64,000 nt of DNA, from positions 1 to 64,000 of the forward strand of contig ONLY01000013.1 in the NCBI GenBank assembly GCA_900318775.1. The letters are read 5' to 3'. The position numbers were made by a program, and so were the translations under genes. Each line of letters opens with the position of its first letter. The first letter of the stretch is position 1. Source of the stretch: an uncultured Prevotellaceae bacterium (GTDB lineage: Bacteria > Bacteroidota > Bacteroidia > Bacteroidales > Bacteroidaceae). The notes beneath the pieces are model-generated. The model searched no databases. It was given only the letters and a program-made list of their open reading frames with translations, and had not been told where the DNA came from. Below are positions 1 through 64,000 of the stretch, piece by piece.

Positions 1-117
1 GGTAAGCATTTCAAAACCCGGACAGGGTATCGCTGGGCTAAAACGTTATGCATGAGAACTTTAATTCTGAATTTAAATAATTTTAAGAGACACTAGTGAC
101 CTAAAAACAAAATAATT

Positions 118-711
118 ATGAAAAAGTTATTATTTATTATTGCCCTCTTTTTGTGTATCCCAATATATGCAAAAAAGATTTACAAATGTAATTACACGAT
201 TGTAGCACCAATCGACACTGTCCATATCAAAGGAACCTTATATACAGATACCATTATTTCTCTTAATTTTAGTTTGAATGAAAGCTCTCTTGGTATTACT
301 ATAGCCAATAAAAGTGCTCAACCCATGTTTATCGATTGGGAACAATGCGCTATGGTAATTAATGGAATTTCTGAAAGATGTATACATAGTGGTATTAAAT
401 ACATTGAAAAAGCAAACCCTCAACCACGAACAATCATTGCCCCATCTGCTATTCTTTCTGATGTATTATCTCCTGTAAGCTATATTACATGGTTAGATAG
501 ATCCTACTTGAGTCTGCCCTCGATGTGGAACATTATGCCTATTGTTGCATTATCGACCACTTCAGGCAATCATAATTACAAATTTACAGAAGAGGCTATT
601 CTCGCTCAAGAGAACAAAGAGATTACAATAATGTTATGTATTATTATTGAGGAAAAGCCTGTATATAAAACATTCACAATAAGATGTTTCAATTTTAAAC
701 AAAGTAAATAG
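118..711 (+). CDS. Hypothetical secreted protein, 197 aa
   Basis: I do not recognise this family. The N-terminus (MKKLLFIIALFLCIPIYA) is a clean Sec signal peptide with a likely signal peptidase I site after residue 18, so the mature protein of about 179 residues should be periplasmic or surface exposed. The rest is mostly alternating hydrophobic/polar segments, consistent with a small beta-sandwich, with no catalytic motif I can name. The ATG follows an AT-rich leader without a clear Shine-Dalgarno sequence, which is usual in Bacteroidetes. Base composition is clearly more AT-rich than the genes after 6 kb, as in the whole first 5 kb, suggesting acquired DNA. Confidence 0.75.
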   Translation: MKKLLFIIALFLCIPIYAKKIYKCNYTIVAPIDTVHIKGTLYTDTIISLNFSLNESSLGITIANKSAQPMFIDWEQCAMVINGISERCIHSGIKYIEKANPQPRTIIAPSAILSDVLSPVSYITWLDRSYLSLPSMWNIMPIVALSTTSGNHNYKFTEEAILAQENKEITIMLCIIIEEKPVYKTFTIRCFNFKQSK

Positions 712-859
712 ATAATACTACGACATCAACATTTTTATTTTCAAATGTTTTCATAATCGCTTATCATATTCCTTCAAGTTCCTCTGTTATTTAACTTATG
801 AGAACCTGAATCACAAATCCCCCTTATCATATAAATAATAATCAAAAATAAACAAGATT

Positions 860-1756
860 ATGATGTTCTTTTTTTTCTTTGTACCTAATTTTATTGCCAT
901 CGACTTTGAGAAGTTGAGTGACAATCCGCTCAGCGTGTGTGAAATGGGTGTTGCAAAATACATTGACGGCGAAAAAGTAATAGAAAAGAAGTTTATTGTT
1001 CACCCAGCTGCTGGATTAAAACGAAACTTTTTTGGAACCACAGCACTTTCACGCATCAAAGATTCAGATTTGGAAAATGCACCAACATTCGACAAAGTGT
1101 ATCAGTATTTGCTTGAAAATCTGGATGACTGCATTATTGTATGTCATCAGAAATCATCGGATTTAAACTACTTGTATTATTTGGAAAAACATTATGGACT
1201 GTCAGGGCTTACTACTAATGGATATGCCGACACTAAAGAAATGAGCATGAAAATAATGGGTTTAGGGAAACTGAAGGAATGCTACAAATCTCTGACAGAA
1301 GATGATATGCCAACAAAGCATAACGCTCTTGTGGATGCTCAAGCATGTGCCAAAGTATTTATTGAGCTATGCAAGAAAGAGGATTGCAATCCATTCATTT
1401 ACCATATTCCTTACGTTCCAGAAAAAGAAAAGGAGAAAAAGGGGATAATGACAGAAACTGTATCTATAGAGAATATGGAGATTGAAGATAATCTTTTACC
1501 TTCTTATTCTTTTGATGGGAAGAAGGTTAAATTGTCTGGCACCTTCAACAAAGAAATTGTCACTGACATCCTTAAAGGATTGGGGGCAAGTGTTCCGTCA
1601 GGAGATCCAACAAACAACACTGATGCGTTTATCGTTGGTGATGATGTGGGACCTAGAAAAAAAGCACTTGCCAATACTCAGAAAAAGAAACGCCCCGACT
1701 CCTTTCACATCTTTACAGCAAAAGCATTCCTGTCTCACTTTGGGTCTTGTTCGTAA
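860..1756 (+). CDS. DEDDh 3'-5' exonuclease with C-terminal BRCT domain
   Basis: Probable DNA exonuclease of the DnaQ/PolC-epsilon type. Residues 12-17 (IAIDFE) give the first two acidic residues (D15, E17), the CHQKSSDLNYL segment the third (D101), and KHNALVDA the H154/D159 pair that defines the DEDDh subgroup. Residues about 210-290 (GKKVKLSGTF...GDDVGPRKKALAN...IFTAKAFLSHF) look like a BRCT domain, the fold that binds DNA ends in ligases and replication factors. The start is uncertain: the first codons give a run of Phe from an 8-T tract, and family members usually begin just before the IAIDFE strand. After the TAA the same frame continues past two stops into a protein-like stretch ending near 1894, so the 3' end may be eroded. 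Neighbours are other nucleic-acid-acting accessory genes. Confidence 0.8.
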   Translation: MMFFFFFVPNFIAIDFEKLSDNPLSVCEMGVAKYIDGEKVIEKKFIVHPAAGLKRNFFGTTALSRIKDSDLENAPTFDKVYQYLLENLDDCIIVCHQKSSDLNYLYYLEKHYGLSGLTTNGYADTKEMSMKIMGLGKLKECYKSLTEDDMPTKHNALVDAQACAKVFIELCKKEDCNPFIYHIPYVPEKEKEKKGIMTETVSIENMEIEDNLLPSYSFDGKKVKLSGTFNKEIVTDILKGLGASVPSGDPTNNTDAFIVGDDVGPRKKALANTQKKKRPDSFHIFTAKAFLSHFGSCS

Positions 1757-1929
1757 ACTCCGTGTGCATTCTGCACGATTAAAAGGAAAAAGGATTGAGC
1801 AGTTCACGGCTCTAAAGAGTACATTTCTCCAAAGAAACCTTTATATATTATCGTTGAACCTGCTGAACACACACCTACAAACAGTAAAGATTAAAGACAA
1901 TGCAGTATGTTGAAAAACATAGAAATTTA

Positions 1930-1961
1930 TTTGTGCGCATAGAATAAAGCCTGTATCTTTG
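1930..1961 (+). promoter_or_regulatory. Bacteroidetes promoter of the NYN gene
   Basis: TTTG at 1930-1933, 20 nt, then TATCTTTG at 1954-1961, a full match to the Bacteroidetes sigma-ABfr consensus (-33 TTTG, -7 TAnnTTTG). Transcription should start near 1968, giving a leader of about 70 nt before the NYN gene. Confidence 0.75.
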
Positions 1962-2003
1962 CAGCAGAAATTTATCCCCCTTAGATGAAAAAGGCTAAGG
2001 CTC

Positions 2004-2023
2004 GCCGCCTCGCAAGGGGCGGC
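2004..2023 (+). promoter_or_regulatory. GC-rich hairpin in the leader of the NYN gene
   Basis: GCCGCC (2004-2009) pairs with GGCGGC (2018-2023) across an 8-nt loop and is followed by a T-rich run (TTATTTTATTT). It lies inside the predicted 5' leader, so it could be an attenuator-like terminator or a block to ribosome entry. It stands out as GC-rich within AT-rich DNA. No leader ORF was found. Confidence 0.45.
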
Positions 2024-2040
2024 TTATTTTATTTATAAAG

Positions 2041-2679
2041 ATGGAAAAGAAGAAAGTCATTGTTTACGTGGATGGGTTCAACTTCTACTATGGGCTAAAG
2101 AAGGAACCTAAATGGAGGAAGTATTACTGGCTGAACATCGTGGCTTTATTTGAAAAGTTCATGAAGCCCAACCAAGAGCTGGTCGCCGTTAAATATTTTT
2201 CCGCACGACCAGACGATCCTGAGGCTTGCACAAACCAAGGACGTTTTTTTCAGGCGAACAAGGAAAATGGTAAGTTCCATCTTATTTTAGGCACTTATCT
2301 GAAGAAGAGCATCATTTGTAGAAACTGTGGGTACGAAATCAAAACACACGAAGAGAAGGAAACTGACGTGAGAATTGCAACACAGATAGTGGTGGATGCC
2401 TACGAACGGAATTATGACATTGCCATTATTGTATCTGCTGACAGCGACATGGTGCCAGCTATTGAGATAGCAAAAGGAATAGGCAGAACGGTGTTTGTGT
2501 ACTTTCCTCCCAATCAACACTCCAGTAACCTTGCCACGATGGGCAGTGGTTCTCCAATCTTCTTACAGCGATACGAATCGCGATTTAGGCAAAGCATTCT
2601 TCCTGATATGGTACACCTTCAATCCATTGATATTGACATTTCCATTCCAGATAAGTGGAAAAAGTTTCAAGGAAGATGA
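2041..2679 (+). CDS. NYN domain (PIN-like, LabA/DUF88) putative RNase
   Basis: The N-terminus VIVYVDGFNFYYGLK (D11, N14) is the signature first strand of NYN domains, and VSADSDMVPAIEIAK (D134, D136) supplies the second acidic cluster; with D109 these form the metal site of PIN-like nucleases. An inserted CRNC pair (C93, C96) resembles half a zinc site, common in this subgroup. NYN proteins are predicted to cleave RNA, and related genes occur in accessory and defence-type regions, but substrates are mostly unknown. No signal peptide, so cytoplasmic. It is expressed from its own promoter at 1930-1961 behind a leader hairpin. A possible 30-codon ORF follows 21 nt downstream. Confidence 0.85.
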   Translation: MEKKKVIVYVDGFNFYYGLKKEPKWRKYYWLNIVALFEKFMKPNQELVAVKYFSARPDDPEACTNQGRFFQANKENGKFHLILGTYLKKSIICRNCGYEIKTHEEKETDVRIATQIVVDAYERNYDIAIIVSADSDMVPAIEIAKGIGRTVFVYFPPNQHSSNLATMGSGSPIFLQRYESRFRQSILPDMVHLQSIDIDISIPDKWKKFQGR

Positions 2680-2700
2680 AACTTTTTGTTATGGTGAAAA

Positions 2701-2793
2701 ATGAATTTAGACCTGTTGAACGGAGAAGTGGCAGAAGATGCGCCTAAGTGGGAAGAAAGAGAAATACTAAAACCACTAAACGAATTCAATTAG
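2701..2793 (+). CDS. Possible 30-aa ORF after the NYN gene
   Basis: ATG at 2701 opens a 30-codon acidic reading frame (starts MNLDLLNGEVAEDAPKW) ending at TAG 2791-2793, 21 nt after the NYN stop and overlapping by 4 nt the stop end of the oppositely oriented MNT gene. No recognised family and no obvious ribosome binding site. It may be a small partner of the NYN protein or a relic. Confidence 0.2.
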   Translation: MNLDLLNGEVAEDAPKWEEREILKPLNEFN

Positions 2794-3089
2794 ACATATA
2801 CAGCCTCCCTATCTATGTTTTGTTTGAGCAAAGGACGTAAAGAATTGCGATAGCGAACCAGATCAACCTTTTGGTCGAAAAGGGATTGCAACAAGCTCCG
2901 TATCTTGGACATAACGGCGAAAGATGGATTGGAAACATCAACAACGATGTCTATGTCGCTGTCGTCCGTGTTTTCACCACGAGCAACAGAACCGAATATG
3001 CCTATCCGATTAATACCCAAAGAAGCTCCATAAACCTTACGGAATCCCTTCAGTTTTTTCTTACAGACGTTCAAGTTCAATGCCATCAT
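2790..3089 (-). CDS. MNT-type minimal nucleotidyltransferase (MntA-like), orphan
   Basis: 99-residue protein of the DNA polymerase beta superfamily. The core motif GSVARGENTDDSDIDIVVD (residues 33-51) holds the GS pair and the two metal-binding aspartates (D45, D47); KVDLV gives the likely third acidic residue (D76). MntA proteins of this size are antitoxins that modify a HEPN RNase toxin, and the two genes are normally adjacent and overlapping. Here the downstream side is occupied by the opposing NYN gene, and the upstream 305 bp encodes nothing convincing, so no HEPN partner is present. The start could be either of two adjacent ATGs (3089 or 3086). A -7-like CAAAGATA (minus-strand TATCTTTG) at 3107-3114 lies just upstream. 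Confidence 0.85.
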   Translation of the reverse strand: MMALNLNVCKKKLKGFRKVYGASLGINRIGIFGSVARGENTDDSDIDIVVDVSNPSFAVMSKIRSLLQSLFDQKVDLVRYRNSLRPLLKQNIDREAVYV

Positions 3090-3394
3090 TCAATGATTTT
3101 CTACCGCAAAGATACAACTTTTTCAGACAACAAGTATATTTCCTATATATTTTTCCTTTTTCACTTTTCCCTTTTTATTCTTTCCCCAGTACCTATTTAC
3201 TTTCACCACTCTGTCCATCCGCTTATTCAACTGCTGATTGTCGGCAAGCAGATTCTATATGCTATCTGCCTCCTAAAAGCGTAGTGGTTCAGTCTTTGAG
3301 CGGAATCCAATGGCAACATGCTTCTTACTCCCTCTCCTATTCGTGTACTACTATTCTCAAAAAGGGAACAAAGCCATACTCACAAGAAGCAATT
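3090..3394. other. Gap between MNT and GIY-YIG genes
   Basis: About 305 bp of AT-rich, pyrimidine-rich plus strand. It holds the weak MNT promoter (CAAAGATA 3107-3114 on the plus strand). Plus-strand frames through it are low-complexity and unlikely to be coding. No HEPN-like frame was seen on either strand. Confidence 0.5.
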
Positions 3395-4726
3395 TCACTT
3401 TTTCATATGAGCACAGCATAATTCATAAAGTCCATGCTTAACTGCATAATTGCAAGCCCCTAGACTTCCTTTCCTAAACGCCATTCTACTTTGATACTTT
3501 TGTGCTTCTACTACAACCGATTCTTTTGTCCAATATACCCTCTTTTTCATGTGTGCACACAACTCGGCAAACCATCCTTTTCTCCGGATATATCTATATA
3601 TATTTTTATCTTTCTTGTTAAACTCTGTAACCGTCTTATATTGATTTGCAATTCTTTCGCATTCTTCTTTTGTTGGCATTTGACGTTTTAATTGCATATG
3701 CGCACATATTTCGTCAAGAAAGCCTTTTCTACTTGCGGCATTGTAAACTAATTTGTCTCCTCTTATAAAATCCACCCTATACTTATATTTTTTCGCGATT
3801 TGGGCACAGACTTCTTTTGTGTATTTAGTTGGATCATATCCCAAATCGCCACCTGCTTTTTGGTTAATCATTATCCATCCAGCATCAGCGTATCTATTTA
3901 TCCACATGTCTTCTTGTTCTGCTGCTATATCCTTAGGCAAGAAATCAGAAAGTTCTTTAAAAGTATATCTACACTCAGTTTCCTTGATATATTTATATAC
4001 ATATGATCGAGGACTTCTGAGGTGTTCTTTTTCCCTCTCTCCAGGATCCTTTGCCAGTCCCACATAAGCATGATGATCTTCAAATTCGAAAACGTATATC
4101 TTACGAAATTCATAATTGCCTATACGCTTCATATGCTGGCTAATATCTTTAATCCAATGTTTTTTACAAGCACGAAAGTAATGTTGTGGAGCATTTTCGA
4201 TAAACTCTTTTCTCGTTACATATTTTGAGGCTTCAGCCTGGCATTCTTCCTTTGTATATCTGTGCATCTTTTTCATATGAGCAGTTAGTTCAGGCAACCA
4301 TCCATTCTTTCGTGCCTGAATATAAGACGCAGTACTATTGATACGCCATTCCCTTTCAACATGATACCTCAACGCAATTAAACGGCATTCATCCATTGAA
4401 TATTGGTGAGGCCTAAGCATATGAACACAAATATCATCCAACCACCCATTTTTCCATGCTGCACTATAAGCTGCAGGTTCATTTTTCTGGAACTCACTTC
4501 TTCTTCCATATTTCTTAGCTATTGCTTCACATCTATGCTTTGTCCAATACCCCGAAGGCTTTACTATAAACTTCATATGAGAACAAATATCATCCAACCA
4601 CCCGTGGGCCCATGCTGCCCCATAAGCAGATTTACAATTAAAGCGGAAATCACTCCTACTTTTATATTTCAAAGCCTCAACGCGGCACCGTTCTTTTGTC
4701 CAATATCCATACATAAGATTCCTCAT
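3395..4726 (-). CDS. GIY-YIG nuclease embedded in seven ~50-aa repeats
   Basis: 443 residues. Four repeats precede (about 8-51, 60-103, 109-151, 157-199) and three follow a central domain. Each resembles YWTKERCxxEAxKYxSRxxF...AYxAAxxxGWLDDICxHM, with invariant or nearly invariant Tyr, Cys, Lys-Tyr, Phe, Gly-Trp-Leu and a closing His-Met. The centre (about 208-300) looks like a GIY-YIG nuclease: KIYVF at 209-213 replaces the GIY strand, AYVGLAKDPGEREKEH at 220-235 gives YVG, the catalytic-type Arg231 and His235, and an AEQEDMW helix could give the metal-binding Glu. Such repeats are reminiscent of DNA-reading modules seen beside phage and homing-type nucleases. I infer that the repeats read DNA and the centre cuts. 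Low GC suggests transfer. The ATG at 4726 is the only good start. Confidence 0.7.
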   Translation of the reverse strand: MRNLMYGYWTKERCRVEALKYKSRSDFRFNCKSAYGAAWAHGWLDDICSHMKFIVKPSGYWTKHRCEAIAKKYGRRSEFQKNEPAAYSAAWKNGWLDDICVHMLRPHQYSMDECRLIALRYHVEREWRINSTASYIQARKNGWLPELTAHMKKMHRYTKEECQAEASKYVTRKEFIENAPQHYFRACKKHWIKDISQHMKRIGNYEFRKIYVFEFEDHHAYVGLAKDPGEREKEHLRSPRSYVYKYIKETECRYTFKELSDFLPKDIAAEQEDMWINRYADAGWIMINQKAGGDLGYDPTKYTKEVCAQIAKKYKYRVDFIRGDKLVYNAASRKGFLDEICAHMQLKRQMPTKEECERIANQYKTVTEFNKKDKNIYRYIRRKGWFAELCAHMKKRVYWTKESVVVEAQKYQSRMAFRKGSLGACNYAVKHGLYELCCAHMKK

Positions 4727-5067
4727 AATAGACTTAATCCACTTTCTTTATGATGATTTAAAGAGGAGGTTTACATCAATCAATTTTTTATCTTTAATAA
4801 ATGGAAATAATTAGTGAATCCATACTGCAAATATACTTCTATTAATTTACATACGTCACTCATTATTCATATTTCTTTTTAACACAATTTCTTTTTCAAT
4901 ATAATGCTTTCAAATCATCAATAACTTCACTTCTTTAATACAGGAAGACTCTCCCCAAAAAATGCTTGTCACCACATCCAAAATACAATGTTATACTTTT
5001 GCAGTTGCATTGTTCCAACAAAGGTTCTCAATGGTGAGTAATCGGAAGGTTGGAATAATACAACAGA
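4727..5067. other. AT-rich gap upstream of the GIY-YIG gene
   Basis: A minus-strand -7-like element (CAAATATA on the plus strand, 4828-4835) could drive the GIY-YIG gene, though no -33 match is spaced correctly. On the plus strand TACTTTTG at 4994-5001 could be a -7 box for the small ORF at 5068. Nothing else was seen. Confidence 0.35.
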
Positions 5068-5238
5068 ATGGCATTCATAAAAAAAATGCTATATGCATCA
5101 GGAGAACAATTACCAAAGATATTTGAAATGAGTCTAGACTTTTGTACAGACCCATCAGTACCCAACACTCTCGCGATAGGAATTGGCATCATTATTATAA
5201 TATTACAATACCGGATAATGTGGAATGAAGAAGCATAG
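5068..5238 (+). CDS. Possible 56-aa single-pass membrane protein
   Basis: ATG at 5068 opens a 56-codon frame whose C-terminal half holds a strongly hydrophobic segment (TLAIGIGIIIIILQYRIMW, residues 34-52) with a charged N-terminus (MAFIKKMLYASGEQLPK). A -7-type box TACTTTTG sits 67 nt upstream at 4994-5001. No family recognised and no strong ribosome binding site. The hydrophobic helix argues for a real small membrane protein, but AT-rich DNA produces such stretches by chance. Confidence 0.3.
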   Translation: MAFIKKMLYASGEQLPKIFEMSLDFCTDPSVPNTLAIGIGIIIIILQYRIMWNEEA

Positions 5239-5795
5239 ACTCTTCTCTTATAAAGATATATGCAACTCACTAATGTATTAATGGTAGTATGATGTTATTT
5301 TTCTTTTGGCATCAATCAACCTATATTTAGGGCATAACACATCCTCTTTCAAAGACTAAAGACACTTCTAGCACGGGCGACAAGATCTATCAGGACTACG
5401 AGCCGAATCCAGCCACCCTACCACATCAACTCTTTCCCAGCATCAAGCAATGAATAACACCCGTCAGCTTAGAAAAAACTCATTCCACTCACGCTCCGCC
5501 TTAATGTATCCAAGTCTTCTTACATGAGTCACATATTTTTATCATTATGTAGGCATGGCTCTCAATATGTAACAGCATCATTTGACGGCACTCAGTCACA
5601 GAAGAAGTGCACCAATCATCTCTTTATAGATCTACATCATTCATTTCTATCTGCCGGTGTAAACCGAGCTGACAATGTGGCACGATTCGTGTGACATCAA
5701 ACGCAAGATTGGCACAATACATATCAAGCCCACCCGTCCACCGGTTGCAGGCTTATCCTATAGCCCAATAGTCCTTCTTCCGTTCTGTCATTCGT
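5239..5795. other. Non-coding stretch with a possible gene relic
   Basis: No intact gene. One segment (5370-5453) is more GC-rich and reads STGDKIYQDYEPNP... up to a TGA, vaguely like the start of Bacteroidetes transposases, but it is too short to assign. The rest looks like decayed intergenic DNA. Confidence 0.3.
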
Positions 5796-5887
5796 CTTTT
5801 GCCCACAACCACACTTGCTTTATGCCCACAAATAAAGTTGTCTTTTGCCCGACAACGGAGTCACTTTGTGCCCAGCAACGGAGTTGT
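5796..5887. repeat. Four tandem 23-bp units with a GCCC core
   Basis: GCCC recurs at 5801, 5824, 5847 and 5870, exactly 23 bp apart. The four units (5796-5818, 5819-5841, 5842-5864, 5865-5887) follow a loose consensus CTTTTGCCCACAACNNAGTTGT. Units differ by several bases, so this is a degenerate tandem array rather than a recent duplication. It runs directly into the stem-loop at 5887. Confidence 0.7.
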
Positions 5888-5928
5888 TCATAACTTTGGA
5901 ACAATTATTCATAAGTTATGAATAAGCA
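5887..5928. repeat. Dispersed stem-loop element, copy 1
   Basis: TTCATAACTT (5887-5896) and AAGTTATGAA (5913-5922) form a perfect 10-bp stem over a 16-nt loop, followed by TAAGCA. Almost the same 42 bp recurs at 40747-40789, including the loop start TGGAA and the AAGCA tail. This indicates a dispersed repeat and not a simple terminator. Confidence 0.75.
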
Positions 5929-5988
5929 GACATCCCCACCCTTTTCTGTCCGCGACATATCACTATTCTCCTAAAACAATCGAAGAAA

Positions 5989-6024
5989 AAAGCGCCGGAT
6001 ATACGGTTGTACATCCGGCGCTTT
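5989..6024 (-). terminator. Terminator of the SIMPL gene
   Basis: AAAGCGCCGGAT (5989-6000) pairs with ATCCGGCGCTTT (6013-6024) over 12 nt. Reading the minus strand, a T-run follows the stem (plus-strand GAAAAA). It lies 19 nt past the SIMPL stop. Confidence 0.85.
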
Positions 6025-6042
6025 CTTGATGCGGTCTGCTTG

Positions 6043-6735
6043 TTAATCTTTCAGCGAATACGTGATGGTTGACACCACGCGCACCTTCTTCTTGTAAGGG
6101 GTGTCAGCCTCATCGATGGAGAACTCGCCTTGCCCAGCTGCCACTATCTTGTTGATGGTGGAGTGGCTGTTCTCAGCAAACTGGCTGGCAGTCTTCTCGG
6201 CATTGCTGATTGCTTCTGCCATCATTTCCGGCTTCAGCTGCTGGAACTGGGTGTATTCGTATTCTGCATAGTCGGAATCCAGGATGACGTTTCTGTCTAT
6301 CAGCTCATCCACTTTCTGGCGCAACTGGCTGATAAACTGGGTATCTTTCGACACCACCTTCAGCGAGCGTCTTGCGGTATAGTGGTAGCGTGGCTGATTG
6401 CTGCCCCAAGCATTGGCCAGATTGTCAGTCACATCATACGTGTTGACAGTCACTTCGCCTTTGCCCTTGATGCCTTTCTCCTTCAGGAACTGCTGGATGG
6501 CATCAATCTTCGTGTTAAGCACACTGAACAAAGGCTTCAAGTCGTCGCCTGCCACTTGCACGCTCATGGTCCATGTCACCTTGTCGGCATCCACCTCGCG
6601 CTCGGCCAAGCCTTTCACGGTCACGCGGCGGTCCTTGTTCGTGAAGTTGTCAATACCTCCCTTGATGCACAGTCCCAGCATCAGGAGACCTACAGCCACA
6701 ATGGCTGCCACAATGATTTTCTCGTACTTCTGCAT
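6043..6735 (-). CDS. SIMPL domain-containing membrane-anchored protein
   Basis: 230 residues. MQKYEKIIVAAIVAVGLLMLGLCIKGG is an N-terminal membrane anchor or uncleaved signal. The rest matches the SIMPL (DUF541) family: VTVKGLAEREVDADKVTWTMSVQ near residue 40, the paired-strand middle, and a C-terminal VVSTITYSL strand. SIMPL proteins are periplasmic or envelope proteins of poorly defined role, linked to oxidative stress and outer membrane assembly in other bacteria. A longer frame opens at 6816, but a complete promoter at 6786-6817 predicts a start site near 6779, so the ATG at 6735 is the real start. Monocistronic with its own terminator. Confidence 0.85.
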   Translation of the reverse strand: MQKYEKIIVAAIVAVGLLMLGLCIKGGIDNFTNKDRRVTVKGLAEREVDADKVTWTMSVQVAGDDLKPLFSVLNTKIDAIQQFLKEKGIKGKGEVTVNTYDVTDNLANAWGSNQPRYHYTARRSLKVVSKDTQFISQLRQKVDELIDRNVILDSDYAEYEYTQFQQLKPEMMAEAISNAEKTASQFAENSHSTINKIVAAGQGEFSIDEADTPYKKKVRVVSTITYSLKD

Positions 6736-6785
6736 AGTGCTTCTATTGATGATATTAAACATGCGCCCCTTTTTATGGAGGCGCA

Positions 6786-6817
6786 CAAAAGTAGGGCTTT
6801 TCAGCATTACAACCAAA
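6786..6817 (-). promoter_or_regulatory. Promoter of the SIMPL gene
   Basis: Plus-strand CAAAAGTA (6786-6793), 20 nt, CAAA (6814-6817): on the minus strand this is TTTG-N20-TACTTTTG, a full Bacteroidetes promoter. It fixes the start codon at 6735. Confidence 0.8.
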
Positions 6818-6862
6818 TCGGACCCTCGTTTTTCACATCTTTTATACTATGCGCAGGCTTGT

Positions 6863-8389
6863 TTAACCTTCGTTCTCAATGATGTTGAGCATCTTGATGG
6901 TTGCCTTGATAGCCGCTTCCGTCTGGTCGGCATCGAGGGCACGCGTGCGGTAAGCCCTGTCATTATACGTCCATGAAATGGTGGTCTGCACAAGTGCATC
7001 GGTGCGTCCGCCTGGCGGAATGCTGACTTGATAGTTGGTGAGCCAGGGGAACGTGCGGTTCAGCTTATTCTTATAGATATGGCGAACGGCACGCACAAAG
7101 GCGTCATACATACCGTCGCCCATTGCAGACTCTTCAAACACGTCGCCATTCACCTCAAGTTTCACCGAGGCCATAGGCTTCAAGCCATAAGCCGTTGAGA
7201 CCATGTAGGAAATGAGTTTCACCGTGTCATCGGGAGCGCTATGTTTGAGCACATCGGCCACAATATAGGGGAGGTCCTCCTGTGTGACCAGCTGCTTCTT
7301 GTCGCCCAGCTCAATGATGCGGTCCGTCACGCGGCGTGTCTGCTCTTGCGTAAGCTCAAGCCCCAGTTCCTCCAGATTCTTCAAGATGTTTGCCTTGCCC
7401 GAGTTCTTGCCCAACGCATACTCGCGCTTGCGGCCAAAGCGTTCGGGCAGGAGATCGTTGCAGTAGAGGTTATTCTTGTTGTCGCCATCGGCATGCACAC
7501 CCGCCACCTGCGTAAACACGTTCTCACCGATAATTGGCTTGTTGGGTGGAATTGCTATGCCCGACAGGCTCTCCACCATCGTGGATGCCTTGCCGAGATT
7601 CTCTTCGTTAATACGAGTCTGCGCATGCGCATGGTCGTTCAATATGGCCTGCACCGACGACAACGGCGCATTGCCCGCACGCTCGCCAAGACCATTCACA
7701 GCTGTGTGAACACCCTGGCAGCCAGCCAGCACCGCAGCCAGCACATTGCCCGCCGCCAAGTCGTAGTCATTATGTGCATGGAAATCAAAATGCAGTTCCG
7801 GATAGCGCGCAACCATCTGGCTGACAAAGGCAGCTGTGAGTTGGGGATTCAAGATGCCCAGTGTATCGGGCAGCATGAAGCGCTTTACGCCACAATTCCT
7901 CAGCGCATCGACAAAGGCAAACACATAGTCGGGACTGTCCTTCATGCCGTTGGACCAATCCTCCAGATACAGATTCACACCAATGCCCAGTTCTGCGGCA
8001 TAACTGATGCTACGACGTATGTCAGCCACATGCTCCTCCAGCGTCTTCTTCAACTGAAACTTGCAATGACGCTCGCTGCCCTTACAGAGCAGGTTGATGT
8101 TCCGGCAACCACAGTCATTAATCCAATCAAGCGATGTGGTGCCATCAACAAAGCCAAGCACCTCTACCCTATCCAGCATCCCTGCTTGACGCGCCCAACG
8201 GCAAATGCTTTTCACCGCCTCCTTCTCACCGTCGGACACACGCGCTGAAGCTACCTCAATGCGGTCCACATTCAGGTCCAACAGCAGCATACGCGCCACC
8301 ATCAACTTCTCGTGCGGCACAAAGCTGACCCCATTGGTCTGCTCTCCGTCGCGCAGCGTCGTGTCCATGATTTCTATGAACTTCTCCAT
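6863..8389 (-). CDS. Citramalate/2-isopropylmalate synthase family protein
   Basis: 508 residues. Second LeuA-like enzyme of the window. [20 protein letters not shown] holds the HMGL-type TIM-barrel signature (DTTLRDGEQ), FHAHNDYDLAAGN the metal-binding HxHN, and NGLGERAGNAPLSS the active-site loop. The C-terminal ~130 residues form a LeuA-type regulatory domain. It would condense acetyl-CoA with a 2-oxo acid: pyruvate for isoleucine (CimA-like) or 2-oxoisovalerate for leucine. Because a canonical leuA lies at 13.6-15.1 kb, citramalate synthase is the more likely role, but substrate cannot be read from sequence. The start at 8389 is preceded by AAAGGAGACAGT, a good ribosome binding site. A -7 box (minus TAACTTTG) at 8413-8420 argues against the upstream ATG at 8425. 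Confidence 0.8.
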   Translation of the reverse strand: MEKFIEIMDTTLRDGEQTNGVSFVPHEKLMVARMLLLDLNVDRIEVASARVSDGEKEAVKSICRWARQAGMLDRVEVLGFVDGTTSLDWINDCGCRNINLLCKGSERHCKFQLKKTLEEHVADIRRSISYAAELGIGVNLYLEDWSNGMKDSPDYVFAFVDALRNCGVKRFMLPDTLGILNPQLTAAFVSQMVARYPELHFDFHAHNDYDLAAGNVLAAVLAGCQGVHTAVNGLGERAGNAPLSSVQAILNDHAHAQTRINEENLGKASTMVESLSGIAIPPNKPIIGENVFTQVAGVHADGDNKNNLYCNDLLPERFGRKREYALGKNSGKANILKNLEELGLELTQEQTRRVTDRIIELGDKKQLVTQEDLPYIVADVLKHSAPDDTVKLISYMVSTAYGLKPMASVKLEVNGDVFEESAMGDGMYDAFVRAVRHIYKNKLNRTFPWLTNYQVSIPPGGRTDALVQTTISWTYNDRAYRTRALDADQTEAAIKATIKMLNIIENEG

Positions 8390-8438
8390 ACTGTCTCCTT
8401 TCATTTGGGGTGCAAAGTTAAACATTTTTTCACAATTC

Positions 8439-8470
8439 TTTGGCAGAATGGTAAGGAAAGTGTACCTTTG
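8439..8470 (+). promoter_or_regulatory. Promoter of the porin-symporter unit
   Basis: TTTG (8439-8442), exactly 20 nt, TACCTTTG (8463-8470). Predicted start near 8477 gives a leader of about 44 nt. It is back to back with the minus-strand -7 box at 8413-8420. Confidence 0.8.
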
Positions 8471-8520
8471 CCTGCAATTTTGTCACACACAATATTATAA
8501 TCACAAACAAGTAAGACATT

Positions 8521-9666
8521 ATGCGTATCTTTTCAGTTTCCATCCTTGCGATGATGCTGTGCTTGATAGGCGCAGTGAACATGAGTGCTCAACCTCCGCA
8601 AGGCCAGAGAGGCCCTGGTCAAATGCCTGACTGGGCGCAGGACCTTTCTAAGCGTATATCGATTGATGCCTATGGACAGGCTGGCTTCACGTATCAGCAC
8701 AATGGCAATGTTGAGAACGACGAGCTAGGCAACAAGAAGGACTACAACACGTTTGACTTGAAGCGCGTGTTCCTGGTGGTGGCTGTGCCTATCACAGACC
8801 GTTGGTTCGCGATGTTCATGCATGACTTCTCAAGCGAGGTGCATGAGTACTGGACATCATACCGATTCACAAACAACAAGGCATTCAGCGCAAAGCTGGG
8901 TCAGTTCAAGCATGCCTACACCATTGAGAACTCAATGTCGCCCACCGAGCTGGAGGCCATTGAAGTATGCTCAGAAGGCGTAACATACTTGGCCGGCTGC
9001 GGCAGCGACCGTCTGATTGGCACAACGTATGGCCGTGACCTCGGTTTGGAATTCCTGGGTGAGACGAACAATGGAAAGTTCGCTTATCGCGTGGGCATCA
9101 TGAATGGCCAGGGCGTGAACAAGAAGGATGGCAACAATGAGAAAGACTTTATCGGCAAAGTAGACTTCAAGCCTATCCCTGAGCTCACCTTGTCTGCATC
9201 AGGACAGATTGGCCGTGGCCACGCTGTTGACCGCTCATCATATGTCAACATCGCCCCTGGTCAGGACTACAAGCGCAACCGCTGGTCGGCCGGCTTCTTC
9301 TACAAGTCAAACAGACTGAGAGTCCGTGGCGAGTACCTGGAAGGCCGCGACGACGACGTAACCAGCCGTGGCGCTTATGTGACATCCGCCATTCCTGTGG
9401 CCAAGCACCTGGACGTGATCGGTTCATACGACTTCTTCAACTACAACGTGAAGGAAGACATGGATCAGCACAAGGTGATTGCCGGTTTGCAATACTGGTT
9501 CTACAAGAATTGCCGCGTGCAGTTGCAGTATGTGTACAAGAGCGCTTATCTGGAGGATTTCGAAAGACACCATCCTATGACTGGTGAGCTTTTGGCAAAA
9601 GGAAAGAGCTTCGAGAAAGGCGCCAACCACGCCATTATGTGCCAATTGCAGGTTAGACTGAAATAA
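8521..9666 (+). CDS. Outer-membrane porin of the OprO/OprP type
   Basis: 381 residues with a signal peptide (MRIFSVSILAMMLCLIGAVNMSAQ). The mature protein is a run of amphipathic beta strands typical of phosphate-selective porin O/P family barrels: KRISIDAYGQAGFTY, FDLKRVFLVVAVPITDRWFAMFMHDF, KLGQFKHAYTIENSMSP, GRDLGLEFLG, and it ends with a strand close to the C-terminus (AIMCQLQVRLK). In Bacteroidetes this family is broad and the solute is not predictable. It shares a transcript with the sodium/solute symporter 90 bp downstream, so I infer the porin admits the same solute that the symporter imports. Confidence 0.8.
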   Translation: MRIFSVSILAMMLCLIGAVNMSAQPPQGQRGPGQMPDWAQDLSKRISIDAYGQAGFTYQHNGNVENDELGNKKDYNTFDLKRVFLVVAVPITDRWFAMFMHDFSSEVHEYWTSYRFTNNKAFSAKLGQFKHAYTIENSMSPTELEAIEVCSEGVTYLAGCGSDRLIGTTYGRDLGLEFLGETNNGKFAYRVGIMNGQGVNKKDGNNEKDFIGKVDFKPIPELTLSASGQIGRGHAVDRSSYVNIAPGQDYKRNRWSAGFFYKSNRLRVRGEYLEGRDDDVTSRGAYVTSAIPVAKHLDVIGSYDFFNYNVKEDMDQHKVIAGLQYWFYKNCRVQLQYVYKSAYLEDFERHHPMTGELLAKGKSFEKGANHAIMCQLQVRLK

Positions 9667-9672
9667 GAACGT

Positions 9673-9722
9673 TTTCCGCCCGTCTCCCTTCTCATCACAG
9701 AGCCAATGGAAACGGGCGGAAA
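9673..9722 (+). terminator. Intercistronic stem-loop between porin and symporter
   Basis: TTTCCGCCCGT (9673-9683) pairs with ACGGGCGGAAA (9712-9722) across 28 nt. There is no T-run after it, so it more likely stabilises the porin mRNA or gives partial termination than full termination. Confidence 0.55.
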
Positions 9723-9756
9723 CATCTAATAACCTAAAATCCATTAAAGACCTCAT

Positions 9757-11325
9757 ATGATTATCAAGATTCTTCTCACCATCATCTTCTTGGCTGTGAC
9801 CGTATATGTGGGCATCTTCTCACGCAAGCAGGCCAAGAACGTGGATGGCTTTGTGCTGGGCGGTCGCTCGGTGGGGCCATGGCTCTCGGCATTCGCATTT
9901 GGCACGAGCTATTTCTCTGCCGTAGTGTTTGTGGGCTATGCTGGCCAGTTTGGATGGAAGTATGGCCTTGCCAGCTCGTGGATTGGCATCGGCAACGCCA
10001 TCATCGGTTCGCTGCTTGCATGGCTTGTGCTGGGACGTCGCACAAAACTGATGACCCAACATATCAATTCACGCACAATGCCAGACTTCTTCGGCACTCG
10101 CTTCGCTAATCAGGGCCTACGCATTGCTGCATCCATCATCGCTTTTGTATTCTTGATACCCTACACTGCAGGCGTGTATAGCGGCATCTCTAAGCTGTTC
10201 GACATGGGATTCGGCATTACTTACGAGTACTGCATTATCTTTATGGCCTGCCTGACTGCTGTCTATGTGATTCTGGGCGGCTACAGAGCGACTGCCATCA
10301 ACGACTTCATCCAAGGCATCGTGATGCTGGGTGGCATCATCGCCGTAATAGCCGTAGTGCTCAATAGTCAAGGCGGCCTTGTGGAAGCCGTAAACAAGAT
10401 GAAGGAGGCTGTGCCTACAGCGCATGACCTTGAAAACCCACTTTACAAGGATTTCCAGCCGGGCGACTTCGCTTCATGGTTCGGTCCCAATGCAGCAAGC
10501 CTGTTAGGCGTAGTGGTACTGACATCACTGGGCACTTGGGGCCTGCCTCAAATGGTGGGCAAATTCTACTCCATCACGGATGAGAGCGCCATCAAGCGTG
10601 GCACCATCATCAGCACCATCTTTGCCTTCATCGTGGCTGGTGGCTGCTATTTCCTGGGTGGCTTTGGCCGTCTGTTTGGAGAACCGATGTGGAACGAGGC
10701 ACGCAACAACTACAAATTTGACGACATCATCCCGACAATGCTCGACACGGCAGTCAATTCTGACCTGCTCATCGGCCTGGTCATGGTGCTGGTGCTTTCT
10801 GCTTCCATGTCAACACTGGCATCCCTCGTGCTCACCTCGTCTTCAACCATGACACTCGACCTCATATACCGTGACAAGCGTGCCGGAGCCGACGAAGTGA
10901 AAGGTGGCGAAATCGACGACGAAGTGGCAGAAAAGATTGAGCGTCGCAAGGTGGTTATCATGCGTGTGCTCATCGTATTCTTCATTGTCATTTCTGTACT
11001 TATCGCACTTAACCCTCCAACGTTCATTGCTCAACTCATGGGCATCAGCTGGGGAGCTTTGGCTGGTGCATTCTTGGCCCCCTTCCTATTGGGACTCTAC
11101 TGGCGCGGCATGACCACGGCATCGGTGTGGGCCTGCTTCGTGTGGGGTGTCGGCTTCACAGTGGTCAACATGCTGCTGGGCAAGGACGCACCGTTCAACC
11201 CTATTGACTGCGGCGCCATCGCTATGGTAGGCGGTTTCCCTGTCGTCTTCCTCGTCAGCCTCTTTACAAAGAAACTGCCTCAGGCCAAGCTTGACAGCAT
11301 TTGGAAGTGCTACAAGTCCAATTGA
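9757..11325 (+). CDS. Sodium:solute symporter (SSS family)
   Basis: 522 residues with about 13 hydrophobic segments, an SSS/LeuT-fold layout. Family hallmarks: N-terminal GFVLGGRSVGPWLSAFAFGTSYFSAVVFVGYAGQ in the first helices, the GGYRATAINDFIQGIVML motif near residue 172, and the TSLGTWGLPQM segment that helps line the sodium site. A charged cytoplasmic loop (about residues 368-400, DKRAGADEVKGGEIDDE) separates the C-terminal helices. Substrate is not inferable: sugars, nucleosides, sialic acids and carboxylates are all possible. It follows the porin gene in the same direction, suggesting a two-step uptake route. Two hairpins follow the stop. Confidence 0.85.
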   Translation: MIIKILLTIIFLAVTVYVGIFSRKQAKNVDGFVLGGRSVGPWLSAFAFGTSYFSAVVFVGYAGQFGWKYGLASSWIGIGNAIIGSLLAWLVLGRRTKLMTQHINSRTMPDFFGTRFANQGLRIAASIIAFVFLIPYTAGVYSGISKLFDMGFGITYEYCIIFMACLTAVYVILGGYRATAINDFIQGIVMLGGIIAVIAVVLNSQGGLVEAVNKMKEAVPTAHDLENPLYKDFQPGDFASWFGPNAASLLGVVVLTSLGTWGLPQMVGKFYSITDESAIKRGTIISTIFAFIVAGGCYFLGGFGRLFGEPMWNEARNNYKFDDIIPTMLDTAVNSDLLIGLVMVLVLSASMSTLASLVLTSSSTMTLDLIYRDKRAGADEVKGGEIDDEVAEKIERRKVVIMRVLIVFFIVISVLIALNPPTFIAQLMGISWGALAGAFLAPFLLGLYWRGMTTASVWACFVWGVGFTVVNMLLGKDAPFNPIDCGAIAMVGGFPVVFLVSLFTKKLPQAKLDSIWKCYKSN

Positions 11326-11460
11326 CACTCCGCTTTCACATCTTGTACAGGAACTATACATGCCACAAGCTGGCATAAAAGAGGTTCATCTAATCAGCTA
11401 AGAGAGCAAGAATACAAACAAAGCATGTCGAAAGAGATGCTTCAACATATTCACTAACGG

Positions 11461-11494
11461 AGTCTCCCTCATCGGTTCATCGATGCGGGAGACT
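11461..11494 (+). terminator. Terminator-like hairpin after the symporter
   Basis: AGTCTCCC (11461-11468) pairs with GGGAGACT (11487-11494), followed by TCAGTTTT. Probable terminator of the porin-symporter transcript, 136 nt past the stop. Confidence 0.6.
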
Positions 11495-11536
11495 TCAGTT
11501 TTGAGACGTTATTCCCTTTCGGTATAACCATCATAA

Positions 11537-11570
11537 AACCCCAGAAGCTTTACGTATCACTTCTGGGGTT
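11537..11570. terminator. Bidirectional terminator between symporter and leuD
   Basis: AACCCCAGAAG (11537-11547) pairs perfectly with CTTCTGGGGTT (11560-11570). It lies 34 nt past the leuD stop on the minus strand and can serve both converging transcripts. Confidence 0.75.
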
Positions 11571-11603
11571 ACTTCGTTTTATGTAGAATCCAAACAGACA
11601 AAA

Positions 11604-12218
11604 CTATTTTGCCTCGAATGACTCAATCTTCTCTTTGTTAGAGAGCAAGAAGTCAATATCGTCGTAGGCATTCATCAAGCAATACTTCTTATAGGAGTTG
11701 ATATCAAAGTGCTCTGAGTGGCCAGTGGCTATATTCGTCACGGTCTGGTTAGGCACATCCACCTTCACCTCTGTTTGAGGATTGGCAGCGATGCTGTCAA
11801 AGAGCTCCTGCTGGAACTCCTTGCTAACGACAACGGGCAACACAAAGCAGTTAAGAAGGTTGTTGCGGTGGATGTCTGCAAAGGAGCTGGAGATGACAAC
11901 ACGAACGCCATAACCAGCGATAGCCCATGCGGCATGCTCACGAGAGGAGCCAGAACCCCAGTTTTGGCCGCCTACAATGATTTCGTGCACGCCCTTACGA
12001 GGTGCCTCTGCATACTCAGGCTTATTCATCACGAAGTCTGCCACTGGATTGCCCTGCGCATCAAAACGGAGGTCGTGCATGAAGGCATCTCCAAAGAACT
12101 TGGGGTCGCGAGTTGTGCTTGCCAAGTAACGGGCAGGGATAATGAGGTCTGTATTGCAGTTGTCAATCTGAATAGGAATGCAGGTTGACTGAATGATATC
12201 GAATTTTTCTTTAGCCAT
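11604..12218 (-). CDS. leuD: 3-isopropylmalate dehydratase small subunit
   Basis: 204 residues, usual size for LeuD. It carries the swivel-domain signatures: DNCNTDLIIPARYL near the N-terminus, NWGSGSSREHAAWAIAGYGVRVVISSSFADIHRNNLLNCF in the middle. With LeuC it isomerises 2-isopropylmalate to 3-isopropylmalate in leucine synthesis in the cytoplasm. Third gene of the leuA-leuC-leuD operon, 10 nt after leuC. In Bacteroides the leu cluster usually also holds leuB and the citramalate-type synthase; leuB is not in this window. Confidence 0.95.
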   Translation of the reverse strand: MAKEKFDIIQSTCIPIQIDNCNTDLIIPARYLASTTRDPKFFGDAFMHDLRFDAQGNPVADFVMNKPEYAEAPRKGVHEIIVGGQNWGSGSSREHAAWAIAGYGVRVVISSSFADIHRNNLLNCFVLPVVVSKEFQQELFDSIAANPQTEVKVDVPNQTVTNIATGHSEHFDINSYKKYCLMNAYDDIDFLLSNKEKIESFEAK

Positions 12219-12228
12219 TTCTTTTCAC

Positions 12229-13620
12229 TTAAAATTTTCTTGGGTCAGTTATTACTCCCGTGATTGCCGATGCTGCCACAACCAATGGGCTGGCAAGGAT
12301 GGTGCGAGCACCTGGACCTTGGCGACCTACGAAATTGCGGTTGCTGGTAGAGATGGAGAGCTTGCCTGCAGGCACCTTGTCGGGATTCATGGCAAGACAA
12401 GCAGAGCAAGATGGGAGACGAAGCTCAAAGCCAGCCTCTTCAAGAATCTTGTCAATACCCTCGTCAATGATTTGCTGACGCACCAGCCATGAACCAGGCA
12501 CCAGCCATGCCACAACATTATCAGCCTTCTTCTTGCCTTTCACCACAGAGGCGAAAGCACGGAAGTCTTCAATGCGGCCATTGGTGCAAGCACCCAAGAA
12601 GCAGTAATCAACAGGCAGGCCTTCAAGCTTCTGACCTGGCTCGAACTGCATGTATTCGAGCATGCTGAGGAACTGAGAACGGTCTGCCTCAGGAATTGAC
12701 TCAAGTGCTGGAATGCACTCGTCAATAGCAATACCGGCACCGGGATTCGTTCCGTAGGTGATGCGAGGAGCGATGTCCTCAGCACGATAGGTCACTTCTT
12801 TGTCAAACACAGCATCCTCATCGCTGCAGAGCTTCTTCCACTCTTCCACTGCCTTATCCCACTCAGCACCCTTAGGCGCATATTCACGTCCTTTCAAATA
12901 GGCGAAAGTCGTCTCATCGGGAGCAATCAAGCCTGCGCGTGAACCCATTTCAATGGAGAGGTTCGAGAGGGTCAAACGTCCCTCCATGCTCATGTTGCGT
13001 ACAGCAGAACCAGCGTATTCCACAGCATAGCCTGTAGCGCCTGAAGTGGTCAGCTGCGCCATGATGTATAGGGCCACATCCTTGGCTGTAGTACCCTCTG
13101 GCAGAGTTCCCTCCACATTGATGCGCATCGTCTTAGGCTTACTTTGCAGGATGCACTGAGAAGCGAGCACCTGAGCCACCTCGCTCGTACCGATTCCCAT
13201 TGCGATAGCGCCCACTGCGCCATGTGTAGATGTATGTGAGTCGCCACACACAATAGTCATGCCAGGCAATGAAAGCGCTTTCTCTGGACCTACCACGTGA
13301 ATGATACCATTATCTTTCGTGCCCATAGCAAAGTGCTTGATGCCAAATTCAGCACAGTTCTTTGCCAGTGTTTCCACCTGCTTGCGTCCTACAGGGTCGT
13401 TAATGGTGTCCTGCTGATCTGAGGGAGTATTGTGGTCTGGCATTGCCACCACATGGTCGGGACGGAACACTTTGATGTTCTTATCTCTCAATGTATCGAA
13501 CGCCTGCGGGCTTGTCACTTCGTGTGCGTACAAACGATCAATATAGAGTTGTGTGGGACCGTCTTCCACGTTCTGTACGACGTGAGCATCCCAAATCTTG
13601 TCAAATAAAGTCTTTCCCAT
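12229..13620 (-). CDS. leuC: 3-isopropylmalate dehydratase large subunit
   Basis: 463 residues, typical of LeuC. The aconitase fold is clear: [36 protein letters not shown] and [11 protein letters not shown], where the Cys of GACTNGR and the two Cys of CSAC hold the [4Fe-4S] cluster. The C-terminus [12 protein letters not shown] matches the substrate-binding loop. It partners LeuD. It begins 3 nt downstream of the leuA stop, so translation is probably coupled, and the pair is controlled by the attenuator ahead of leuA. Confidence 0.95.
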
Positions 13621-13623
13621 TAT

Positions 13624-15126
13624 TTAGTTTCTAAACTTATTGATACAGTCAATATATGCCTCAACAGAAGCGGTGACGATGTCGGTGTTTGCGCCAAAGC
13701 CATAGTAGAGGTGCCCATTGTATTCCACTTGCATGTGTACCTTGCCCATGTCATCAGAACCTTTCGAGATAGCCTGAATGGTGAATTCCTTGAGGATCAT
13801 CTTACGCTTGATGATACACTTCAGCGCATTGATGGCTGCATCCACAGGACCATTGCCCGATGCTGCCGCCTCGAAATGCTCGTTGGCCACTTGCAAACCA
13901 ATGGATGCAACGGAGCGGACTCCCTTGCCTGTAGTCACCTGCAGATAGTCGAGTTTCACATTGTGCGTGGCACTACGCTCTGCTCCTGCCAACACAAGGA
14001 TATCGTCATCAGTAACTTCCTTTTTCTTGTCGGCCAGTTTGAGGAATTCCTCGTAAATCTTATCAAGTTTCTCGCCTTCAGCTTCTACTCCATTCACATG
14101 CAGACGATGCTTCAAGGCGGCACGCCCGCTTCGAGCGGTCAGCACGATTGCGTTATCATCAATACCCACATCCTTGGGATCCATGATTTCATAGGTCGAC
14201 GCATTCTTCAGCACGCCGTCCTGATGAATACCACTTGAATGGGCAAAGGCATTCTTACCCACAATGGCCTTGTTGGGCTGCACGGGCATATTCATCAGCG
14301 AAGAAACCATACGGCTCGTCGGATAAATCTTCGTTGTGTTGATATTGGTCTCAATGCCGAGGTCTGGGTGAGTCTTGAAAATCATCGCCACTTCTTCCAA
14401 TGAAGTGTTACCGGCGCGTTCACCGATACCATTGATAGTCACCTCCACTTGGCGTGCGCCACCCAGCACACCTGCCACCGTATTGGCCGTAGCCATGCCT
14501 AGGTCGTTATGGCAGTGGGTAGAGAGGATAGACTTGCCTGCTGCAAAAGCATCCACATGCTCATACAGATACTTTATCTTCTCGTGATACTCGTTCGGAA
14601 CACGGAAACCCGTCGTGTCAGGAATATTACAAACGGTTGCGCCAGCCTTCGTCACGGCTTCGATGACACGCGCCAGATACTCGTTGTCCGTACGGCCTGC
14701 ATCTTCTGCATAAAACTCCACGTCCTCCACATATCTCTTGGCATACTTCACGGCAGCCACAGCACGTTCAATGATTTCTTCGGGTGTCGAGTTGAACTTG
14801 TACTTAATGTGTGAAGGAGAAGTGCCGATACCTGTATGGATGCGCTTATGCTTTGCATACTGAAGCGCTTCTGCAGCCACGTCAATGTCCTTCTCCACGG
14901 CACGTGTCAGTGCACAGATGGTAGGCCATGTGACAGCCTTTGAAATTTCCACCACGCTGTTGAAATCGCCAGGACTGGAGATTGGGAAACCAGCCTCGAT
15001 GACATCCACGCCCAACGTTTCCAGCTGCTTGGCCACCTGAATCTTCTCAACGGTGTTGAGCTGACATCCTGGTACTTGCTCGCCATCGCGGAGCGTCGTG
15101 TCAAAGATAAATAATCTGTCTGCCAT
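13624..15126 (-). CDS. leuA: 2-isopropylmalate synthase
   Basis: 500 residues, close to the usual LeuA length. [13 protein letters not shown] starts the TIM barrel, [15 protein letters not shown] supplies the metal-binding Hx[16 protein letters not shown] the catalytic loop, and [14 protein letters not shown] the subdomain linker. The C-terminal ~120 residues are the allosteric domain that binds leucine. It makes 2-isopropylmalate from 2-oxoisovalerate and acetyl-CoA, the committed step to leucine. First structural gene of the leuA-leuC-leuD operon. It has double control: leucine feedback on the enzyme (family knowledge) and a predicted ribosome-mediated attenuator in the leader (seen in the sequence at 15221-15370). 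Confidence 0.93.
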
Positions 15127-15220
15127 ATTAAGTTTTAATGTTAGTTCTCACAACCATGAGTGTAGCTATTCCTATTTTTCCGCTCTACAGTCCGCCAGAG
15201 CTTTGCCCTTCAGGCCTATA

Positions 15221-15307
15221 AAACAAAAACCTTCCCCACGGATGTGAGAAAGGTTAAACATGAATTTTACACTGTTATGCTTGATAACACATACACACCT
15301 TTCTCAC
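15221..15307 (-). promoter_or_regulatory. Leucine attenuator: terminator and antiterminator of the leu operon
   Basis: Minus-strand RNA. The terminator arms are AACCTT and AAGGTT (plus-strand 15250-15255 and 15228-15233) followed by TTTTTGTTTT. A competing partner exists: the segment covering leader codons 22-25 (plus 15297-15307, ACCTTTCTCAC) is an exact 11-nt complement of the terminator's upstream arm (plus 15244-15254, GTGAGAAAGGT). If the ribosome stalls at the Leu codons of the leader peptide this segment is free, pairs with the arm and blocks the terminator. If translation completes, the ribosome covers it and the terminator forms. This is the arrangement of classical amino-acid attenuators. 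Confidence 0.8.
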
Positions 15308-15370
15308 CTCCGACCCGGTAAGTCGAAGTCCCAAAAGGTTCAATAGAGATGTGTTACTAAATGTTGCCAT
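15275..15370 (-). CDS. Leucine-rich leader peptide of the leu operon, 31 aa
   Basis: ATG at 15370, TAA at 15275-15277. The peptide core SLLNLLGLRL has six leucines within nine residues (codons 9-17: CTA, TTG, CTT, TTG, CTT, CTT), then TGSEVRKVCMCYQA to the stop. It starts about 11 nt from the predicted transcription start and overlaps the antiterminator arm, so translation position reports leucyl-tRNA supply. Too short for usual annotation. I infer its role from composition, position and the competing RNA structures. Confidence 0.8.
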   Translation of the reverse strand: MATFSNTSLLNLLGLRLTGSEVRKVCMCYQA

Positions 15371-15387
15371 TATTTCGAATTTGGTTG

Positions 15388-15419
15388 CAAAGATAATAAG
15401 ATAATTCTAATTACACAAA
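15388..15419 (-). promoter_or_regulatory. Promoter of the leu operon
   Basis: Plus-strand CAAAGATA (15388-15395), 20 nt, CAAA (15416-15419): on the minus strand TTTG-N20-TATCTTTG. Predicted start near 15381, giving a ~255-nt leader that contains the leader peptide and attenuator. Confidence 0.8.
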
Positions 15420-15488
15420 TTTGTGTCACGCGTTTTTGTGCAATCCTTTCTTTTTTCTGTTCAATCCCGCCATTTCATGCACAAAAGC

Positions 15489-15526
15489 AAACGGCTTTAA
15501 GCAGAAGAATCTGCCCAAAGCCGTTT
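15489..15526 (-). terminator. Terminator of the DUF4421 gene
   Basis: AAACGGCTTT (15489-15498) pairs with AAAGCCGTTT (15517-15526), with GCAG/CTGC continuing the stem inside. It lies 20 nt past the stop of the gene at 15547. Confidence 0.75.
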
Positions 15527-15546
15527 TAGCAATAACCTTTGCCGCT

Positions 15547-16833
15547 TTATAGTCTCACGCCTATAGACGCATTGATGTACCAGTCGTTCAGATGACCATG
15601 CTGGCGTCTATGCTTGTAGTTAAAGTTATTGAACTGTCCGTTGGCATTGACGAAGTAGCGTTTCCAGTTGTAAGTGACAGAAAGGCGCGTAGTGAAGTTC
15701 AGGGCAAGGCGGTTGTTGCGCGAGTGTACGCCTGTGCTTTGTATTTCACAATCGTCTGAAAAGTCAAAATTTACATCATCCAGGCCTTCTACACCTTCCT
15801 CTTTCATCGCTTCTACAATAATATACGCTAAAAGATTGTCTTTCGCAAGGTCCTTAAAATTGCTATTGTAAGTGTTGATGCGAGTGCGGTTCACCATTGT
15901 CAGCATCGGCATCGCCATAGCACTGATGAGCCATCCCTTGGCTGGAACAAAGTTGTAGGCATAGCCAGCACCCACAGCCAGCTGATATTGGCGCAAACGT
16001 CCGATTCCATCCATCCAATAGATTAATTCGGCATTACGTGGGTCATTGTATTTGAAATCCGCATAGTAGCCCATCACTCCCGCGATAGGTGAGCCTGCCG
16101 AACGAGCCTGAATGGTCTTCTGGTTGTAAGCAGCAGCATAAGAGAATTTCTTATGGTTGAAAATGTAAAAGCCATCGAAAATCAAGGTCTTGATGGTCAT
16201 GTTTGAGGGTAATTGTTCTTTTTCAGTCTCATCCCATCCGTAGGATTCTCCCCAATCAGAGAATTTAAAGGTTTCCGTTTTCTCATTATAATCCTCGACC
16301 TCTCGGCCTTGCACAGCTCCTGCATAGTGCGTTTTCACGGTTTTCGTCTTGAACTTGTGCCAGCGAAGGTTCACAGCATACCAGCGACCCGCGCTCTTCA
16401 ACGTAATGTTCTGACTCTTGTCTCCACCTATAGGGAAGGAATAGCTGGCGCTCAATCCCTTATAGCCCACTTTCACACCCAACGATGTGGACACTTTGGT
16501 CATGATGCGAGGATCTGTTGCCATGTCACCCACACCTCTGATAAAGGGCATCGAACCCTCTCCATCGAATAATTCACCTCCATCAACAATGGAGTGCATT
16601 TGCAAGTCTGTTTGCGACACACGGCTCGTGACACTAACCTGCCAAGGCTGACAAGGGGTCTTGATATAATTGGTATCAACTTTACTTGCCAGTTTTTTGT
16701 TGCCATCAATCAATTTGTCTACTTTCGAGAAAAGGTTATTCGACTCCACGTCGACCTGTGCCATTCCGATGGAAGACACCAACATTGCACCGAGAGAAGC
16801 AAGAAGCTTCTTGCCAATAGTTTTTGTTTTCAT
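15547..16833 (-). CDS. DUF4421-type outer-membrane beta-barrel protein
   Basis: 428 residues with a signal peptide (MKTKTIGKKLLASLGAMLVSSIGMAQ). The mature part looks like the Bacteroidetes DUF4421 family: DTNYIKTPCQPWQVSVTSRVSQ near the N-terminus, strands such as TSLGVKVGYKGLSASYSFPIG, KTLIFDGFYIFNHKKFSYAAAYNQ, YQLAVGAGYAYNF, and a final strand DWYINASIGVRL ending two residues after Val-Arg, as outer-membrane barrels do. Function unknown. Monocistronic with its own promoter (16862-16893) and terminator. It is not part of the leu transcript because the leu promoter lies downstream of it. Confidence 0.75.
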   Translation of the reverse strand: MKTKTIGKKLLASLGAMLVSSIGMAQVDVESNNLFSKVDKLIDGNKKLASKVDTNYIKTPCQPWQVSVTSRVSQTDLQMHSIVDGGELFDGEGSMPFIRGVGDMATDPRIMTKVSTSLGVKVGYKGLSASYSFPIGGDKSQNITLKSAGRWYAVNLRWHKFKTKTVKTHYAGAVQGREVEDYNEKTETFKFSDWGESYGWDETEKEQLPSNMTIKTLIFDGFYIFNHKKFSYAAAYNQKTIQARSAGSPIAGVMGYYADFKYNDPRNAELIYWMDGIGRLRQYQLAVGAGYAYNFVPAKGWLISAMAMPMLTMVNRTRINTYNSNFKDLAKDNLLAYIIVEAMKEEGVEGLDDVNFDFSDDCEIQSTGVHSRNNRLALNFTTRLSVTYNWKRYFVNANGQFNNFNYKHRRQHGHLNDWYINASIGVRL

Positions 16834-17377
16834 AGATATTTGTCTTGGGGTTTACGAAAGACAAAGGTACATCACTCTGTTAACAAATCCAAATATTTCT
16901 TCATTTTTTTTCTTTTTCACCTCTAAGAATTTTCTCATCGAATGGAATACAACGCTTTCGCTACTACCCCATAGGACACGCCTGAAGCACTTAGCAGAAT
17001 ACACTGAAGCCACCACCAATACTCTTTCTTCTCCACGATTTTCCGATACAAGGAATGCCTGTATAACCCAAGATGTTCAAACGCAACTGGAGCCTACAAT
17101 TGACAAAGCGAAGGCTGCGATTGATAAGTCGGAAACGACAGCTCATAATTATCTACAAACAGGCGGAAAGCAAGAAATCTACGCACCCCCCCTATCGGGA
17201 CAGGCCGTCCAAGACATACAAGCATATTACACATATATTATATATAAGGAGTGCTTGACTGCCCACCATTCATGACTACAGAGATTTCACATCTCCAAAA
17301 CACACATTTATTGGACATTCAAGAACAACCTGTAGTAAAAAAACACTATCTTTGCAAAAACTATTTTACTATCCATC
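16834..17377. other. Intergenic region with divergent promoters
   Basis: A full minus-strand promoter for the DUF4421 gene (plus CAAAGGTA 16862-16869, 20 nt, CAAA 16890-16893) and a plus-strand -7 box TATCTTTG (17347-17354) for the GH43 gene, without a matching -33. A long plus-strand frame crosses this area but runs antisense over the DUF4421 gene and its promoter and has no family resemblance. Confidence 0.6.
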
Positions 17378-19078
17378 ATGAACAAACTGTTGAAGCTTGC
17401 AACCGCTGCTACCTGTTGCGCGGCATTGGCAACATCCTGTAACACAAAACCTATTGAAATGTCAACAGCACAACTCACCACCGTCGGCAATCCCTTCATG
17501 CCTCTATGGGAGCACATACCCGACGGAGAGCCTTACGTGTTTGAAGACCCCGACCATCCGGGGAAGTATCGTGTGTATTTATATGGCTCACACGACAACA
17601 TCATCACGAACTATTGCGGACGTGACCAAGTGGTATGGTCTGCCTCAGTGGACAGCTTGAACAACTGGCGCTACGATGGCGTCATCCTCGTCGTGGATAA
17701 GAATGCCAATGGCGAGCCTTTCGACTCGGCGGGCACCGCAGATGTGCTCTTTGCACCCGATGTCACCATGACGACAGATGCCAATGGGAAAAAGACCTAC
17801 TACCTGTTTCCTAATGATCAGACAGGTTTCCGCAACGGACTGATAGCAAAGAGCGACCGTCCAGACGGACCGTTCAAAGTGTGCAACTGGAGCAAGAGCA
17901 ATCCCAATCAGGTAGATGGCGTCCTGCAGTTCGACCCCGCCGTCTTTGTGGATGACGACGGACGCGTTTATGGCTACTGGGGATTTGAGCGCTCTTATGC
18001 AGCAGAGTTTGACCCCAAGACCATGGCAACGGTAAAGTCTGGCACTAAAATTGTAGAAGATATGATTTCAGGACGCTACCAAGAGGGGAAGTTTCGCTTC
18101 TTCGAGGCATCGTCTATCCGCAAGATAAAGGACAAGTACGTGTTCATCTACAGTCGCTTCACAGAAGAAGGAGAATTCGGATTACCCATGTCCAACTATA
18201 CATTGGCTTACTGCTACAGCGACAATCCACTCGGTCCCTGGACTTACGGAGGCACCATCATCGACGGCCGTGCACGTGAGAAGGATGAGCAGGGCAATGT
18301 CATCGCTTCGGCAACTCCAGACGGCAACACCCACGGTTCCATCTGCGAAATCAACGGGCAGTGGTATGTGTTCTACCACCGTCAGACAGGCACAGACGAA
18401 TATGCTCGCCAGGCAATGGTGGCACCTATCTTAGTGAATGTAGAAGAAGGCATCGGTGGCAAGGTGGAAATTACCGAAGGTGAATATACCTCAGAAGGTT
18501 TTGCCCTTGACGGCCTCAACCCGCTGGAGCGGCACTCTGCGGGTATTGCATGCTGGTACACAGGTCCTAAGCCTGCCACCCACGAATGGCCTAACAACAC
18601 CTTCTATGGTTCGTATGTGGCTGCCAGCTATGGTGGTGAAGAAGGAATGACGAAGGAAGAAGCGTTGTCTTCAACGAAGAAGTATTCCGCACCTTATGAC
18701 TTGCGCTACAACACCAACGACGTAGTGAACAACACCGACGGAAGCATTGTAGGGTACAAATACTTCAATTTCGGACACAGCGGATACGGCGATAAAGGGC
18801 CATTATATGGACGCAAGGATGTGCGTCTGCTGTTGAATGCCACGCCACTAGGTGTAGATGGTACCATCGAAATTCGCGCTGACAGACCTTGGGATTCGCA
18901 AGGAATGCTACTAGGCACTATCGAACTGCGTGCTGACATGCCGCAGCAACCCACGGAACTGAGTGCCGTTCTGCCAGACGTGGGCAAACTGGAGTATAAG
19001 CGTGCCATCTTCTTCGTGTTCAAGTCCAAGACGAAAGGCAAATCGCTCTGTACGCTTCACAACTTCGTGTTCCAATAA
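17378..19078 (+). CDS. GH43 family glycoside hydrolase, lipoprotein
   Basis: 566 residues. LATSC (17-21) is a lipobox, so the enzyme is a membrane-anchored lipoprotein. Residues about 40-360 form a five-bladed beta-propeller of the GH43 type: VFEDPD (D57, likely base), FDPAVFVDDDGRVYGYWG (pKa-tuning Asp) and FFEASSIRKIKDKYVFIYS (likely acid Glu). The C-terminal ~170 residues look like a carbohydrate-binding beta-sandwich. It is paralogous to the GH43 at 29391-31430, sharing PLWEH.PDGEP.VFEDPD.PGK and the NTHGS...EINGQWYVFYHR block. GH43 enzymes cut arabinofuranosides or xylosides; specificity is not readable here. Monocistronic, followed by a strong hairpin at 19112-19159. Confidence 0.82.
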   Translation: MNKLLKLATAATCCAALATSCNTKPIEMSTAQLTTVGNPFMPLWEHIPDGEPYVFEDPDHPGKYRVYLYGSHDNIITNYCGRDQVVWSASVDSLNNWRYDGVILVVDKNANGEPFDSAGTADVLFAPDVTMTTDANGKKTYYLFPNDQTGFRNGLIAKSDRPDGPFKVCNWSKSNPNQVDGVLQFDPAVFVDDDGRVYGYWGFERSYAAEFDPKTMATVKSGTKIVEDMISGRYQEGKFRFFEASSIRKIKDKYVFIYSRFTEEGEFGLPMSNYTLAYCYSDNPLGPWTYGGTIIDGRAREKDEQGNVIASATPDGNTHGSICEINGQWYVFYHRQTGTDEYARQAMVAPILVNVEEGIGGKVEITEGEYTSEGFALDGLNPLERHSAGIACWYTGPKPATHEWPNNTFYGSYVAASYGGEEGMTKEEALSSTKKYSAPYDLRYNTNDVVNNTDGSIVGYKYFNFGHSGYGDKGPLYGRKDVRLLLNATPLGVDGTIEIRADRPWDSQGMLLGTIELRADMPQQPTELSAVLPDVGKLEYKRAIFFVFKSKTKGKSLCTLHNFVFQ

Positions 19079-19111
19079 GAAAGAAGCTACGGCCACACAT
19101 ACAGCTACGAA

Positions 19112-19159
19112 AGCGCCCCCTCAACTCCCTTATCACAAAGGGATTTGAGGGGGCGCTTA
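19112..19159 (+). terminator. Strong hairpin after the GH43 lipoprotein gene
   Basis: A 19-nt arm (19112-19130) pairs with 19141-19159 with one mismatch over a 10-nt loop; core CGCCCCCTC/GAGGGGGCG. Probable terminator, 34 nt past the stop. Confidence 0.75.
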
Positions 19160-19306
19160 TGTTTTGCCCAGCCTTCCACAGGTGCTCTGCTCGGTATCAG
19201 CGAGAAGGCTTGCTCGGCAAGGGACCTGCGTATAGCCAACAAGTCATTTGCCCTAATGGAAATGCCTTTGGGTCAAGCCCAGATGCATGCTTGTTCTCCC
19301 TAACAG

Positions 19307-20872
19307 TTACTTGATGACATAAGTAGTCACAGAACGGGCAGGAAGAGTGGCTTTCTTCAGATTCACCTTGCCGACATACTTCAGATTTTCCCCTTCCACA
19401 TCAGAGGTGCGGTAAGCAACAGCGGTCTTTCCACCCTTGGTATCGATACTCACGGCAGAGTCCTTCTTCCCGTAATTGATGGCAACAACGGCAAGAGTGC
19501 CATCAGTGTTGCGGTATGCCGACAGCATGAGGCCATCAACAGCCATTTCACCTTGCACGCCAAGACGCACAGCACCTGGACGGACAAAGCGGGAGAAATT
19601 GCCAAGTGTCCACATCAACTTGGAGTCGCGCACCATGTTCTCTTGCACCACTCCACGCCTTTGCCCACGTCCTCCGGTCCATTCACCTTTCACGTACATG
19701 CGAATAAGCCCGTCCTTATAATTGCCTCCGGCAGCACGCCACCATTGCCATGAGCGGGCGTTGGCCACAGTCAAGTCGTAGTGCATCACGCGTGCCACAT
19801 ACAGAGCCTCCTCCATTGAGAAGTCGAATCCGCCGCCCCCATGAATCTCCTCATCATTCGACATAATACAGAGCTCCGTCATCCAGAAGTCCGCGTCCAC
19901 CTTGTCGAACGCATCCTTCAGCCGCTTGCGGTAACCATACAAGCCTGTACGTTCATACCCCCTGTCACCCGGCTTGAGAACAGGCGTGTTGGTCCAATAG
20001 GAATGCCCCGCCATCACTCGGGCGATATTGGGCAAATTGCCCACGTAAGTCTCAGTGGAGTCAGGATTCCAAAAGCTTTGAATCTCATAGCCACGCTGCC
20101 AATCCGTCTCATGGGTGGAGAACATGCAGCGGAAGTCGCTCGACTCGTTCACCAAAATCTTCGTGGTGATGCCACGCTGCTGAAACTCACGGCTCATCTC
20201 TCGCGCGATGCGAGCCACCTCACGATTTGTCGCCGGTGTGCCTTCCTGCTTGGGGCCGAGCCAGTTCCAGTGTCCATCGGGCTCGTTCACAGGGCACACA
20301 TAACTGAAGTGGATGCCATCCTCTTTCTCAGCCTTTTGGAGCATATCCGCAATGTAAGCGGCAAAGTCATCGTAGGCATCCTCCTTCAGGTTGAACGTGC
20401 CGCCACGGCCTGTGTTGGTGGCAAGCCCATTCTGTGTCAAATGCACTGGCGGTGAGTTGTAGAACGCCAAGAAGGTGGGCACGCCACGTTCCTTCGCCAA
20501 TTGAAGAAAACGCCGCTGCCCTGTCTGTTGCTCGAAATAAGCCGTGCGTGTGTCACGATTGATTTGTGCCGAGTCACCCTGTGTTGCACTGCCTGCCCCT
20601 GCGTTGAATCGCCAGATAGAAAGCCCTATGCCTTTCGGCGAGCCATCAGCAAAATTCTCGGATGAGAAGAGCCAGTCTGCCACTTTCGTCTGCAAAGAGT
20701 CTTCCCACTCCCCTATCTGCCACATGCTCCAGGCATCGCTGGCACCAAAACCATCTATGGTCTGCTGCCGCTGGTTTGTCACTTGGAATGTTGTCACCTG
20801 CTGTGCATGTCCTTGTTCCGTCATACAGAACAACGCTGCACTCAGGATGAATGAGTTAGTTAAATGAGTCAT
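19307..20872 (-). CDS. GH30 family glycoside hydrolase, secreted
   Basis: 521 residues from the ATG at 20872. A longer frame opens at 20956, but the -7 box (plus CAAAGGTA, 20895-20902) lies inside it and the signal peptide (MTHLTNSFILSAALFCMTEQGHAQ) begins at 20872. QTIDGFGASDAW opens the clan GH-A barrel. CPVNEPDG gives the acid/base E197 and FWMTELCIMSN the nucleophile E333. The last ~100 residues form the side beta-sandwich typical of GH30 (LMLSAYRNTDGTLAVVAINYGK...LPARSVTTYVI). GH30 members attack xylans, beta-1,6-galactans or beta-1,6-glucans. The nearby xylan genes make a hemicellulose target plausible, but this is inference. Confidence 0.82.
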   Translation of the reverse strand: MTHLTNSFILSAALFCMTEQGHAQQVTTFQVTNQRQQTIDGFGASDAWSMWQIGEWEDSLQTKVADWLFSSENFADGSPKGIGLSIWRFNAGAGSATQGDSAQINRDTRTAYFEQQTGQRRFLQLAKERGVPTFLAFYNSPPVHLTQNGLATNTGRGGTFNLKEDAYDDFAAYIADMLQKAEKEDGIHFSYVCPVNEPDGHWNWLGPKQEGTPATNREVARIAREMSREFQQRGITTKILVNESSDFRCMFSTHETDWQRGYEIQSFWNPDSTETYVGNLPNIARVMAGHSYWTNTPVLKPGDRGYERTGLYGYRKRLKDAFDKVDADFWMTELCIMSNDEEIHGGGGFDFSMEEALYVARVMHYDLTVANARSWQWWRAAGGNYKDGLIRMYVKGEWTGGRGQRRGVVQENMVRDSKLMWTLGNFSRFVRPGAVRLGVQGEMAVDGLMLSAYRNTDGTLAVVAINYGKKDSAVSIDTKGGKTAVAYRTSDVEGENLKYVGKVNLKKATLPARSVTTYVIK

Positions 20873-20894
20873 ATCATGTTCGTGTTGAATGTTA

Positions 20895-20902
20895 CAAAGG
20901 TA
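20895..20902 (-). promoter_or_regulatory. -7 box of the GH30 gene
   Basis: Plus-strand CAAAGGTA, minus TACCTTTG. No well-spaced -33 TTTG. It supports the start at 20872 over 20956. Confidence 0.5.
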
Positions 20903-20988
20903 AGCTTTTTTCCTTGTATATAAAACAATATCAAGCTTTTTCACATAAAATAACACCTCTTGAGGAATAACACTTCGCTTTTTTCCGT

Positions 20989-20996
20989 TACCTTTG
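20989..20996 (+). promoter_or_regulatory. -7 box of the 21049-23459 gene pair
   Basis: TACCTTTG 53 nt before the start codon at 21049. The -33 element is weak (TTG at 20960-20962 is too far). Confidence 0.5.
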
Positions 20997-21048
20997 TACG
21001 ACTATTCTATCATACCTATTTGGACAATTAACTGACTAACAAACTAAC

Positions 21049-21459
21049 ATGAAAAAGGAATTTCTATTTGTTTTAGGATTAGCCGGAACGCTCATGGCAC
21101 ATGCGGATGACTACCCATATCTGACGTTCTTGGACACTAACGGCACCGAGCAATCGGTAGTTGCGACAGGACTTGTCATCACCTTTTCTGATGGCCAGAT
21201 GAATGCCACAGACAACAACGGAAAGGTGACCACAATCTCGCTGTCCGATCTCAAGAAGATGTACTTCTCAAGCGCCACATCTGCCATTGACAGTACAGGA
21301 ACGGAGGAAGAAGCTAAAGATTCAGAAGTGGAAGTCTTCACACTGGCAGGCAATTCGCTCGGCAAGTACGAAGACATACGACAAGCCAAGACTGCCCTGC
21401 AGAAAGGTGTCTATGTAGTAAAACATTCCCATCAAACCCTTAAAATCGCCGTGCAATGA
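21049..21459 (+). CDS. Small secreted protein with type-IX-secretion-like tail
   Basis: 136 residues. Signal peptide MKKEFLFVLGLAGTLMAHA. The middle (VVATGLVITFSDGQMNATDNNGKVTTISLSDLKKMYFS) resembles a short module common at the N-terminus of Prevotella secreted proteins, and the C-terminal ~45 residues (VEVFTLAGNSLGKYEDI...LQKGVYVVKHSHQTLKIAVQ) match the general pattern of T9SS sorting tails: a strand, a Gly turn, then KGVYVV and a basic end. Function unknown. Its stop overlaps the start of the next gene by 4 nt (ATGA), so the two are translationally coupled and probably act together. Confidence 0.75.
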   Translation: MKKEFLFVLGLAGTLMAHADDYPYLTFLDTNGTEQSVVATGLVITFSDGQMNATDNNGKVTTISLSDLKKMYFSSATSAIDSTGTEEEAKDSEVEVFTLAGNSLGKYEDIRQAKTALQKGVYVVKHSHQTLKIAVQ

Positions 21460-23459
21460 AAAAATATCTCTTCTTGATAAGCATCCTTGTGCTGACCCTC
21501 ACCGCATCGGCACAGACTTTGAACGTCGTAGTGGGCAATGTCACATATCAGTTCCCCGCTACCCAAGCAGGCGACATGACTTATACGGGAAGCACCCAGC
21601 TGACCATCTGCGGAAAGAAATTCAACATTGCCGATATTAACAAGATTTACATAGACAATGCCACGGTGACCGACAACGAAGTGACAGTGGCCTACGAAAG
21701 CACCAGCGCCAAGGTGACTGTAGCTGGCAACGTAGCACAATACGTCGCTCCCATCGTCACAGGCGCTCATGTGGGCATCATACAGAGCAACACAGAGGAT
21801 GTGGATGGAAATGAAATCACCTACTCGCTTTCAGGCACCTCCAGCGACGGAGAATTCTACCTAAAAGGTTCTTACAAGTGCTCCATCGACCTCTGCGGTG
21901 TCAGCCTCACCAACCTCACTCCAGTCCATTCAGGCGCAGCCCTCCACATCCAGAACGGCAAGCGCATCAACATCAGCGTAAAAAAGGATACCGAAAACTC
22001 TCTTACCGACTGTGCCTCACCTTCCGACGACATGGCACAGAAAGCTGCCCTCTACGTGAAGGGACACGCCGAGTTCAAGGGCAAGGGCACACTCAACGTC
22101 TATGGCAGATACAAGCACGCCATCAAGACGGGCGAGTACCTCACCATCAAGAACTGCACCGTCAACGTGAAGCAATCCGCAGGCGACGGCATCAACTGCA
22201 ACGAGTATTTCCTCATGGAGAGCGGCGCCATTGCTCTCAGCAACATTGGTGATGACGGCATCCAGGCCAGCATTGATGACGATATCGATGCCACCGCAGA
22301 GACCAACGACCACGAAGAAGAGAACTCCGGCAACGTCTATTTGCTGGACGGAACCATCAGCGGCACCATCTCTACCGCCGCCGCCAAAGGCGTCAAGAGC
22401 GATGGAGCCATGAACATCTCTGGTGGTGCCATCAACCTCACCGTTTCTGGTGGCGGTGCCATTGACTACACGTTAGACAGCAGCGGCAACCCCACCACGA
22501 CCTTCTCGTCCACCTCGGCCTGCTCTGCCCTCAAGAGTGACGGCGACATGACCATCCTTGGCGGCACGCTCAAACTCACCGCCACTGGAGCTGGCGGCAA
22601 AGGACTCAGCGGAGACGGGAACCTTTACGTCAAAGGAGGTGACATCACCGTGAAGACCACTGGCGGCATTGTTTATTATTCCAATAAGACGCTTGCTACT
22701 ACCACTTCGTCAAAAACCACCGAGCGCCTTGCTTCCAACTACAAGTCATCACCCAAGGGCATCAAATTCGACGGCAACATCGCCATCTCAGGCGGCACCA
22801 TTAGCGTCACCGCCTCCTATCACGAAGGCATCGAATCCAAGGGCACCATCGACATCACGGGAGGCACCATCTATGCACAATCGTCCGACGATGCCATCAA
22901 CGCAGCCAGCCACCTTACCATCAATGGAGGTACCACCTGCGCATATTCAACGGGCAATGACGGCATCGACTCCAACGGCAACACATACATCAAAAGCGGC
23001 ATCATCTACACCATCGGCTCATCTTCGCCCGAAGTCGGAGTGGATGCTAATACAGAAGAAGGCTACAAGCTCTACGTCACAGGAGGCACCATCGTGGCCA
23101 TCGGCGGACTCGAAAGTGGAGCACAACTCACCCAGACCTGCTACCAGTTAGGCTCTTCCAGCTCTGGCGGAAATCGTCCGGGATTTCCAGGTAACAACAG
23201 CAGCAGTTCATGGAGCAAAAGCACCTGGTATGCGCTCTGCTCGAACGGCACCCCTGTCCTTGCCTTCAAGACCCCCGCATCGGGTGGCAGCGCACTGGTA
23301 GTCTCCACCTCGGGAACCACCACCATGAAGGTCAGCAGCAGCTCCAATGCCATCACTGTGGACGAAACCATCTGGAACGGCATGGGCAGCATCGGCACCA
23401 TCAACGGTGGCGCAGCCGCAACCCTCTCCACCTACAGCGGCGGACAAGGACGGTTCTAA
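21456..23459 (+). CDS. Carbohydrate-binding beta-helix protein (Cthe_2159-like)
   Basis: 667 residues. Signal peptide MKKYLFLISILVLTLTASAQ. From about residue 90 the sequence is a repetitive right-handed beta-helix with rungs such as DGAMNISGGAINLTVSGGGA, KFDGNIAISGGTISVTASYHEGIESKGTIDITGGTIYAQSSDDAINAASHLTINGG and DGIDSNGNTYIKSG. This pattern, with Asp-Gly-Ile/Asp-Ala-Ile turns that bind calcium, matches the family founded on Clostridium thermocellum Cthe_2159, which binds polygalacturonate and cellulose-like polymers. A Ser-rich low-complexity linker (about 565-590) precedes a C-terminal beta domain. Likely surface or periplasmic. It overlaps the preceding small secreted gene by 4 nt. Confidence 0.82.
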   Translation: MKKYLFLISILVLTLTASAQTLNVVVGNVTYQFPATQAGDMTYTGSTQLTICGKKFNIADINKIYIDNATVTDNEVTVAYESTSAKVTVAGNVAQYVAPIVTGAHVGIIQSNTEDVDGNEITYSLSGTSSDGEFYLKGSYKCSIDLCGVSLTNLTPVHSGAALHIQNGKRINISVKKDTENSLTDCASPSDDMAQKAALYVKGHAEFKGKGTLNVYGRYKHAIKTGEYLTIKNCTVNVKQSAGDGINCNEYFLMESGAIALSNIGDDGIQASIDDDIDATAETNDHEEENSGNVYLLDGTISGTISTAAAKGVKSDGAMNISGGAINLTVSGGGAIDYTLDSSGNPTTTFSSTSACSALKSDGDMTILGGTLKLTATGAGGKGLSGDGNLYVKGGDITVKTTGGIVYYSNKTLATTTSSKTTERLASNYKSSPKGIKFDGNIAISGGTISVTASYHEGIESKGTIDITGGTIYAQSSDDAINAASHLTINGGTTCAYSTGNDGIDSNGNTYIKSGIIYTIGSSSPEVGVDANTEEGYKLYVTGGTIVAIGGLESGAQLTQTCYQLGSSSSGGNRPGFPGNNSSSSWSKSTWYALCSNGTPVLAFKTPASGGSALVVSTSGTTTMKVSSSSNAITVDETIWNGMGSIGTINGGAAATLSTYSGGQGRF

Positions 23460-23504
23460 TAAGTGGCCGCAGGTCCCAGACATTTGACACTCATTTTTCT
23501 AATT

Positions 23505-24368
23505 ATGAATAAAGAATATATTGTACTCAGCCGTCAAGACGCAGTGGCGCGCAACAACTCACCCTATGTCAATCTCAAGATTGCCAACACGGAGGGCAAC
23601 GAAACCATCTGCGTGTTTGACGTACCCAAAACGAGCGGTCCCAAAGTGGGACAGCTCGTCACCTTCATCTCCATCCGTGATAACCAAGGAAAGAAGTCTG
23701 CCTCCAATATGGACATGATTGTAGGCTCCTTCCCCACCGAGCAACACCCTCTCTACAACCTCGTGCCACGCCCCATCAAGCGTGAGGAGTGGGACCGCAG
23801 CATCGAGCAACTCCTCACCCACTGCACCGATGCCACTCTCATCGGCTTCATCCGAGAGCAATCAGACGCCCTCTTCACGCCTTACAGCAAATATCCTGCT
23901 GCCACCAGCGTGCACCACGCCTTTCCTGGAGGACTGCTCAATCACACCTATCAGATGCTACACCTCCTTGAAGGAGTTTATCCCGTCTATCCTTATCCTG
24001 ACGATATCAAGATAGAACGCATCATCATCGGCATCCTCTTTCACGACTGGGGCAAGCTATGCGAGTACAATGTAGAAGGCGAACGCTTGGAAAATGGTTT
24101 CCTGCTGGGACACATCTACATGTCCGCCAACTACCTGAACACCCTTCTGCGCGACCTCGGCATCGAAAAACGCGAAATCAACTTCATCATCCACTGCGTG
24201 CTGGCGCATCACGGCCAACTCGAATACGGAAGTCCTGTCCTGCCTTGCATTCCAGAGGCACAACTCATCAATTACCTCGACAATATCTCGGCCAAGGCTG
24301 ACATCTTCAGCACGACAGGCAACCTCGAAAAGGCCTTTGCCCTCGGCACCAGCGTGGTAAAGGGATAA
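23505..24368 (+). CDS. HD-domain 3'-5' exoribonuclease, YhaM-like
   Basis: 287 residues from the ATG at 23505; a longer frame from 23463 lacks support and begins just after the previous stop. The N-terminal ~75 residues look like an OB-type nucleic-acid-binding module (TICVFDVPKTSGPKVGQLVTFISIRDNQGKK). The HD core follows: HHAFPGGLLNHTYQM (H147), GILFHDWGKLCEY (H180, D181), LLGHIYMS (H203), CVLAHHGQLEYGSP (H235/H236). OB plus HD is the YhaM/CBF1 layout, a 3'-5' RNase acting in RNA turnover. Cytoplasmic, no signal peptide. It lies 45 nt after the beta-helix gene and could share its transcript, though the functions are unrelated. Confidence 0.85.
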   Translation: MNKEYIVLSRQDAVARNNSPYVNLKIANTEGNETICVFDVPKTSGPKVGQLVTFISIRDNQGKKSASNMDMIVGSFPTEQHPLYNLVPRPIKREEWDRSIEQLLTHCTDATLIGFIREQSDALFTPYSKYPAATSVHHAFPGGLLNHTYQMLHLLEGVYPVYPYPDDIKIERIIIGILFHDWGKLCEYNVEGERLENGFLLGHIYMSANYLNTLLRDLGIEKREINFIIHCVLAHHGQLEYGSPVLPCIPEAQLINYLDNISAKADIFSTTGNLEKAFALGTSVVKG

Positions 24369-24486
24369 ACACAGGTAACACAGACTGAAGAAATTGAAAC
24401 AAACGAAGCAATTTTCAGCCGAACGCAGAAACCAGGTGAATCACAAATTCGCATAGGACAAAACTATCCTTTCTGCGCTACAATTG

Positions 24487-24551
24487 CGGTGTGAGTCAGA
24501 CCGACCATGCCGGTGTGAGTCACACCGTCACTATCGGTCTGACTCACACCG
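24487..24551. repeat. Array of three 17-bp near-palindromes, 24-bp period (copy B)
   Basis: Units at 24487-24503, 24511-24527 and 24535-24551, spaced by unrelated 7-bp spacers. Each fits CGGTSTGASTCASACCG, where S is G or C at positions 5, 9 and 13; no other base varies. The same unit and period recur at 44209-44273. Confidence 0.9.
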
Positions 24552-24602
24552 TTTCATAAACACAGAAATTATACCGACAAAATTATACTAACGATAAAAG
24601 AA

Positions 24603-24635
24603 GAAGCCTGCGTTACGATTTGTAGCGCAGGCTTC
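24603..24635 (+). terminator. Terminator-type hairpin
   Basis: GAAGCCTGCG (24603-24612) pairs with CGCAGGCTTC (24626-24635), followed by CATGTTTTT. Probably the terminator of the HD nuclease transcript, 234 nt past the stop. Confidence 0.7.
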
Positions 24636-24989
24636 CATGTTTTTAGCACACCCTCCCATTGAAAATGGCTCTCAACAGCACGTAACAATCTCCGCTTTCT
24701 ACATCACGATACAATCCCCCAGCAAAAGGGCTCTTGAACCGACATACAAAAATCAAATGGAATAGTATTGGCCTTCGTGCAAACAGCAGCGTTCCCCATC
24801 AAGTCAAAAAGAATCCACCCCGCCATCGCAAACACGCACTTGATTCAAGACACAAATTCTATATACAGATGATACATTCACTTACAATTATGATACAAAT
24901 CACAGAAAATGAGGAATATATACAAAGGTGAAAGAAAATGAAACATAAGAGAAAGAGAGAGTTATAAATAGTGCGTAACTTTGTATCGT

Positions 24990-25150
24990 AATCAAGAAAC
25001 ACAAAGGATTTCGATTACAAACAAACGGTTCACAAGTTGAGCCGCCACCAAGAAAAGAAAAAGTTAGTAAAGCATAAATAGGTTAATAATTAGTTAGTTA
25101 GTTAATTAGTCAAGGGAAACAGTTCTTCGTGAGAAGGGCTGTTTTTGTTT
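24990..25150 (+). ncRNA. Candidate small RNA
   Basis: TAACTTTG at 24976-24983 could be a -7 box, and a terminator (AAACAG 25117-25122 with CTGTTT 25139-25144, inner TTCTTC/GAGAAG, then TTTGTTT) lies about 150 nt downstream. Between them there is no ATG frame of note, and the sequence is A-rich with a TTAG-repeat tract. The promoter has no -33 TTTG, so transcription is a guess. Confidence 0.35.
25117..25144 (+). terminator. Hairpin with T-run
   Basis: AAACAGTTCTTC, 2-nt loop, GAGAAGGGCTGTTT, followed by TTTGTTTG. This is a good intrinsic terminator on the plus strand without a protein gene upstream, which is what suggests an sRNA. Confidence 0.65.
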
Positions 25151-25390
25151 GTACAGGTACCTTGCCTCAGCACACAAGAGGATGAAAGGTACTTATCATC
25201 GCACTCTCCCCACCCAAAGAACGCGAATAAAGCCCCTATAGCCACGTTTTTCTCCTTGCTACCTACCAAAACACAGCAATAGCCGCCCATTGTATTAGAG
25301 AGGACAAGATGAAGCTACCAGAAAGAGGTTGGAGATAACCTTGTACGCTCAACTCATCAAGACCGCTGCCTCATTCGTGGTTATCATACA

Positions 25391-25422
25391 CAAAGGGCTG
25401 TGCCAATCGGCACAGCCCTTTG
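25391..25422 (-). terminator. Perfect 14-bp hairpin after the xylan operon
   Basis: CAAAGGGCTGTGCC (25391-25404) and its exact complement (25409-25422) around a 4-nt loop, 92 nt past the GH10-CE1 stop. Likely the end of the xylan operon transcript; it lacks a long T-run. Confidence 0.65.
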
Positions 25423-25513
25423 CTGGAATATTCTGTATCATACGATGAGGTCGTGGCATACAATCGCCGGCAAGAGGCGCTTTAAGCCTTAAACCTCATA
25501 CTTGTCTGCGGTA

Positions 25514-27685
<2,172 letters not shown>

Positions 27686-27732
27686 TTAGGAAGTTTATGA
27701 ATGTGTTTGTTGTATATATAATATAATGTGCA

Positions 27733-29391
27733 TCACAACGCCAAGACAACTTGTCCACCAGCCTGCGATGTAGGATAGTAGAAAGCAGCGTAACGAGTGC
27801 CCATGAAGAGGCGGCGATAGTCAAAGCGCATCTTGTAATCGTGGGTACCAATCTGAGTGAAGGTCTTGCCATCGAGACTGTAGTAGAAGTTAGCCGTGTC
27901 ACGACCAGGGTTGAAATCACCGTCGATGCGGAGATAAATCTTCCCCACCTTGCCCTTAGGAAGCTTGACCGTTTCAACTTCTTTCGTAGCCACGTCGGTG
28001 ATGGCCTTCGTGTCGTTTGTCAGCTGCACACTCTCTTCACTCATAGTTAGAGTGTATTGCCCCTTCTGAAGTTTAATGGTCAGAAGGCCTGAATCGCCAT
28101 TAAATGCGGCAAAACCTGCACAATCGCCATCTTTCATTTGGCGAACATCAAGGCATATAGTGTCTGAGCAGGTTCCGCCCCACATGCGCCACGTAAGAGT
28201 ATTGCGGGCATCAAAGATAGACTTTGCAATCTCCGAAGTCTTCAAGACGAAGCCCTGAACAGGAGTTGTCATACGGAAAGTGGCATCGTCACGCAAGTTC
28301 TCTCCGAAACGAACTTTCTCGCCTTTCTGAGGAAGACGTGCTATATCACTCTTAATGTAGTTGTGATTCCACTGATAATCCTTCTCGATATGAGCATAAT
28401 CGGGATTCTGGTGACAAGAGCACAGACCATCGAGGGTAACAGTGGCAGGAATCTTACCATCCCCTTTCGTGCCAAGAACAGGCCAACCATCAATCCAAGA
28501 GCATGGCTCTACGGTAAGCACACGTCCTACGCCACCACGGTCTTGGAACATCACGCCGTACCACTCGCCATGTTTGCCATTGACAATGGTGCCCTGACCC
28601 GCCAATGGGAAACCGCCGAAGTCACTCTTAAGAATAACCTTCGAGTCGTATGGACCTTCAATGTTCTTGCTACGATAGGCAATCTCTTCACGGCCTGTGC
28701 GAGGCCATGCAATACAAAGGAGATAGTACATGCCATCGTGCTTGATGACACGGCTTCCTTCATGCAACCCTTGTGGCTTTCCGTTAAGCTGCAGCTTCTT
28801 TCGGATGCCACCGGGCTTCTCTGCGGTAAGATCAGGCGTCAATTCGACAAGGTTGATGTCACCGCTGCCAGAGAATACATACACACGATCGTCATCATCG
28901 AAGAAGAGAGAGGAATCGTGGTAAGCAGGCAGGCGGCTGTGGAGCTTCCAACCTTTTGCAGGATCTGTTGTCTTGAATACCATGGACTTATGCGGGTCAT
29001 CATTCGCTACAAAGAGTGCCCAGAATGTGCCTTTGTGATAGCGGAGTGTGGTTGCCCACTGACCCCGGCCATACACCGTGCCTTCTTTCAAATCGTAACG
29101 AGGAGTATCCTTGATTTCGTCAAAGAGATAGGACACCGTTTCCCAATGTGCAAGGTCGGTACTCCGCATGATGGGAGCACCTGGGAAAAGGTGCATGGTA
29201 GTAGTCACCAGATAGTAGTAATCCCCTACTCGAATGATGTCTGGATCGGGAGCATCTGCCCAAATAAATGGGTTCTTTACTTGGATGGTGGGCTGCGTCT
29301 TGACTTCAGGAAGTTCTGAATCAGCAGCATTCTGTGCACCAGCCATCAAGGCGGTGCACAGAACACATATAGTTAAATAAAACTGTTTCAT
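27733..29391 (-). CDS. GH43 family xylosidase/arabinofuranosidase with C-terminal beta-sandwich
   Basis: 552 residues with a signal peptide (MKQFYLTICVLCTALMAGAQ). The propeller spans about 40-330: WADAPDPDIIRVGDYYYLVTTTMH (catalytic base Asp), HDSSLFFDDDDRVYVF (pKa modulator) and QGLHEGSRVIKHDGMYYLLC (acid Glu). The C-terminal ~180 residues resemble the XynB-type beta-sandwich (DUF1349-like; GFAAFNGDSGLLTIKL...DGKTFTQIG) that closes the active site in beta-xylosidase-like GH43 enzymes. It should release xylose or arabinose from xylo-oligosaccharides in the periplasm. Its ATG overlaps the stop of the upstream GH43 gene by 1 nt (TGATG), so expression is tightly coupled. Confidence 0.9.
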   Translation of the reverse strand: MKQFYLTICVLCTALMAGAQNAADSELPEVKTQPTIQVKNPFIWADAPDPDIIRVGDYYYLVTTTMHLFPGAPIMRSTDLAHWETVSYLFDEIKDTPRYDLKEGTVYGRGQWATTLRYHKGTFWALFVANDDPHKSMVFKTTDPAKGWKLHSRLPAYHDSSLFFDDDDRVYVFSGSGDINLVELTPDLTAEKPGGIRKKLQLNGKPQGLHEGSRVIKHDGMYYLLCIAWPRTGREEIAYRSKNIEGPYDSKVILKSDFGGFPLAGQGTIVNGKHGEWYGVMFQDRGGVGRVLTVEPCSWIDGWPVLGTKGDGKIPATVTLDGLCSCHQNPDYAHIEKDYQWNHNYIKSDIARLPQKGEKVRFGENLRDDATFRMTTPVQGFVLKTSEIAKSIFDARNTLTWRMWGGTCSDTICLDVRQMKDGDCAGFAAFNGDSGLLTIKLQKGQYTLTMSEESVQLTNDTKAITDVATKEVETVKLPKGKVGKIYLRIDGDFNPGRDTANFYYSLDGKTFTQIGTHDYKMRFDYRRLFMGTRYAAFYYPTSQAGGQVVLAL

Positions 29392-31430
29392 CAGTTGAGA
29401 AGATATGTTTTAGTTTTACCCTTATAGGTGCATTTCACAGTTGCGCGGCCATCAACAACCTTGCCAATCTGGAACGAAACAGAAGGATTATCAGCCGTAG
29501 CCTTAATAACAGAATTAGCTTTGAGAGGTGCGTATGCCTGGTAATTGGTGGCATCCATGAAACCGTTGTCGTTTGTTGAGAACATCGGATTAGCAGGAAG
29601 ATTTACGTTCTTGCCATCAACCGTGATTGTAACCGTTGGAACAACAGGGACACTGGCCACTTCCGAGCCTCTTCTAAAGCCAATTCCGTGAAGATCAAAG
29701 AGTCCCTGAGGACGCTGAGGCTGCTGCTGGCGACCCCATTGAGGACGCTGAGATGGCTCGGGCTGTTTGATTTCATTACCTTCTGCTACAAGATAGATGG
29801 CATGCTTTCCGGTGAGTCCCTCAACAGCAGGAACACTGGCACCGAATACTGCAGATTCGCGCTGGTCGGAGGCGGGAACAGAGATGGTCGCAATTTCTTT
29901 ACCTTTCCATGGATCATCCAAACGAACGTGTATCTTGAAAGCACCATTTCTTCCATGTGTCAGATTGACATAGATGTTGGTGTTGTCACCCTTCTTCGTT
30001 CCTTCAAAGGCTTTCACGCCCTTGGCATCCTTTGCCAAGCCGCCAAAACCAAAGTATTTAAAGCCGATGATACCACCATTCTGAATGCCGGCAAGGTCCA
30101 TCGAGTTGTTCCACACATCATGATTGTCCTGCATCCAATTGTTGGCGTTAGGACCATACATAAAGCAAGCAAGACCTGCTGAATAGTAAGCATAAGGAGG
30201 AAGACCAAAGATTTGGAAACCTTCAGAAGTAACTTCTGCACCTGTATAGGCATCACCGTTGCTGGCTTTAGCTGTCCATTCGTTGCCCTTTGTATATGGG
30301 TCGTAGCCTGTAATCTTCACGACACCACCTTGAGCCACAGGCTTCTTGTCCCATGTAATCTTCACAGGAGCGACCATTGCCTGACGAGCATTGCCGAAGC
30401 CACGTGGAGGACGATGATAGAACACATACCACTGGCCATTAATCTCCTGCAAGGAACCGTGAGTGTTGTGACCAGCATTAGTAGTGATGAGCTTAGAACC
30501 ATCTTCATTCAGCACCACGCCACGCGAATCAACAAGAACGCCACCAGAGCGCCAAGGTCCGAGAGGTGAATCGCCAAAGGCATAACGCAAAGCAGAGTTC
30601 GTGGCACCTACGCCATATTCCTGACCGCTATAACCAGAGAACACCATCACGTACTTGTTTCCTACCTGACGGATAGAAGATGCCTCAAAGAAGTTGAAAT
30701 CCAATGGATTCTGTCCTTTGTAAAGGGCCTTATACTCACTGCCTGCCTTATCCAAGAGCTTACCATCACGACTGCTGGCAGGAATAAATGGATCTATCAA
30801 TTCTGTGCCAGGGCGCTTTGAATACATCGTATTTTGATCAAGTTCACAAGCCGTAGAGTGCTGGAATCCGTAAAAGACATAAGCACGATACCCCTTGTCA
30901 AAATCAGGGTCTTTCTTGTCCGTAATATTCTCGATGAACACAGATGGATCAAAGTCAATAAGTGATCCATCCACACACTGGCGGCCATCAGGAGTCAGAT
31001 TTACGGGAGTGAATGGACCGTTAGGACGATCGCCCTTGCATACCATTGCCACACGACGCCATCCACGAGAGTGAGGATAAAGCCAATAAGTTTTCTTACC
31101 AGTTTTCGGGTCTTTCACTTCCACCAAATCTGGTGCATACATGGTGTCCCACTTGCCATCCACATAATGGCTGAAGATAGGACCTTCATCACGCCATTGC
31201 CTGAGGTCCTCAACAGGAGCAGACCACATGCGGATGTCGTTTCCACAATAGGCGGTGTAGGTTACATCATGTGAACCAATAATGTATGCACGGAACTTGC
31301 CTGGATTGTCAGGATCTTCAAAGACACGAGGTTCACCATCGGGCAAATGTTCCCACAAAGGGAGGTAAGGATTCTGTGCCGATGCCATCAAAGCACAGAA
31401 AGAGAACATAACAGTAAATAGTTTCTTCAT
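29391..31430 (-). CDS. GH43 family glycoside hydrolase with C-terminal binding modules
   Basis: 679 residues with a signal peptide (MKKLFTVMFSFCALMASAQ). The propeller (about 20-370) has VFEDPDNPGKFRAYIIGSHD (base Asp), LIDFDPSVFIEN (Asp) and FNFFEASSIRQVGNKYVMVFSGY (acid Glu). After it comes a CBM6-like sandwich (about 390-560), a Gln/Pro/Arg-rich linker (QPEPSQRPQWGRQQQPQRP) and a small C-terminal beta domain. It is paralogous to the GH43 lipoprotein at 17378-19078. First gene of the operon; a -7 box (minus TACCTTTG) at 31528-31535 precedes it. Likely removes side chains or short xylo-oligomers ahead of the xylanase. Confidence 0.88.
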   Translation of the reverse strand: MKKLFTVMFSFCALMASAQNPYLPLWEHLPDGEPRVFEDPDNPGKFRAYIIGSHDVTYTAYCGNDIRMWSAPVEDLRQWRDEGPIFSHYVDGKWDTMYAPDLVEVKDPKTGKKTYWLYPHSRGWRRVAMVCKGDRPNGPFTPVNLTPDGRQCVDGSLIDFDPSVFIENITDKKDPDFDKGYRAYVFYGFQHSTACELDQNTMYSKRPGTELIDPFIPASSRDGKLLDKAGSEYKALYKGQNPLDFNFFEASSIRQVGNKYVMVFSGYSGQEYGVGATNSALRYAFGDSPLGPWRSGGVLVDSRGVVLNEDGSKLITTNAGHNTHGSLQEINGQWYVFYHRPPRGFGNARQAMVAPVKITWDKKPVAQGGVVKITGYDPYTKGNEWTAKASNGDAYTGAEVTSEGFQIFGLPPYAYYSAGLACFMYGPNANNWMQDNHDVWNNSMDLAGIQNGGIIGFKYFGFGGLAKDAKGVKAFEGTKKGDNTNIYVNLTHGRNGAFKIHVRLDDPWKGKEIATISVPASDQRESAVFGASVPAVEGLTGKHAIYLVAEGNEIKQPEPSQRPQWGRQQQPQRPQGLFDLHGIGFRRGSEVASVPVVPTVTITVDGKNVNLPANPMFSTNDNGFMDATNYQAYAPLKANSVIKATADNPSVSFQIGKVVDGRATVKCTYKGKTKTYLLN

Positions 31431-31790
31431 TGTTTTTTTGAAGGGTTTTAGGATATTGTGTTTGAATTTGTCTTCATACCAAACATACGCTTAACATACA
31501 ACTATGCATTGGCGCTACAAGACTTTGCAAAGGTAACCCGATTTTGTGGGAAAGCTTTTGTTTCATGTATCTTATCGTTTCAAATTTGTTACATTCACAA
31601 TCCTTTCATACACTTCTCACCTATTAATTAAATACTTGCAGAAGTATCAGCGCGCCTCTCTCCTTCCCTCACATCCTGCGACAAAACACGTTTAAACTGC
31701 AATGAACACACATAATATGTAAATTCTTTCTATTCTTTTTTGTTCATATCGAAAAAAAAATGCATTTTTGCACCCAAAACCAATAAAACT
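31431..31790. other. Divergent control region of the xylan operon and sensor genes
   Basis: Contains the minus-strand -7 box (plus CAAAGGTA, 31528-31535) for the GH43 operon and a plus-strand promoter-like pair TTTG (31739-31742), 20 nt, CATTTTTG (31763-31770) for the sensors. A short palindrome ATACTT-GCAG-AAGTAT (31632-31647) lies between them and could be an operator. This placement suits a regulator acting on the xylan genes. Confidence 0.55.
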
Positions 31791-33272
31791 ATGTTAAACC
31801 CAATTCGATTCTTGCAGAAGAAACTGCCTGCAAGGCTCAGCCTTCTAGTTCTGGCATCGGTAATTCTCATGTTTGTTGCCGCCCTCACCTTTTTGTTCCG
31901 TTATTCTTACCTCACGCTGGAAAACGAGTCATTAAGAAAAGCCGACCAGATGCTAGCAGGTACAGTTACCCACATCGACAATCAGCTACATGAAGTGAAT
32001 GTAGCTACACGCAATATGGCCTGGTACGTTGAACAAAACCTCAACAACCCTGACGCATTAGTCCCTTACACTCGACAATTAGTCCAAAATAACCCTACCA
32101 TTATCGGATGCGCCCTTGCCTTTGAACCCAATTACTACAAAGAGAAAGGAGAGCTCTTCATCACTTACAGTTATTGGGCCGATGAGCAGAACAGTGAATT
32201 AGTGACCACCCACAACCCAATGACCATCGAACCTAATTTCAACAGTTCGATGCCGTATGTGGCGCACAACAGATTCTTTATCCCAATCAAGGAAAACGTC
32301 ACATGCTGGATTCGCCCTCATGCACCTGGCGACACCCGACTATCTGCCACTATAGCATGTTGTACCCCCATTCATGACCGAGACGGACGCTCTGTCGGTG
32401 TTTTGTCTGCCGACATCTCTTTGACAAAGCTATCCAACACTATCTTAGCCGTCAAGCCGTTCCCCAACTCCTACTGTACTGTATTAGGCGTTCAAGGAAC
32501 CTATCTTATCCATCCCGATAGCACCAATCTCTATCAACGCATGGCCAGCGACCTTATCAAGGAATGCAAAGACCCCAAGGTAGGAGAGTTGATAAAGTCC
32601 ATGCTCGCAGGCGAATCAGGGCAAAGCCTTGTGGAATTAAAAGAAGGCACTGCCAGTTATGTGCTCTATAAATCGCTCAACGAGGGCCACTGGAGCGCTG
32701 CAATGGTTTGTCCTCAGAGCGACATCTTCAGTGCAAATCTACGATTACGCTACACCACACTGACTCTTACAATTCTTGGCATTGCCATCATTTTCGTGTT
32801 CTGCCTCTTTTTCATCGGGCACCAACTCAAACCGCTCGGGCTGCTGGCAAAAGCTGCGCAGCGAATCAAACGTGGCGATTTCTCCACGACGATTCCTCAA
32901 ACCGACCGTACAGATGAGATTGGTGTGCTTCAACGCAGTTTCAGCACTATGCAGAGTTCCTTAGTGCACCACATCAACGAGATGAACCAAGCTTCCGAAG
33001 AACTGCAACAACGTAACGACGAGCTTTCGGAAATCAAAAACAAAGTTGAAGAGAGCAGTCGTTTAAAGACACGCCTCATTCATCAGATAGCAGACAAGAT
33101 GATACCACCTGTAAAACTGCTAGAAAGTGCCATGAAAGAGTTATCCTCCAACTACGAGAACCTTACGGAAGCTGATATCCATGCGATGACCGACAATGTC
33201 ATTGCCAATGCAAAAGGCATCACAAGCTTGATTGACAAAATGCTTCAATTCCCGCAAAAGAAGAAATCATGA
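31791..33272 (+). CDS. dCache-HAMP sensor with truncated histidine-kinase end
   Basis: 493 residues from the ATG at 31791; an upstream ATG at 31740 falls inside the promoter. TM1 about 15-37, a periplasmic double-Cache domain about 38-310, TM2 about 321-343, HAMP about 343-395, then a coiled coil (EELQQRNDELSEIKNKVEESSRL). The C-terminus looks like a lone HisKA dimerisation domain (LKTRLIHQIADKMIPPVKLL, H431), but the usual RTPL after the H-box is degraded and the protein stops with no HATPase domain. It cannot phosphorylate on its own. It overlaps the next kinase by 4 nt and may dimerise with it or act as a decoy. It is divergent from the xylan operon, hinting that it senses a glycan or a related signal. 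Confidence 0.82.
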   Translation: MLNPIRFLQKKLPARLSLLVLASVILMFVAALTFLFRYSYLTLENESLRKADQMLAGTVTHIDNQLHEVNVATRNMAWYVEQNLNNPDALVPYTRQLVQNNPTIIGCALAFEPNYYKEKGELFITYSYWADEQNSELVTTHNPMTIEPNFNSSMPYVAHNRFFIPIKENVTCWIRPHAPGDTRLSATIACCTPIHDRDGRSVGVLSADISLTKLSNTILAVKPFPNSYCTVLGVQGTYLIHPDSTNLYQRMASDLIKECKDPKVGELIKSMLAGESGQSLVELKEGTASYVLYKSLNEGHWSAAMVCPQSDIFSANLRLRYTTLTLTILGIAIIFVFCLFFIGHQLKPLGLLAKAAQRIKRGDFSTTIPQTDRTDEIGVLQRSFSTMQSSLVHHINEMNQASEELQQRNDELSEIKNKVEESSRLKTRLIHQIADKMIPPVKLLESAMKELSSNYENLTEADIHAMTDNVIANAKGITSLIDKMLQFPQKKKS

Positions 33273-35179
33273 AATACTCATTCCAACAAATAAGCCAATC
33301 ACTATCACTGAAGTTAGGTCTTGGCATCCTCGGCATCGTTTTCACCGTATTCATATTCTCAACGGGTTTCCTATATGTACGATCGCGCCAACTGCTGAAA
33401 CAAGAGGCGGAAGAACGTGCCACTCAGACACTGAACACCATTACTCTACGTGTATCAGGATACATCAGTGAGGTAGAAGCTGCTGCCAATACCACGGAAT
33501 GGTTCGTCATGCGCAACCTAAACCCCGACTCGCTACTCAACTACACCCACCGCGTCGTGGAGGTTAATCCTCATGTAAACGGCTGTTCTGTGACCATGGA
33601 GCCAGGATTCTTTCCCGAGTTAGGACGCAATTTCTCCGCTTATTCGCTCCGCAATGCAAATCAAGTGGAAACTGTGATAGAAGCCGACTACGATTACTAC
33701 AGTAAAACATGGTATAAAGCGGCACGGAACTCAAACAAGCCTTGCTGGGTCGAGCCTTATAACGACTTCACAGAGGGTTCTCTTTCTTCGCCTGTGATGA
33801 TTGCTTCCTACAGCAAACCATTACACGATGAAAAAGGCCAGTTCATTGGCGTGCTCTCCACCGACCTCTCTATGGCTCTGATTTCCGAGGTTATCAAAGC
33901 TGAAAAGCCCTACCTTAACTCCTATTGTATGATGCTAGGGGCTGATGGGCGCTATTTTGTTCACCCCGACCGCCTGAAACTCCTAAAGCAAAGCATCTTC
34001 TCCTCAGTCGATGCGAAGAAACACCCAGACGTTGTCACCCTAGGACATGAGATGACAGAAGGGAAAACTGGCAACATGCGTATACGCCTGGATGGTGCGC
34101 CATGCTTGGTTTTCTACCAGCCTATTCCTAACACCACTTGCAGTTTAGCATTAGTCTGTCCTGAGAAAGACATATTCGAGAGCTACTACCGACTCACCTA
34201 CATTCTTGTTTCGTTGTTAGTTGTTGGCCTGGCACTGTTGTTTTACCTCTGCTGGAAAATCATCGGACATGTTACGCGCCCAATCATGCAGCTGGCCAAC
34301 CAATCTCGCCACATTGCCAACGGCAACTTCGAAAGCTACATTCCTCGCAGTCAACGAATAGATGCAGTGGGCTACCTCCAAAACAGTTTTGCCTCCATGC
34401 ATGAGTCCATTCTCGAGAAGATAGACAACATCCAGCGCATGAACGACGAAGCAGAGAAGCGCAATCACGACCTTGCTGTAGCCAACGAATTGGCACAAGA
34501 AGCAGACCAGCGCAAGACTGCATTCATCCACGAAATCTCCTTACAGATCCGCACACCCCTCAACATCATTGCAGGTTTCATGCAAGTGTTTAGCGACACC
34601 CACGGACAGCTTTCTGAAGAAGAGCGTAAGAACATGATTGCCACCATGAAACAAAACACCAGAACCATCTACCGCATGGCGCACATGATTTATGACTCTT
34701 CACGAGCAGCCACCCTCCATCAAGGACTTGACTGCACAAAAGAGGTTGAAGTACTCGATGTCATCAACGAAAGCATTCAAGATTTCAGCGAAAAGCCACC
34801 TCTTGAGGTTGATTTCCACTTCGACAATCGTCTGCCCGAACACAAGACGATACATACCAACCGTCTCTATCTGCACCGCTCCATACGCGAACTGCTTTAC
34901 AACACGAAGAAGTTTGCTGCAAGCAGCAAAATCACACTCATCGCAGAAGAGACACCAGAGGTGATTCGCATCATCGTGGAAGATACGGGTCCAGGCATTG
35001 CCCCAGATGATCGCGAACGCATCTTTGAGCCTTTTGTCAAGCTCAACAACTTTGATGAAGGCCTTGGACTCGGACTTGGACTGTCCAAACAGCATGCTCA
35101 AAACTTAGGTGGAACCCTTACTCTTGATCCGTCCTACACTCATGGTGCCCGCTTCATCTTAGAATTTCCAAACAAGTAA
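33269..35179 (+). CDS. dCache-HAMP sensor histidine kinase
   Basis: 636 residues. TM1 about 17-37, double-Cache domain about 40-310 (YSKTWYKAARNSNKPCWVEPYND, GQFIGVLSTDLSM), TM2 about 310-332, HAMP, coiled coil, HisKA with H421 in FIHEISLQIRTPLN, and HATPase_c with the N-box RELLYNTKKF (N545), G1 VEDTGPGI and G2 GLGLGLGLS. A full, apparently active membrane kinase. It resembles the upstream sensor over its first ~400 residues, so the two arose by duplication. No response regulator is in the window. Divergence from the xylan operon suggests control of polysaccharide use, but many such pairs serve other targets. Confidence 0.88.
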   Translation: MKYSFQQISQSLSLKLGLGILGIVFTVFIFSTGFLYVRSRQLLKQEAEERATQTLNTITLRVSGYISEVEAAANTTEWFVMRNLNPDSLLNYTHRVVEVNPHVNGCSVTMEPGFFPELGRNFSAYSLRNANQVETVIEADYDYYSKTWYKAARNSNKPCWVEPYNDFTEGSLSSPVMIASYSKPLHDEKGQFIGVLSTDLSMALISEVIKAEKPYLNSYCMMLGADGRYFVHPDRLKLLKQSIFSSVDAKKHPDVVTLGHEMTEGKTGNMRIRLDGAPCLVFYQPIPNTTCSLALVCPEKDIFESYYRLTYILVSLLVVGLALLFYLCWKIIGHVTRPIMQLANQSRHIANGNFESYIPRSQRIDAVGYLQNSFASMHESILEKIDNIQRMNDEAEKRNHDLAVANELAQEADQRKTAFIHEISLQIRTPLNIIAGFMQVFSDTHGQLSEEERKNMIATMKQNTRTIYRMAHMIYDSSRAATLHQGLDCTKEVEVLDVINESIQDFSEKPPLEVDFHFDNRLPEHKTIHTNRLYLHRSIRELLYNTKKFAASSKITLIAEETPEVIRIIVEDTGPGIAPDDRERIFEPFVKLNNFDEGLGLGLGLSKQHAQNLGGTLTLDPSYTHGARFILEFPNK

Positions 35180-35219
35180 CAAGCCTCAGATGCTGCGTAC
35201 CATGCAGCATCATACATAA

Positions 35220-35265
35220 GAAGTGCGCACTTGGCCTGCCATTGCAGATGTCAAGTGCGCACTTC
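35220..35265 (+). terminator. Hairpin after the sensor kinase
   Basis: GAAGTGCGCACTTG (35220-35233) and CAAGTGCGCACTTC (35252-35265) form a 14-bp stem. Each arm contains AAGTGCGCACTT, which is itself a perfect palindrome, so cruciform or alternative pairing is possible. The loop also has CTGC/GCAG pairing. Likely terminator, 40 nt past the stop. Confidence 0.6.
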
Positions 35266-35372
35266 CCTTTATCTCCTCGAATACAGAAAAGAATAGGTCC
35301 AATGCTAAAGCCCAAAGGGACTCTGAGGGCAAGCCCCCAATACGGCTTACGCTTTAGGCCCACGTTTTCATC

Positions 35373-36800
35373 TCATTTCACCCACACTTTTTTAACATCG
35401 CCATTTTCACAGCGTACGAGGTTGACACCAGGCAGAGGAAGTGCTGATGCCAGCCCTGTCAGACTATAGAAAGCAACTGCACTGTTAAGAGCCACAGGGG
35501 CTTCCACCGCTGTCACCTCGTCTTCTGTTGCAGTGTAAAGAGCCAAGTTCGTAATGGAAATGACATCAGCAGTAGAAGGACGAGTCATCGTGAAACGGTA
35601 CTCGCCATAGCCATCCTCCACACGGAAAGGGAGCACCACATCCTTGCCAACCTCCACCGTGGCATCCAACACCGTAGGCTTGACGCCTGTGCCCGAGATT
35701 TTCTTGATGGTCACAGTCACTGTTTTGCCCACTGCGCCATCGGCATGGAAGCAGAGTTTGTAGTTGCCCTTGTCCATTTGGAACGAACGATAAACATTAT
35801 TGTCGCTGTTGTCAGCCTTGCGCACATCCATTCCAAAAAACAACAAATACTTGCTTTTGTTCACATACCAACCATGTTCACTTGGATGATACCCTTCCGT
35901 CTCCAGGCGCGGGCGCCATTTCAGTGTCTTATCGCATGGAGCATCCAGCGTGTACTGCTTAAAGAAGTTCCACATGGTCTTAGCAGAACCTGTCTTCTGA
36001 TCCTCTGGAATATCATCCGACATCGATAGTCCTTCAGGGGTCTTGTTTGTGCCAGCATTATGCCCCATGCCATCTATCTCATAATAAACATAAGGGAAAC
36101 CGCCTTCACCTGCCTCATACACACTCTTGTCATATTTACCGCTGACACTCGTCTTCACGGGAACAGGGTTTGCGCCTACTCTCGCCACCATCTCATCCAC
36201 AATGACAGGCATGAGGGAATACTTCACGAAGTCATCTGCCTTGCCATGAATATGGAGAAATGGAACTGGGCGTGCACCTGTATGACGGAAGTGGAACTCA
36301 TTCAGAGGGAAACCGCTGATAGAGGCAAAGGCCGCAAAAATCTCACTGCAAGTGTTCGAAAGAGCATAAGTCATCATGCCGCCATTGGAGAAACCACAGC
36401 AGTAGATACGCTTACGGTCTATAGAGTAATCTTTAGCCACATCTTCAATAATTGCCTTAATGAAGTCCACATCCTCATTCTCCTCGCCAGAAGCATCCCA
36501 ACCTGTTGTGTTCATATGGGCCAGATAGAAATCGACAACCCTTCCCTGCGGATAGACAACGATAAAGCCCTCCTCATCAGCCACGGCAGTTCTCATAGGC
36601 ATATTGCCCCACTGGTTGCCATTAGCGCCATGAAGCGACACCACCAAGGGGGCGTTCGCCTGCACATTGTTTGGCACATAAAGCCGATAAGAGCGGTTTT
36701 TGCCTCCCGACACGAGATTAACAATCTTGTCAATCTTCTCCGCCTGCACACCGAATGCGCAGAGCAACATCATTAAAATAGTTAATAAGTTTTTCTTCAT
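35373..36800 (-). CDS. Secreted CE1/PHB-depolymerase-like esterase with C-terminal domain
   Basis: 475 residues with a signal peptide (MKKNLLTILMMLLCAFGVQA). Alpha/beta hydrolase about 25-310: LVVSLHGANGNQWG (oxyanion HG), CCGFSNGGMMTYAL with nucleophile S138, FLHIHGKADDFV (Asp) and EIDGMGHNAG (His). This matches the LpqC/PHB depolymerase branch of CE1, which includes acetyl-xylan and feruloyl esterases. A second part (about 320-430) is a beta-sandwich module, and the last ~40 residues (AVAFYSLTGLASALPLPGVNLVRCENGDVKKVWVK) resemble the short T9SS-type tails of Prevotella. Close to the xylan operon, so a role in deacylating hemicellulose is a reasonable inference. Confidence 0.83.
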   Translation of the reverse strand: MKKNLLTILMMLLCAFGVQAEKIDKIVNLVSGGKNRSYRLYVPNNVQANAPLVVSLHGANGNQWGNMPMRTAVADEEGFIVVYPQGRVVDFYLAHMNTTGWDASGEENEDVDFIKAIIEDVAKDYSIDRKRIYCCGFSNGGMMTYALSNTCSEIFAAFASISGFPLNEFHFRHTGARPVPFLHIHGKADDFVKYSLMPVIVDEMVARVGANPVPVKTSVSGKYDKSVYEAGEGGFPYVYYEIDGMGHNAGTNKTPEGLSMSDDIPEDQKTGSAKTMWNFFKQYTLDAPCDKTLKWRPRLETEGYHPSEHGWYVNKSKYLLFFGMDVRKADNSDNNVYRSFQMDKGNYKLCFHADGAVGKTVTVTIKKISGTGVKPTVLDATVEVGKDVVLPFRVEDGYGEYRFTMTRPSTADVISITNLALYTATEDEVTAVEAPVALNSAVAFYSLTGLASALPLPGVNLVRCENGDVKKVWVK

Positions 36801-37103
36801 TTTTCGTGATATGATTGGTCTCTAATTCTGCAATTCAAGCTTTGCCATTAAGAGGCAGAATTTCGAAGCGCAAAGGTATGACATTCCGCTCAAACACTCC
36901 TTGTTTCATGTGACAATTCCTTACAATCTTGTTACTTTCCCCTCCCACATTTGCAATTTCTTGCCAGCCAATCCCTCTGTTCTCCCACATTTCCCGTATC
37001 TTTGCCACAATCATTACACATATTATATATAATTGAAACGCCAAATAGATGAAGAAGGCCACCAACGGTCTGTTATTGGCAATTCACTATCACTAGCCAA
37101 ACA
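36801..37103. other. Divergent promoter region between esterase and M6 protease
   Basis: Minus-strand -7 box (plus CAAAGGTA, 36871-36878) for the esterase and plus-strand -7 box TATCTTTG (36997-37004) for the protease, neither with a correctly spaced -33 TTTG. Nothing else was seen. Confidence 0.5.
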
Positions 37104-38810
37104 ATGAAGTATATATACATAGTCATGCTGTGGTTGCTTGCCATCACCGCATGGTGCATTCCTGCCCAGCCAATACAGAAGACGGTGAAAGGATCCGATG
37201 GAACCCCTCTCACCATTGTGCTGCATGGCGATGAGAACTACCACTTCTACACCACCCTTGACGGAGTGCCAGTCATACCTGACGAAGTCAATGACTGCTG
37301 GGTGTTGGCGCCCCAATTGGCCGATTCCATTTCCACAGTGTGGAGCACACGCCTGCATAGCCGCAATGCGCATCGTGTCATCCGCGCTGCAGCTAAACGC
37401 CGCAGCATCCGCAGCGCACAGGCCATCCACACAACTCAGAAAAAGGGGCTGGTCCTTCTTGTCAACTTTCCCGACATGTATATGAAGAGCACCAGCACGC
37501 TGACCAAGTTCCGGCAGATGTTCAATCAAGAGGGCTACAGCGGCAATAACAGCCAAGGCTCTGTCCATGACTACTTCCACGACCAGTCGTATGGTGCATT
37601 CGACCTCACATTCGACGTCGTAGGTCCAGTTACGGCGTCCAAGGAGATGGCATATTATGGAGGAAACGATGACGCCGGCGAGGATATGCACCCCGCCCAA
37701 CTCGTTGCTGAAGCCTGTCAATTAGCTCGCAATAACTACGACCTCACGTGGAGTGACTATGATTGGGATGGAGATGGCGAGATTGAGCAGGTCTACGTTA
37801 TCTACGCAGGGTATGGCGAGCATGCAGGAGCAGCCCCCAACACCATTTGGCCACACGAGTGGACGCTGGAAGATGCGCAAAGATACAATGATGGCGATGG
37901 TCCTATCTCTATCGATGGCTGCACCATCAACACCTATGCTATCTCCAGCGAACTGAGCGGGGCCGTAGGCAGCACCATGAATAGTGTCGGCGTAGCCTGC
38001 CACGAATTCAGCCATTGCCTTGGCCTGCCCGATTTCTACAGTACAAACTATTCGAAGTCATTCGGAATGGGTGCCTGGGACATCATGTCCCACGGCGAAT
38101 ACAATGGGCCCAACGGCCGCGGAGAGTGTCCTCCACCATTCACAGCCTACGAACGCTGGTTCTGCGGATGGCTTGAACCCATCGTGCTCAAAAGCGACCA
38201 AGCCATCACTGAGATGCCCGACCTGCAAGACGAACCTGTGGCATACCTTATCCGCAACGAGGCCTACCCTTCTGAATACTTTCTGCTTGAAAATCGTCAA
38301 CCGAATCGATGGGGAACTTACGTAGAAAAGAATACGGGCATGCACGGCATGCTTGCCTGCCACGTTGATGAGGATGAAGATGCATGGCGCTTAAACATAG
38401 TCAATACAAGCTCTTCCCATCCGCGCATGACCATCATCCCTGCCAATCAAACATATGGCTCATGGCGTAGCAGCGAATACGATACCTCGGAAACACAATA
38501 CCGTGGACAGCCATTTCCAGGCTCTCAGGACGTCACCGTGCTTGACAGCCTTTCACACCCCCAATACGCAGGAACCTTGTTCCATAACAATACGCATGGA
38601 ACAAGGGCCCTGCCATTCACCCTCAGCAACATCAGCGAGAGCGACGGACTCATTTCCTTCCAGTTCTCCATCCCTGGCAATCAGTCCTTACCTGATGCCA
38701 TCAAGATGATAAGGACAGAGGAGAAAGGCAAAAGGTCCAATTCAATTCTTTTCCCTATCACTTCCGACATTTACATCACACAGGGCGGGGAAAAAGTGCT
38801 AATCCGTTGA
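37104..38810 (+). CDS. M6 family secreted metalloprotease
   Basis: 568 residues. Hydrophobic signal MKYIYIVMLWLLAITAWCIPAQ. Propeptide-like region about 25-110 ending in a basic stretch (AAAKRRSIRSAQ), then the catalytic domain: a calcium-type loop DYDWDGDGEIEQ (218-229) and the zinc site HEFSHCLGLPD with H300, H304, D310 as ligands and E301 as catalytic base, followed by the Met-turn MGAWDIMSHG. This is the immune inhibitor A/M6 signature. Such enzymes are secreted and cut host or microbial proteins. The C-terminal ~100 residues are a beta domain. Its stop is 4 bp from the convergent carbonic anhydrase gene. Confidence 0.9.
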   Translation: MKYIYIVMLWLLAITAWCIPAQPIQKTVKGSDGTPLTIVLHGDENYHFYTTLDGVPVIPDEVNDCWVLAPQLADSISTVWSTRLHSRNAHRVIRAAAKRRSIRSAQAIHTTQKKGLVLLVNFPDMYMKSTSTLTKFRQMFNQEGYSGNNSQGSVHDYFHDQSYGAFDLTFDVVGPVTASKEMAYYGGNDDAGEDMHPAQLVAEACQLARNNYDLTWSDYDWDGDGEIEQVYVIYAGYGEHAGAAPNTIWPHEWTLEDAQRYNDGDGPISIDGCTINTYAISSELSGAVGSTMNSVGVACHEFSHCLGLPDFYSTNYSKSFGMGAWDIMSHGEYNGPNGRGECPPPFTAYERWFCGWLEPIVLKSDQAITEMPDLQDEPVAYLIRNEAYPSEYFLLENRQPNRWGTYVEKNTGMHGMLACHVDEDEDAWRLNIVNTSSSHPRMTIIPANQTYGSWRSSEYDTSETQYRGQPFPGSQDVTVLDSLSHPQYAGTLFHNNTHGTRALPFTLSNISESDGLISFQFSIPGNQSLPDAIKMIRTEEKGKRSNSILFPITSDIYITQGGEKVLIR

Positions 38811-38814
38811 CCGC

Positions 38815-39333
38815 TCAACTTTCCCTATACCAATCAGCATACATGATATAGTGCTGAGCGATACCCACGTTCAGTTCCTTTGCCTGTTGCGGATCCACTT
38901 TCTTGATGAACTTGGCAGGCACTCCGCCCCACAATTCGCCATCGCCCACCTGCGTGCCCTTCAGCACAAGCGCTCCTGCGGCCACGATGGCGCCTTCGCC
39001 AATCACCGCATCGTCCAGCACCGTAGCGCCCATACCAATCAGTGCGCCACTCTTCACCGTGCATCCATGCAGTGTCACATTGTGGCCGATAGTCACGTCA
39101 TCACCTATTTCGATAGCCGCTTTCTTATACAATGTGTGCAGGCACGAGCCGTCCTGAATGTTCACGCGGTTGCCTATCTTGATGTAGTTCACATCGCCAC
39201 GCACCACCGCATTAAACCACACCGTGCATTGGTCGCCCATCTGCACATCGCCCACAATCGTGGCATTCTCGCTGAAATAGCAGTCCTTTCCCCACTTGGG
39301 AGTGAGACCGCACACCGTCTTAATCAAAGCCAT
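38815..39333 (-). CDS. Gamma carbonic anhydrase family protein
   Basis: 172 residues, the usual length. Left-handed beta-helix hexapeptide repeats run through the protein (NATIVGDVQMGDQCTVWFNAVVRGDVNYIKIGNRVNIQDGS), with zinc-binding histidines H66 (SCLHTLY), H84 (IGHN) and H89 (TLHG). It forms a trimer with metal sites between subunits. Many members of this group (YrdA/PaaY-like) show weak or no hydratase activity, so the exact reaction is uncertain. Cytoplasmic. A minus-strand -7-like box (plus TAAAGGTA, 39358-39365) lies upstream. Confidence 0.9.
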   Translation of the reverse strand: MALIKTVCGLTPKWGKDCYFSENATIVGDVQMGDQCTVWFNAVVRGDVNYIKIGNRVNIQDGSCLHTLYKKAAIEIGDDVTIGHNVTLHGCTVKSGALIGMGATVLDDAVIGEGAIVAAGALVLKGTQVGDGELWGGVPAKFIKKVDPQQAKELNVGIAQHYIMYADWYRES

Positions 39334-39411
39334 AGTCTATATTTGTCATTTGCGATGTAAAGGTAATGATATTTTCCGGAACATTTTATATATAAAAAAA
39401 GAAAAAAGCCT

Positions 39412-39419
39412 TACCTTTG
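39412..39419 (+). promoter_or_regulatory. -7 box of the sugar symporter gene
   Basis: TACCTTTG 31 nt before the ATG at 39450. It rules out the in-frame ATG at 39417, which lies inside the box. Confidence 0.55.
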
Positions 39420-39449
39420 CAAGGAAATCTACAATACCTACAAAGCTTT

Positions 39450-40754
39450 ATGAAAAAAAGCTTCCTTTACTTCATCTGCTCCGTGTCAGCCATGGGTGGG
39501 CTCCTGTTTGGCTATGACTGGGTGGTCATCGGCGGAGCGAAACCTTTCTACGAAGAGTTTTTCAATATTGCCAACGACCCTGTGATGCAAGGAGTGGCCA
39601 TGAGCACAGCACTGGTCGGCTGCCTCATCGGCGCCATGGTGGCTGGTGCTTTGGCTGATCGCCACGGCCGCAAGCCGCTGCTCATCACAGCAGCTGTGCT
39701 GTTCACCATCAGCGCCATCATGACAGGATGTGTCAATGACTTTACCCTGTTCAATATCGCCCGGTTCATAGGCGGCATTGGCATCGGTGTGGCATCGGCC
39801 CTCTCGCCCATGTATATAGCCGAGGTTTCCCCCGCCAACATCCGCGGCCGCCTGGTCAGCCTCAATCAGATGACCATTGTCCTTGGCATCCTCGCGGCAC
39901 AGATTATCAACATGCTCTTGGCGCGCGAGACGAGCGACCCTGCCAACATGGCCTGGGACCTCGCATGGGGCTGGCGCTGGATGTTCTGGGCCGAGACCGT
40001 TCCGGCCGCAGCCTTTCTGGTAATGGCCTTCTTCATTCCGGAAAGTCCCGTGTATATGCAGCTGAAGGCTGCTGCTGACGAGCCACAGCGTTCCTCGCAA
40101 AAGGCGGGGCTGGGCGAACTGTTCCAAAGCAAATACGGACGAGTTCTCCTTCTAGGCCTCATCATCGCTGTTTTCCAGCAGTGGTGCGGCACCAACGTCA
40201 TTTTCAACTACGCTGAAGAAATCTTTGTGGGTGCAGGCTATAACGTTGACGGCATGTTCATCAACATTGTCATCACAGGCATAGCCAACGTGCTCTTCAC
40301 TTTCGTGGCCCTCTACACAGTGGAGCGATGGGGACGACGCACGCTCATGCTGATAGGCGCCTGTGGGCTGGGCCTCATCTACCTTACCTTGGGCACCTGC
40401 TACCACCTCGGCGTGACCGGTGTGTTCATGGTGGCACTTGTCGTGGCGGCCATCTCGTGCTATGCCATGACCCTCGGCCCCATCACGTGGGTGCTTCTCT
40501 CCGAGATATTCCCCGACCGCGTGCGCGGCATCGCCATGGCCACCTGCACCTTCGCCCTGTGGGTGGGGTGCTGCACGCTCACATTCACCTTCCCCTCTAT
40601 GAATGCAGCCCTTGGCAGCAGCGGCACGTTCTGGATATACAGCGGCATCTGCCTCTGCACCTTCGTGTACCTCTTCAAGACTTGCCCCGAAACCAAAGGC
40701 AAGAGTCTGTCAGAACTGGAGCAAGAACTTACCGCATCAGGAAGTCGTTCATAA
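39450..40754 (+). CDS. Sugar porter (XylE/GLUT-type MFS transporter)
   Basis: 434 residues with 12 predicted helices. Sugar porter hallmarks: GLLFGYDWVVIGGA in TM1, ADRHGRKPLL after TM2, RFIGGIGIGVASALSPMYIAEVSPANIRGRLVSLNQ, PESPVYM after TM6, FQQWCGTNVIFNYAEEIF (QQ.(S/C)G.N sugar site), ERWGRRTLML and PETKGKSLSELE at the end. It probably imports a monosaccharide with protons; xylose, arabinose or glucose would suit the surrounding enzymes, but this cannot be fixed from sequence. It is followed 86 bp later by the DUF5107-TPR gene, and a dispersed stem-loop overlaps its stop codon. The pairing suggests that the DUF5107 protein handles the imported sugar or its derivatives. Confidence 0.9.
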   Translation: MKKSFLYFICSVSAMGGLLFGYDWVVIGGAKPFYEEFFNIANDPVMQGVAMSTALVGCLIGAMVAGALADRHGRKPLLITAAVLFTISAIMTGCVNDFTLFNIARFIGGIGIGVASALSPMYIAEVSPANIRGRLVSLNQMTIVLGILAAQIINMLLARETSDPANMAWDLAWGWRWMFWAETVPAAAFLVMAFFIPESPVYMQLKAAADEPQRSSQKAGLGELFQSKYGRVLLLGLIIAVFQQWCGTNVIFNYAEEIFVGAGYNVDGMFINIVITGIANVLFTFVALYTVERWGRRTLMLIGACGLGLIYLTLGTCYHLGVTGVFMVALVVAAISCYAMTLGPITWVLLSEIFPDRVRGIAMATCTFALWVGCCTLTFTFPSMNAALGSSGTFWIYSGICLCTFVYLFKTCPETKGKSLSELEQELTASGSRS

Positions 40755-40789
40755 CTTTGGAATAATTGTTCGTAAGTTATGAACAAGCA
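40747..40789. repeat. Dispersed stem-loop element, copy 2
   Basis: GTTCATAACTT (40747-40757) and AAGTTATGAAC (40774-40784) form an 11-bp stem. Nearly identical to 5887-5928, with compensating changes in the loop only. Here the left arm overlaps the TAA stop of the sugar porter (40752-40754). Confidence 0.75.
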
Positions 40790-40840
40790 AATAAAATACA
40801 TTCAGGAACAAACTAACTAATCAAGAAATAACAACAACCT

Positions 40841-43800
40841 ATGTCAGTCAAAGCATGGAAAGAGCAGGTGGTCATCCCCACCTACGAAGCGGGAAAGCCC
40901 GAGAAAAATCCTATTTTCCTTGAGAAACGTGTATATCAGGGCTCCAGCGGTGTCGTCTATCCCTATCCTGTTGTGGAGAGCATCAGCGACGAGAAGGTGG
41001 ATAAGGAGTGGCAAGCTATCTACCTGGAGAACGAGTATATCAAAGTGATGATTCTGCCCGAACTGGGGGGCAGAGTGCAGATGGCGTATGACAAAATCAA
41101 GCAGCGCCATTTTGTCTATTACAACCATGTCATCAAGCCTGCGCTGGTGGGCCTGGCAGGTCCGTGGATTTCAGGTGGTATCGAATTCAACTGGCCACAG
41201 CACCACCGCCCCAGCACCTACACGCCCGTGGATTCGAAGATTGTGGAGAACGAAGACGGTTCCGTGACCGTGTGGGTGAACGAGATGGAGCGCATGTTCC
41301 ACCAGAAAGGAGCGGCAGGCTTCACGCTTCGCCCAGGCTGCGCCTATCTGGAAATACAGGGCCGAGTGAGCAACCGCACTCCACTCCCACAGACCTTCCT
41401 CTGGTGGGCCAATCCTGCCGTAGAGGTGAATGATGATTACCAGAGCGTGTTCCCGCCAGATGTGAACGCGGTGTTCGACCACGGAAAACGCGCCGTGTCC
41501 TCCTTCCCTATCGCCACAGGCACATACTACAAAATGGACTACTCGGCAGGTGTGGACATCTCCAACTACCGGAACATCAAGGTGCCTACTTCCTACATGG
41601 CTGTGAACTCCAAATACAACTTCGAAGGTGGTTATGAGAACGACACCCACGGCGGCATGCTGCACGTGGCCTCTCACCACTTCTCGCCTGGCAAAAAACA
41701 ATGGACCTGGGGCAACGGAGACTTTGGCCGCGCTTGGGACCGCAACCTCACCGACAAGGCCACTCCCGAGGAAATGCAGCGTTGGGGCATTGACCGACAG
41801 GGCTTCCGCCCATACATCGAACTGATGGCAGGCGTCTATACAGAGAATCAGCCCGACTTCACATGGCTGATGCCCTATGAGGAAAAGCAGTTCACACAAT
41901 ACTTCATGCCCTATCGCGAGCTGGGTGTGGTGAAGCAAGCCTCAAAAGACGTGGTGATGAACATTGAGGAAGTAAACGGAGGCGTGCACTTCAAGGTGTT
42001 GGGCACCTCGAAACAGACAACAGAGGTGGTGCTGACAGACAAGAAAGGACATGAATTCTATCGCAAGACTGTGACACTCTCGCCCGAAAGCATCCTCGAC
42101 GAGACTGTCAACGTGGAAAACTACACATGGGGAGACCTCATCCTGCGCATTGGCAAACTCGTCTGGACACCCGAGCCTGACGACATCCGTCCCATTCCCG
42201 ATGCAGCAGAAGCAGCCCTTGCGCCCGAAGACACAAAGACGAACGACCAGCTGTACCTCACAGGACTGCATCTGGAGCAGTACCGTCATGCCACATGGTC
42301 TGCTCTCGACTACTACGAGGAGGCCCTGCGCCGCGACCCCAACGACGTGCGCTGCCTGAACCAGACTGGCCTGTGGTATCTGCGCCGCGGACGCTTCGAC
42401 AAGGCTGAGACCTACCTGCGCAAAGCCATGAAAATCTGGCAGAAGCGCAACCCCAATCCGTATGACGGCGAAGCCATCTTCAACCTTGCCCTCACCCTAA
42501 AATACCAGCATCGCATGCAAGAAGCCTACGAACTCTTCTGGAAATCCACCTGGAACAAGGCTTGGGCCGACGCAGGCTACTTCGAGGCTGCATGCATCAG
42601 CATCAGTCAAGAACGACTTGACGATGCCCTCGACGAGCTCAACCGCTGCCTCATCTTCAACCAATGCAACCACAAAGCACGCGCACTCAAAGCTACTGTG
42701 CTCCGCAAACTTGGCAGAAGCCAAGAAGCACTCGCCTTGTGCGAAGAGTCCCTCCGCCTCGATCACTTCAATTACGGCATCCTCTTCGAGAAGCACCTGC
42801 TCACCCGCGACGAGACCGTACTGAGAACAATGGAGGAGATGATGCACAGCAATATATACAACTACCACGAGCTTGCCCTCGACTACGCACAGGCAGGACT
42901 TTGGCAGGAAGCCATTAACGTGCTCGCTCTTCCTGCTGTGGCGGAACATCAGGAACAGGCAAATCCCCTTACATTATATTATATAGGAAGTTTCAAGGCA
43001 GGACAAGGCAAAATAGACCAAGCAAAAGCATGCTTCGCTGAAGCAGAAAAAGCAGACAGCTATTGCTGCTTCCCCAACCGTCTGGAAGACATCAACGTTC
43101 TGAAGGCAGCCATTGCAGCTCATCCACAAGGAGCCAAAGCCCCTTATTATCTCGGTTGCCTCTACTACGACAAACGACAGTATGACGAAGCAAAAACCTA
43201 TTGGGAACAATCTGAGCAGCTCGATCCCTTCTTCCCCACCGTGCACCGCAACCTCGCCCTGCTCTACTACAACAAGGAAGCCGACCCACAACGCGCCTTG
43301 CAAGAGATGGAGCTCGCCTTCAACCTCAACCAGAAGGATGCACGCGTCTTCATGGAACTGGATCAGCTCTACAAGAAGCTGCAGCGCCCTCATGCCGAAC
43401 GCCTCAAGAACTACGAGAAACGGCCCCGCCTTGTGGCACAGCGCGATGACCTCATCCTCGAACACGCCACCCTGCTCAACCTCCTGGGCCGATACAAGGA
43501 AGCGAAAACCATCATCGACCAGCATGTGTTCCACCCATGGGAAGGGGGCGAAGGCAAGGTGAGCGGACAGTATCAAATGAGCCGCGTCGAAATCGCCAAA
43601 CAGCTGCTGAAGGAAGACCCTGTTTCAACAGAGGCCAAACAGCTGCTCGAAGAGTGTCTCGTATTCCCACACTCGCTCGGCGAAGGGAAACTGCATGGAG
43701 CACAGGACAACGACTTCCTCTATTTTCTCGGACGCTACGAAGAAGGAACGGAAGGTCCGACCGAACCCGCTGCCGCCATGTACTACAACGACGCTAAACC

Positions 43801-44128
43801 AGACAAGATATTCTATGCAGGCCTCTGCTACCGCGCATTAGGACAAGAGGACAAGGCACGTGGACTCTTCCACAAACTCATCAACTATGGCCAGCAGCAC
43901 ATATTCGACCATGTCACCATGGACTATTTCGCCGTATCATTACCCGACCTCCTTGTGTGGGACGGCGACCTTGACCTCCAGAACCGCATCCACTGCCACT
44001 ATATGCTTGCCCTCGGCTACCTTGGCATGGGCAACCGCAACAAGGCAGAGCACCATCTCGCAGAAGTGAACAAACTAGAAATCAACCACTTGGGAGCCTA
44101 TTCACTCCGCACCTTTATGGAGATGTAA
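40841..44128 (+). CDS. DUF5107 protein with C-terminal TPR array
   Basis: 1095 residues, no signal peptide, so cytoplasmic. Residues about 1-440 match DUF5107, a galactose-mutarotase-like beta-sandwich fold: EWQAIYLENEYIKVMILPELGGRVQMAYDK, WISGGIEFNWPQHHRP, HVASHHFSPGKKQWTWG, FRPYIELMAGVYTENQPDFTWL. The motifs LPELGGRV and GGIEFNWP are typical of mutarotase-type sugar handling. From about 480 to the end the protein is built of TPR helices (ALDYYEEALRRDPNDVRCLNQTGLWYLRRGRFDKAETYLRKAMK and similar). Usually annotated only as DUF5107/TPR; the biochemical role is not established to my knowledge. Its position after a sugar porter suggests an intracellular glycoside or sugar enzyme. Confidence 0.85.
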   Translation: MSVKAWKEQVVIPTYEAGKPEKNPIFLEKRVYQGSSGVVYPYPVVESISDEKVDKEWQAIYLENEYIKVMILPELGGRVQMAYDKIKQRHFVYYNHVIKPALVGLAGPWISGGIEFNWPQHHRPSTYTPVDSKIVENEDGSVTVWVNEMERMFHQKGAAGFTLRPGCAYLEIQGRVSNRTPLPQTFLWWANPAVEVNDDYQSVFPPDVNAVFDHGKRAVSSFPIATGTYYKMDYSAGVDISNYRNIKVPTSYMAVNSKYNFEGGYENDTHGGMLHVASHHFSPGKKQWTWGNGDFGRAWDRNLTDKATPEEMQRWGIDRQGFRPYIELMAGVYTENQPDFTWLMPYEEKQFTQYFMPYRELGVVKQASKDVVMNIEEVNGGVHFKVLGTSKQTTEVVLTDKKGHEFYRKTVTLSPESILDETVNVENYTWGDLILRIGKLVWTPEPDDIRPIPDAAEAALAPEDTKTNDQLYLTGLHLEQYRHATWSALDYYEEALRRDPNDVRCLNQTGLWYLRRGRFDKAETYLRKAMKIWQKRNPNPYDGEAIFNLALTLKYQHRMQEAYELFWKSTWNKAWADAGYFEAACISISQERLDDALDELNRCLIFNQCNHKARALKATVLRKLGRSQEALALCEESLRLDHFNYGILFEKHLLTRDETVLRTMEEMMHSNIYNYHELALDYAQAGLWQEAINVLALPAVAEHQEQANPLTLYYIGSFKAGQGKIDQAKACFAEAEKADSYCCFPNRLEDINVLKAAIAAHPQGAKAPYYLGCLYYDKRQYDEAKTYWEQSEQLDPFFPTVHRNLALLYYNKEADPQRALQEMELAFNLNQKDARVFMELDQLYKKLQRPHAERLKNYEKRPRLVAQRDDLILEHATLLNLLGRYKEAKTIIDQHVFHPWEGGEGKVSGQYQMSRVEIAKQLLKEDPVSTEAKQLLEECLVFPHSLGEGKLHGAQDNDFLYFLGRYEEGTEGPTEPAAAMYYNDAKPDKIFYAGLCYRALGQEDKARGLFHKLINYGQQHIFDHVTMDYFAVSLPDLLVWDGDLDLQNRIHCHYMLALGYLGMGNRNKAEHHLAEVNKLEINHLGAYSLRTFMEM

Positions 44129-44208
44129 CGCAACATCTTTCTTTTCTTTCATACAACTTTATTCCCTCAAAGCAAGCCCCTTACATACCCCTTACAACAC
44201 CACAAAAA

Positions 44209-44273
44209 CGGTGTGACTCACACCGAGGGTATCGGTCTGAGTCACACCGGTAGTGGCGGTCTGAGTCACACCG
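44209..44273. repeat. Array of three 17-bp near-palindromes, 24-bp period (copy C)
   Basis: Units at 44209-44225, 44233-44249 and 44257-44273, with 7-bp unrelated spacers. They follow the same CGGTSTGASTCASACCG unit and the same 24-bp step as 24487-24551, 20 kb away. It lies 80 bp past the DUF5107 stop. Confidence 0.9.
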
Positions 44274-44459
44274 ATTCAGAGGCGCTGACTGTGCCCCTAT
44301 CAAGGGCATGAGGCATAGTGTGAATATAGTAGCAACATCTCTGTTGCCGACAAGCGGACTGAGATTATCTCATCTTTCCTTTACTTTTTCCTTCCTAAAC
44401 GCCACACAAACCCACTTTTTTACCCTTATTTACATTTTTTTAACAAAAAAAGGTAAACA

Positions 44460-44491
44460 TTTGGATTATTCACACTCAAACATTACCTTTG
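44460..44491 (+). promoter_or_regulatory. Promoter of the giant secreted protein gene
   Basis: TTTG (44460-44463), exactly 20 nt, TACCTTTG (44484-44491). Predicted start near 44498, leader about 72 nt. Confidence 0.8.
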
Positions 44492-44569
44492 CCTTTATCT
44501 CTTCACCAAGATTCCCTTAAAGGAGTAAGAATCATCATATAACATAAACCTATTAAAACCAAAACTATC

Positions 44570-47500
44570 ATGAATTACAAACAACTTTTACTGACACTGC
44601 TCGTGTTGTTGGGGCTCGGACAGCCCTTGGAAGTCCGTGCCGACGACTTCACGTACAACGCGAGTCATTACACCGCCATGATTTTAGGTGTGGACAAAGT
44701 GCAGTTCACCCTGCCTACGGGTAATCTCTACCGCACCAACGACGGTGTGAAGGAGGGACATGTCTATATCTATGTAGATGGAGGTGGCGAGGAAGCACTC
44801 TTCGACTGGTCGTGCAAGAACCACAACCAGGTGGATGATGGGTGTAAAATCAAGGCCTACAAGGACGGTACGTTCGCGTTGGTCGGAAAAATCCAAGGGG
44901 GCAAAAAGACGTTCACCAATGCTAACGGTGAAATCGAATACAAACTGAACCCCAACGATGATGACGAAGACCACTACACCACAACGGTGGAATGGACGGT
45001 GCCCTACTCCCTGCGTGGCAGGCACCTCACCCTGAAGGTGTGGGCACACGTGGACTGGGGTGCAGGAGGCGACTGGCATGTACCTGACGCTACGGGCAGA
45101 AGGGAATTGCTCAGTTGGGACTGTCCTGCCGCACCAGCTGTGAACATCACGTTGACCGACCCCATGTTGTCGTACGACCGTGCACACATCAATCAGATCA
45201 TGATGACTTACAATGTCACGGCAAAGAGCATCAAGTGGATGAAGCTGCACTATACCGATGTCGTGACCAAGCAGTCATACACTAAAGACATGCCCACCTC
45301 GGACATGGTCGGTTTTGCCTATCTCCCTGCTGACCATACATGGGAGAACATCTACTTGGAGGCCAAGGTGGTGAACATGGAAGACACGGAAGTGCCCACC
45401 CCTATCGAGTCAGCCAAGTTCTCATACGACATGTTGCACCATCCCAAGAATTTCAAGGTTGAACTGACCCAGCAGGGAACAGCCAAGATGTCATGGTCGG
45501 TGGATAATCCCGAGCAAGCGGACGTCAACGATGGCGACTTCTTCGAGATTCAACGCAACCTGATGGGAGCAACCGAAGCGTCCAATCCCTATTGGACCAC
45601 CATTGCGATGGTCGATTATGACCAAGAGGACAAGACACACTACACTTATGAGGACGGGACGCTGATGGATTCCTACAGGGGAAATCCTGTCGCCTACCGC
45701 ATCCGCCGCTCCGCCACTGCCATGTGGTCGTGGGGACCTGGCTCAGGCTACCAGACCTCCCTCTCTCCATCTGTTCTCATGCTTCCACAACTTGAGAATG
45801 TCACTGTGAAACGTTTGGGCACATGGACGGACGAGTCACATCTCGTACAGTTCAATTTCGACTTTGGGACTTCCCTTGACAGCAAGGGACGCTCGCTGAT
45901 TCACAATCAGGCTGAGTGGGATGCATTCAAGACTCTATACACCGATAAGGAGGAGGCCACCAAGAATTCAGTCTTCGTGCTGAGGGACGAGAACAGTTGG
46001 GAGGTGTTCAGAAAAATTGTAGCGTCTGGTTACACCAAGGTGAATGCCGTCATGGCTACAGACATGACGCTCGACAATCTCCTGTATTGGGTTGACGACT
46101 TCGCTGGAGAGTTTGATGGCGGTGGGCATACGCTGACCCTCAAGTTCGACAGTTACCGCAAAGAAGGTGCAGCCCCCTTCCGTAAGGTCAATGGTGGCTA
46201 TTTTCACAATCTGACTGTGGCTGGTTCCATCACGTCAACAGCCAAATTCATGGGAGGTCTGATAGGCGTGGTGAACTATGACGCCAGCGCTGTGACGATT
46301 GAGAACTGTAACGTCATAGCCTCCCTTACCAGCCAGGTGAATGGTGATGCCAGCAGCGGTGGCTTCATCGGCATGATGGAGTTGGGCACCACTGTCAACT
46401 TCAAGAATTGTTCGTTCCACGGCAAGCTGCAAGGCAACAGGTCGAACAACAATGCAGGTTTTGTGGGTGTTGCGGTGTCAAGAACGACCATCAACTTTGC
46501 GGGCTGTATGTTCGACCCCGAATCCCTGCCCAGCGACATGAGCAACTGCCGCACTTTCGTGCGTGCAGACCAAACTGCCACGGTGACCTTCGATGACCAA
46601 TGTTACTACACTCGTGCCTACTGCTCGTACAACGATGGTGGCAAGGCTCACTTCGTCATCAACAACGTTGCCGACTGGGAGGTGTTCGTCGATATGGTGA
46701 AGGAGGCTGACGGCAACGAGGTGAATGCGGTCTTGGGAGCTGACCTGAGCATCAGCAAGGCGGTCAATTGCGAACAGGGCTATTACGGTGCCTTTAACGG
46801 TAACGGCCACACGCTGAATGTGAACCTCAACAGCGAGAACTCTCCGTATATGGCTCCGTTCGTTCGCGTCAAGGGTGGCTCTACGTTCAAGAACCTGCAC
46901 GTGACGGGAACGGTGCGTGGTGGCATCCACAGTGCTGGACTCATCGGCACGGGTGACAGGGAGGGCGCTGGCATCACGATTGAGAATGTGTGGGTATCAA
47001 CAGCCATCACTTGCACCAGCACTCACGCCGGTGGTATTGTGGGACATTGCGGTGACAGTCCCTCCAATCCCTACACCATCAACAACTGCCTGTTCGACGG
47101 CAAGGCCTCAAGTACCGTCAGCGGTCTGTATTTCGGTGCTATCGTCGGCTGGGGAAAGGGGGCAGGCAATATAATCACCAACTGTCTGGAAAACGGAACC
47201 TACGAGGGGTTTGCTCACTGTGGCATGAACTATGCGGATGCAAGTACATGCTATGGCAACAATGGTGCCAACACCAACAACTACACCTACCACAACTGGG
47301 GCGAAGTGGGTAACAACTATAAGAATGCCAATAGCATCGAAGGTCTCGTGTCTAAATTGGGCAGTGGATGGAACTATGATGTGGCTTCTGGAAACAATGC
47401 TGTCGTCCCAAAGACCACGACGATTGAGCCACTGCTCTCCGAAAAGGTACTGCAAGGAAAGAGTGCCGCAGACATGAGCGTTGCCGACCTTCTTGCCGTG

Positions 47501-50500
47501 TATGGAAGGGATTGGCTGGAATATGGCAACAGTGTGGCACCCGCCATTCGTGAAGTGGGCGACTACAACGGCATCGTCATGTGGGATCCACGTGCCCAAC
47601 TGAAACTGCGTGTCAACACGAGGGGCGAGACGAACAGCTACACGAACATCATCGACCTTTCGGACAACAGGGATGCCATCGACAAACATCAGTTCACCTA
47701 CAATCTGACCAGCAAGTGTGTGGAATATGACTTCGACCTCATGTTGCTCCGCAACAACTCGCAGATGAGGATTTTCGGCACGTCGGTCAACGGGCTCTAT
47801 CCCGACACGCTCGTGGTGAAGGTGCAGAAGAGTGACCAAGGCGATTTGGCGAACTACAAGTTCATGAACCTCGCTAAAATCGACTCGCTCCGCACCACCA
47901 CCAAACAGAGCAGCGTGGTGCTGAACTGGGGCACATCGGGTGGCGAGAGCGACTTCTTCCGCGTCCTGCGCCGTCCACACACGAGCGATGCCAATGCTGA
48001 GTGGACTGACACCATCGCCAGGAGCATCCAGCAGAATTTCTTCGAGGACAAGAAGGTGTATGTACAGCAAGCCTACGACTACATGGTGGAAAGTGTCACC
48101 CAGTGTGAAGGTGTACATATCGTACGGTCTGAAGTCTGGGCGGGCGAATGCGAACCGACTGCCATGATTAGCGGTTATGTGCGTATGGCTGACGGCACCG
48201 CTATGGCTGGTGTGGAGGTGACCATTGAACCGAAAGACCCTGTCTCCAAGTCGCTCAATGGCGCGCAATACAAGGTGACCACTGACAAGGCTGGCTACTT
48301 CGAGAAGAAAGGTCTGGTCTATCGTGGCACGGGTGAGTTCGATGTCCGCGTGGAGGTGAACGGAGGCATGAAGGCCTTCACGGGCGGCGGTACCGTCACG
48401 TTCACGGGCGAAACCAACATGCTCACCAACTACAACTTCTACCAAGACCAGTATGTGGTTTACTCGGGTAACGTCTATTACAGCGACACCAGCATCCCCG
48501 TGCCGGGCGTATCGTTCAAACTGGACGGCAAGCCCATGTACGATGCCAGCCAGAACCTGATTGAGACCGACAACCAAGGTGCCTTCAGCCTGAGCATCCC
48601 ACACGGTCCACACAGCGTGCAGGCCGTGAAGGAGGGACACGTGCTGGCTGACAACGGGTTCCTGTTGAACCCCGACGACGTGGAGGACAAGACCCAATAC
48701 AACTTCGAGAAGAATGTTGCCGAGGTTTACATTTGGGACTCCACCACCGTGGTGCTGCGCGGTCGCGTAGTGGGTGGTGAAATCGAGGGCAGCAAGCCAC
48801 TCGGCTCTTCACTGTCCACCAACAACCTGGGTGACTCGCTGAAGATTGTGATGCAACTGGAAGGTGACAACACCTCATGGCTCATCCGCAAACCCAAGGA
48901 CGAGACCGTGAAGTCCGCCAGTTACATTGTGCCTTTCGGTGCGAAGAACGCCCAAGGCTTCCAAAAGGACACCACCCAGGTGAATGTGACACGCCACTCC
49001 ATCACCATCCGTCCCGACAGCAGGACTGGCGAATACGAACTGAAAGTGCATCCTGCCAAGTACAAGGTGGTGGAGATATCAGGTCGAGGCTACGCTACCC
49101 TGTTCCAGCAGGGCAAGGTGGGTGAGACCGTTGACCTCGCGTTCAAAGTGCAGGGCGACACCTGCGAATACAGCCGCGTTTACCATGCTATGCCAACCGT
49201 CGAGGTGACCCAGTTTAACAGTGGCAACGAGAAATACTACGGTGTGAAGAAGATGAAGGTTGCTGACAACGTCGGCAATGAGGCCACCGTGAACCTCTAC
49301 TACTACGAGAAACTCTCCGAGACTGACAGCATCGGCCACTACTCGTTCGGCTATCCCGTCTTCATGGCAGGTTCGCCCTACGGCTGGATACTGCAAGCCT
49401 GCGAAAAGTACTACTACAACAATAATGTGAACCGTGAGCCAGACATCGTGAAGTTGAACGGTGGCGAGGTGACCATCAAGAACTACCTGATTGGCACGAA
49501 CGACGGTGACCTGTCGAAGACCATCGAACTGGACGAGGAGGGCGGTGCTTCCTACATCTTCACCCCTCAGAACACTACCTTCACGATGGAGGGAGACATG
49601 GCACTGAAGGGTGTCAGCATCACGCTGGAATACGACGGCAGTTTCTACGACATCAAGCCGTTCAACGGTGAGATGCTGAGAGGCTATGTCATGGCGTCCA
49701 AACCGAAAGCCGACGGACGCAAGTCCATCGTTGCAGGCACGCCTAAGCTGTTCGACATCTTGCGAGATCCTCCTGGCAGCGGCAGCTCATCCTACATGGA
49801 AGAGGGCTCGAAGCTGAGTTATGGCTATTCCGCCGACCTGAATGCTTCACTGGGTGTGAACCTGAGCATCTCCAAGGGTACGGGCACCAACGTGTATGCT
49901 GGTTTCATCATGGCTCCACCAGGAGGAGACGGAACCACGCATGGTGACTTCATCACCGCCCAGCAGACCACAGGCATGAACCTCGACATCGTGACCGCCT
50001 TCGGCATGTCGTGGGTCTATAACTACAACGTTGACATCAGCGAACGCATCCAGACCAAGACTGGCGCGAAGTGGATTGCCGGCAAGGCTGACCTCTTCAT
50101 GGGCACCACCGACAACATCATCGTGCAGGACGCTATGGCTGTGCGTGTCATCCCTGAGAGCATGTACCAACTGGTGAAGCAGCACGAAGGTGGCACGTTT
50201 GAGGTGCAACAGCAAAACAGCACCACCGTCACCATGGTGAAAGTACCAGTCGGCACGACGAAGGTGCTTGCACAAGGTACCGACGACCAAGGCAAGCCCA
50301 TCTATCTGGTACGCGACGAAGTGATACAGATTTCACCCACCGTGTCATCTACCTTCATTCACTCACAGAACTACATTGAGACCGAGTTGTTGCCAGAACT
50401 CATCAAGTTCCGCAACTCGAAACTGATGTCCAAGTCCACTCCTGAAGCCACTGCCCAGGCACTGGCGGACAAACGGGGATATGCCGTTTACGTCAGCAAC

Positions 50501-53500
50501 GTGGACGAGGACGATGACCTCTTTGGCTTCAGCTACACCATCTACTGGCCAGCGAAGAGCAAGGCAACCTATGTGGACGGCAAGGGACAGAAGTACGAGA
50601 CTGGTGACAGTATTGGTGCCCTGAACCAAGAAGTGCGCACATGGATTGGTTTCCTTTCCAAGAACGAGGAAGAAAAACTCACGCTGCTTCCTTCCAACCT
50701 GGTGAAGCGTTACGACTTCGATGGCGGCATGTCCTCCATCCAGTACAGCGAAAGCTTCTCCACCAGCGAGAATCTGTCACGCTACCTGCGCTACCCCGGA
50801 CTCACAGGTTTGGGCAATGTGGCAGGAACCACCACGAACATGATACGCACCTTTGTGGAAGGTTGGGATAAGTTGATGATTAAGAAAGGTGGACAAATCG
50901 GCATCGATGAGTATAATGAAGTGCGTGACCCTAACGCGCAGGAGCGCATCGAAATCAAGACCATCGGAACTACCGTTTCCCTGAAGTTCACCCCTATCGT
51001 GACAGGTAGTTTCACCGATAAATTCAACAGTTCCGAACAGCATTCCAAGAAGATTGGCTTCACCTTGTCGACAGCCGCCAAGTCAAGGCTGACGGTGGAA
51101 GTCTACCGCACCCAGACGGAGCAGACACTCGACTCGACTGTCAACATCTTCAACAACTACACGCTGGATATGCTCGACAAAGTGCGTAGCGGACGCTTGA
51201 CACCGAATGCGTTGAGTTATGCCGACTGGGGCAGAAAGGTTTACTCCAGCTTCATCTTCCGCACCATTGGCGGTGTCACTTGCCAGCCATACGAGGGTGA
51301 GCGTGTGACGAAGTGGTTCCAGCCCGGAACAGTGCTTGATGTAGCGACCGTCCCAGCGGACAAGCCACGCATCTGGATTGAAGAGCCCGTACAGAGCAAC
51401 GTGCCATTTGACCAGCCTGCACGTTATGTCCTGCACTTTGCCAACGAGACCGATTATCCTGAAAGCGCGACACTGGCGTTCACCTACTTCCTGCCTTCGG
51501 GCTGCAATCCGAAGGGAGCCAAGATTTGCGTGGACGGTGCACCTCTGACTGGCACAGGCACGAGCATCATGCTCGCACCTCCGGTCAATCCCGTGACGGG
51601 CAAGGTGAATGTGTTCACGAAGGAAATCACCGTCTATCCAGGCGATGACTTTGACTACGAGAATCTCGGCATCAGCCTGATGGACCCAGAAGACCCCCAG
51701 CGTATCTTCACGACAAACTTCGCCGCCCACTTCGTTCCATCGGCTGGCGCCATCAAGGTGACCACCCCAAGTGACCACTGGGTGGTGAACACGGAGAATC
51801 CTTACGACGGCAACCGCAAGGCGTGGTACATGCCTGTGCGCATCGAGGGCTTCAACGTGAATGGCCGTGGATTCGACCACATTGAACTGCAATATAAACT
51901 GACCACTCAGGGCGAGAAGGACTGGGTGAGCGTCTGCTCATACTATGCAAACGATTCGCTGCGCCAGAAGGCAAGCGGTGTGACCGACACCATCCCGACG
52001 AACGGCATCATCGTGGCTCCATTCTATGGTGAGGTGGATCCCGTGGAGCAGTACTATGACCTGCGGGCAGTGGTGTATGCACGTCACGCGGGCGGTTTCC
52101 TGACCAACGCTTCGCCCATCCTGACGGGTATCAAGGACACACGTCTGCCACGTCCGTTCGGCACGCCTGAACCTGCCAACGGTGTGCTGGGTATCGGCGA
52201 GGACATCAAGATTGCCTTCTCTGAGCCGATTGCCAGCAACTACCTGAGCAAAATCAACAACTTTGAAGTGTTGGGCACGCCTATCAACACCAACATCTCC
52301 ACGACGACATCCCTCACCTTCAACGGTGAGAACACCCTCGGTTTCACGCAAGGAAGCCGCAACATGAAGGGCAAGAGCTTCACCGTCGATGTGATGGTGA
52401 ACCCATCGTCCGACAGAGGTGCGATGACCGTGTTTGCGCATGGTGGTGGCGAGAAGGGACTGAGGCTGGGTCTCACAGAAGACCGCCACTTGATTGCCCG
52501 AGTGAACGGCACCGAAGTGACATCAGACCAGGTGGTTCAGTTCAACAATGCGTTGCATCAGATTGCCTACACGCTCGAACAGGGCTCGAAGGATATGACG
52601 CTCACCCTCTACGATGGCAGCATCCTCATCGGCACCAAGACCATCAATGGAGTGTACGAGCAGAACACACCACTCTATATCGGTGTGGATAACGACCATG
52701 AGAAGATGTTCAAAGGTGACATGCTGGAGTTCCGACTCTGGAACCGCCCGATGGACGGCGACGACCTGAAGGACTACAGCGGAAAGACACTGACCGGCTA
52801 TGAGAGCGGTCTGCTCGACTACTACAAACTGAACGAGGGTGAAGGCAGCTTCAGTTATGACAAGGCGCCAGGCAGCTTAGACCTCAATCTAGCTAACCAC
52901 ACCTGGAAACGACCTGTCGGCATCTCGATGAAACTGGACGGTCAGAACGGCATACAACTGAAGACGAACCAGCAGTTCAACCGCTCGAAGAACCATGACT
53001 ACACGCTGATGTTCTGGTTCCGCACCAACACCCCGAACGGTACACTGTTCTCGAATGGTGAGGCACAACGCGGACAGGAGAATCAGCTCAACATCGGTGT
53101 GAAGGATTCTGAACTGTATGTGCGCTCTGCTGGCTACGTAAACATGACAGATGAGTATGTGAGTGACACCCAATGGCATAGTTTCGCTCTGACCGTGTCA
53201 CGCAACCGCAATGTGGCCAACATCTATCTCGACAAGAAACTGATAGAGACGTTTGCTGCCGACAGCCTGAGCGGTTTCGCTGGCGACATCATCTCACTGG
53301 GTTCCACCTACCACAAGGATGGCGCGACGGACGCTTTGACGGGTAACATCGACGAAGTGGGCATGTTCGAAAGTGTGCTGCCGACAAACCTGCTCTACGA
53401 GTACACGACCCACACACCTATCAGCACGACGAAGCCGCTGATGTTCTACCTCGACTTTGGTCGCTCGGAGCACATGGACAACAACCAGATGCGCCTGCAG

Positions 53501-55543
53501 CCTACGGGTATCAGCATCAAACGTTATGTGGACTCACAAGGAAACCTGCTGGAGCGCCGCGACACGCTGCTGGTTGTTGATGAGGCTCTTGCTGACCGCA
53601 ACTACTATGCGCCGATGCACAGCAATGCGCAGTTGGAAAACCTTAAGTATAAATATGTGGCGAAGGACAACGAACTGCTCATTGAGTTGGAGGAGCCTGA
53701 ATTCGTGGTCGAGAAGACGAACGTCTATGTGACCGTGAAGGAAATTCCTGACATGCAGGGCAACCTGATGGCAAGTCCATTGACCATGAACCTCTACGTC
53801 TATCGCAACCCGTTGCGCTGGGAAACCAAGAAGATTGACACTGCCGTCGATTATGGCTGTGGCACAGAATTCGTGGTGAACATCCAGAACAAGAGCGGAC
53901 AGACGCAGAACTATGAGATTAACGACCTGCCTATCTGGATCACGGCTTCACAAACCAGCGGCACCATCAATGCGCTGGACGAGCAGACCATCACGTTCAC
54001 GGTTTCACCTTATATCAATATAGGTACGTACACCGAACAAATCTCGTTGGTGGGCGGCAACGGCATGGCCGAACCACTGCCTATCACGCTGAAGGTTCGT
54101 GGCGATGAACCCACATGGACTGTTAGTGAGGAAGTGAAGAAGAAGAACCAAAGCATGATGATGGTGGCACGTGTGAAGATTGATGGTGTGGTGACCCACT
54201 CGGAAAAGGATTTGCTCGGTGTGTTCGACGTTCAGAAGCAGACACTGGGTGTGGCACATATTGAGGTGGACAAGACCGCCAACGCCAACGAGGCACTTGC
54301 CTACCTGACCATCTACGGCTATACGAACGACGACGGCACGGCGCCTGTCCTGTACTTCAAGTTCTTCAATGCTTCAACAGGCAAGATGTACAACCTGGTG
54401 CCTGCTGACGATAAAGTCTATACCTTCCAGACTGGTGGCTTCATCGGAACCACTTCTGATCCAGTCATCTTGGAAAATGACTTCAGCAGTGTACAGCGAA
54501 TGCACCTGAACGAGGGATGGAACTGGGTATCGTTCAATGTCGAGCCTGAGGATGAAGAAACGACAGTCGGAGAATTCCTGAACAATGCCGCGAAATGGGA
54601 GGCTGGCGATATCATCACATCGGTCAATGGTTCTAAAGTACAGAAGTGGATTTGCCGCAAGGAGAAGAAAGACAAGGAGTCTGCGGAATACATCAACAAG
54701 TGGGACGATGAGGATAAGCCCATCGAACTGAACCCGGCTCTGATGTACCGAATCTTCTCTGTCAACGACAAGACTGCCTACTTCGAAGGATTCCAGGTAT
54801 CTAGGAACATCACGCTCCGAAAGGGCTGGAACCGTATTGCCTACCTCTCGACCATCAACCTGCCGATTGCTCAAGCACTGAGCGACTACACCGAGATGGC
54901 AAGCGAAGGCGATGTCATCAAGTCGCAAGAAGCATTTGCGGTGGCCACAAAGACTGCCAACAATGTGCTCGTATGGAAGGGCTCGCTCCAGTATCTGGAA
55001 ACCGGCAAGGGTTACATGCTGAAGCGCCAGGCAAGCAACGAGGTGTCGTTCAGCTATCCGCTCTACTGGGCTGACAACCGCTACACCGGCAACCTCAATG
55101 TGGCTTCCGCATCTCGCCGCACGAGTGCGGTCAACACATCGACAACGATGAACATCGTGGCCAACGTAGGAGGTGTGGAGACAGAGCCAGAAGATGTCCT
55201 AGTTGTTTACCGCGGTACCGACAAACTGGCAGAGGCTGTAGCAGATGAGGAGCAGAACTACTACCTGAACATCGGATGTGACACGCAGTCATCCGAGCGA
55301 CTCACCTTCACGCTGGAGCGCGGTGGCGAGGTAGTGGCTACGACCCAGAGTCTGATTTCCTACGAGGCAGACCGTCTTTTGGGTACACCAGATATGCCTA
55401 CAGAAATCAACTTCACCCCTGTTGACTCAACGATGTATGCCGATGGCAAGTGGTACACGCTGACGGGCATTCAGTTGCCAAGTGCGCCCAAGCAGCCTGG
55501 TTGCTACATCTACAACGGTAAAGTAAAATCTATTAAGAATTAA
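44570..55543 (+). CDS. Giant mosaic secreted protein, 3657 aa
   Basis: One unbroken 11-kb frame. Signal peptide (residues 1-24). Modules in rough order: N-terminal beta-sandwich (25-210), Fn3-like (290-410), two GLUG-like beta-helix blocks (about 480-680 and 690-930: EFDGGGHTLTLKF, AFNGNGHTLNVNL, each followed by IENC/IENVW rungs), Fn3-like (about 1110-1190), two carboxypeptidase-regulatory-like folds (ISGYVRMADGTAMAGVEVTI and VYSGNVYYSDTSIPVPGVSFKL), a large unassigned middle, two LamG-like jellyrolls (about 2580-2760 and 2783-2940), a BACON-like domain, GWNWVSF and KGWNRIAY modules (about 3310-3500), and a T9SS-type tail (ADGKWYTLTGIQLPSAPKQPGCYIY). Likely a surface adhesin or glycan-binding scaffold exported by type IX secretion. 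No catalytic motif recognised. A small lipoprotein gene follows at 53 bp. Confidence 0.85.
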   Translation: MNYKQLLLTLLVLLGLGQPLEVRADDFTYNASHYTAMILGVDKVQFTLPTGNLYRTNDGVKEGHVYIYVDGGGEEALFDWSCKNHNQVDDGCKIKAYKDGTFALVGKIQGGKKTFTNANGEIEYKLNPNDDDEDHYTTTVEWTVPYSLRGRHLTLKVWAHVDWGAGGDWHVPDATGRRELLSWDCPAAPAVNITLTDPMLSYDRAHINQIMMTYNVTAKSIKWMKLHYTDVVTKQSYTKDMPTSDMVGFAYLPADHTWENIYLEAKVVNMEDTEVPTPIESAKFSYDMLHHPKNFKVELTQQGTAKMSWSVDNPEQADVNDGDFFEIQRNLMGATEASNPYWTTIAMVDYDQEDKTHYTYEDGTLMDSYRGNPVAYRIRRSATAMWSWGPGSGYQTSLSPSVLMLPQLENVTVKRLGTWTDESHLVQFNFDFGTSLDSKGRSLIHNQAEWDAFKTLYTDKEEATKNSVFVLRDENSWEVFRKIVASGYTKVNAVMATDMTLDNLLYWVDDFAGEFDGGGHTLTLKFDSYRKEGAAPFRKVNGGYFHNLTVAGSITSTAKFMGGLIGVVNYDASAVTIENCNVIASLTSQVNGDASSGGFIGMMELGTTVNFKNCSFHGKLQGNRSNNNAGFVGVAVSRTTINFAGCMFDPESLPSDMSNCRTFVRADQTATVTFDDQCYYTRAYCSYNDGGKAHFVINNVADWEVFVDMVKEADGNEVNAVLGADLSISKAVNCEQGYYGAFNGNGHTLNVNLNSENSPYMAPFVRVKGGSTFKNLHVTGTVRGGIHSAGLIGTGDREGAGITIENVWVSTAITCTSTHAGGIVGHCGDSPSNPYTINNCLFDGKASSTVSGLYFGAIVGWGKGAGNIITNCLENGTYEGFAHCGMNYADASTCYGNNGANTNNYTYHNWGEVGNNYKNANSIEGLVSKLGSGWNYDVASGNNAVVPKTTTIEPLLSEKVLQGKSAADMSVADLLAVYGRDWLEYGNSVAPAIREVGDYNGIVMWDPRAQLKLRVNTRGETNSYTNIIDLSDNRDAIDKHQFTYNLTSKCVEYDFDLMLLRNNSQMRIFGTSVNGLYPDTLVVKVQKSDQGDLANYKFMNLAKIDSLRTTTKQSSVVLNWGTSGGESDFFRVLRRPHTSDANAEWTDTIARSIQQNFFEDKKVYVQQAYDYMVESVTQCEGVHIVRSEVWAGECEPTAMISGYVRMADGTAMAGVEVTIEPKDPVSKSLNGAQYKVTTDKAGYFEKKGLVYRGTGEFDVRVEVNGGMKAFTGGGTVTFTGETNMLTNYNFYQDQYVVYSGNVYYSDTSIPVPGVSFKLDGKPMYDASQNLIETDNQGAFSLSIPHGPHSVQAVKEGHVLADNGFLLNPDDVEDKTQYNFEKNVAEVYIWDSTTVVLRGRVVGGEIEGSKPLGSSLSTNNLGDSLKIVMQLEGDNTSWLIRKPKDETVKSASYIVPFGAKNAQGFQKDTTQVNVTRHSITIRPDSRTGEYELKVHPAKYKVVEISGRGYATLFQQGKVGETVDLAFKVQGDTCEYSRVYHAMPTVEVTQFNSGNEKYYGVKKMKVADNVGNEATVNLYYYEKLSETDSIGHYSFGYPVFMAGSPYGWILQACEKYYYNNNVNREPDIVKLNGGEVTIKNYLIGTNDGDLSKTIELDEEGGASYIFTPQNTTFTMEGDMALKGVSITLEYDGSFYDIKPFNGEMLRGYVMASKPKADGRKSIVAGTPKLFDILRDPPGSGSSSYMEEGSKLSYGYSADLNASLGVNLSISKGTGTNVYAGFIMAPPGGDGTTHGDFITAQQTTGMNLDIVTAFGMSWVYNYNVDISERIQTKTGAKWIAGKADLFMGTTDNIIVQDAMAVRVIPESMYQLVKQHEGGTFEVQQQNSTTVTMVKVPVGTTKVLAQGTDDQGKPIYLVRDEVIQISPTVSSTFIHSQNYIETELLPELIKFRNSKLMSKSTPEATAQALADKRGYAVYVSNVDEDDDLFGFSYTIYWPAKSKATYVDGKGQKYETGDSIGALNQEVRTWIGFLSKNEEEKLTLLPSNLVKRYDFDGGMSSIQYSESFSTSENLSRYLRYPGLTGLGNVAGTTTNMIRTFVEGWDKLMIKKGGQIGIDEYNEVRDPNAQERIEIKTIGTTVSLKFTPIVTGSFTDKFNSSEQHSKKIGFTLSTAAKSRLTVEVYRTQTEQTLDSTVNIFNNYTLDMLDKVRSGRLTPNALSYADWGRKVYSSFIFRTIGGVTCQPYEGERVTKWFQPGTVLDVATVPADKPRIWIEEPVQSNVPFDQPARYVLHFANETDYPESATLAFTYFLPSGCNPKGAKICVDGAPLTGTGTSIMLAPPVNPVTGKVNVFTKEITVYPGDDFDYENLGISLMDPEDPQRIFTTNFAAHFVPSAGAIKVTTPSDHWVVNTENPYDGNRKAWYMPVRIEGFNVNGRGFDHIELQYKLTTQGEKDWVSVCSYYANDSLRQKASGVTDTIPTNGIIVAPFYGEVDPVEQYYDLRAVVYARHAGGFLTNASPILTGIKDTRLPRPFGTPEPANGVLGIGEDIKIAFSEPIASNYLSKINNFEVLGTPINTNISTTTSLTFNGENTLGFTQGSRNMKGKSFTVDVMVNPSSDRGAMTVFAHGGGEKGLRLGLTEDRHLIARVNGTEVTSDQVVQFNNALHQIAYTLEQGSKDMTLTLYDGSILIGTKTINGVYEQNTPLYIGVDNDHEKMFKGDMLEFRLWNRPMDGDDLKDYSGKTLTGYESGLLDYYKLNEGEGSFSYDKAPGSLDLNLANHTWKRPVGISMKLDGQNGIQLKTNQQFNRSKNHDYTLMFWFRTNTPNGTLFSNGEAQRGQENQLNIGVKDSELYVRSAGYVNMTDEYVSDTQWHSFALTVSRNRNVANIYLDKKLIETFAADSLSGFAGDIISLGSTYHKDGATDALTGNIDEVGMFESVLPTNLLYEYTTHTPISTTKPLMFYLDFGRSEHMDNNQMRLQPTGISIKRYVDSQGNLLERRDTLLVVDEALADRNYYAPMHSNAQLENLKYKYVAKDNELLIELEEPEFVVEKTNVYVTVKEIPDMQGNLMASPLTMNLYVYRNPLRWETKKIDTAVDYGCGTEFVVNIQNKSGQTQNYEINDLPIWITASQTSGTINALDEQTITFTVSPYINIGTYTEQISLVGGNGMAEPLPITLKVRGDEPTWTVSEEVKKKNQSMMMVARVKIDGVVTHSEKDLLGVFDVQKQTLGVAHIEVDKTANANEALAYLTIYGYTNDDGTAPVLYFKFFNASTGKMYNLVPADDKVYTFQTGGFIGTTSDPVILENDFSSVQRMHLNEGWNWVSFNVEPEDEETTVGEFLNNAAKWEAGDIITSVNGSKVQKWICRKEKKDKESAEYINKWDDEDKPIELNPALMYRIFSVNDKTAYFEGFQVSRNITLRKGWNRIAYLSTINLPIAQALSDYTEMASEGDVIKSQEAFAVATKTANNVLVWKGSLQYLETGKGYMLKRQASNEVSFSYPLYWADNRYTGNLNVASASRRTSAVNTSTTMNIVANVGGVETEPEDVLVVYRGTDKLAEAVADEEQNYYLNIGCDTQSSERLTFTLERGGEVVATTQSLISYEADRLLGTPDMPTEINFTPVDSTMYADGKWYTLTGIQLPSAPKQPGCYIYNGKVKSIKN

Positions 55544-55596
55544 GAATTCATAATGAACAATTAATAATTAACAATTAATAATTCTGAATTAGCATT

Positions 55597-56037
55597 ATGA
55601 AAAAGTCCATCATCATAGCATTGACAGCCCTCGCCTTCGTGGCGTGGGGCTGCTCAAGCGACCACGAAGACACGGAATCATCGGGCAAGTTCCAGAGCGG
55701 TACACCTACATGGACACCCCCTAACTATGACGATTATGAGCAAACCATGACCATAGAGATTCAATTGCAGGACAAACTGCAAAGTTCTGCCTCGGAGCAG
55801 GACTTGCTCTGTGCGATGATTAACAACGAAGTGCGCGGTCTGACCGAACCCAAATGGGTGGATGGCAAATGGGTGTTTATCCTGACGGTCGGTGCCAATA
55901 GTACAGGCGAACCCGTTAGCCTGTCATACTATTGCAGCAAACGGAAAGCCATCTATACCATCGGATGGATGCAGTTTGACCCCACTACGCCTCCAACGGG
56001 CAGTGGAGTATTGTATCAGCCCCTGTTTCTGCAGTAG
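55597..56037 (+). CDS. Small lipoprotein downstream of the giant protein
   Basis: 146 residues. MKKSIIIALTALAFVAWGCSSDHED has a lipobox-like AWGC (Cys19) followed by acidic residues, which in Bacteroidetes can direct lipoproteins to the surface. The rest is a small beta-rich domain of unknown family. It lies 53 bp after the giant gene, in the same direction and with no clear terminator between, so it is probably co-transcribed. I infer a role as a partner or anchor of the giant protein. Confidence 0.75.
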   Translation: MKKSIIIALTALAFVAWGCSSDHEDTESSGKFQSGTPTWTPPNYDDYEQTMTIEIQLQDKLQSSASEQDLLCAMINNEVRGLTEPKWVDGKWVFILTVGANSTGEPVSLSYYCSKRKAIYTIGWMQFDPTTPPTGSGVLYQPLFLQ

Positions 56038-56064
56038 GCTTGCACATCGGTGTGCTTCTGTCTG

Positions 56065-56436
56065 CTACTCGCGGAACACGAAGTACACCGCTGCCACCAG
56101 ACAGAGGAAGGCTGCAGCATGGTTCCAGCGCAGTTGCTCACCCTGGAACATGAAAGTGGCGATAACGGTGAAGACAGTCAGGGATATCACCTCCTGAATC
56201 ACCTTCAGCTGCATCAGCGAGTAAGGACCGCCATTGCCCTCAAAGCCCATCTTGTTGGCAGGCACCTGGAGTGAATACTCAAAGAAGGCAATGCCCCATG
56301 AGAATACAATCACCAGCCACAAGGGCCAACTGTTGGAAATGTTCATCTGTTGCAGTTTCAGATGTCCGTACCAGGCCAGCGTCATAAAGATGTTACTGCC
56401 GATGAGCAGCAATATCGTGTAAAGTCCATTCATCAT
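56065..56436 (-). CDS. DUF486 (DMT-like) small membrane protein
   Basis: 123 residues from the ATG at 56436 (56433 is the adjacent alternative); a longer frame from 56478 precedes the likely promoter -7 box (plus CGAAGGTA, 56457-56464). Four hydrophobic helices: LYTILLLIGSNIFMTLAWYGHLK, WLVIVFSWGIAFFEYSLQVPANK, LKVIQEVISLTVFTVIATFMF, HAAAFLCLVAAVYFVF. The pattern SNIFMTLAWYGHL and ..W.IAFFEY.LQVPANR/K is typical of DUF486, a conserved half-size relative of the drug/metabolite transporter fold. Substrate unknown; it probably works as a dimer. Convergent with the small lipoprotein gene. Confidence 0.88.
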   Translation of the reverse strand: MMNGLYTILLLIGSNIFMTLAWYGHLKLQQMNISNSWPLWLVIVFSWGIAFFEYSLQVPANKMGFEGNGGPYSLMQLKVIQEVISLTVFTVIATFMFQGEQLRWNHAAAFLCLVAAVYFVFRE

Positions 56437-56577
56437 AATCGTTTTCAATTTTGCTGCGAAGGTACGGCTTTTTTTCAAAAAAATGAGGTCAATTAAATCT
56501 ATTTCGTCATCTTTGCGTCTTGTTAGTAGAAATGACTCGGAAAGAGGCAGTGATTAGATAACGATTAACTCAAAAAG

Positions 56578-57081
56578 ATGAACGCGGAAACGGAACAGTT
56601 ATTGGCAGAATTAGAGCGGATTGTCGTGGAGCGGCAAGACTGGCTCTTCCGTTTTGCTTATATGCGAATCGGCATCAGGGAGGATGCAGAAGATGTGGTG
56701 CAGGAGGTGCTGCTGAGCGTGTTCCGACGGCTGCAGGAGAAGATGCCTGTGGAGAGCGTGGAGCATTATGTCATCCGTTCCATCAGCAATGCCTGCAATG
56801 ACTACTTCCGACGAAACCCACTCCGAATGGTGCCACTCGACAAAGCAGAAGATATGCCTGTTCACGAAGGCGACAGACAGATACATGAGGAGTTTGTGAG
56901 AATCAATAAATTGCTGGATACGCTGCCTCAGGAACAATCGGAAATCGTGCGACTGAAATGCCACGACGATTTGACCTTCAAGCAGATAGCCGAACTGCAA
57001 GGCATCCCTGAGGCAACAGCAAAGTCACGATACCGATATGCTATCATGCACTTAAAGAATAAGTTGAGAGTTGAAAATTGA
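56578..57081 (+). CDS. ECF-type RNA polymerase sigma factor
   Basis: 167 residues. Region 2 is clear (DWLFRFAYMRIGIREDAEDVVQEVLLSVFRRL), as is region 4 (LDTLPQEQSEIVRLKCHDDLTFKQIAELQGIPEATAKSRYRYAIMHLKNKL) with its helix-turn-helix. It is the first gene of a three-gene set with a frameshifted membrane gene and a lipoprotein. A -7-like box CATCTTTG (56508-56515) precedes it. ECF factors are normally held by a membrane anti-sigma factor encoded next to them, the expected job of the following gene. Confidence 0.92.
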   Translation: MNAETEQLLAELERIVVERQDWLFRFAYMRIGIREDAEDVVQEVLLSVFRRLQEKMPVESVEHYVIRSISNACNDYFRRNPLRMVPLDKAEDMPVHEGDRQIHEEFVRINKLLDTLPQEQSEIVRLKCHDDLTFKQIAELQGIPEATAKSRYRYAIMHLKNKLRVEN

Positions 57082-57124
57082 AAGTTGAGAGTTGAGTGGT
57101 TAGAAAACATAATGATTGAAAGAT

Positions 57125-57579
57125 ATGAATAACGAGAACATCAACATTCCCGAGGAGGACTTCAACGAAGGGTTGGAGGACATCGAGCAGATGCTCAAGC
57201 TTCAATGTGAGTTCAAGGCATCAGACACCTTGAAGGAGGAGGCGCTGGCTCAGGCAAGGGAGGAAGTGAAGCCTCAACGCAAGGTCAACCTATGGCCTTG
57301 GGGCCTCAACGCAAGGTCAACCTATGGCCTTGGGTGGCTGCTGCCTGTGTGGTCGGATTTGCGATGTTGTGGTTCACACCACCAGAGGAGAAGAAAGCAG
57401 ACGCAGCCCTCCATGCCCATCTGGTCAGAGCCTACGACATGGAGCATGCAAAGAGCGCTTGTGCCAGTTCTTCTGACAGGATGAACACCTACGAATCCTT
57501 TGAGGACATCGAGCGGAGAATGAGAAGCAAAGGAGAGGCTCTGATAGCAAACAACCAACCCATTACATCTTATAATTAA
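57125..57579 (+). pseudogene. Membrane partner (putative anti-sigma) gene, frameshifted by a 32-bp tandem duplication
   Basis: Read with one copy of the duplication removed, the gene gives one 140-residue protein: an acidic N-terminal part (MNNENINIPEEDFNEGLEDIEQML..., about 55 residues), a single membrane helix (WPWVAAACVVGFAMLWF) and an extracytoplasmic C-terminal part ending RSKGEALIANNQPITSYN. An exact 32-bp direct repeat (57271-57302 and 57303-57334) shifts the frame before the membrane helix, so the present product loses its anchor and continues in a wrong frame to 57484. Topology and position after an ECF sigma gene fit a short anti-sigma factor, though it lacks a recognised zinc motif. 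Loss of one copy would restore it exactly. Confidence 0.75.
57271..57334 (+). repeat. Perfect 32-bp tandem duplication
   Basis: Two adjacent identical 32-bp copies, both starting GCCTCAACGCAAGG and ending GCCTTGGG. 32 is not a multiple of 3, so each gain or loss changes the frame of the host gene. Confidence 0.95.
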
Positions 57580-57581
57580 AA

Positions 57582-58769
57582 ATGAAAACAATGAAAAAAA
57601 TCATGATATGGGCAACATTGCTCGTGAGTGTGTGTGCCTGCCAAAACAACCCGATGGATGACGAACTGCCCATGCCATCCACCTTCACAGAACTCTTTGA
57701 AGGAATCGCCTCAATGAAGGGGGATGTCTTTGTGACCAGTTCTGCCAGTGACTCCGTTACCACCAGTTATTATTATGAATGGTTCGGATATTATGAGGAT
57801 TATGGTGTTCCCGCCATTGAAATGGACACTACCCTGATGAACGAAAGCAAGACCAACAATTCTGTCGCTGCTTTGGTGGCAGAGCGGGAAGCCATTGAGG
57901 ATAGTGTGGCACAAACCAAACGGACGATTCGCGAGTATGTCGAAAAAGGCATCCTGCATTTAGTGAACAAATACCGTCCACAGGCAGCCAAGTATTACAA
58001 GTTTGAGAGCCATCGAAACGGAAGAGATTCGGTCGAGTTTGTGCTTGCCCCCCAAGAACTGACCGACTCGTTGCCAGAAGATCGCGACAAGAACAATTTC
58101 ATGGAAACCTACGTTTACTACCCAGAATGGTTCCACTATTTTAATAATGGCGACAAGGCTCAGAACTATACAAGAATTTGTTATCACAGGGAGAAAAGGA
58201 ATGCCAACAAGAAAGCCGCCCATGCAGAAGACGTCCGAGCCCTGTTCCTGAAATTCATCTCCAGCTATAAGGATACCAAAAAATATCCTGTGAAATATCA
58301 GTTGGAGGACAACAGCAAGGAATTTGAAGGTGGAACCATCGCTTTTAACTGGCGACATGGTGATGACAAGACTTCCCTCATCGAAGGAACGCTGTACGAG
58401 CTTCCTGTCAAGGGAAAAGACAAAATCAAGGCTGTGGAGGAACTGCGTTCCATGATCATAGAATTCATGAACACCCACTATGCAGCGTGGCTTGAATGTC
58501 GCTATCCTGAATACAAGTTCGACATGACGGAATGTGACAGATATGCCGCTCAGTTGATGCAGCTAAGCGTCAACGATGCCAAGCCTTATGACCGACTGCA
58601 AGGCATCTTCCATGTTCAGGTGGGCAACTATACAAAGGACGATGGTCTCAAGATTCTCATGATGGATGTCCGCAAAGAACATTTTTTCGTCCCGATGAAT
58701 TGGATGATTGTAAAGGAAATCAACGATGACAGAATTGAATGGTTGCCCGGACACGAAAATGGACATTAG
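57582..58769 (+). CDS. Hypothetical lipoprotein of the sigma factor locus
   Basis: 395 residues. MKTMKKIMIWATLLVSVCACQNNPMDDE contains a lipobox-type VCAC with Cys20 as lipid site, followed by Asp/Glu residues. No family recognised. The middle is rich in charged helices (AEREAIEDSVAQTKRTIREYVEKGI) and Tyr/Phe-rich strands; KYYKFESHRNGRDSVEFVLAPQELTDSLPED suggests a soluble globular domain. It starts 2 nt after the frameshifted membrane gene, so it belongs to the sigma operon. It could be the envelope component whose state is reported to the anti-sigma protein (inference). Confidence 0.8.
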   Translation: MKTMKKIMIWATLLVSVCACQNNPMDDELPMPSTFTELFEGIASMKGDVFVTSSASDSVTTSYYYEWFGYYEDYGVPAIEMDTTLMNESKTNNSVAALVAEREAIEDSVAQTKRTIREYVEKGILHLVNKYRPQAAKYYKFESHRNGRDSVEFVLAPQELTDSLPEDRDKNNFMETYVYYPEWFHYFNNGDKAQNYTRICYHREKRNANKKAAHAEDVRALFLKFISSYKDTKKYPVKYQLEDNSKEFEGGTIAFNWRHGDDKTSLIEGTLYELPVKGKDKIKAVEELRSMIIEFMNTHYAAWLECRYPEYKFDMTECDRYAAQLMQLSVNDAKPYDRLQGIFHVQVGNYTKDDGLKILMMDVRKEHFFVPMNWMIVKEINDDRIEWLPGHENGH

Positions 58770-58781
58770 CAGTAAAGATTC

Positions 58782-58877
58782 GTGAAAAGTGAAGAGTGAA
58801 GAGTGAAAAAAACATGTTACATGCTATTCGAATGGTTGGTTACTTAGTTTTTTCACTTTTCACTTTTCATTATTCAC
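58782..58877. repeat. Heptad-repeat inverted pair (GTGAAAA type)
   Basis: The left arm (58782-58811) is a run of GTGAAAA/GTGAAGA heptads and the right arm (58848-58877) an inverted run of TTTTCAC heptads, pairing imperfectly over about 30 bp around a 36-nt loop. It sits just past the lipoprotein stop and upstream of the trpB promoter. Confidence 0.7.
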
Positions 58878-58886
58878 TATTTTTCT

Positions 58887-58894
58887 TATCTTTG
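58887..58894 (+). promoter_or_regulatory. -7 box of the trpB2-GH35 pair
   Basis: TATCTTTG, 40 nt before the ATG at 58934. The position 20 nt upstream holds TTTT (58864-58867) within the heptad repeat instead of TTTG. Confidence 0.55.
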
Positions 58895-58933
58895 TGCCAT
58901 CATTCATTACTATAATTAAAACCGAAACTAACA

Positions 58934-60298
58934 ATGAGCACAAAGCAAAAACGCTTTATCCTTGCGGAAGACGAGATTCCAACGCAGTGGTATAACATCC
59001 AAGCTGATATGGTCAACAAGCCTCAGCCCCCTATTCACCCTGTCACCAAGCAACCGCTGACAGTAGACGACTTGGCACACATCTTCCCAAGAGAGTGCTG
59101 TGTACAAGAACTGGACACCACACATGCATGGATCGACATTCCCGAGGAAGTGCGTGAGAAATATAAATACTACCGCAGCACGCCATTGGTGCGTGCATAC
59201 GGTCTTGAAGAAGCGCTCGGCACTCCTGCCCACATCTACTTCAAGAACGAGAGTGCCTGCCCGCTCGGTTCTCACAAAATCAACTCTGCCTTGCCACAGT
59301 GCTACTATGCCAAAATGGAGGGTACCACGAACGTGACTACCGAGACCGGTGCTGGACAGTGGGGAGCAGCCTTGTCGTATGCAGCCAAGCTCTATGGACT
59401 GGATGCCGCTGTTTATCAAGTAAAGATAACCATGCAGCAGAAGCCATATCGCTCCAGCATCATGCGCACATTTGGCGCAGCCGTAACGGGTTCTCCTTCC
59501 ATGTCCACCCGTGCAGGCAAGGATATCATCACTAAAGACCCTACCCACCCAGGCTCACTCGGCACTGCTATCTCCGAGGCTGTGGAGCTTGCCACTACCA
59601 CTCCCAACTGCAAATACACACTCGGTTCAGTGCTGAACCACGTAGGTCTGCACCAAACCATCATCGGCTTGGAGGCTGAGAAGCAGATGGAGATGGCAGG
59701 CGAATATCCCGACATGGTAATTGCCTGCTTCGGCGGCGGTTCCAACTTTGGTGGCATTGCCTTCCCATTCATGCGTCACAACATCCTCGACGGCAAGAAG
59801 ACTGAATTCATCGCTGCCGAGCCTGACAGCTGTCCTAAGCTCACTCGCGGCCAGTTCCGTTACGACTTTGGCGACGAAGCTGGTTACACTCCCCTGCTGC
59901 CTATGTTCACGTTGGGGCACAACTTCAAGCCCAGCAACATCCATGCAGGTGGCCTGCGTTACCACGGTGCTGGTGTCATCGTCTCTCAGTTGCTGAAAGA
60001 CGGTTTGATGAAGGGTGTGGATATTCCACAGCTCGAAACTTTCGAGGCTGGTATGCTCTTTGCCCGCACTGAGGGCATCATCCCTGCCCCTGAAAGCACT
60101 CACGCCATTGCCGCCACTATCCGCGAGGCTAAGAAGTGTAAGGAGACTGGCGAGGAGAAAGTCATCCTCTTCAACCTTTCTGGCCATGGCCTCATCGATA
60201 TGCCAAGCTACGAGGCCTACATCAACGGCGACTTGCAGAACTACACCGTCACAGACGAGGATGTAGCAAAGAACATTGCAGAATTAGATAAGCTTTAA
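58934..60298 (+). CDS. trpB: Tryptophan synthase beta chain, TrpB2 type
   Basis: 454 residues, longer than TrpB1 (about 400), as expected for the TrpB2 subgroup common in archaea and some bacteria. RSTPLVRAYGLEEALG, the PLP lysine K115 in LGSHKINSAL, TTETGAGQWGAALSYAAKLYGL, CFGGGSNFGG (phosphate loop) and the extended N-terminus with PTQWYNIQADMV all fit. It makes tryptophan from indole and serine, using free indole; TrpB2 proteins do not partner TrpA as tightly as TrpB1 does. It stands away from other trp genes here and its stop overlaps the start of a GH35 gene by 1 nt (TAATG), a strange pairing. Confidence 0.93.
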   Translation: MSTKQKRFILAEDEIPTQWYNIQADMVNKPQPPIHPVTKQPLTVDDLAHIFPRECCVQELDTTHAWIDIPEEVREKYKYYRSTPLVRAYGLEEALGTPAHIYFKNESACPLGSHKINSALPQCYYAKMEGTTNVTTETGAGQWGAALSYAAKLYGLDAAVYQVKITMQQKPYRSSIMRTFGAAVTGSPSMSTRAGKDIITKDPTHPGSLGTAISEAVELATTTPNCKYTLGSVLNHVGLHQTIIGLEAEKQMEMAGEYPDMVIACFGGGSNFGGIAFPFMRHNILDGKKTEFIAAEPDSCPKLTRGQFRYDFGDEAGYTPLLPMFTLGHNFKPSNIHAGGLRYHGAGVIVSQLLKDGLMKGVDIPQLETFEAGMLFARTEGIIPAPESTHAIAATIREAKKCKETGEEKVILFNLSGHGLIDMPSYEAYINGDLQNYTVTDEDVAKNIAELDKL

Positions 60299-62373
60299 TG
60301 AACATCCGACATTTATTCTTCAGCATCATCGTCTCTTGTGCCGCAACAACTGTGGCGCAAGAGACTTTTCGTTTAGGCACGAATATCAACCCTGACGGCG
60401 TAAAGTTCGAGGTTGACAGCAAAGGTTTCATCATTGGTGGGAAGCATGTGCTGCCTGTGATGGGCGAGATTCACTATGCCCGTGTGCCAGAGCAGGAATG
60501 GCGACGCGAAATTCAGAAGATGAAGGCAGGAGGCATCACAGTTGTGGCCACCTATGTCTTCTGGATTCACCATGAGGAAGAAGAAGGAAAGTGGGACTGG
60601 AGCGGCAACAAGAACCTGCGCAAGTTCATCACCATCTGCAAAGAAGAGCAGATGCCCGTGGTGCTGCGCATTGGCCCCTTCTGTCATGGCGAGGTCTATC
60701 AAGGCGGTTTTCCCGTATGGTTGACAAACAAGGCACAGAATGAACCCAAGCAGTACAAGCTACGCACTGAGGCAAAAGGCTTTATGGAGGCCACACGCAA
60801 CCTGTACAGCAACATCTTTGCGCAAGTGAACGGCCTGCTGTGGAAGAACGGCGGTCCCATTGTGGGTGTACAGATTGAGAATGAGTGCCGAGGTCCCTGG
60901 TCGTACTATATGGCTCTGAAAGATATGGCGGTGGAGATTGGCTTCGACACACCTTTCTACACTCGCACAGGTTGGCCCAAGCTGAACGGGAAAGAGGAAT
61001 TCGGCAAACTGTTGCCGCTCTATGGCGACTACGCAGACGGTTTCTGGGACAGAGACTTGAAGGATATGCCAGGTGACTACAAGAATGCGTTCATCATGAA
61101 AGACACACGTCTTTCAGCGGTGATTGCCACTGAAGCGCTGGGAAAAAACCAAAGCACAGAAATGAGTTCTACCGACCTTGCCTACCCTTACCTCACTTGC
61201 GAACTGGGTGGCGGCATGATGCCATCTTACCATCGGCGCATCAATATGAGCGGACGGGAAGTGAAGCCGCTCGCTATCTGCAAGCTTGGTTCTGGTTCCA
61301 ACCTCCCTGGCTACTATATGTATCATGGAGGTACGAACCCCTACAACCCCAAGCACACGATGGCAGAGACACAGGCAAGCCCTGTGACCAACTACAACGA
61401 CATGCCTCACATGAGCTACGACTTCCAGACCCTACTCGGTGAGATGGGACAACCCAACCCTGTCTCATGGAACGAAAGCAGACTCTTGCATCAGTTTCTT
61501 GCCGACTTCGGCAACGAGTTGAGTCAAATGGACGTTGACACCCTCTCGGAGCACTATGCCCGTCGCGGTTCCTTCGAGTTCTTCAACGACTACGTGCGCA
61601 TCCTCAACGAAGGCGGCACCTCATACGTTACTCCTCGCAACTGGCAAGTAACTCCTGACGCTACTATTGGTTGGGCAACTGTTGAGCCGTTCTGCAAAGC
61701 CGACGGCATTCTCTATTTCATTTCCGTTGACGGCAAGAAGCCTCAACTCTCCATCAACGGGAAGACCTACAACGCTAAACTCAACAAGCCCTTTAAGGCA
61801 GCAGGCATGACCTTCTGCGTCCTCTCGAAGGAGAAAGCCAGAACCGCCTACAAGATAGACGGTCAACTCCACTACTCCCACTGCGGCATTCTCTTCAAGG
61901 ATGGAGCTCGCATCATGGAAGAGACGTGGAACACGCTACCCACCAAAGTCAATTTTGCGCTTGCTAAAGAGCATGGCGGTTTGCGTGAGATAAAGATGGG
62001 TAGTCAGAAAGTGGCAGCACAGCCGACTGAGGAAGATTTCGGCAAGGCAGCCACATGGGTTATCTGCAACTTGAACGAGCTGAACAAGAATCTTGACCTC
62101 TATCTCCAAATCTCTTACCGTGGGGATGTCGCCCGCATTTATGCAGATGGTCAACTCGTCGAGGACAACTTCTGGAACGGCAAGCCCATGCTCGTCCGCC
62201 TCTCCGACCTTGTCGGCAAACGCGTGGAACTGAAGATTCTCCCCCTCGGCAAGGACTACCCCATCTATCTGCAGAAGGAGCAGAAAGCGGAACTGGACAA
62301 AGCACCCGATGGCATCCTCCTCTCGTTGGATGGCATTCAGGTGATTGAACGACAGACAAACGCCACCGAATGA
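60298..62373 (+). CDS. GH35 family beta-galactosidase, secreted
   Basis: 691 residues. Signal peptide MNIRHLFFSIIVSCAATTVAQ. Clan GH-A barrel about 40-400: GEIHYARVPEQEWRREIQKMKAGGITVVATYVFWIHHEEEEG, GPIVGVQIENECRG with acid/base E194, and YPYLTCELGGGMMPSYHRR with nucleophile E302. Beta-sandwich domains fill the C-terminal 250 residues. GH35 enzymes release terminal beta-galactose from galactans, xyloglucan or host glycans. Periplasmic or surface. Translation is coupled to trpB through a 1-nt overlap, so it depends on the trpB promoter. A strong terminator follows directly. Confidence 0.9.
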   Translation: MNIRHLFFSIIVSCAATTVAQETFRLGTNINPDGVKFEVDSKGFIIGGKHVLPVMGEIHYARVPEQEWRREIQKMKAGGITVVATYVFWIHHEEEEGKWDWSGNKNLRKFITICKEEQMPVVLRIGPFCHGEVYQGGFPVWLTNKAQNEPKQYKLRTEAKGFMEATRNLYSNIFAQVNGLLWKNGGPIVGVQIENECRGPWSYYMALKDMAVEIGFDTPFYTRTGWPKLNGKEEFGKLLPLYGDYADGFWDRDLKDMPGDYKNAFIMKDTRLSAVIATEALGKNQSTEMSSTDLAYPYLTCELGGGMMPSYHRRINMSGREVKPLAICKLGSGSNLPGYYMYHGGTNPYNPKHTMAETQASPVTNYNDMPHMSYDFQTLLGEMGQPNPVSWNESRLLHQFLADFGNELSQMDVDTLSEHYARRGSFEFFNDYVRILNEGGTSYVTPRNWQVTPDATIGWATVEPFCKADGILYFISVDGKKPQLSINGKTYNAKLNKPFKAAGMTFCVLSKEKARTAYKIDGQLHYSHCGILFKDGARIMEETWNTLPTKVNFALAKEHGGLREIKMGSQKVAAQPTEEDFGKAATWVICNLNELNKNLDLYLQISYRGDVARIYADGQLVEDNFWNGKPMLVRLSDLVGKRVELKILPLGKDYPIYLQKEQKAELDKAPDGILLSLDGIQVIERQTNATE

Positions 62374-62376
62374 AAT

Positions 62377-62406
62377 AACGCCTCATTTGCCACAAAATGA
62401 GGCGTT
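62377..62406 (+). terminator. Terminator of the trpB2-GH35 transcript
   Basis: AACGCCTCATTT (62377-62388) pairs perfectly with AAATGAGGCGTT (62395-62406), then TTTC. It lies 3 nt past the stop. Confidence 0.9.
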
Positions 62407-62412
62407 TTTCAT

Positions 62413-62460
62413 CCCCAAAAGAAAAATTATCCTAATTAGGATAATTTGTAATTTTTGGGG
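62413..62460. repeat. Nested palindrome
   Basis: The inner 62424-62447 is a perfect palindrome centred on CCTAATTAGG. Outer arms CCCCAAAA and TTTTGGGG extend the structure to 48 nt. It could be an operator, a terminator or a cruciform site. Confidence 0.65.
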
Positions 62461-62618
62461 AACTCTCACAAAATTCCGTGAGTGGATTGAGCGGATGTGA
62501 ACGGAGTTTGTTATATTTAATCACGGATTAATTCCTATTACTCGGATTAGAGCCCCGCGCGGTGTGTGGAAGGGAGTGACAGGGATGACAACTCTTCAAA
62601 ATAAGAAGTGACTCAAAA

Positions 62619-62683
62619 TCGACGTCGTCGACATCGGTTTGCCGACATCAACGATGTCGGTTGGTCGATGTCGACGACGTCGG
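62619..62683. repeat. Array of three 19-bp near-palindromes, 23-bp period (copy D)
   Basis: Units at 62619-62637, 62642-62660 and 62665-62683 with 4-bp spacers. They fit YCGANNTCNNCGANNTCGG, a palindromic frame whose variation is confined to three dinucleotides plus the first base. Same layout as the arrays at 24.5 and 44.2 kb, but a different sequence. Confidence 0.85.
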
Positions 62684-62722
62684 CAAAGAGGTTGTGGAAG
62701 CGCCCATAAAGGGGATGTGTCA

Positions 62723-63133
62723 TCATGGCAAGGGCTGACCTTTCAGTCGGGCACGAATGTTCATCATGTCAACTATGTTATAGGTGATGCTGATGAGACC
62801 AACACTCATCAGCAGGGAGAGGGCTGCGGCAACAATTATGCGGGAGTTTTCGCTAAGCCACTGAAGAAAGATGAATTGGATACGGAAAGTGAAGAGAGGA
62901 ACATTAGCAGGCGTGGAAAGAAGGAAGACCATGCCGACAGCACCACCGATGATGCCTGCCACAAAGGCGACCACCATCGCCATCTTGTAGCGATGGAGGG
63001 CTGCTTCTTGATGTTGTTTGATGAACTCCACCGCATCCAGACGTTTGGTGAGCGATGCCATGAACGCATCGCTGTCGTCGAAATGGGGCTTTTGAGCGAG
63101 GAAAAGTTCCTCAAGGGCTTTATCTTTGTTCAT
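62723..63133 (-). CDS. Two-helix membrane protein, putative partner of the ECF sigma factor
   Basis: 136 residues. An N-terminal cytoplasmic part (about 1-48, KALEELFLAQKPHFDDSDAFMASLTKRLDAVEFIKQH) is followed by two membrane helices (MAMVVAFVAGIIGGAVGMVFLL and IIVAAALSLLMSVGLISITYNIV). No signal peptide and no named domain recognised. Its start overlaps the end of the sigma factor gene by 4 nt (ATGA), so the two are made together. The layout suits an anti-sigma factor or other membrane partner, which is inference from context. Confidence 0.8.
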   Translation of the reverse strand: MNKDKALEELFLAQKPHFDDSDAFMASLTKRLDAVEFIKQHQEAALHRYKMAMVVAFVAGIIGGAVGMVFLLSTPANVPLFTFRIQFIFLQWLSENSRIIVAAALSLLMSVGLISITYNIVDMMNIRARLKGQPLP

Positions 63134-63606
63134 ATCTTCAGTCTTTCTTTTAGTTTGTTGCGTCCTCGTGAGAGTTGTTGCTTGACGGCATCTTCGGAGG
63201 ATTCCGTGATGGTGGCGATCTCTTTGATGCTGTATCCACTGAGGTAGAACAGCGTGATGGCAGAGCGTTCCTTGGGAGGGAGGGTGCGAAGGGCGAGATA
63301 GAGGTCTTGATGGGCAAAGGAGGATTCAGCAGAGGTATTGCCAATGAGTGTTCGTGCCGCTTCGATGCTCTCCATCGTGCGACAACTCGCCTTGTGGTTG
63401 AGGAACGTGTTGTGGGCAATCTTGAAGAGCCAAGAACGGAACTTTCCCTTGTCCTGATACCCTGCCGAGGAGAGGTAAGCCTTGACCAGCGCATCTTGTG
63501 CCAAGTCGTCAGCATCATCCTTCTTGCCACAGCAGAGAGCAAGCAAGAAGCCTCTGAGTGCCTCCTGCTCACGCTCCACGTGGGTGATGAATTCTTCTCG
63601 TGTCAC
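63130..63606 (-). CDS. ECF-type RNA polymerase sigma factor
   Basis: 158 residues. Region 2 is GFLLALCCGKKDDADDLAQDALVKAYLSSAGYQDKGKFRSWLFKIAHNTFLNHKA, and region 4 is LRTLPPKERSAITLFYLSGYSIKEIATITESSEDAVKQQLSRGRNKLKERL. It is a typical short ECF factor. It sits between a DUF6249-like membrane gene (3 nt upstream) and a two-helix membrane gene (4-nt overlap), so all three form one operon on the minus strand. Sigma-DUF6249-membrane-protein sets are frequent in Bacteroidales. Confidence 0.92.
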   Translation of the reverse strand: MTREEFITHVEREQEALRGFLLALCCGKKDDADDLAQDALVKAYLSSAGYQDKGKFRSWLFKIAHNTFLNHKASCRTMESIEAARTLIGNTSAESSFAHQDLYLALRTLPPKERSAITLFYLSGYSIKEIATITESSEDAVKQQLSRGRNKLKERLKI

Positions 63607-63609
63607 GGG

Positions 63610-63999
63610 TTAAGCCTGTTGGGACAGTCGACGTTCTTCTGCTTCAATCTCTTTGGCAAGCATCTTCTTCGCTATCATATAGTTGATGAAGAAAGCAACG
63701 CCTACGGCCAAAATAATCGAGCCAAACACAGCGGCAACCACAGGGTCATCGGCATCCCAACCACCTTCATAGCCAATATATGCTCCGAATCCAATGAAGA
63801 CAAGTCCTACCAACGATATCATAGTGCCCCACTGCAATTTGTTGACCAGTTTCTCCTTCAGGGACTTTTGCTTCGGAGTCACCTTCTTCAGTAACTCCTC
63901 CACATCGATGCCAGGGTTCTTCTCGATGGCTGCCAACGCCACCTCCACACGCTTATTGGTCTCGTTCCGCTTATTGCGAATAATCATCCAAATGACCAA
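63610..63999 (-). CDS. DUF6249-like membrane protein, N-terminus outside the window
   Basis: At least 129 residues; the visible frame runs to the window edge with no convincing start, so the first residues and probably one more membrane helix are missing. Visible parts: a cytoplasmic segment NETNKRVEVALAAIEKNPGIDVEELLKKVTPKQKSLKEKLVNKL, then helices MISLVGLVFIGFGAYIGY and PVVAAVFGSIILAVGVAFFINYMIA, and a charged tail. This pattern fits DUF6249, a membrane protein family usually found beside ECF sigma factors in Bacteroidetes. Function unknown. Confidence 0.75.
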   Translation of the reverse strand: MVIWMIIRNKRNETNKRVEVALAAIEKNPGIDVEELLKKVTPKQKSLKEKLVNKLQWGTMISLVGLVFIGFGAYIGYEGGWDADDPVVAAVFGSIILAVGVAFFINYMIAKKMLAKEIEAEERRLSQQA

Positions 64000-64000
64000 G

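Follow-up and report, generated by a model that had tools for sequence, protein, structure and literature searches.

A family of three-unit palindrome arrays in a Bacteroidaceae genus, possibly docking sites for a dimeric DNA-binding protein

Why would a Prevotellaceae bacterium carry three short palindromes in exact register behind a gene? The stretch of 64,000 nucleotides that we analyzed (the window) has such an array at 24487-24551. A preliminary description reported three 17-bp units, at steps of 24 bp and with unrelated 7-bp spacers, that differ only by G/C swaps at positions 5, 9, and 13 of the unit; it proposed that selection maintains a site for a protein that reads one face of the helix, or a code-like family of sites. 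The layout is exactly as described: the three units match CGGTSTGASTCASACCG with 0 mismatches, at 24-bp steps and with 7-bp spacers. If up to 3 mismatches are allowed, then CGGTSTGASTCASACCG has seven matches in the window, six of them exact (100 shuffles gave a mean of 0.39 and a maximum of 3). The other three exact units form a second array of this type, which we call T1, at 44209-44273. The window also contains an array of another class, T2. We name the T1 half-sites a (GGTGTGA) and b (GGTCTGA). The features are:

23463-24368, + strand: ORF for an HD-domain protein, with its stop 118 bp before array 1
24467-24486, no strand: left arm of array 1, degenerate (arm alignment); the family consensus, read outward, is G-HTTTTGWGGYGCAGGAAG
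24487-24551, no strand: T1 array 1, a 65-bp core of three 17-bp palindromic units and two 7-bp spacers (pattern match)
24487-24503, no strand: array 1 unit 1, half-sites a-b, center G, the rare GGG form
24511-24527, no strand: array 1 unit 2, half-sites a-a, center G
24535-24551, no strand: array 1 unit 3, half-sites b-a, center C, the rare CCC form
24552-24571, no strand: right arm of array 1, degenerate (arm alignment)
24603-24635, + strand: intrinsic-terminator-like hairpin, adjoining array 1 and distinct from it (terminator scan)
25514-27664, - strand: ORF for a GH10 xylanase and esterase, convergent to the HD ORF
40841-44128, + strand: ORF for a DUF5107/TPR protein, upstream of array 2
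44189-44208, no strand: left arm of array 2 (arm alignment)
44209-44273, no strand: T1 array 2, code aa ba ba, 80 bp past the stop of the DUF5107/TPR gene
44274-44293, no strand: right arm of array 2 (arm alignment)
62620-62682, no strand: T2 array with a 23-bp step and three units of CGAYRTCG-W-CGAYRTCG, unit 2 with 1 mismatch
62683-62702, no strand: right arm of the T2 array, which resembles the T1 arm (GCAAAGAGGTTGTGGAAG)

A very large ORF (44570-55543, 3657 aa) also lies in the window; its first 977 residues have no Pfam match.

A family of sites should have further members in the same genome (2.62 Mb in 41 contigs; like all of the genomes that we compared, a draft MAG), and it does: the 15-bp core GGTSTGASTCASACC has 107 exact copies, versus none for the reversed pattern as a control. 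When at most 3 mismatches are allowed, the pattern of three units matches 37 times (32 with 0 mismatches, 4 with 1, 1 with 2, and 0 with 3), so decayed copies are few. These matches correspond to 36 arrays because one array, with four units, is counted twice; the other 35 have exactly three units. The 36 arrays contain 104 of the 107 exact cores; the other three are accounted for by L110, an array of just two units, and by L124, a unit on its own. Where successive units at the loci examined are under 200 bp apart, the distance is 24 bp in 71 of 72 cases, and the exception (48 bp) spans a mutated unit. A or T occurs at positions 5, 9, or 13 in 3 of 330 cells (110 units, at loci that were chosen with the G/C pattern). 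Allowing any nucleotide at the variable positions adds no pairs of units, as the 74 two-unit matches are accounted for by the 36 arrays and the two-unit array. When we scanned 696 kb of this genome for any three palindromes at steps of 21-27 bp, we found 37 T1 groups at 24 bp, four T2 groups at 23 bp, and no other group in that sequence, much of which was picked around T1 arrays. A Markov control (852 kb, similar thresholds, steps of 20-28 bp) gave no groups. Whether the arrays cluster along the chromosome depends on the statistic (P = 0.016 from the length of empty contigs, versus P = 0.47 by chi-square); contigs C21 and C29 carry 18 of 38 arrays, which we noticed after the fact.

We found the T1 core in 15 of the 61 genomes searched; all 15 are among the 37 that belong to the same genus, and none of the 24 others has it. 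Positive genomes have 2 to 275 units. The other 22 of the 37 genus genomes have none, so T1 is not a genus-wide necessity. In a family-level sample, a looser two-unit pattern matched 10 of 301 genomes, all among its 21 members of the genus. Among the genomes sampled, then, a single Bacteroidaceae genus had T1. Named records with T1, among the matches listed from a contig scan that used G/C at the variable positions, are RUG13218, RUG14560, RGIG3223 (goat reticulum), and Tb.RUG.104; we take RUG to stand for rumen. A phage or plasmid origin was rejected: there was no exact T1 match in the viral contigs of IMG/VR, and no match among 72,556 plasmids (PLSDB) with the first array as the query.

The preliminary description was right about the three-unit core but the element is longer than it saw. 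The whole element is about 105 bp, with the 65-bp core flanked by inverted arms (G-HTTTTGWGGYGCAGGAAG in 68 aligned outward flanks) whose conservation fades after about 20 bp. The arm consensus varies by species: it is GGTGCAGGAAG in the window's own genome, GGTAGTGGAAG in RGIG3223 and Tb.RUG.104, and GGTGACGAG in RUG14560, and the species difference holds even at a single gene neighborhood (L022 versus L136). Nor are the spacers unrelated, as had been claimed; they draw on a loose common vocabulary (AGGGTGG/CCACCCT, GCATGGT, and CATAGGT). Of 45 genus genomes, 14 carry class T2 (CGAYRTCG-N-CGAYRTCG at a 23-bp step), with 37 units in the window's own genome and as few as 1-3 units in four of the 14. 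In genome G002, T1 and T2 have arms in common around unrelated units, and the right arm of the T2 array in our window is T1-like as well.

Are these arrays maintained in place? We compared 27 orthologous pairs of three-unit arrays with matched flanks between the window's genome and RUG13218, from a close species, with the arms aligned without gaps. The fixed core changed at 1 of 1134 positions, positions 5 and 13 at 2 of 162, and the center at 10 of 81. The spacers changed at 32 of 378 positions with no change in length, and the arms at 176 of 1080. About 10% of flank positions changed (528 of 5307, counted 20-120 nt outward). Given the contrast between the fixed core and the flanks, the T1 cores are under strong constraint in place, which bears out the preliminary suggestion of selection.

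The positions of the arrays also tend to be kept between these two genomes. Of 29 array loci in RUG13218 among the matches listed, 28 have a counterpart array in the window's genome, and the 29th lies inside a 3.2-kb segment that is wholly absent from it. Ten array loci of the window's genome had no RUG13218 partner among the matches listed. Site comparison in this direction covers one locus, the window's array at 24487, which we looked for in the closely related genome G010 and found. When the region around this array was compared to nine genomes, it was unbroken only in G010, array included. There was no T1 unit within 1.5 kb of the HD gene in the distant genomes G034, G015, G002, and G019 (L208, L210, L212, and L213); G015 carries no T1 anywhere. 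Judging from these comparisons, array positions are kept only partly over evolutionary distance.

These results bear on whether T1 is a non-autonomous mobile repeat (a MITE or REPIN-like), which we consider unlikely. The arms would then be the ends that a transposase recognizes, and the conservation would reflect what the enzyme can copy. The 36 copies must presumably have spread somehow, and this origin would fit the patchy copy number across the genus, the common arms around unrelated cores, the species-specific arm consensus, and the presence of terminal inverted repeats, even if they are worn. Also, Y1 transposases do occur: a clear one in array-rich G019 (E = 7.8e-19) and a weak one, below the cut-off, in G036. 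However, nearly all of the listed RUG13218 loci are at sites that are also occupied in the window's genome, and the one exception is an indel. The arms are the worn part of the element, which is the opposite of what is expected for a MITE. Six T1-rich genomes (the window's own, G010, G012, G013, G034, and G168; drafts that are 83-98% complete) have no Y1 transposase (PF01797, E ≤ 0.001). And a search of 114 elements for a target-site duplication gave nothing convincing, although old copies could have lost it: with all offsets tried, the best mean identity was 0.35 for 3-mers and 0.34 for 4-mers, versus an overall mean of 0.24. We therefore disfavor a RAYT-driven REP, given the six genomes without Y1 (G019 does have one), and an ordinary MITE, given the lack of convincing duplications and the sites common to relatives. 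We also considered an autonomous parent element. In G012 and G036, a two-gene stretch (L251 1654-2978, L253 1660-2985, and also L252) lies between T2 units, where arm sequence is also duplicated, but the piece of about 1.3 kb between the T2 units (as read in L251 and L253) looks, by eye, like a HipB/HipA-like toxin-antitoxin pair and not a transposase.

The G/C variation has, for the most part, a simpler basis than was first thought. CGC and GCG, as the letters at positions 5, 9, and 13, are reverse complements, so they represent the same asymmetric unit read from either strand. The same holds for GGC and GCC, which are the symmetric unit, and for CGG and CCG, the rarer one. Across 116 arrays, G or C is at the center of 183 asymmetric units and is the matching letter in 168 of them, while symmetric a-a units have C at the center 73 times and G 66 times. 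Between orthologues, the center switched between C and G in 9 of 81 units (and from G to T once), as compared to 95 of 7477 G/C sites in the flanks (1.27%; P ~ 1e-6), so centers flip at about nine times the flank rate. Template switching that inverts the palindrome accounts for these flips. In yeast, template switching at short inverted repeats inverts their spacer, according to the available part of PMC8604942, and the flips of the T1 centers are alike. By the same partial account, the yeast process would also homogenize the arms of the repeat, whereas the a and b half-sites of T1 persist. Exchange among neighboring units may account for part of the center flips, and L040/L139 looks like such a case. 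The flips of the T1 centers would offer a natural record of template switching at bacterial palindromes.

With one unit in two orientations plus inversion of the center, the mirror-symmetric G/C variation largely needs no code. A and T at the variable positions must still be removed by selection. The claim that variation is confined to G/C at these three positions largely holds in the window's genome but the rule is not universal: in the related genome G030, A or T stands at position 5 or at position 13 in 6 of the 10 units that we read, and the variable positions of class T2 are transitions.

The code-like part of the preliminary description survives in another form, as a rule for half-sites. 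Of the 31 arrays that we scored in the window's genome, 27 contain two b half-sites, neither more nor fewer, among their six, as compared to 11.2 for independent half-sites, and b never faces b across a spacer (0 of 62; 10.2 expected). This scoring omits one four-unit array, two two-unit arrays, three single matches, and two A/T arrays. In the wider set, which includes orthologues, 92 of 114 arrays have two b half-sites (40.6 expected) and b-b occurs across 0 of 228 spacers (30.6 expected). All 116 arrays, orthologous copies included, have at least one b half-site; with no array free of b, the T1 near-palindromes stay imperfect. A common type has b at L2 and R3 (30 arrays), while b at L1 and L2 was seen once.

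Could the rule arise from folding? The core and arms might form an extruded structure, a cruciform or a three-way junction, that is recognized by its shape, with the left half of unit 1 paired to the right half of unit 3 and two hairpins inside. Complementarity is retained between classes whose unit sequences are completely different, and flips of the template-switch type suggest that the palindromes fold occasionally. Pairing is also broken at set places, both in T1 (no b-b across spacers, and a b in every array) and in T2, where 0 of 20 junctions in 10 arrays have perfect complementarity across the spacer. The break is not universal, however: 47 of 232 T1 junctions are a-a and hence fully complementary, and only one of the two junctions of the T2 array departs much from shuffles (15 mismatches versus 10.3, as compared to 12 versus 10.4 for the other). 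Moreover, it is the T1 sequence itself that is frozen and not merely its pairing; the spacer length is invariant; and some T2 spacers, being palindromic themselves (GTTAAC and GTCGAC), leave no loop. Three-way-junction pairing is not sufficient as the sole cause of the code since folding alone cannot separate b at L2 and R3 from b at L1 and L2. Overall, a structural element seems improbable to us. The T1 half-site code, mostly two b of six and never b-b across a spacer, is the part of the pattern that orientation and center inversion leave over.

Gene context, which we obtained from mechanical ORFs, places most arrays behind genes. Among 95 arrays with two usable neighbors, 33 lie between convergent ORFs, 44 between tandem ORFs, and 18 between divergent ORFs. 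The tandem arrays are a median of 62 bp from the upstream stop, versus 218 bp to the downstream start. A coding repeat (24 bp is eight codons) was rejected because the arrays are intergenic; 3 of the 37 loci in the window's genome are inside a mechanical ORF of at least 150 aa. In the 44 tandem contexts, unit orientation is not biased by the direction of transcription (33 b-a(G) units and 31 a-b(C) units), a sign that the element acts as DNA and not as RNA.

This lack of bias argues against a bidirectional intrinsic terminator or a structure in the 3' UTR, which we think is very doubtful. In its favor, the arrays sit at gene ends, and on both strands the core ends in ACCG followed by the T-rich arm. 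A terminator scan made one call at unit 1 of array 2, on the minus strand (0.5 expected from shuffles), but it did not call array 1, where it called the distinct adjoining hairpin instead. A terminator would not need a frozen sequence, either. No Rfam family reached its gathering score in window positions 23000-46000 or on the arrays searched (below that score, the first array has microRNA matches of the chance type), so an RNA element was set aside. Elsewhere, L116 293-352 matches the SAM-II riboswitch above the gathering score, and L107 2229-2401 matches the Bacteroides sRNA BTnc060, well under it.

We tentatively favor another explanation: that the arrays are double-stranded, strand-symmetric sites at which a sequence-specific dimeric DNA-binding protein docks cooperatively, with a role like that of BIMEs or matS. 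Our starting points are the copies, the rigid spacing, the in-place constraint, the strand symmetry, the half-site rule, and the other classes with the same layout; from these we infer protein binding, a dimer with neighbor contacts, and a cellular role. Each 17-bp palindrome would take one dimer, the fixed 24-bp step would let three dimers touch, and the b half-sites would set a preferred asymmetry. Spacers that drift in sequence but not in length suit helical-phase contacts better than hairpin loops, and together with the frozen units and the strand symmetry, they suggest dimers that touch on double-stranded DNA. The reading of one helix face that was first proposed is not supported: with 10.5 bp per turn, 24 bp is about 2.3 turns and successive units are rotated. 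With sites mostly behind genes, the role would most likely be chromosome organization or insulation between transcription units, and the G/C flips would be a by-product of template switching in palindromes and not a signal. The scarcity of decayed copies, the placement nearer to the upstream stop, and the lack of exact matches in IMG/VR and, for the first array, in plasmids also speak for docking. The 18 arrays between ORFs called divergent count against docking, as do the 22 genus genomes that lack T1 and the array positions that are only partly kept, and we found no candidate for the cognate protein of T1. As T1 and T2 have common arms and unrelated units, docking would need two proteins or a reader of structure. 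Still, a RAYT-type REP, an ordinary MITE, or an RNA element fits less well. T1 offers many natural sites that are sharply delimited and strongly constrained, with no reader known, in a family that is common among gut bacteria. Because of the rigid step and the half-site code, the binding hypothesis can be tested directly.

The statement that no described element matches T1 agrees with our literature searches, in which we found no description of T1 and none of its three unit strings; for intergenic palindromes in Bacteroidetes, they gave only REP and BrickBuilt leads, both of which differ from T1. In the available part of PMC2817692, REP/BIME elements are short intergenic palindromes that are multi-copy, species-specific, and found in regularly spaced groups, and T1 is alike; being intergenic, multi-copy, and palindromic, T1 resembles REPs and REPINs in general. 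A role in chromosome organization and termination has been proposed for them in the same part of that source. As compared to the REP/BIME elements described there, T1 has a fixed three-unit layout with an exact step, just one lone unit in the window's genome, and no RAYT-type Y1 transposase in that genome or in five other T1-rich genomes. The likeness to matS and MatP of E. coli, as far as the available part of PMC3330122 describes them, is to the role that we propose: multi-copy chromosomal sites for one chromosome-organizing protein. In that account, matS is a 13-bp target with 23 copies in one 800-kb domain, whereas T1 is a 65-bp triple site. The BrickBuilt MITE of Porphyromonas gingivalis, in the available part of PMC4596501, is similar in being from Bacteroidales, intergenic, and built of 23-nt tandem repeats between inverted ends. 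It has 1 to 22.8 repeats without spacers, whereas T1 has fixed spacers; by eye, its repeat consensus is not a palindrome of the T1 kind, and its ends are most like ISPg1/ISPg9. Judged against the consensus given there, T1 does not consist of direct 23-nt repeats without spacers between IS-type ends.

Arrays of similar layout occur with other units. G032 combines CGRWGTC-SSS-GACWYCG, at a 23-bp step, with an A/T-rich array of TTCATAA-S-TTATGAA, whose step is 21 bp, and G015 has TGAACATATGTTCA and TGAGTTAACTCA arrays with a 22-bp step. Palindrome groups at 22 bp were found in 3 of 10 other genera sampled, at up to about 140 kb each (G063, G065, and G068; those in G065 are weak), and the sample from G069 had no palindrome groups. 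The looser scan, whose thresholds differ somewhat from those of the 696-kb scan, also gave A/T-rich groups at L159 (G015, period 21), L022 (21), and L046 (27), which we take to be chance or unrelated. There could be one plan of three near-palindromes at 21-24-bp steps, with a core of about 60-65 bp and pairing broken at set places, that has been re-encoded with wholly different units across lineages (twice in this genome) and carries the two-of-six code in T1. If so, this would be a fast-evolving system of sites and proteins in Bacteroidaceae, but we regard this as rather doubtful.

In the other genera, the 22-bp-step groups are at L289 8054 and L292 4821 (G068) and at L265 15651, L284 3814, and L287 13464 (G065), in genomes whose main contig is over 3 Mb, so that the groups could perhaps be placed relative to ori and ter. 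In G063, the 22-bp-step arrays are at L263 8985-9110, L263 15600-15690, and L282 ~9719. They mix the half-sites AACTAAC, AACTTCC, and GCGACATAC, and the array at L263 8985-9110 lies between an A-run and a T-run.
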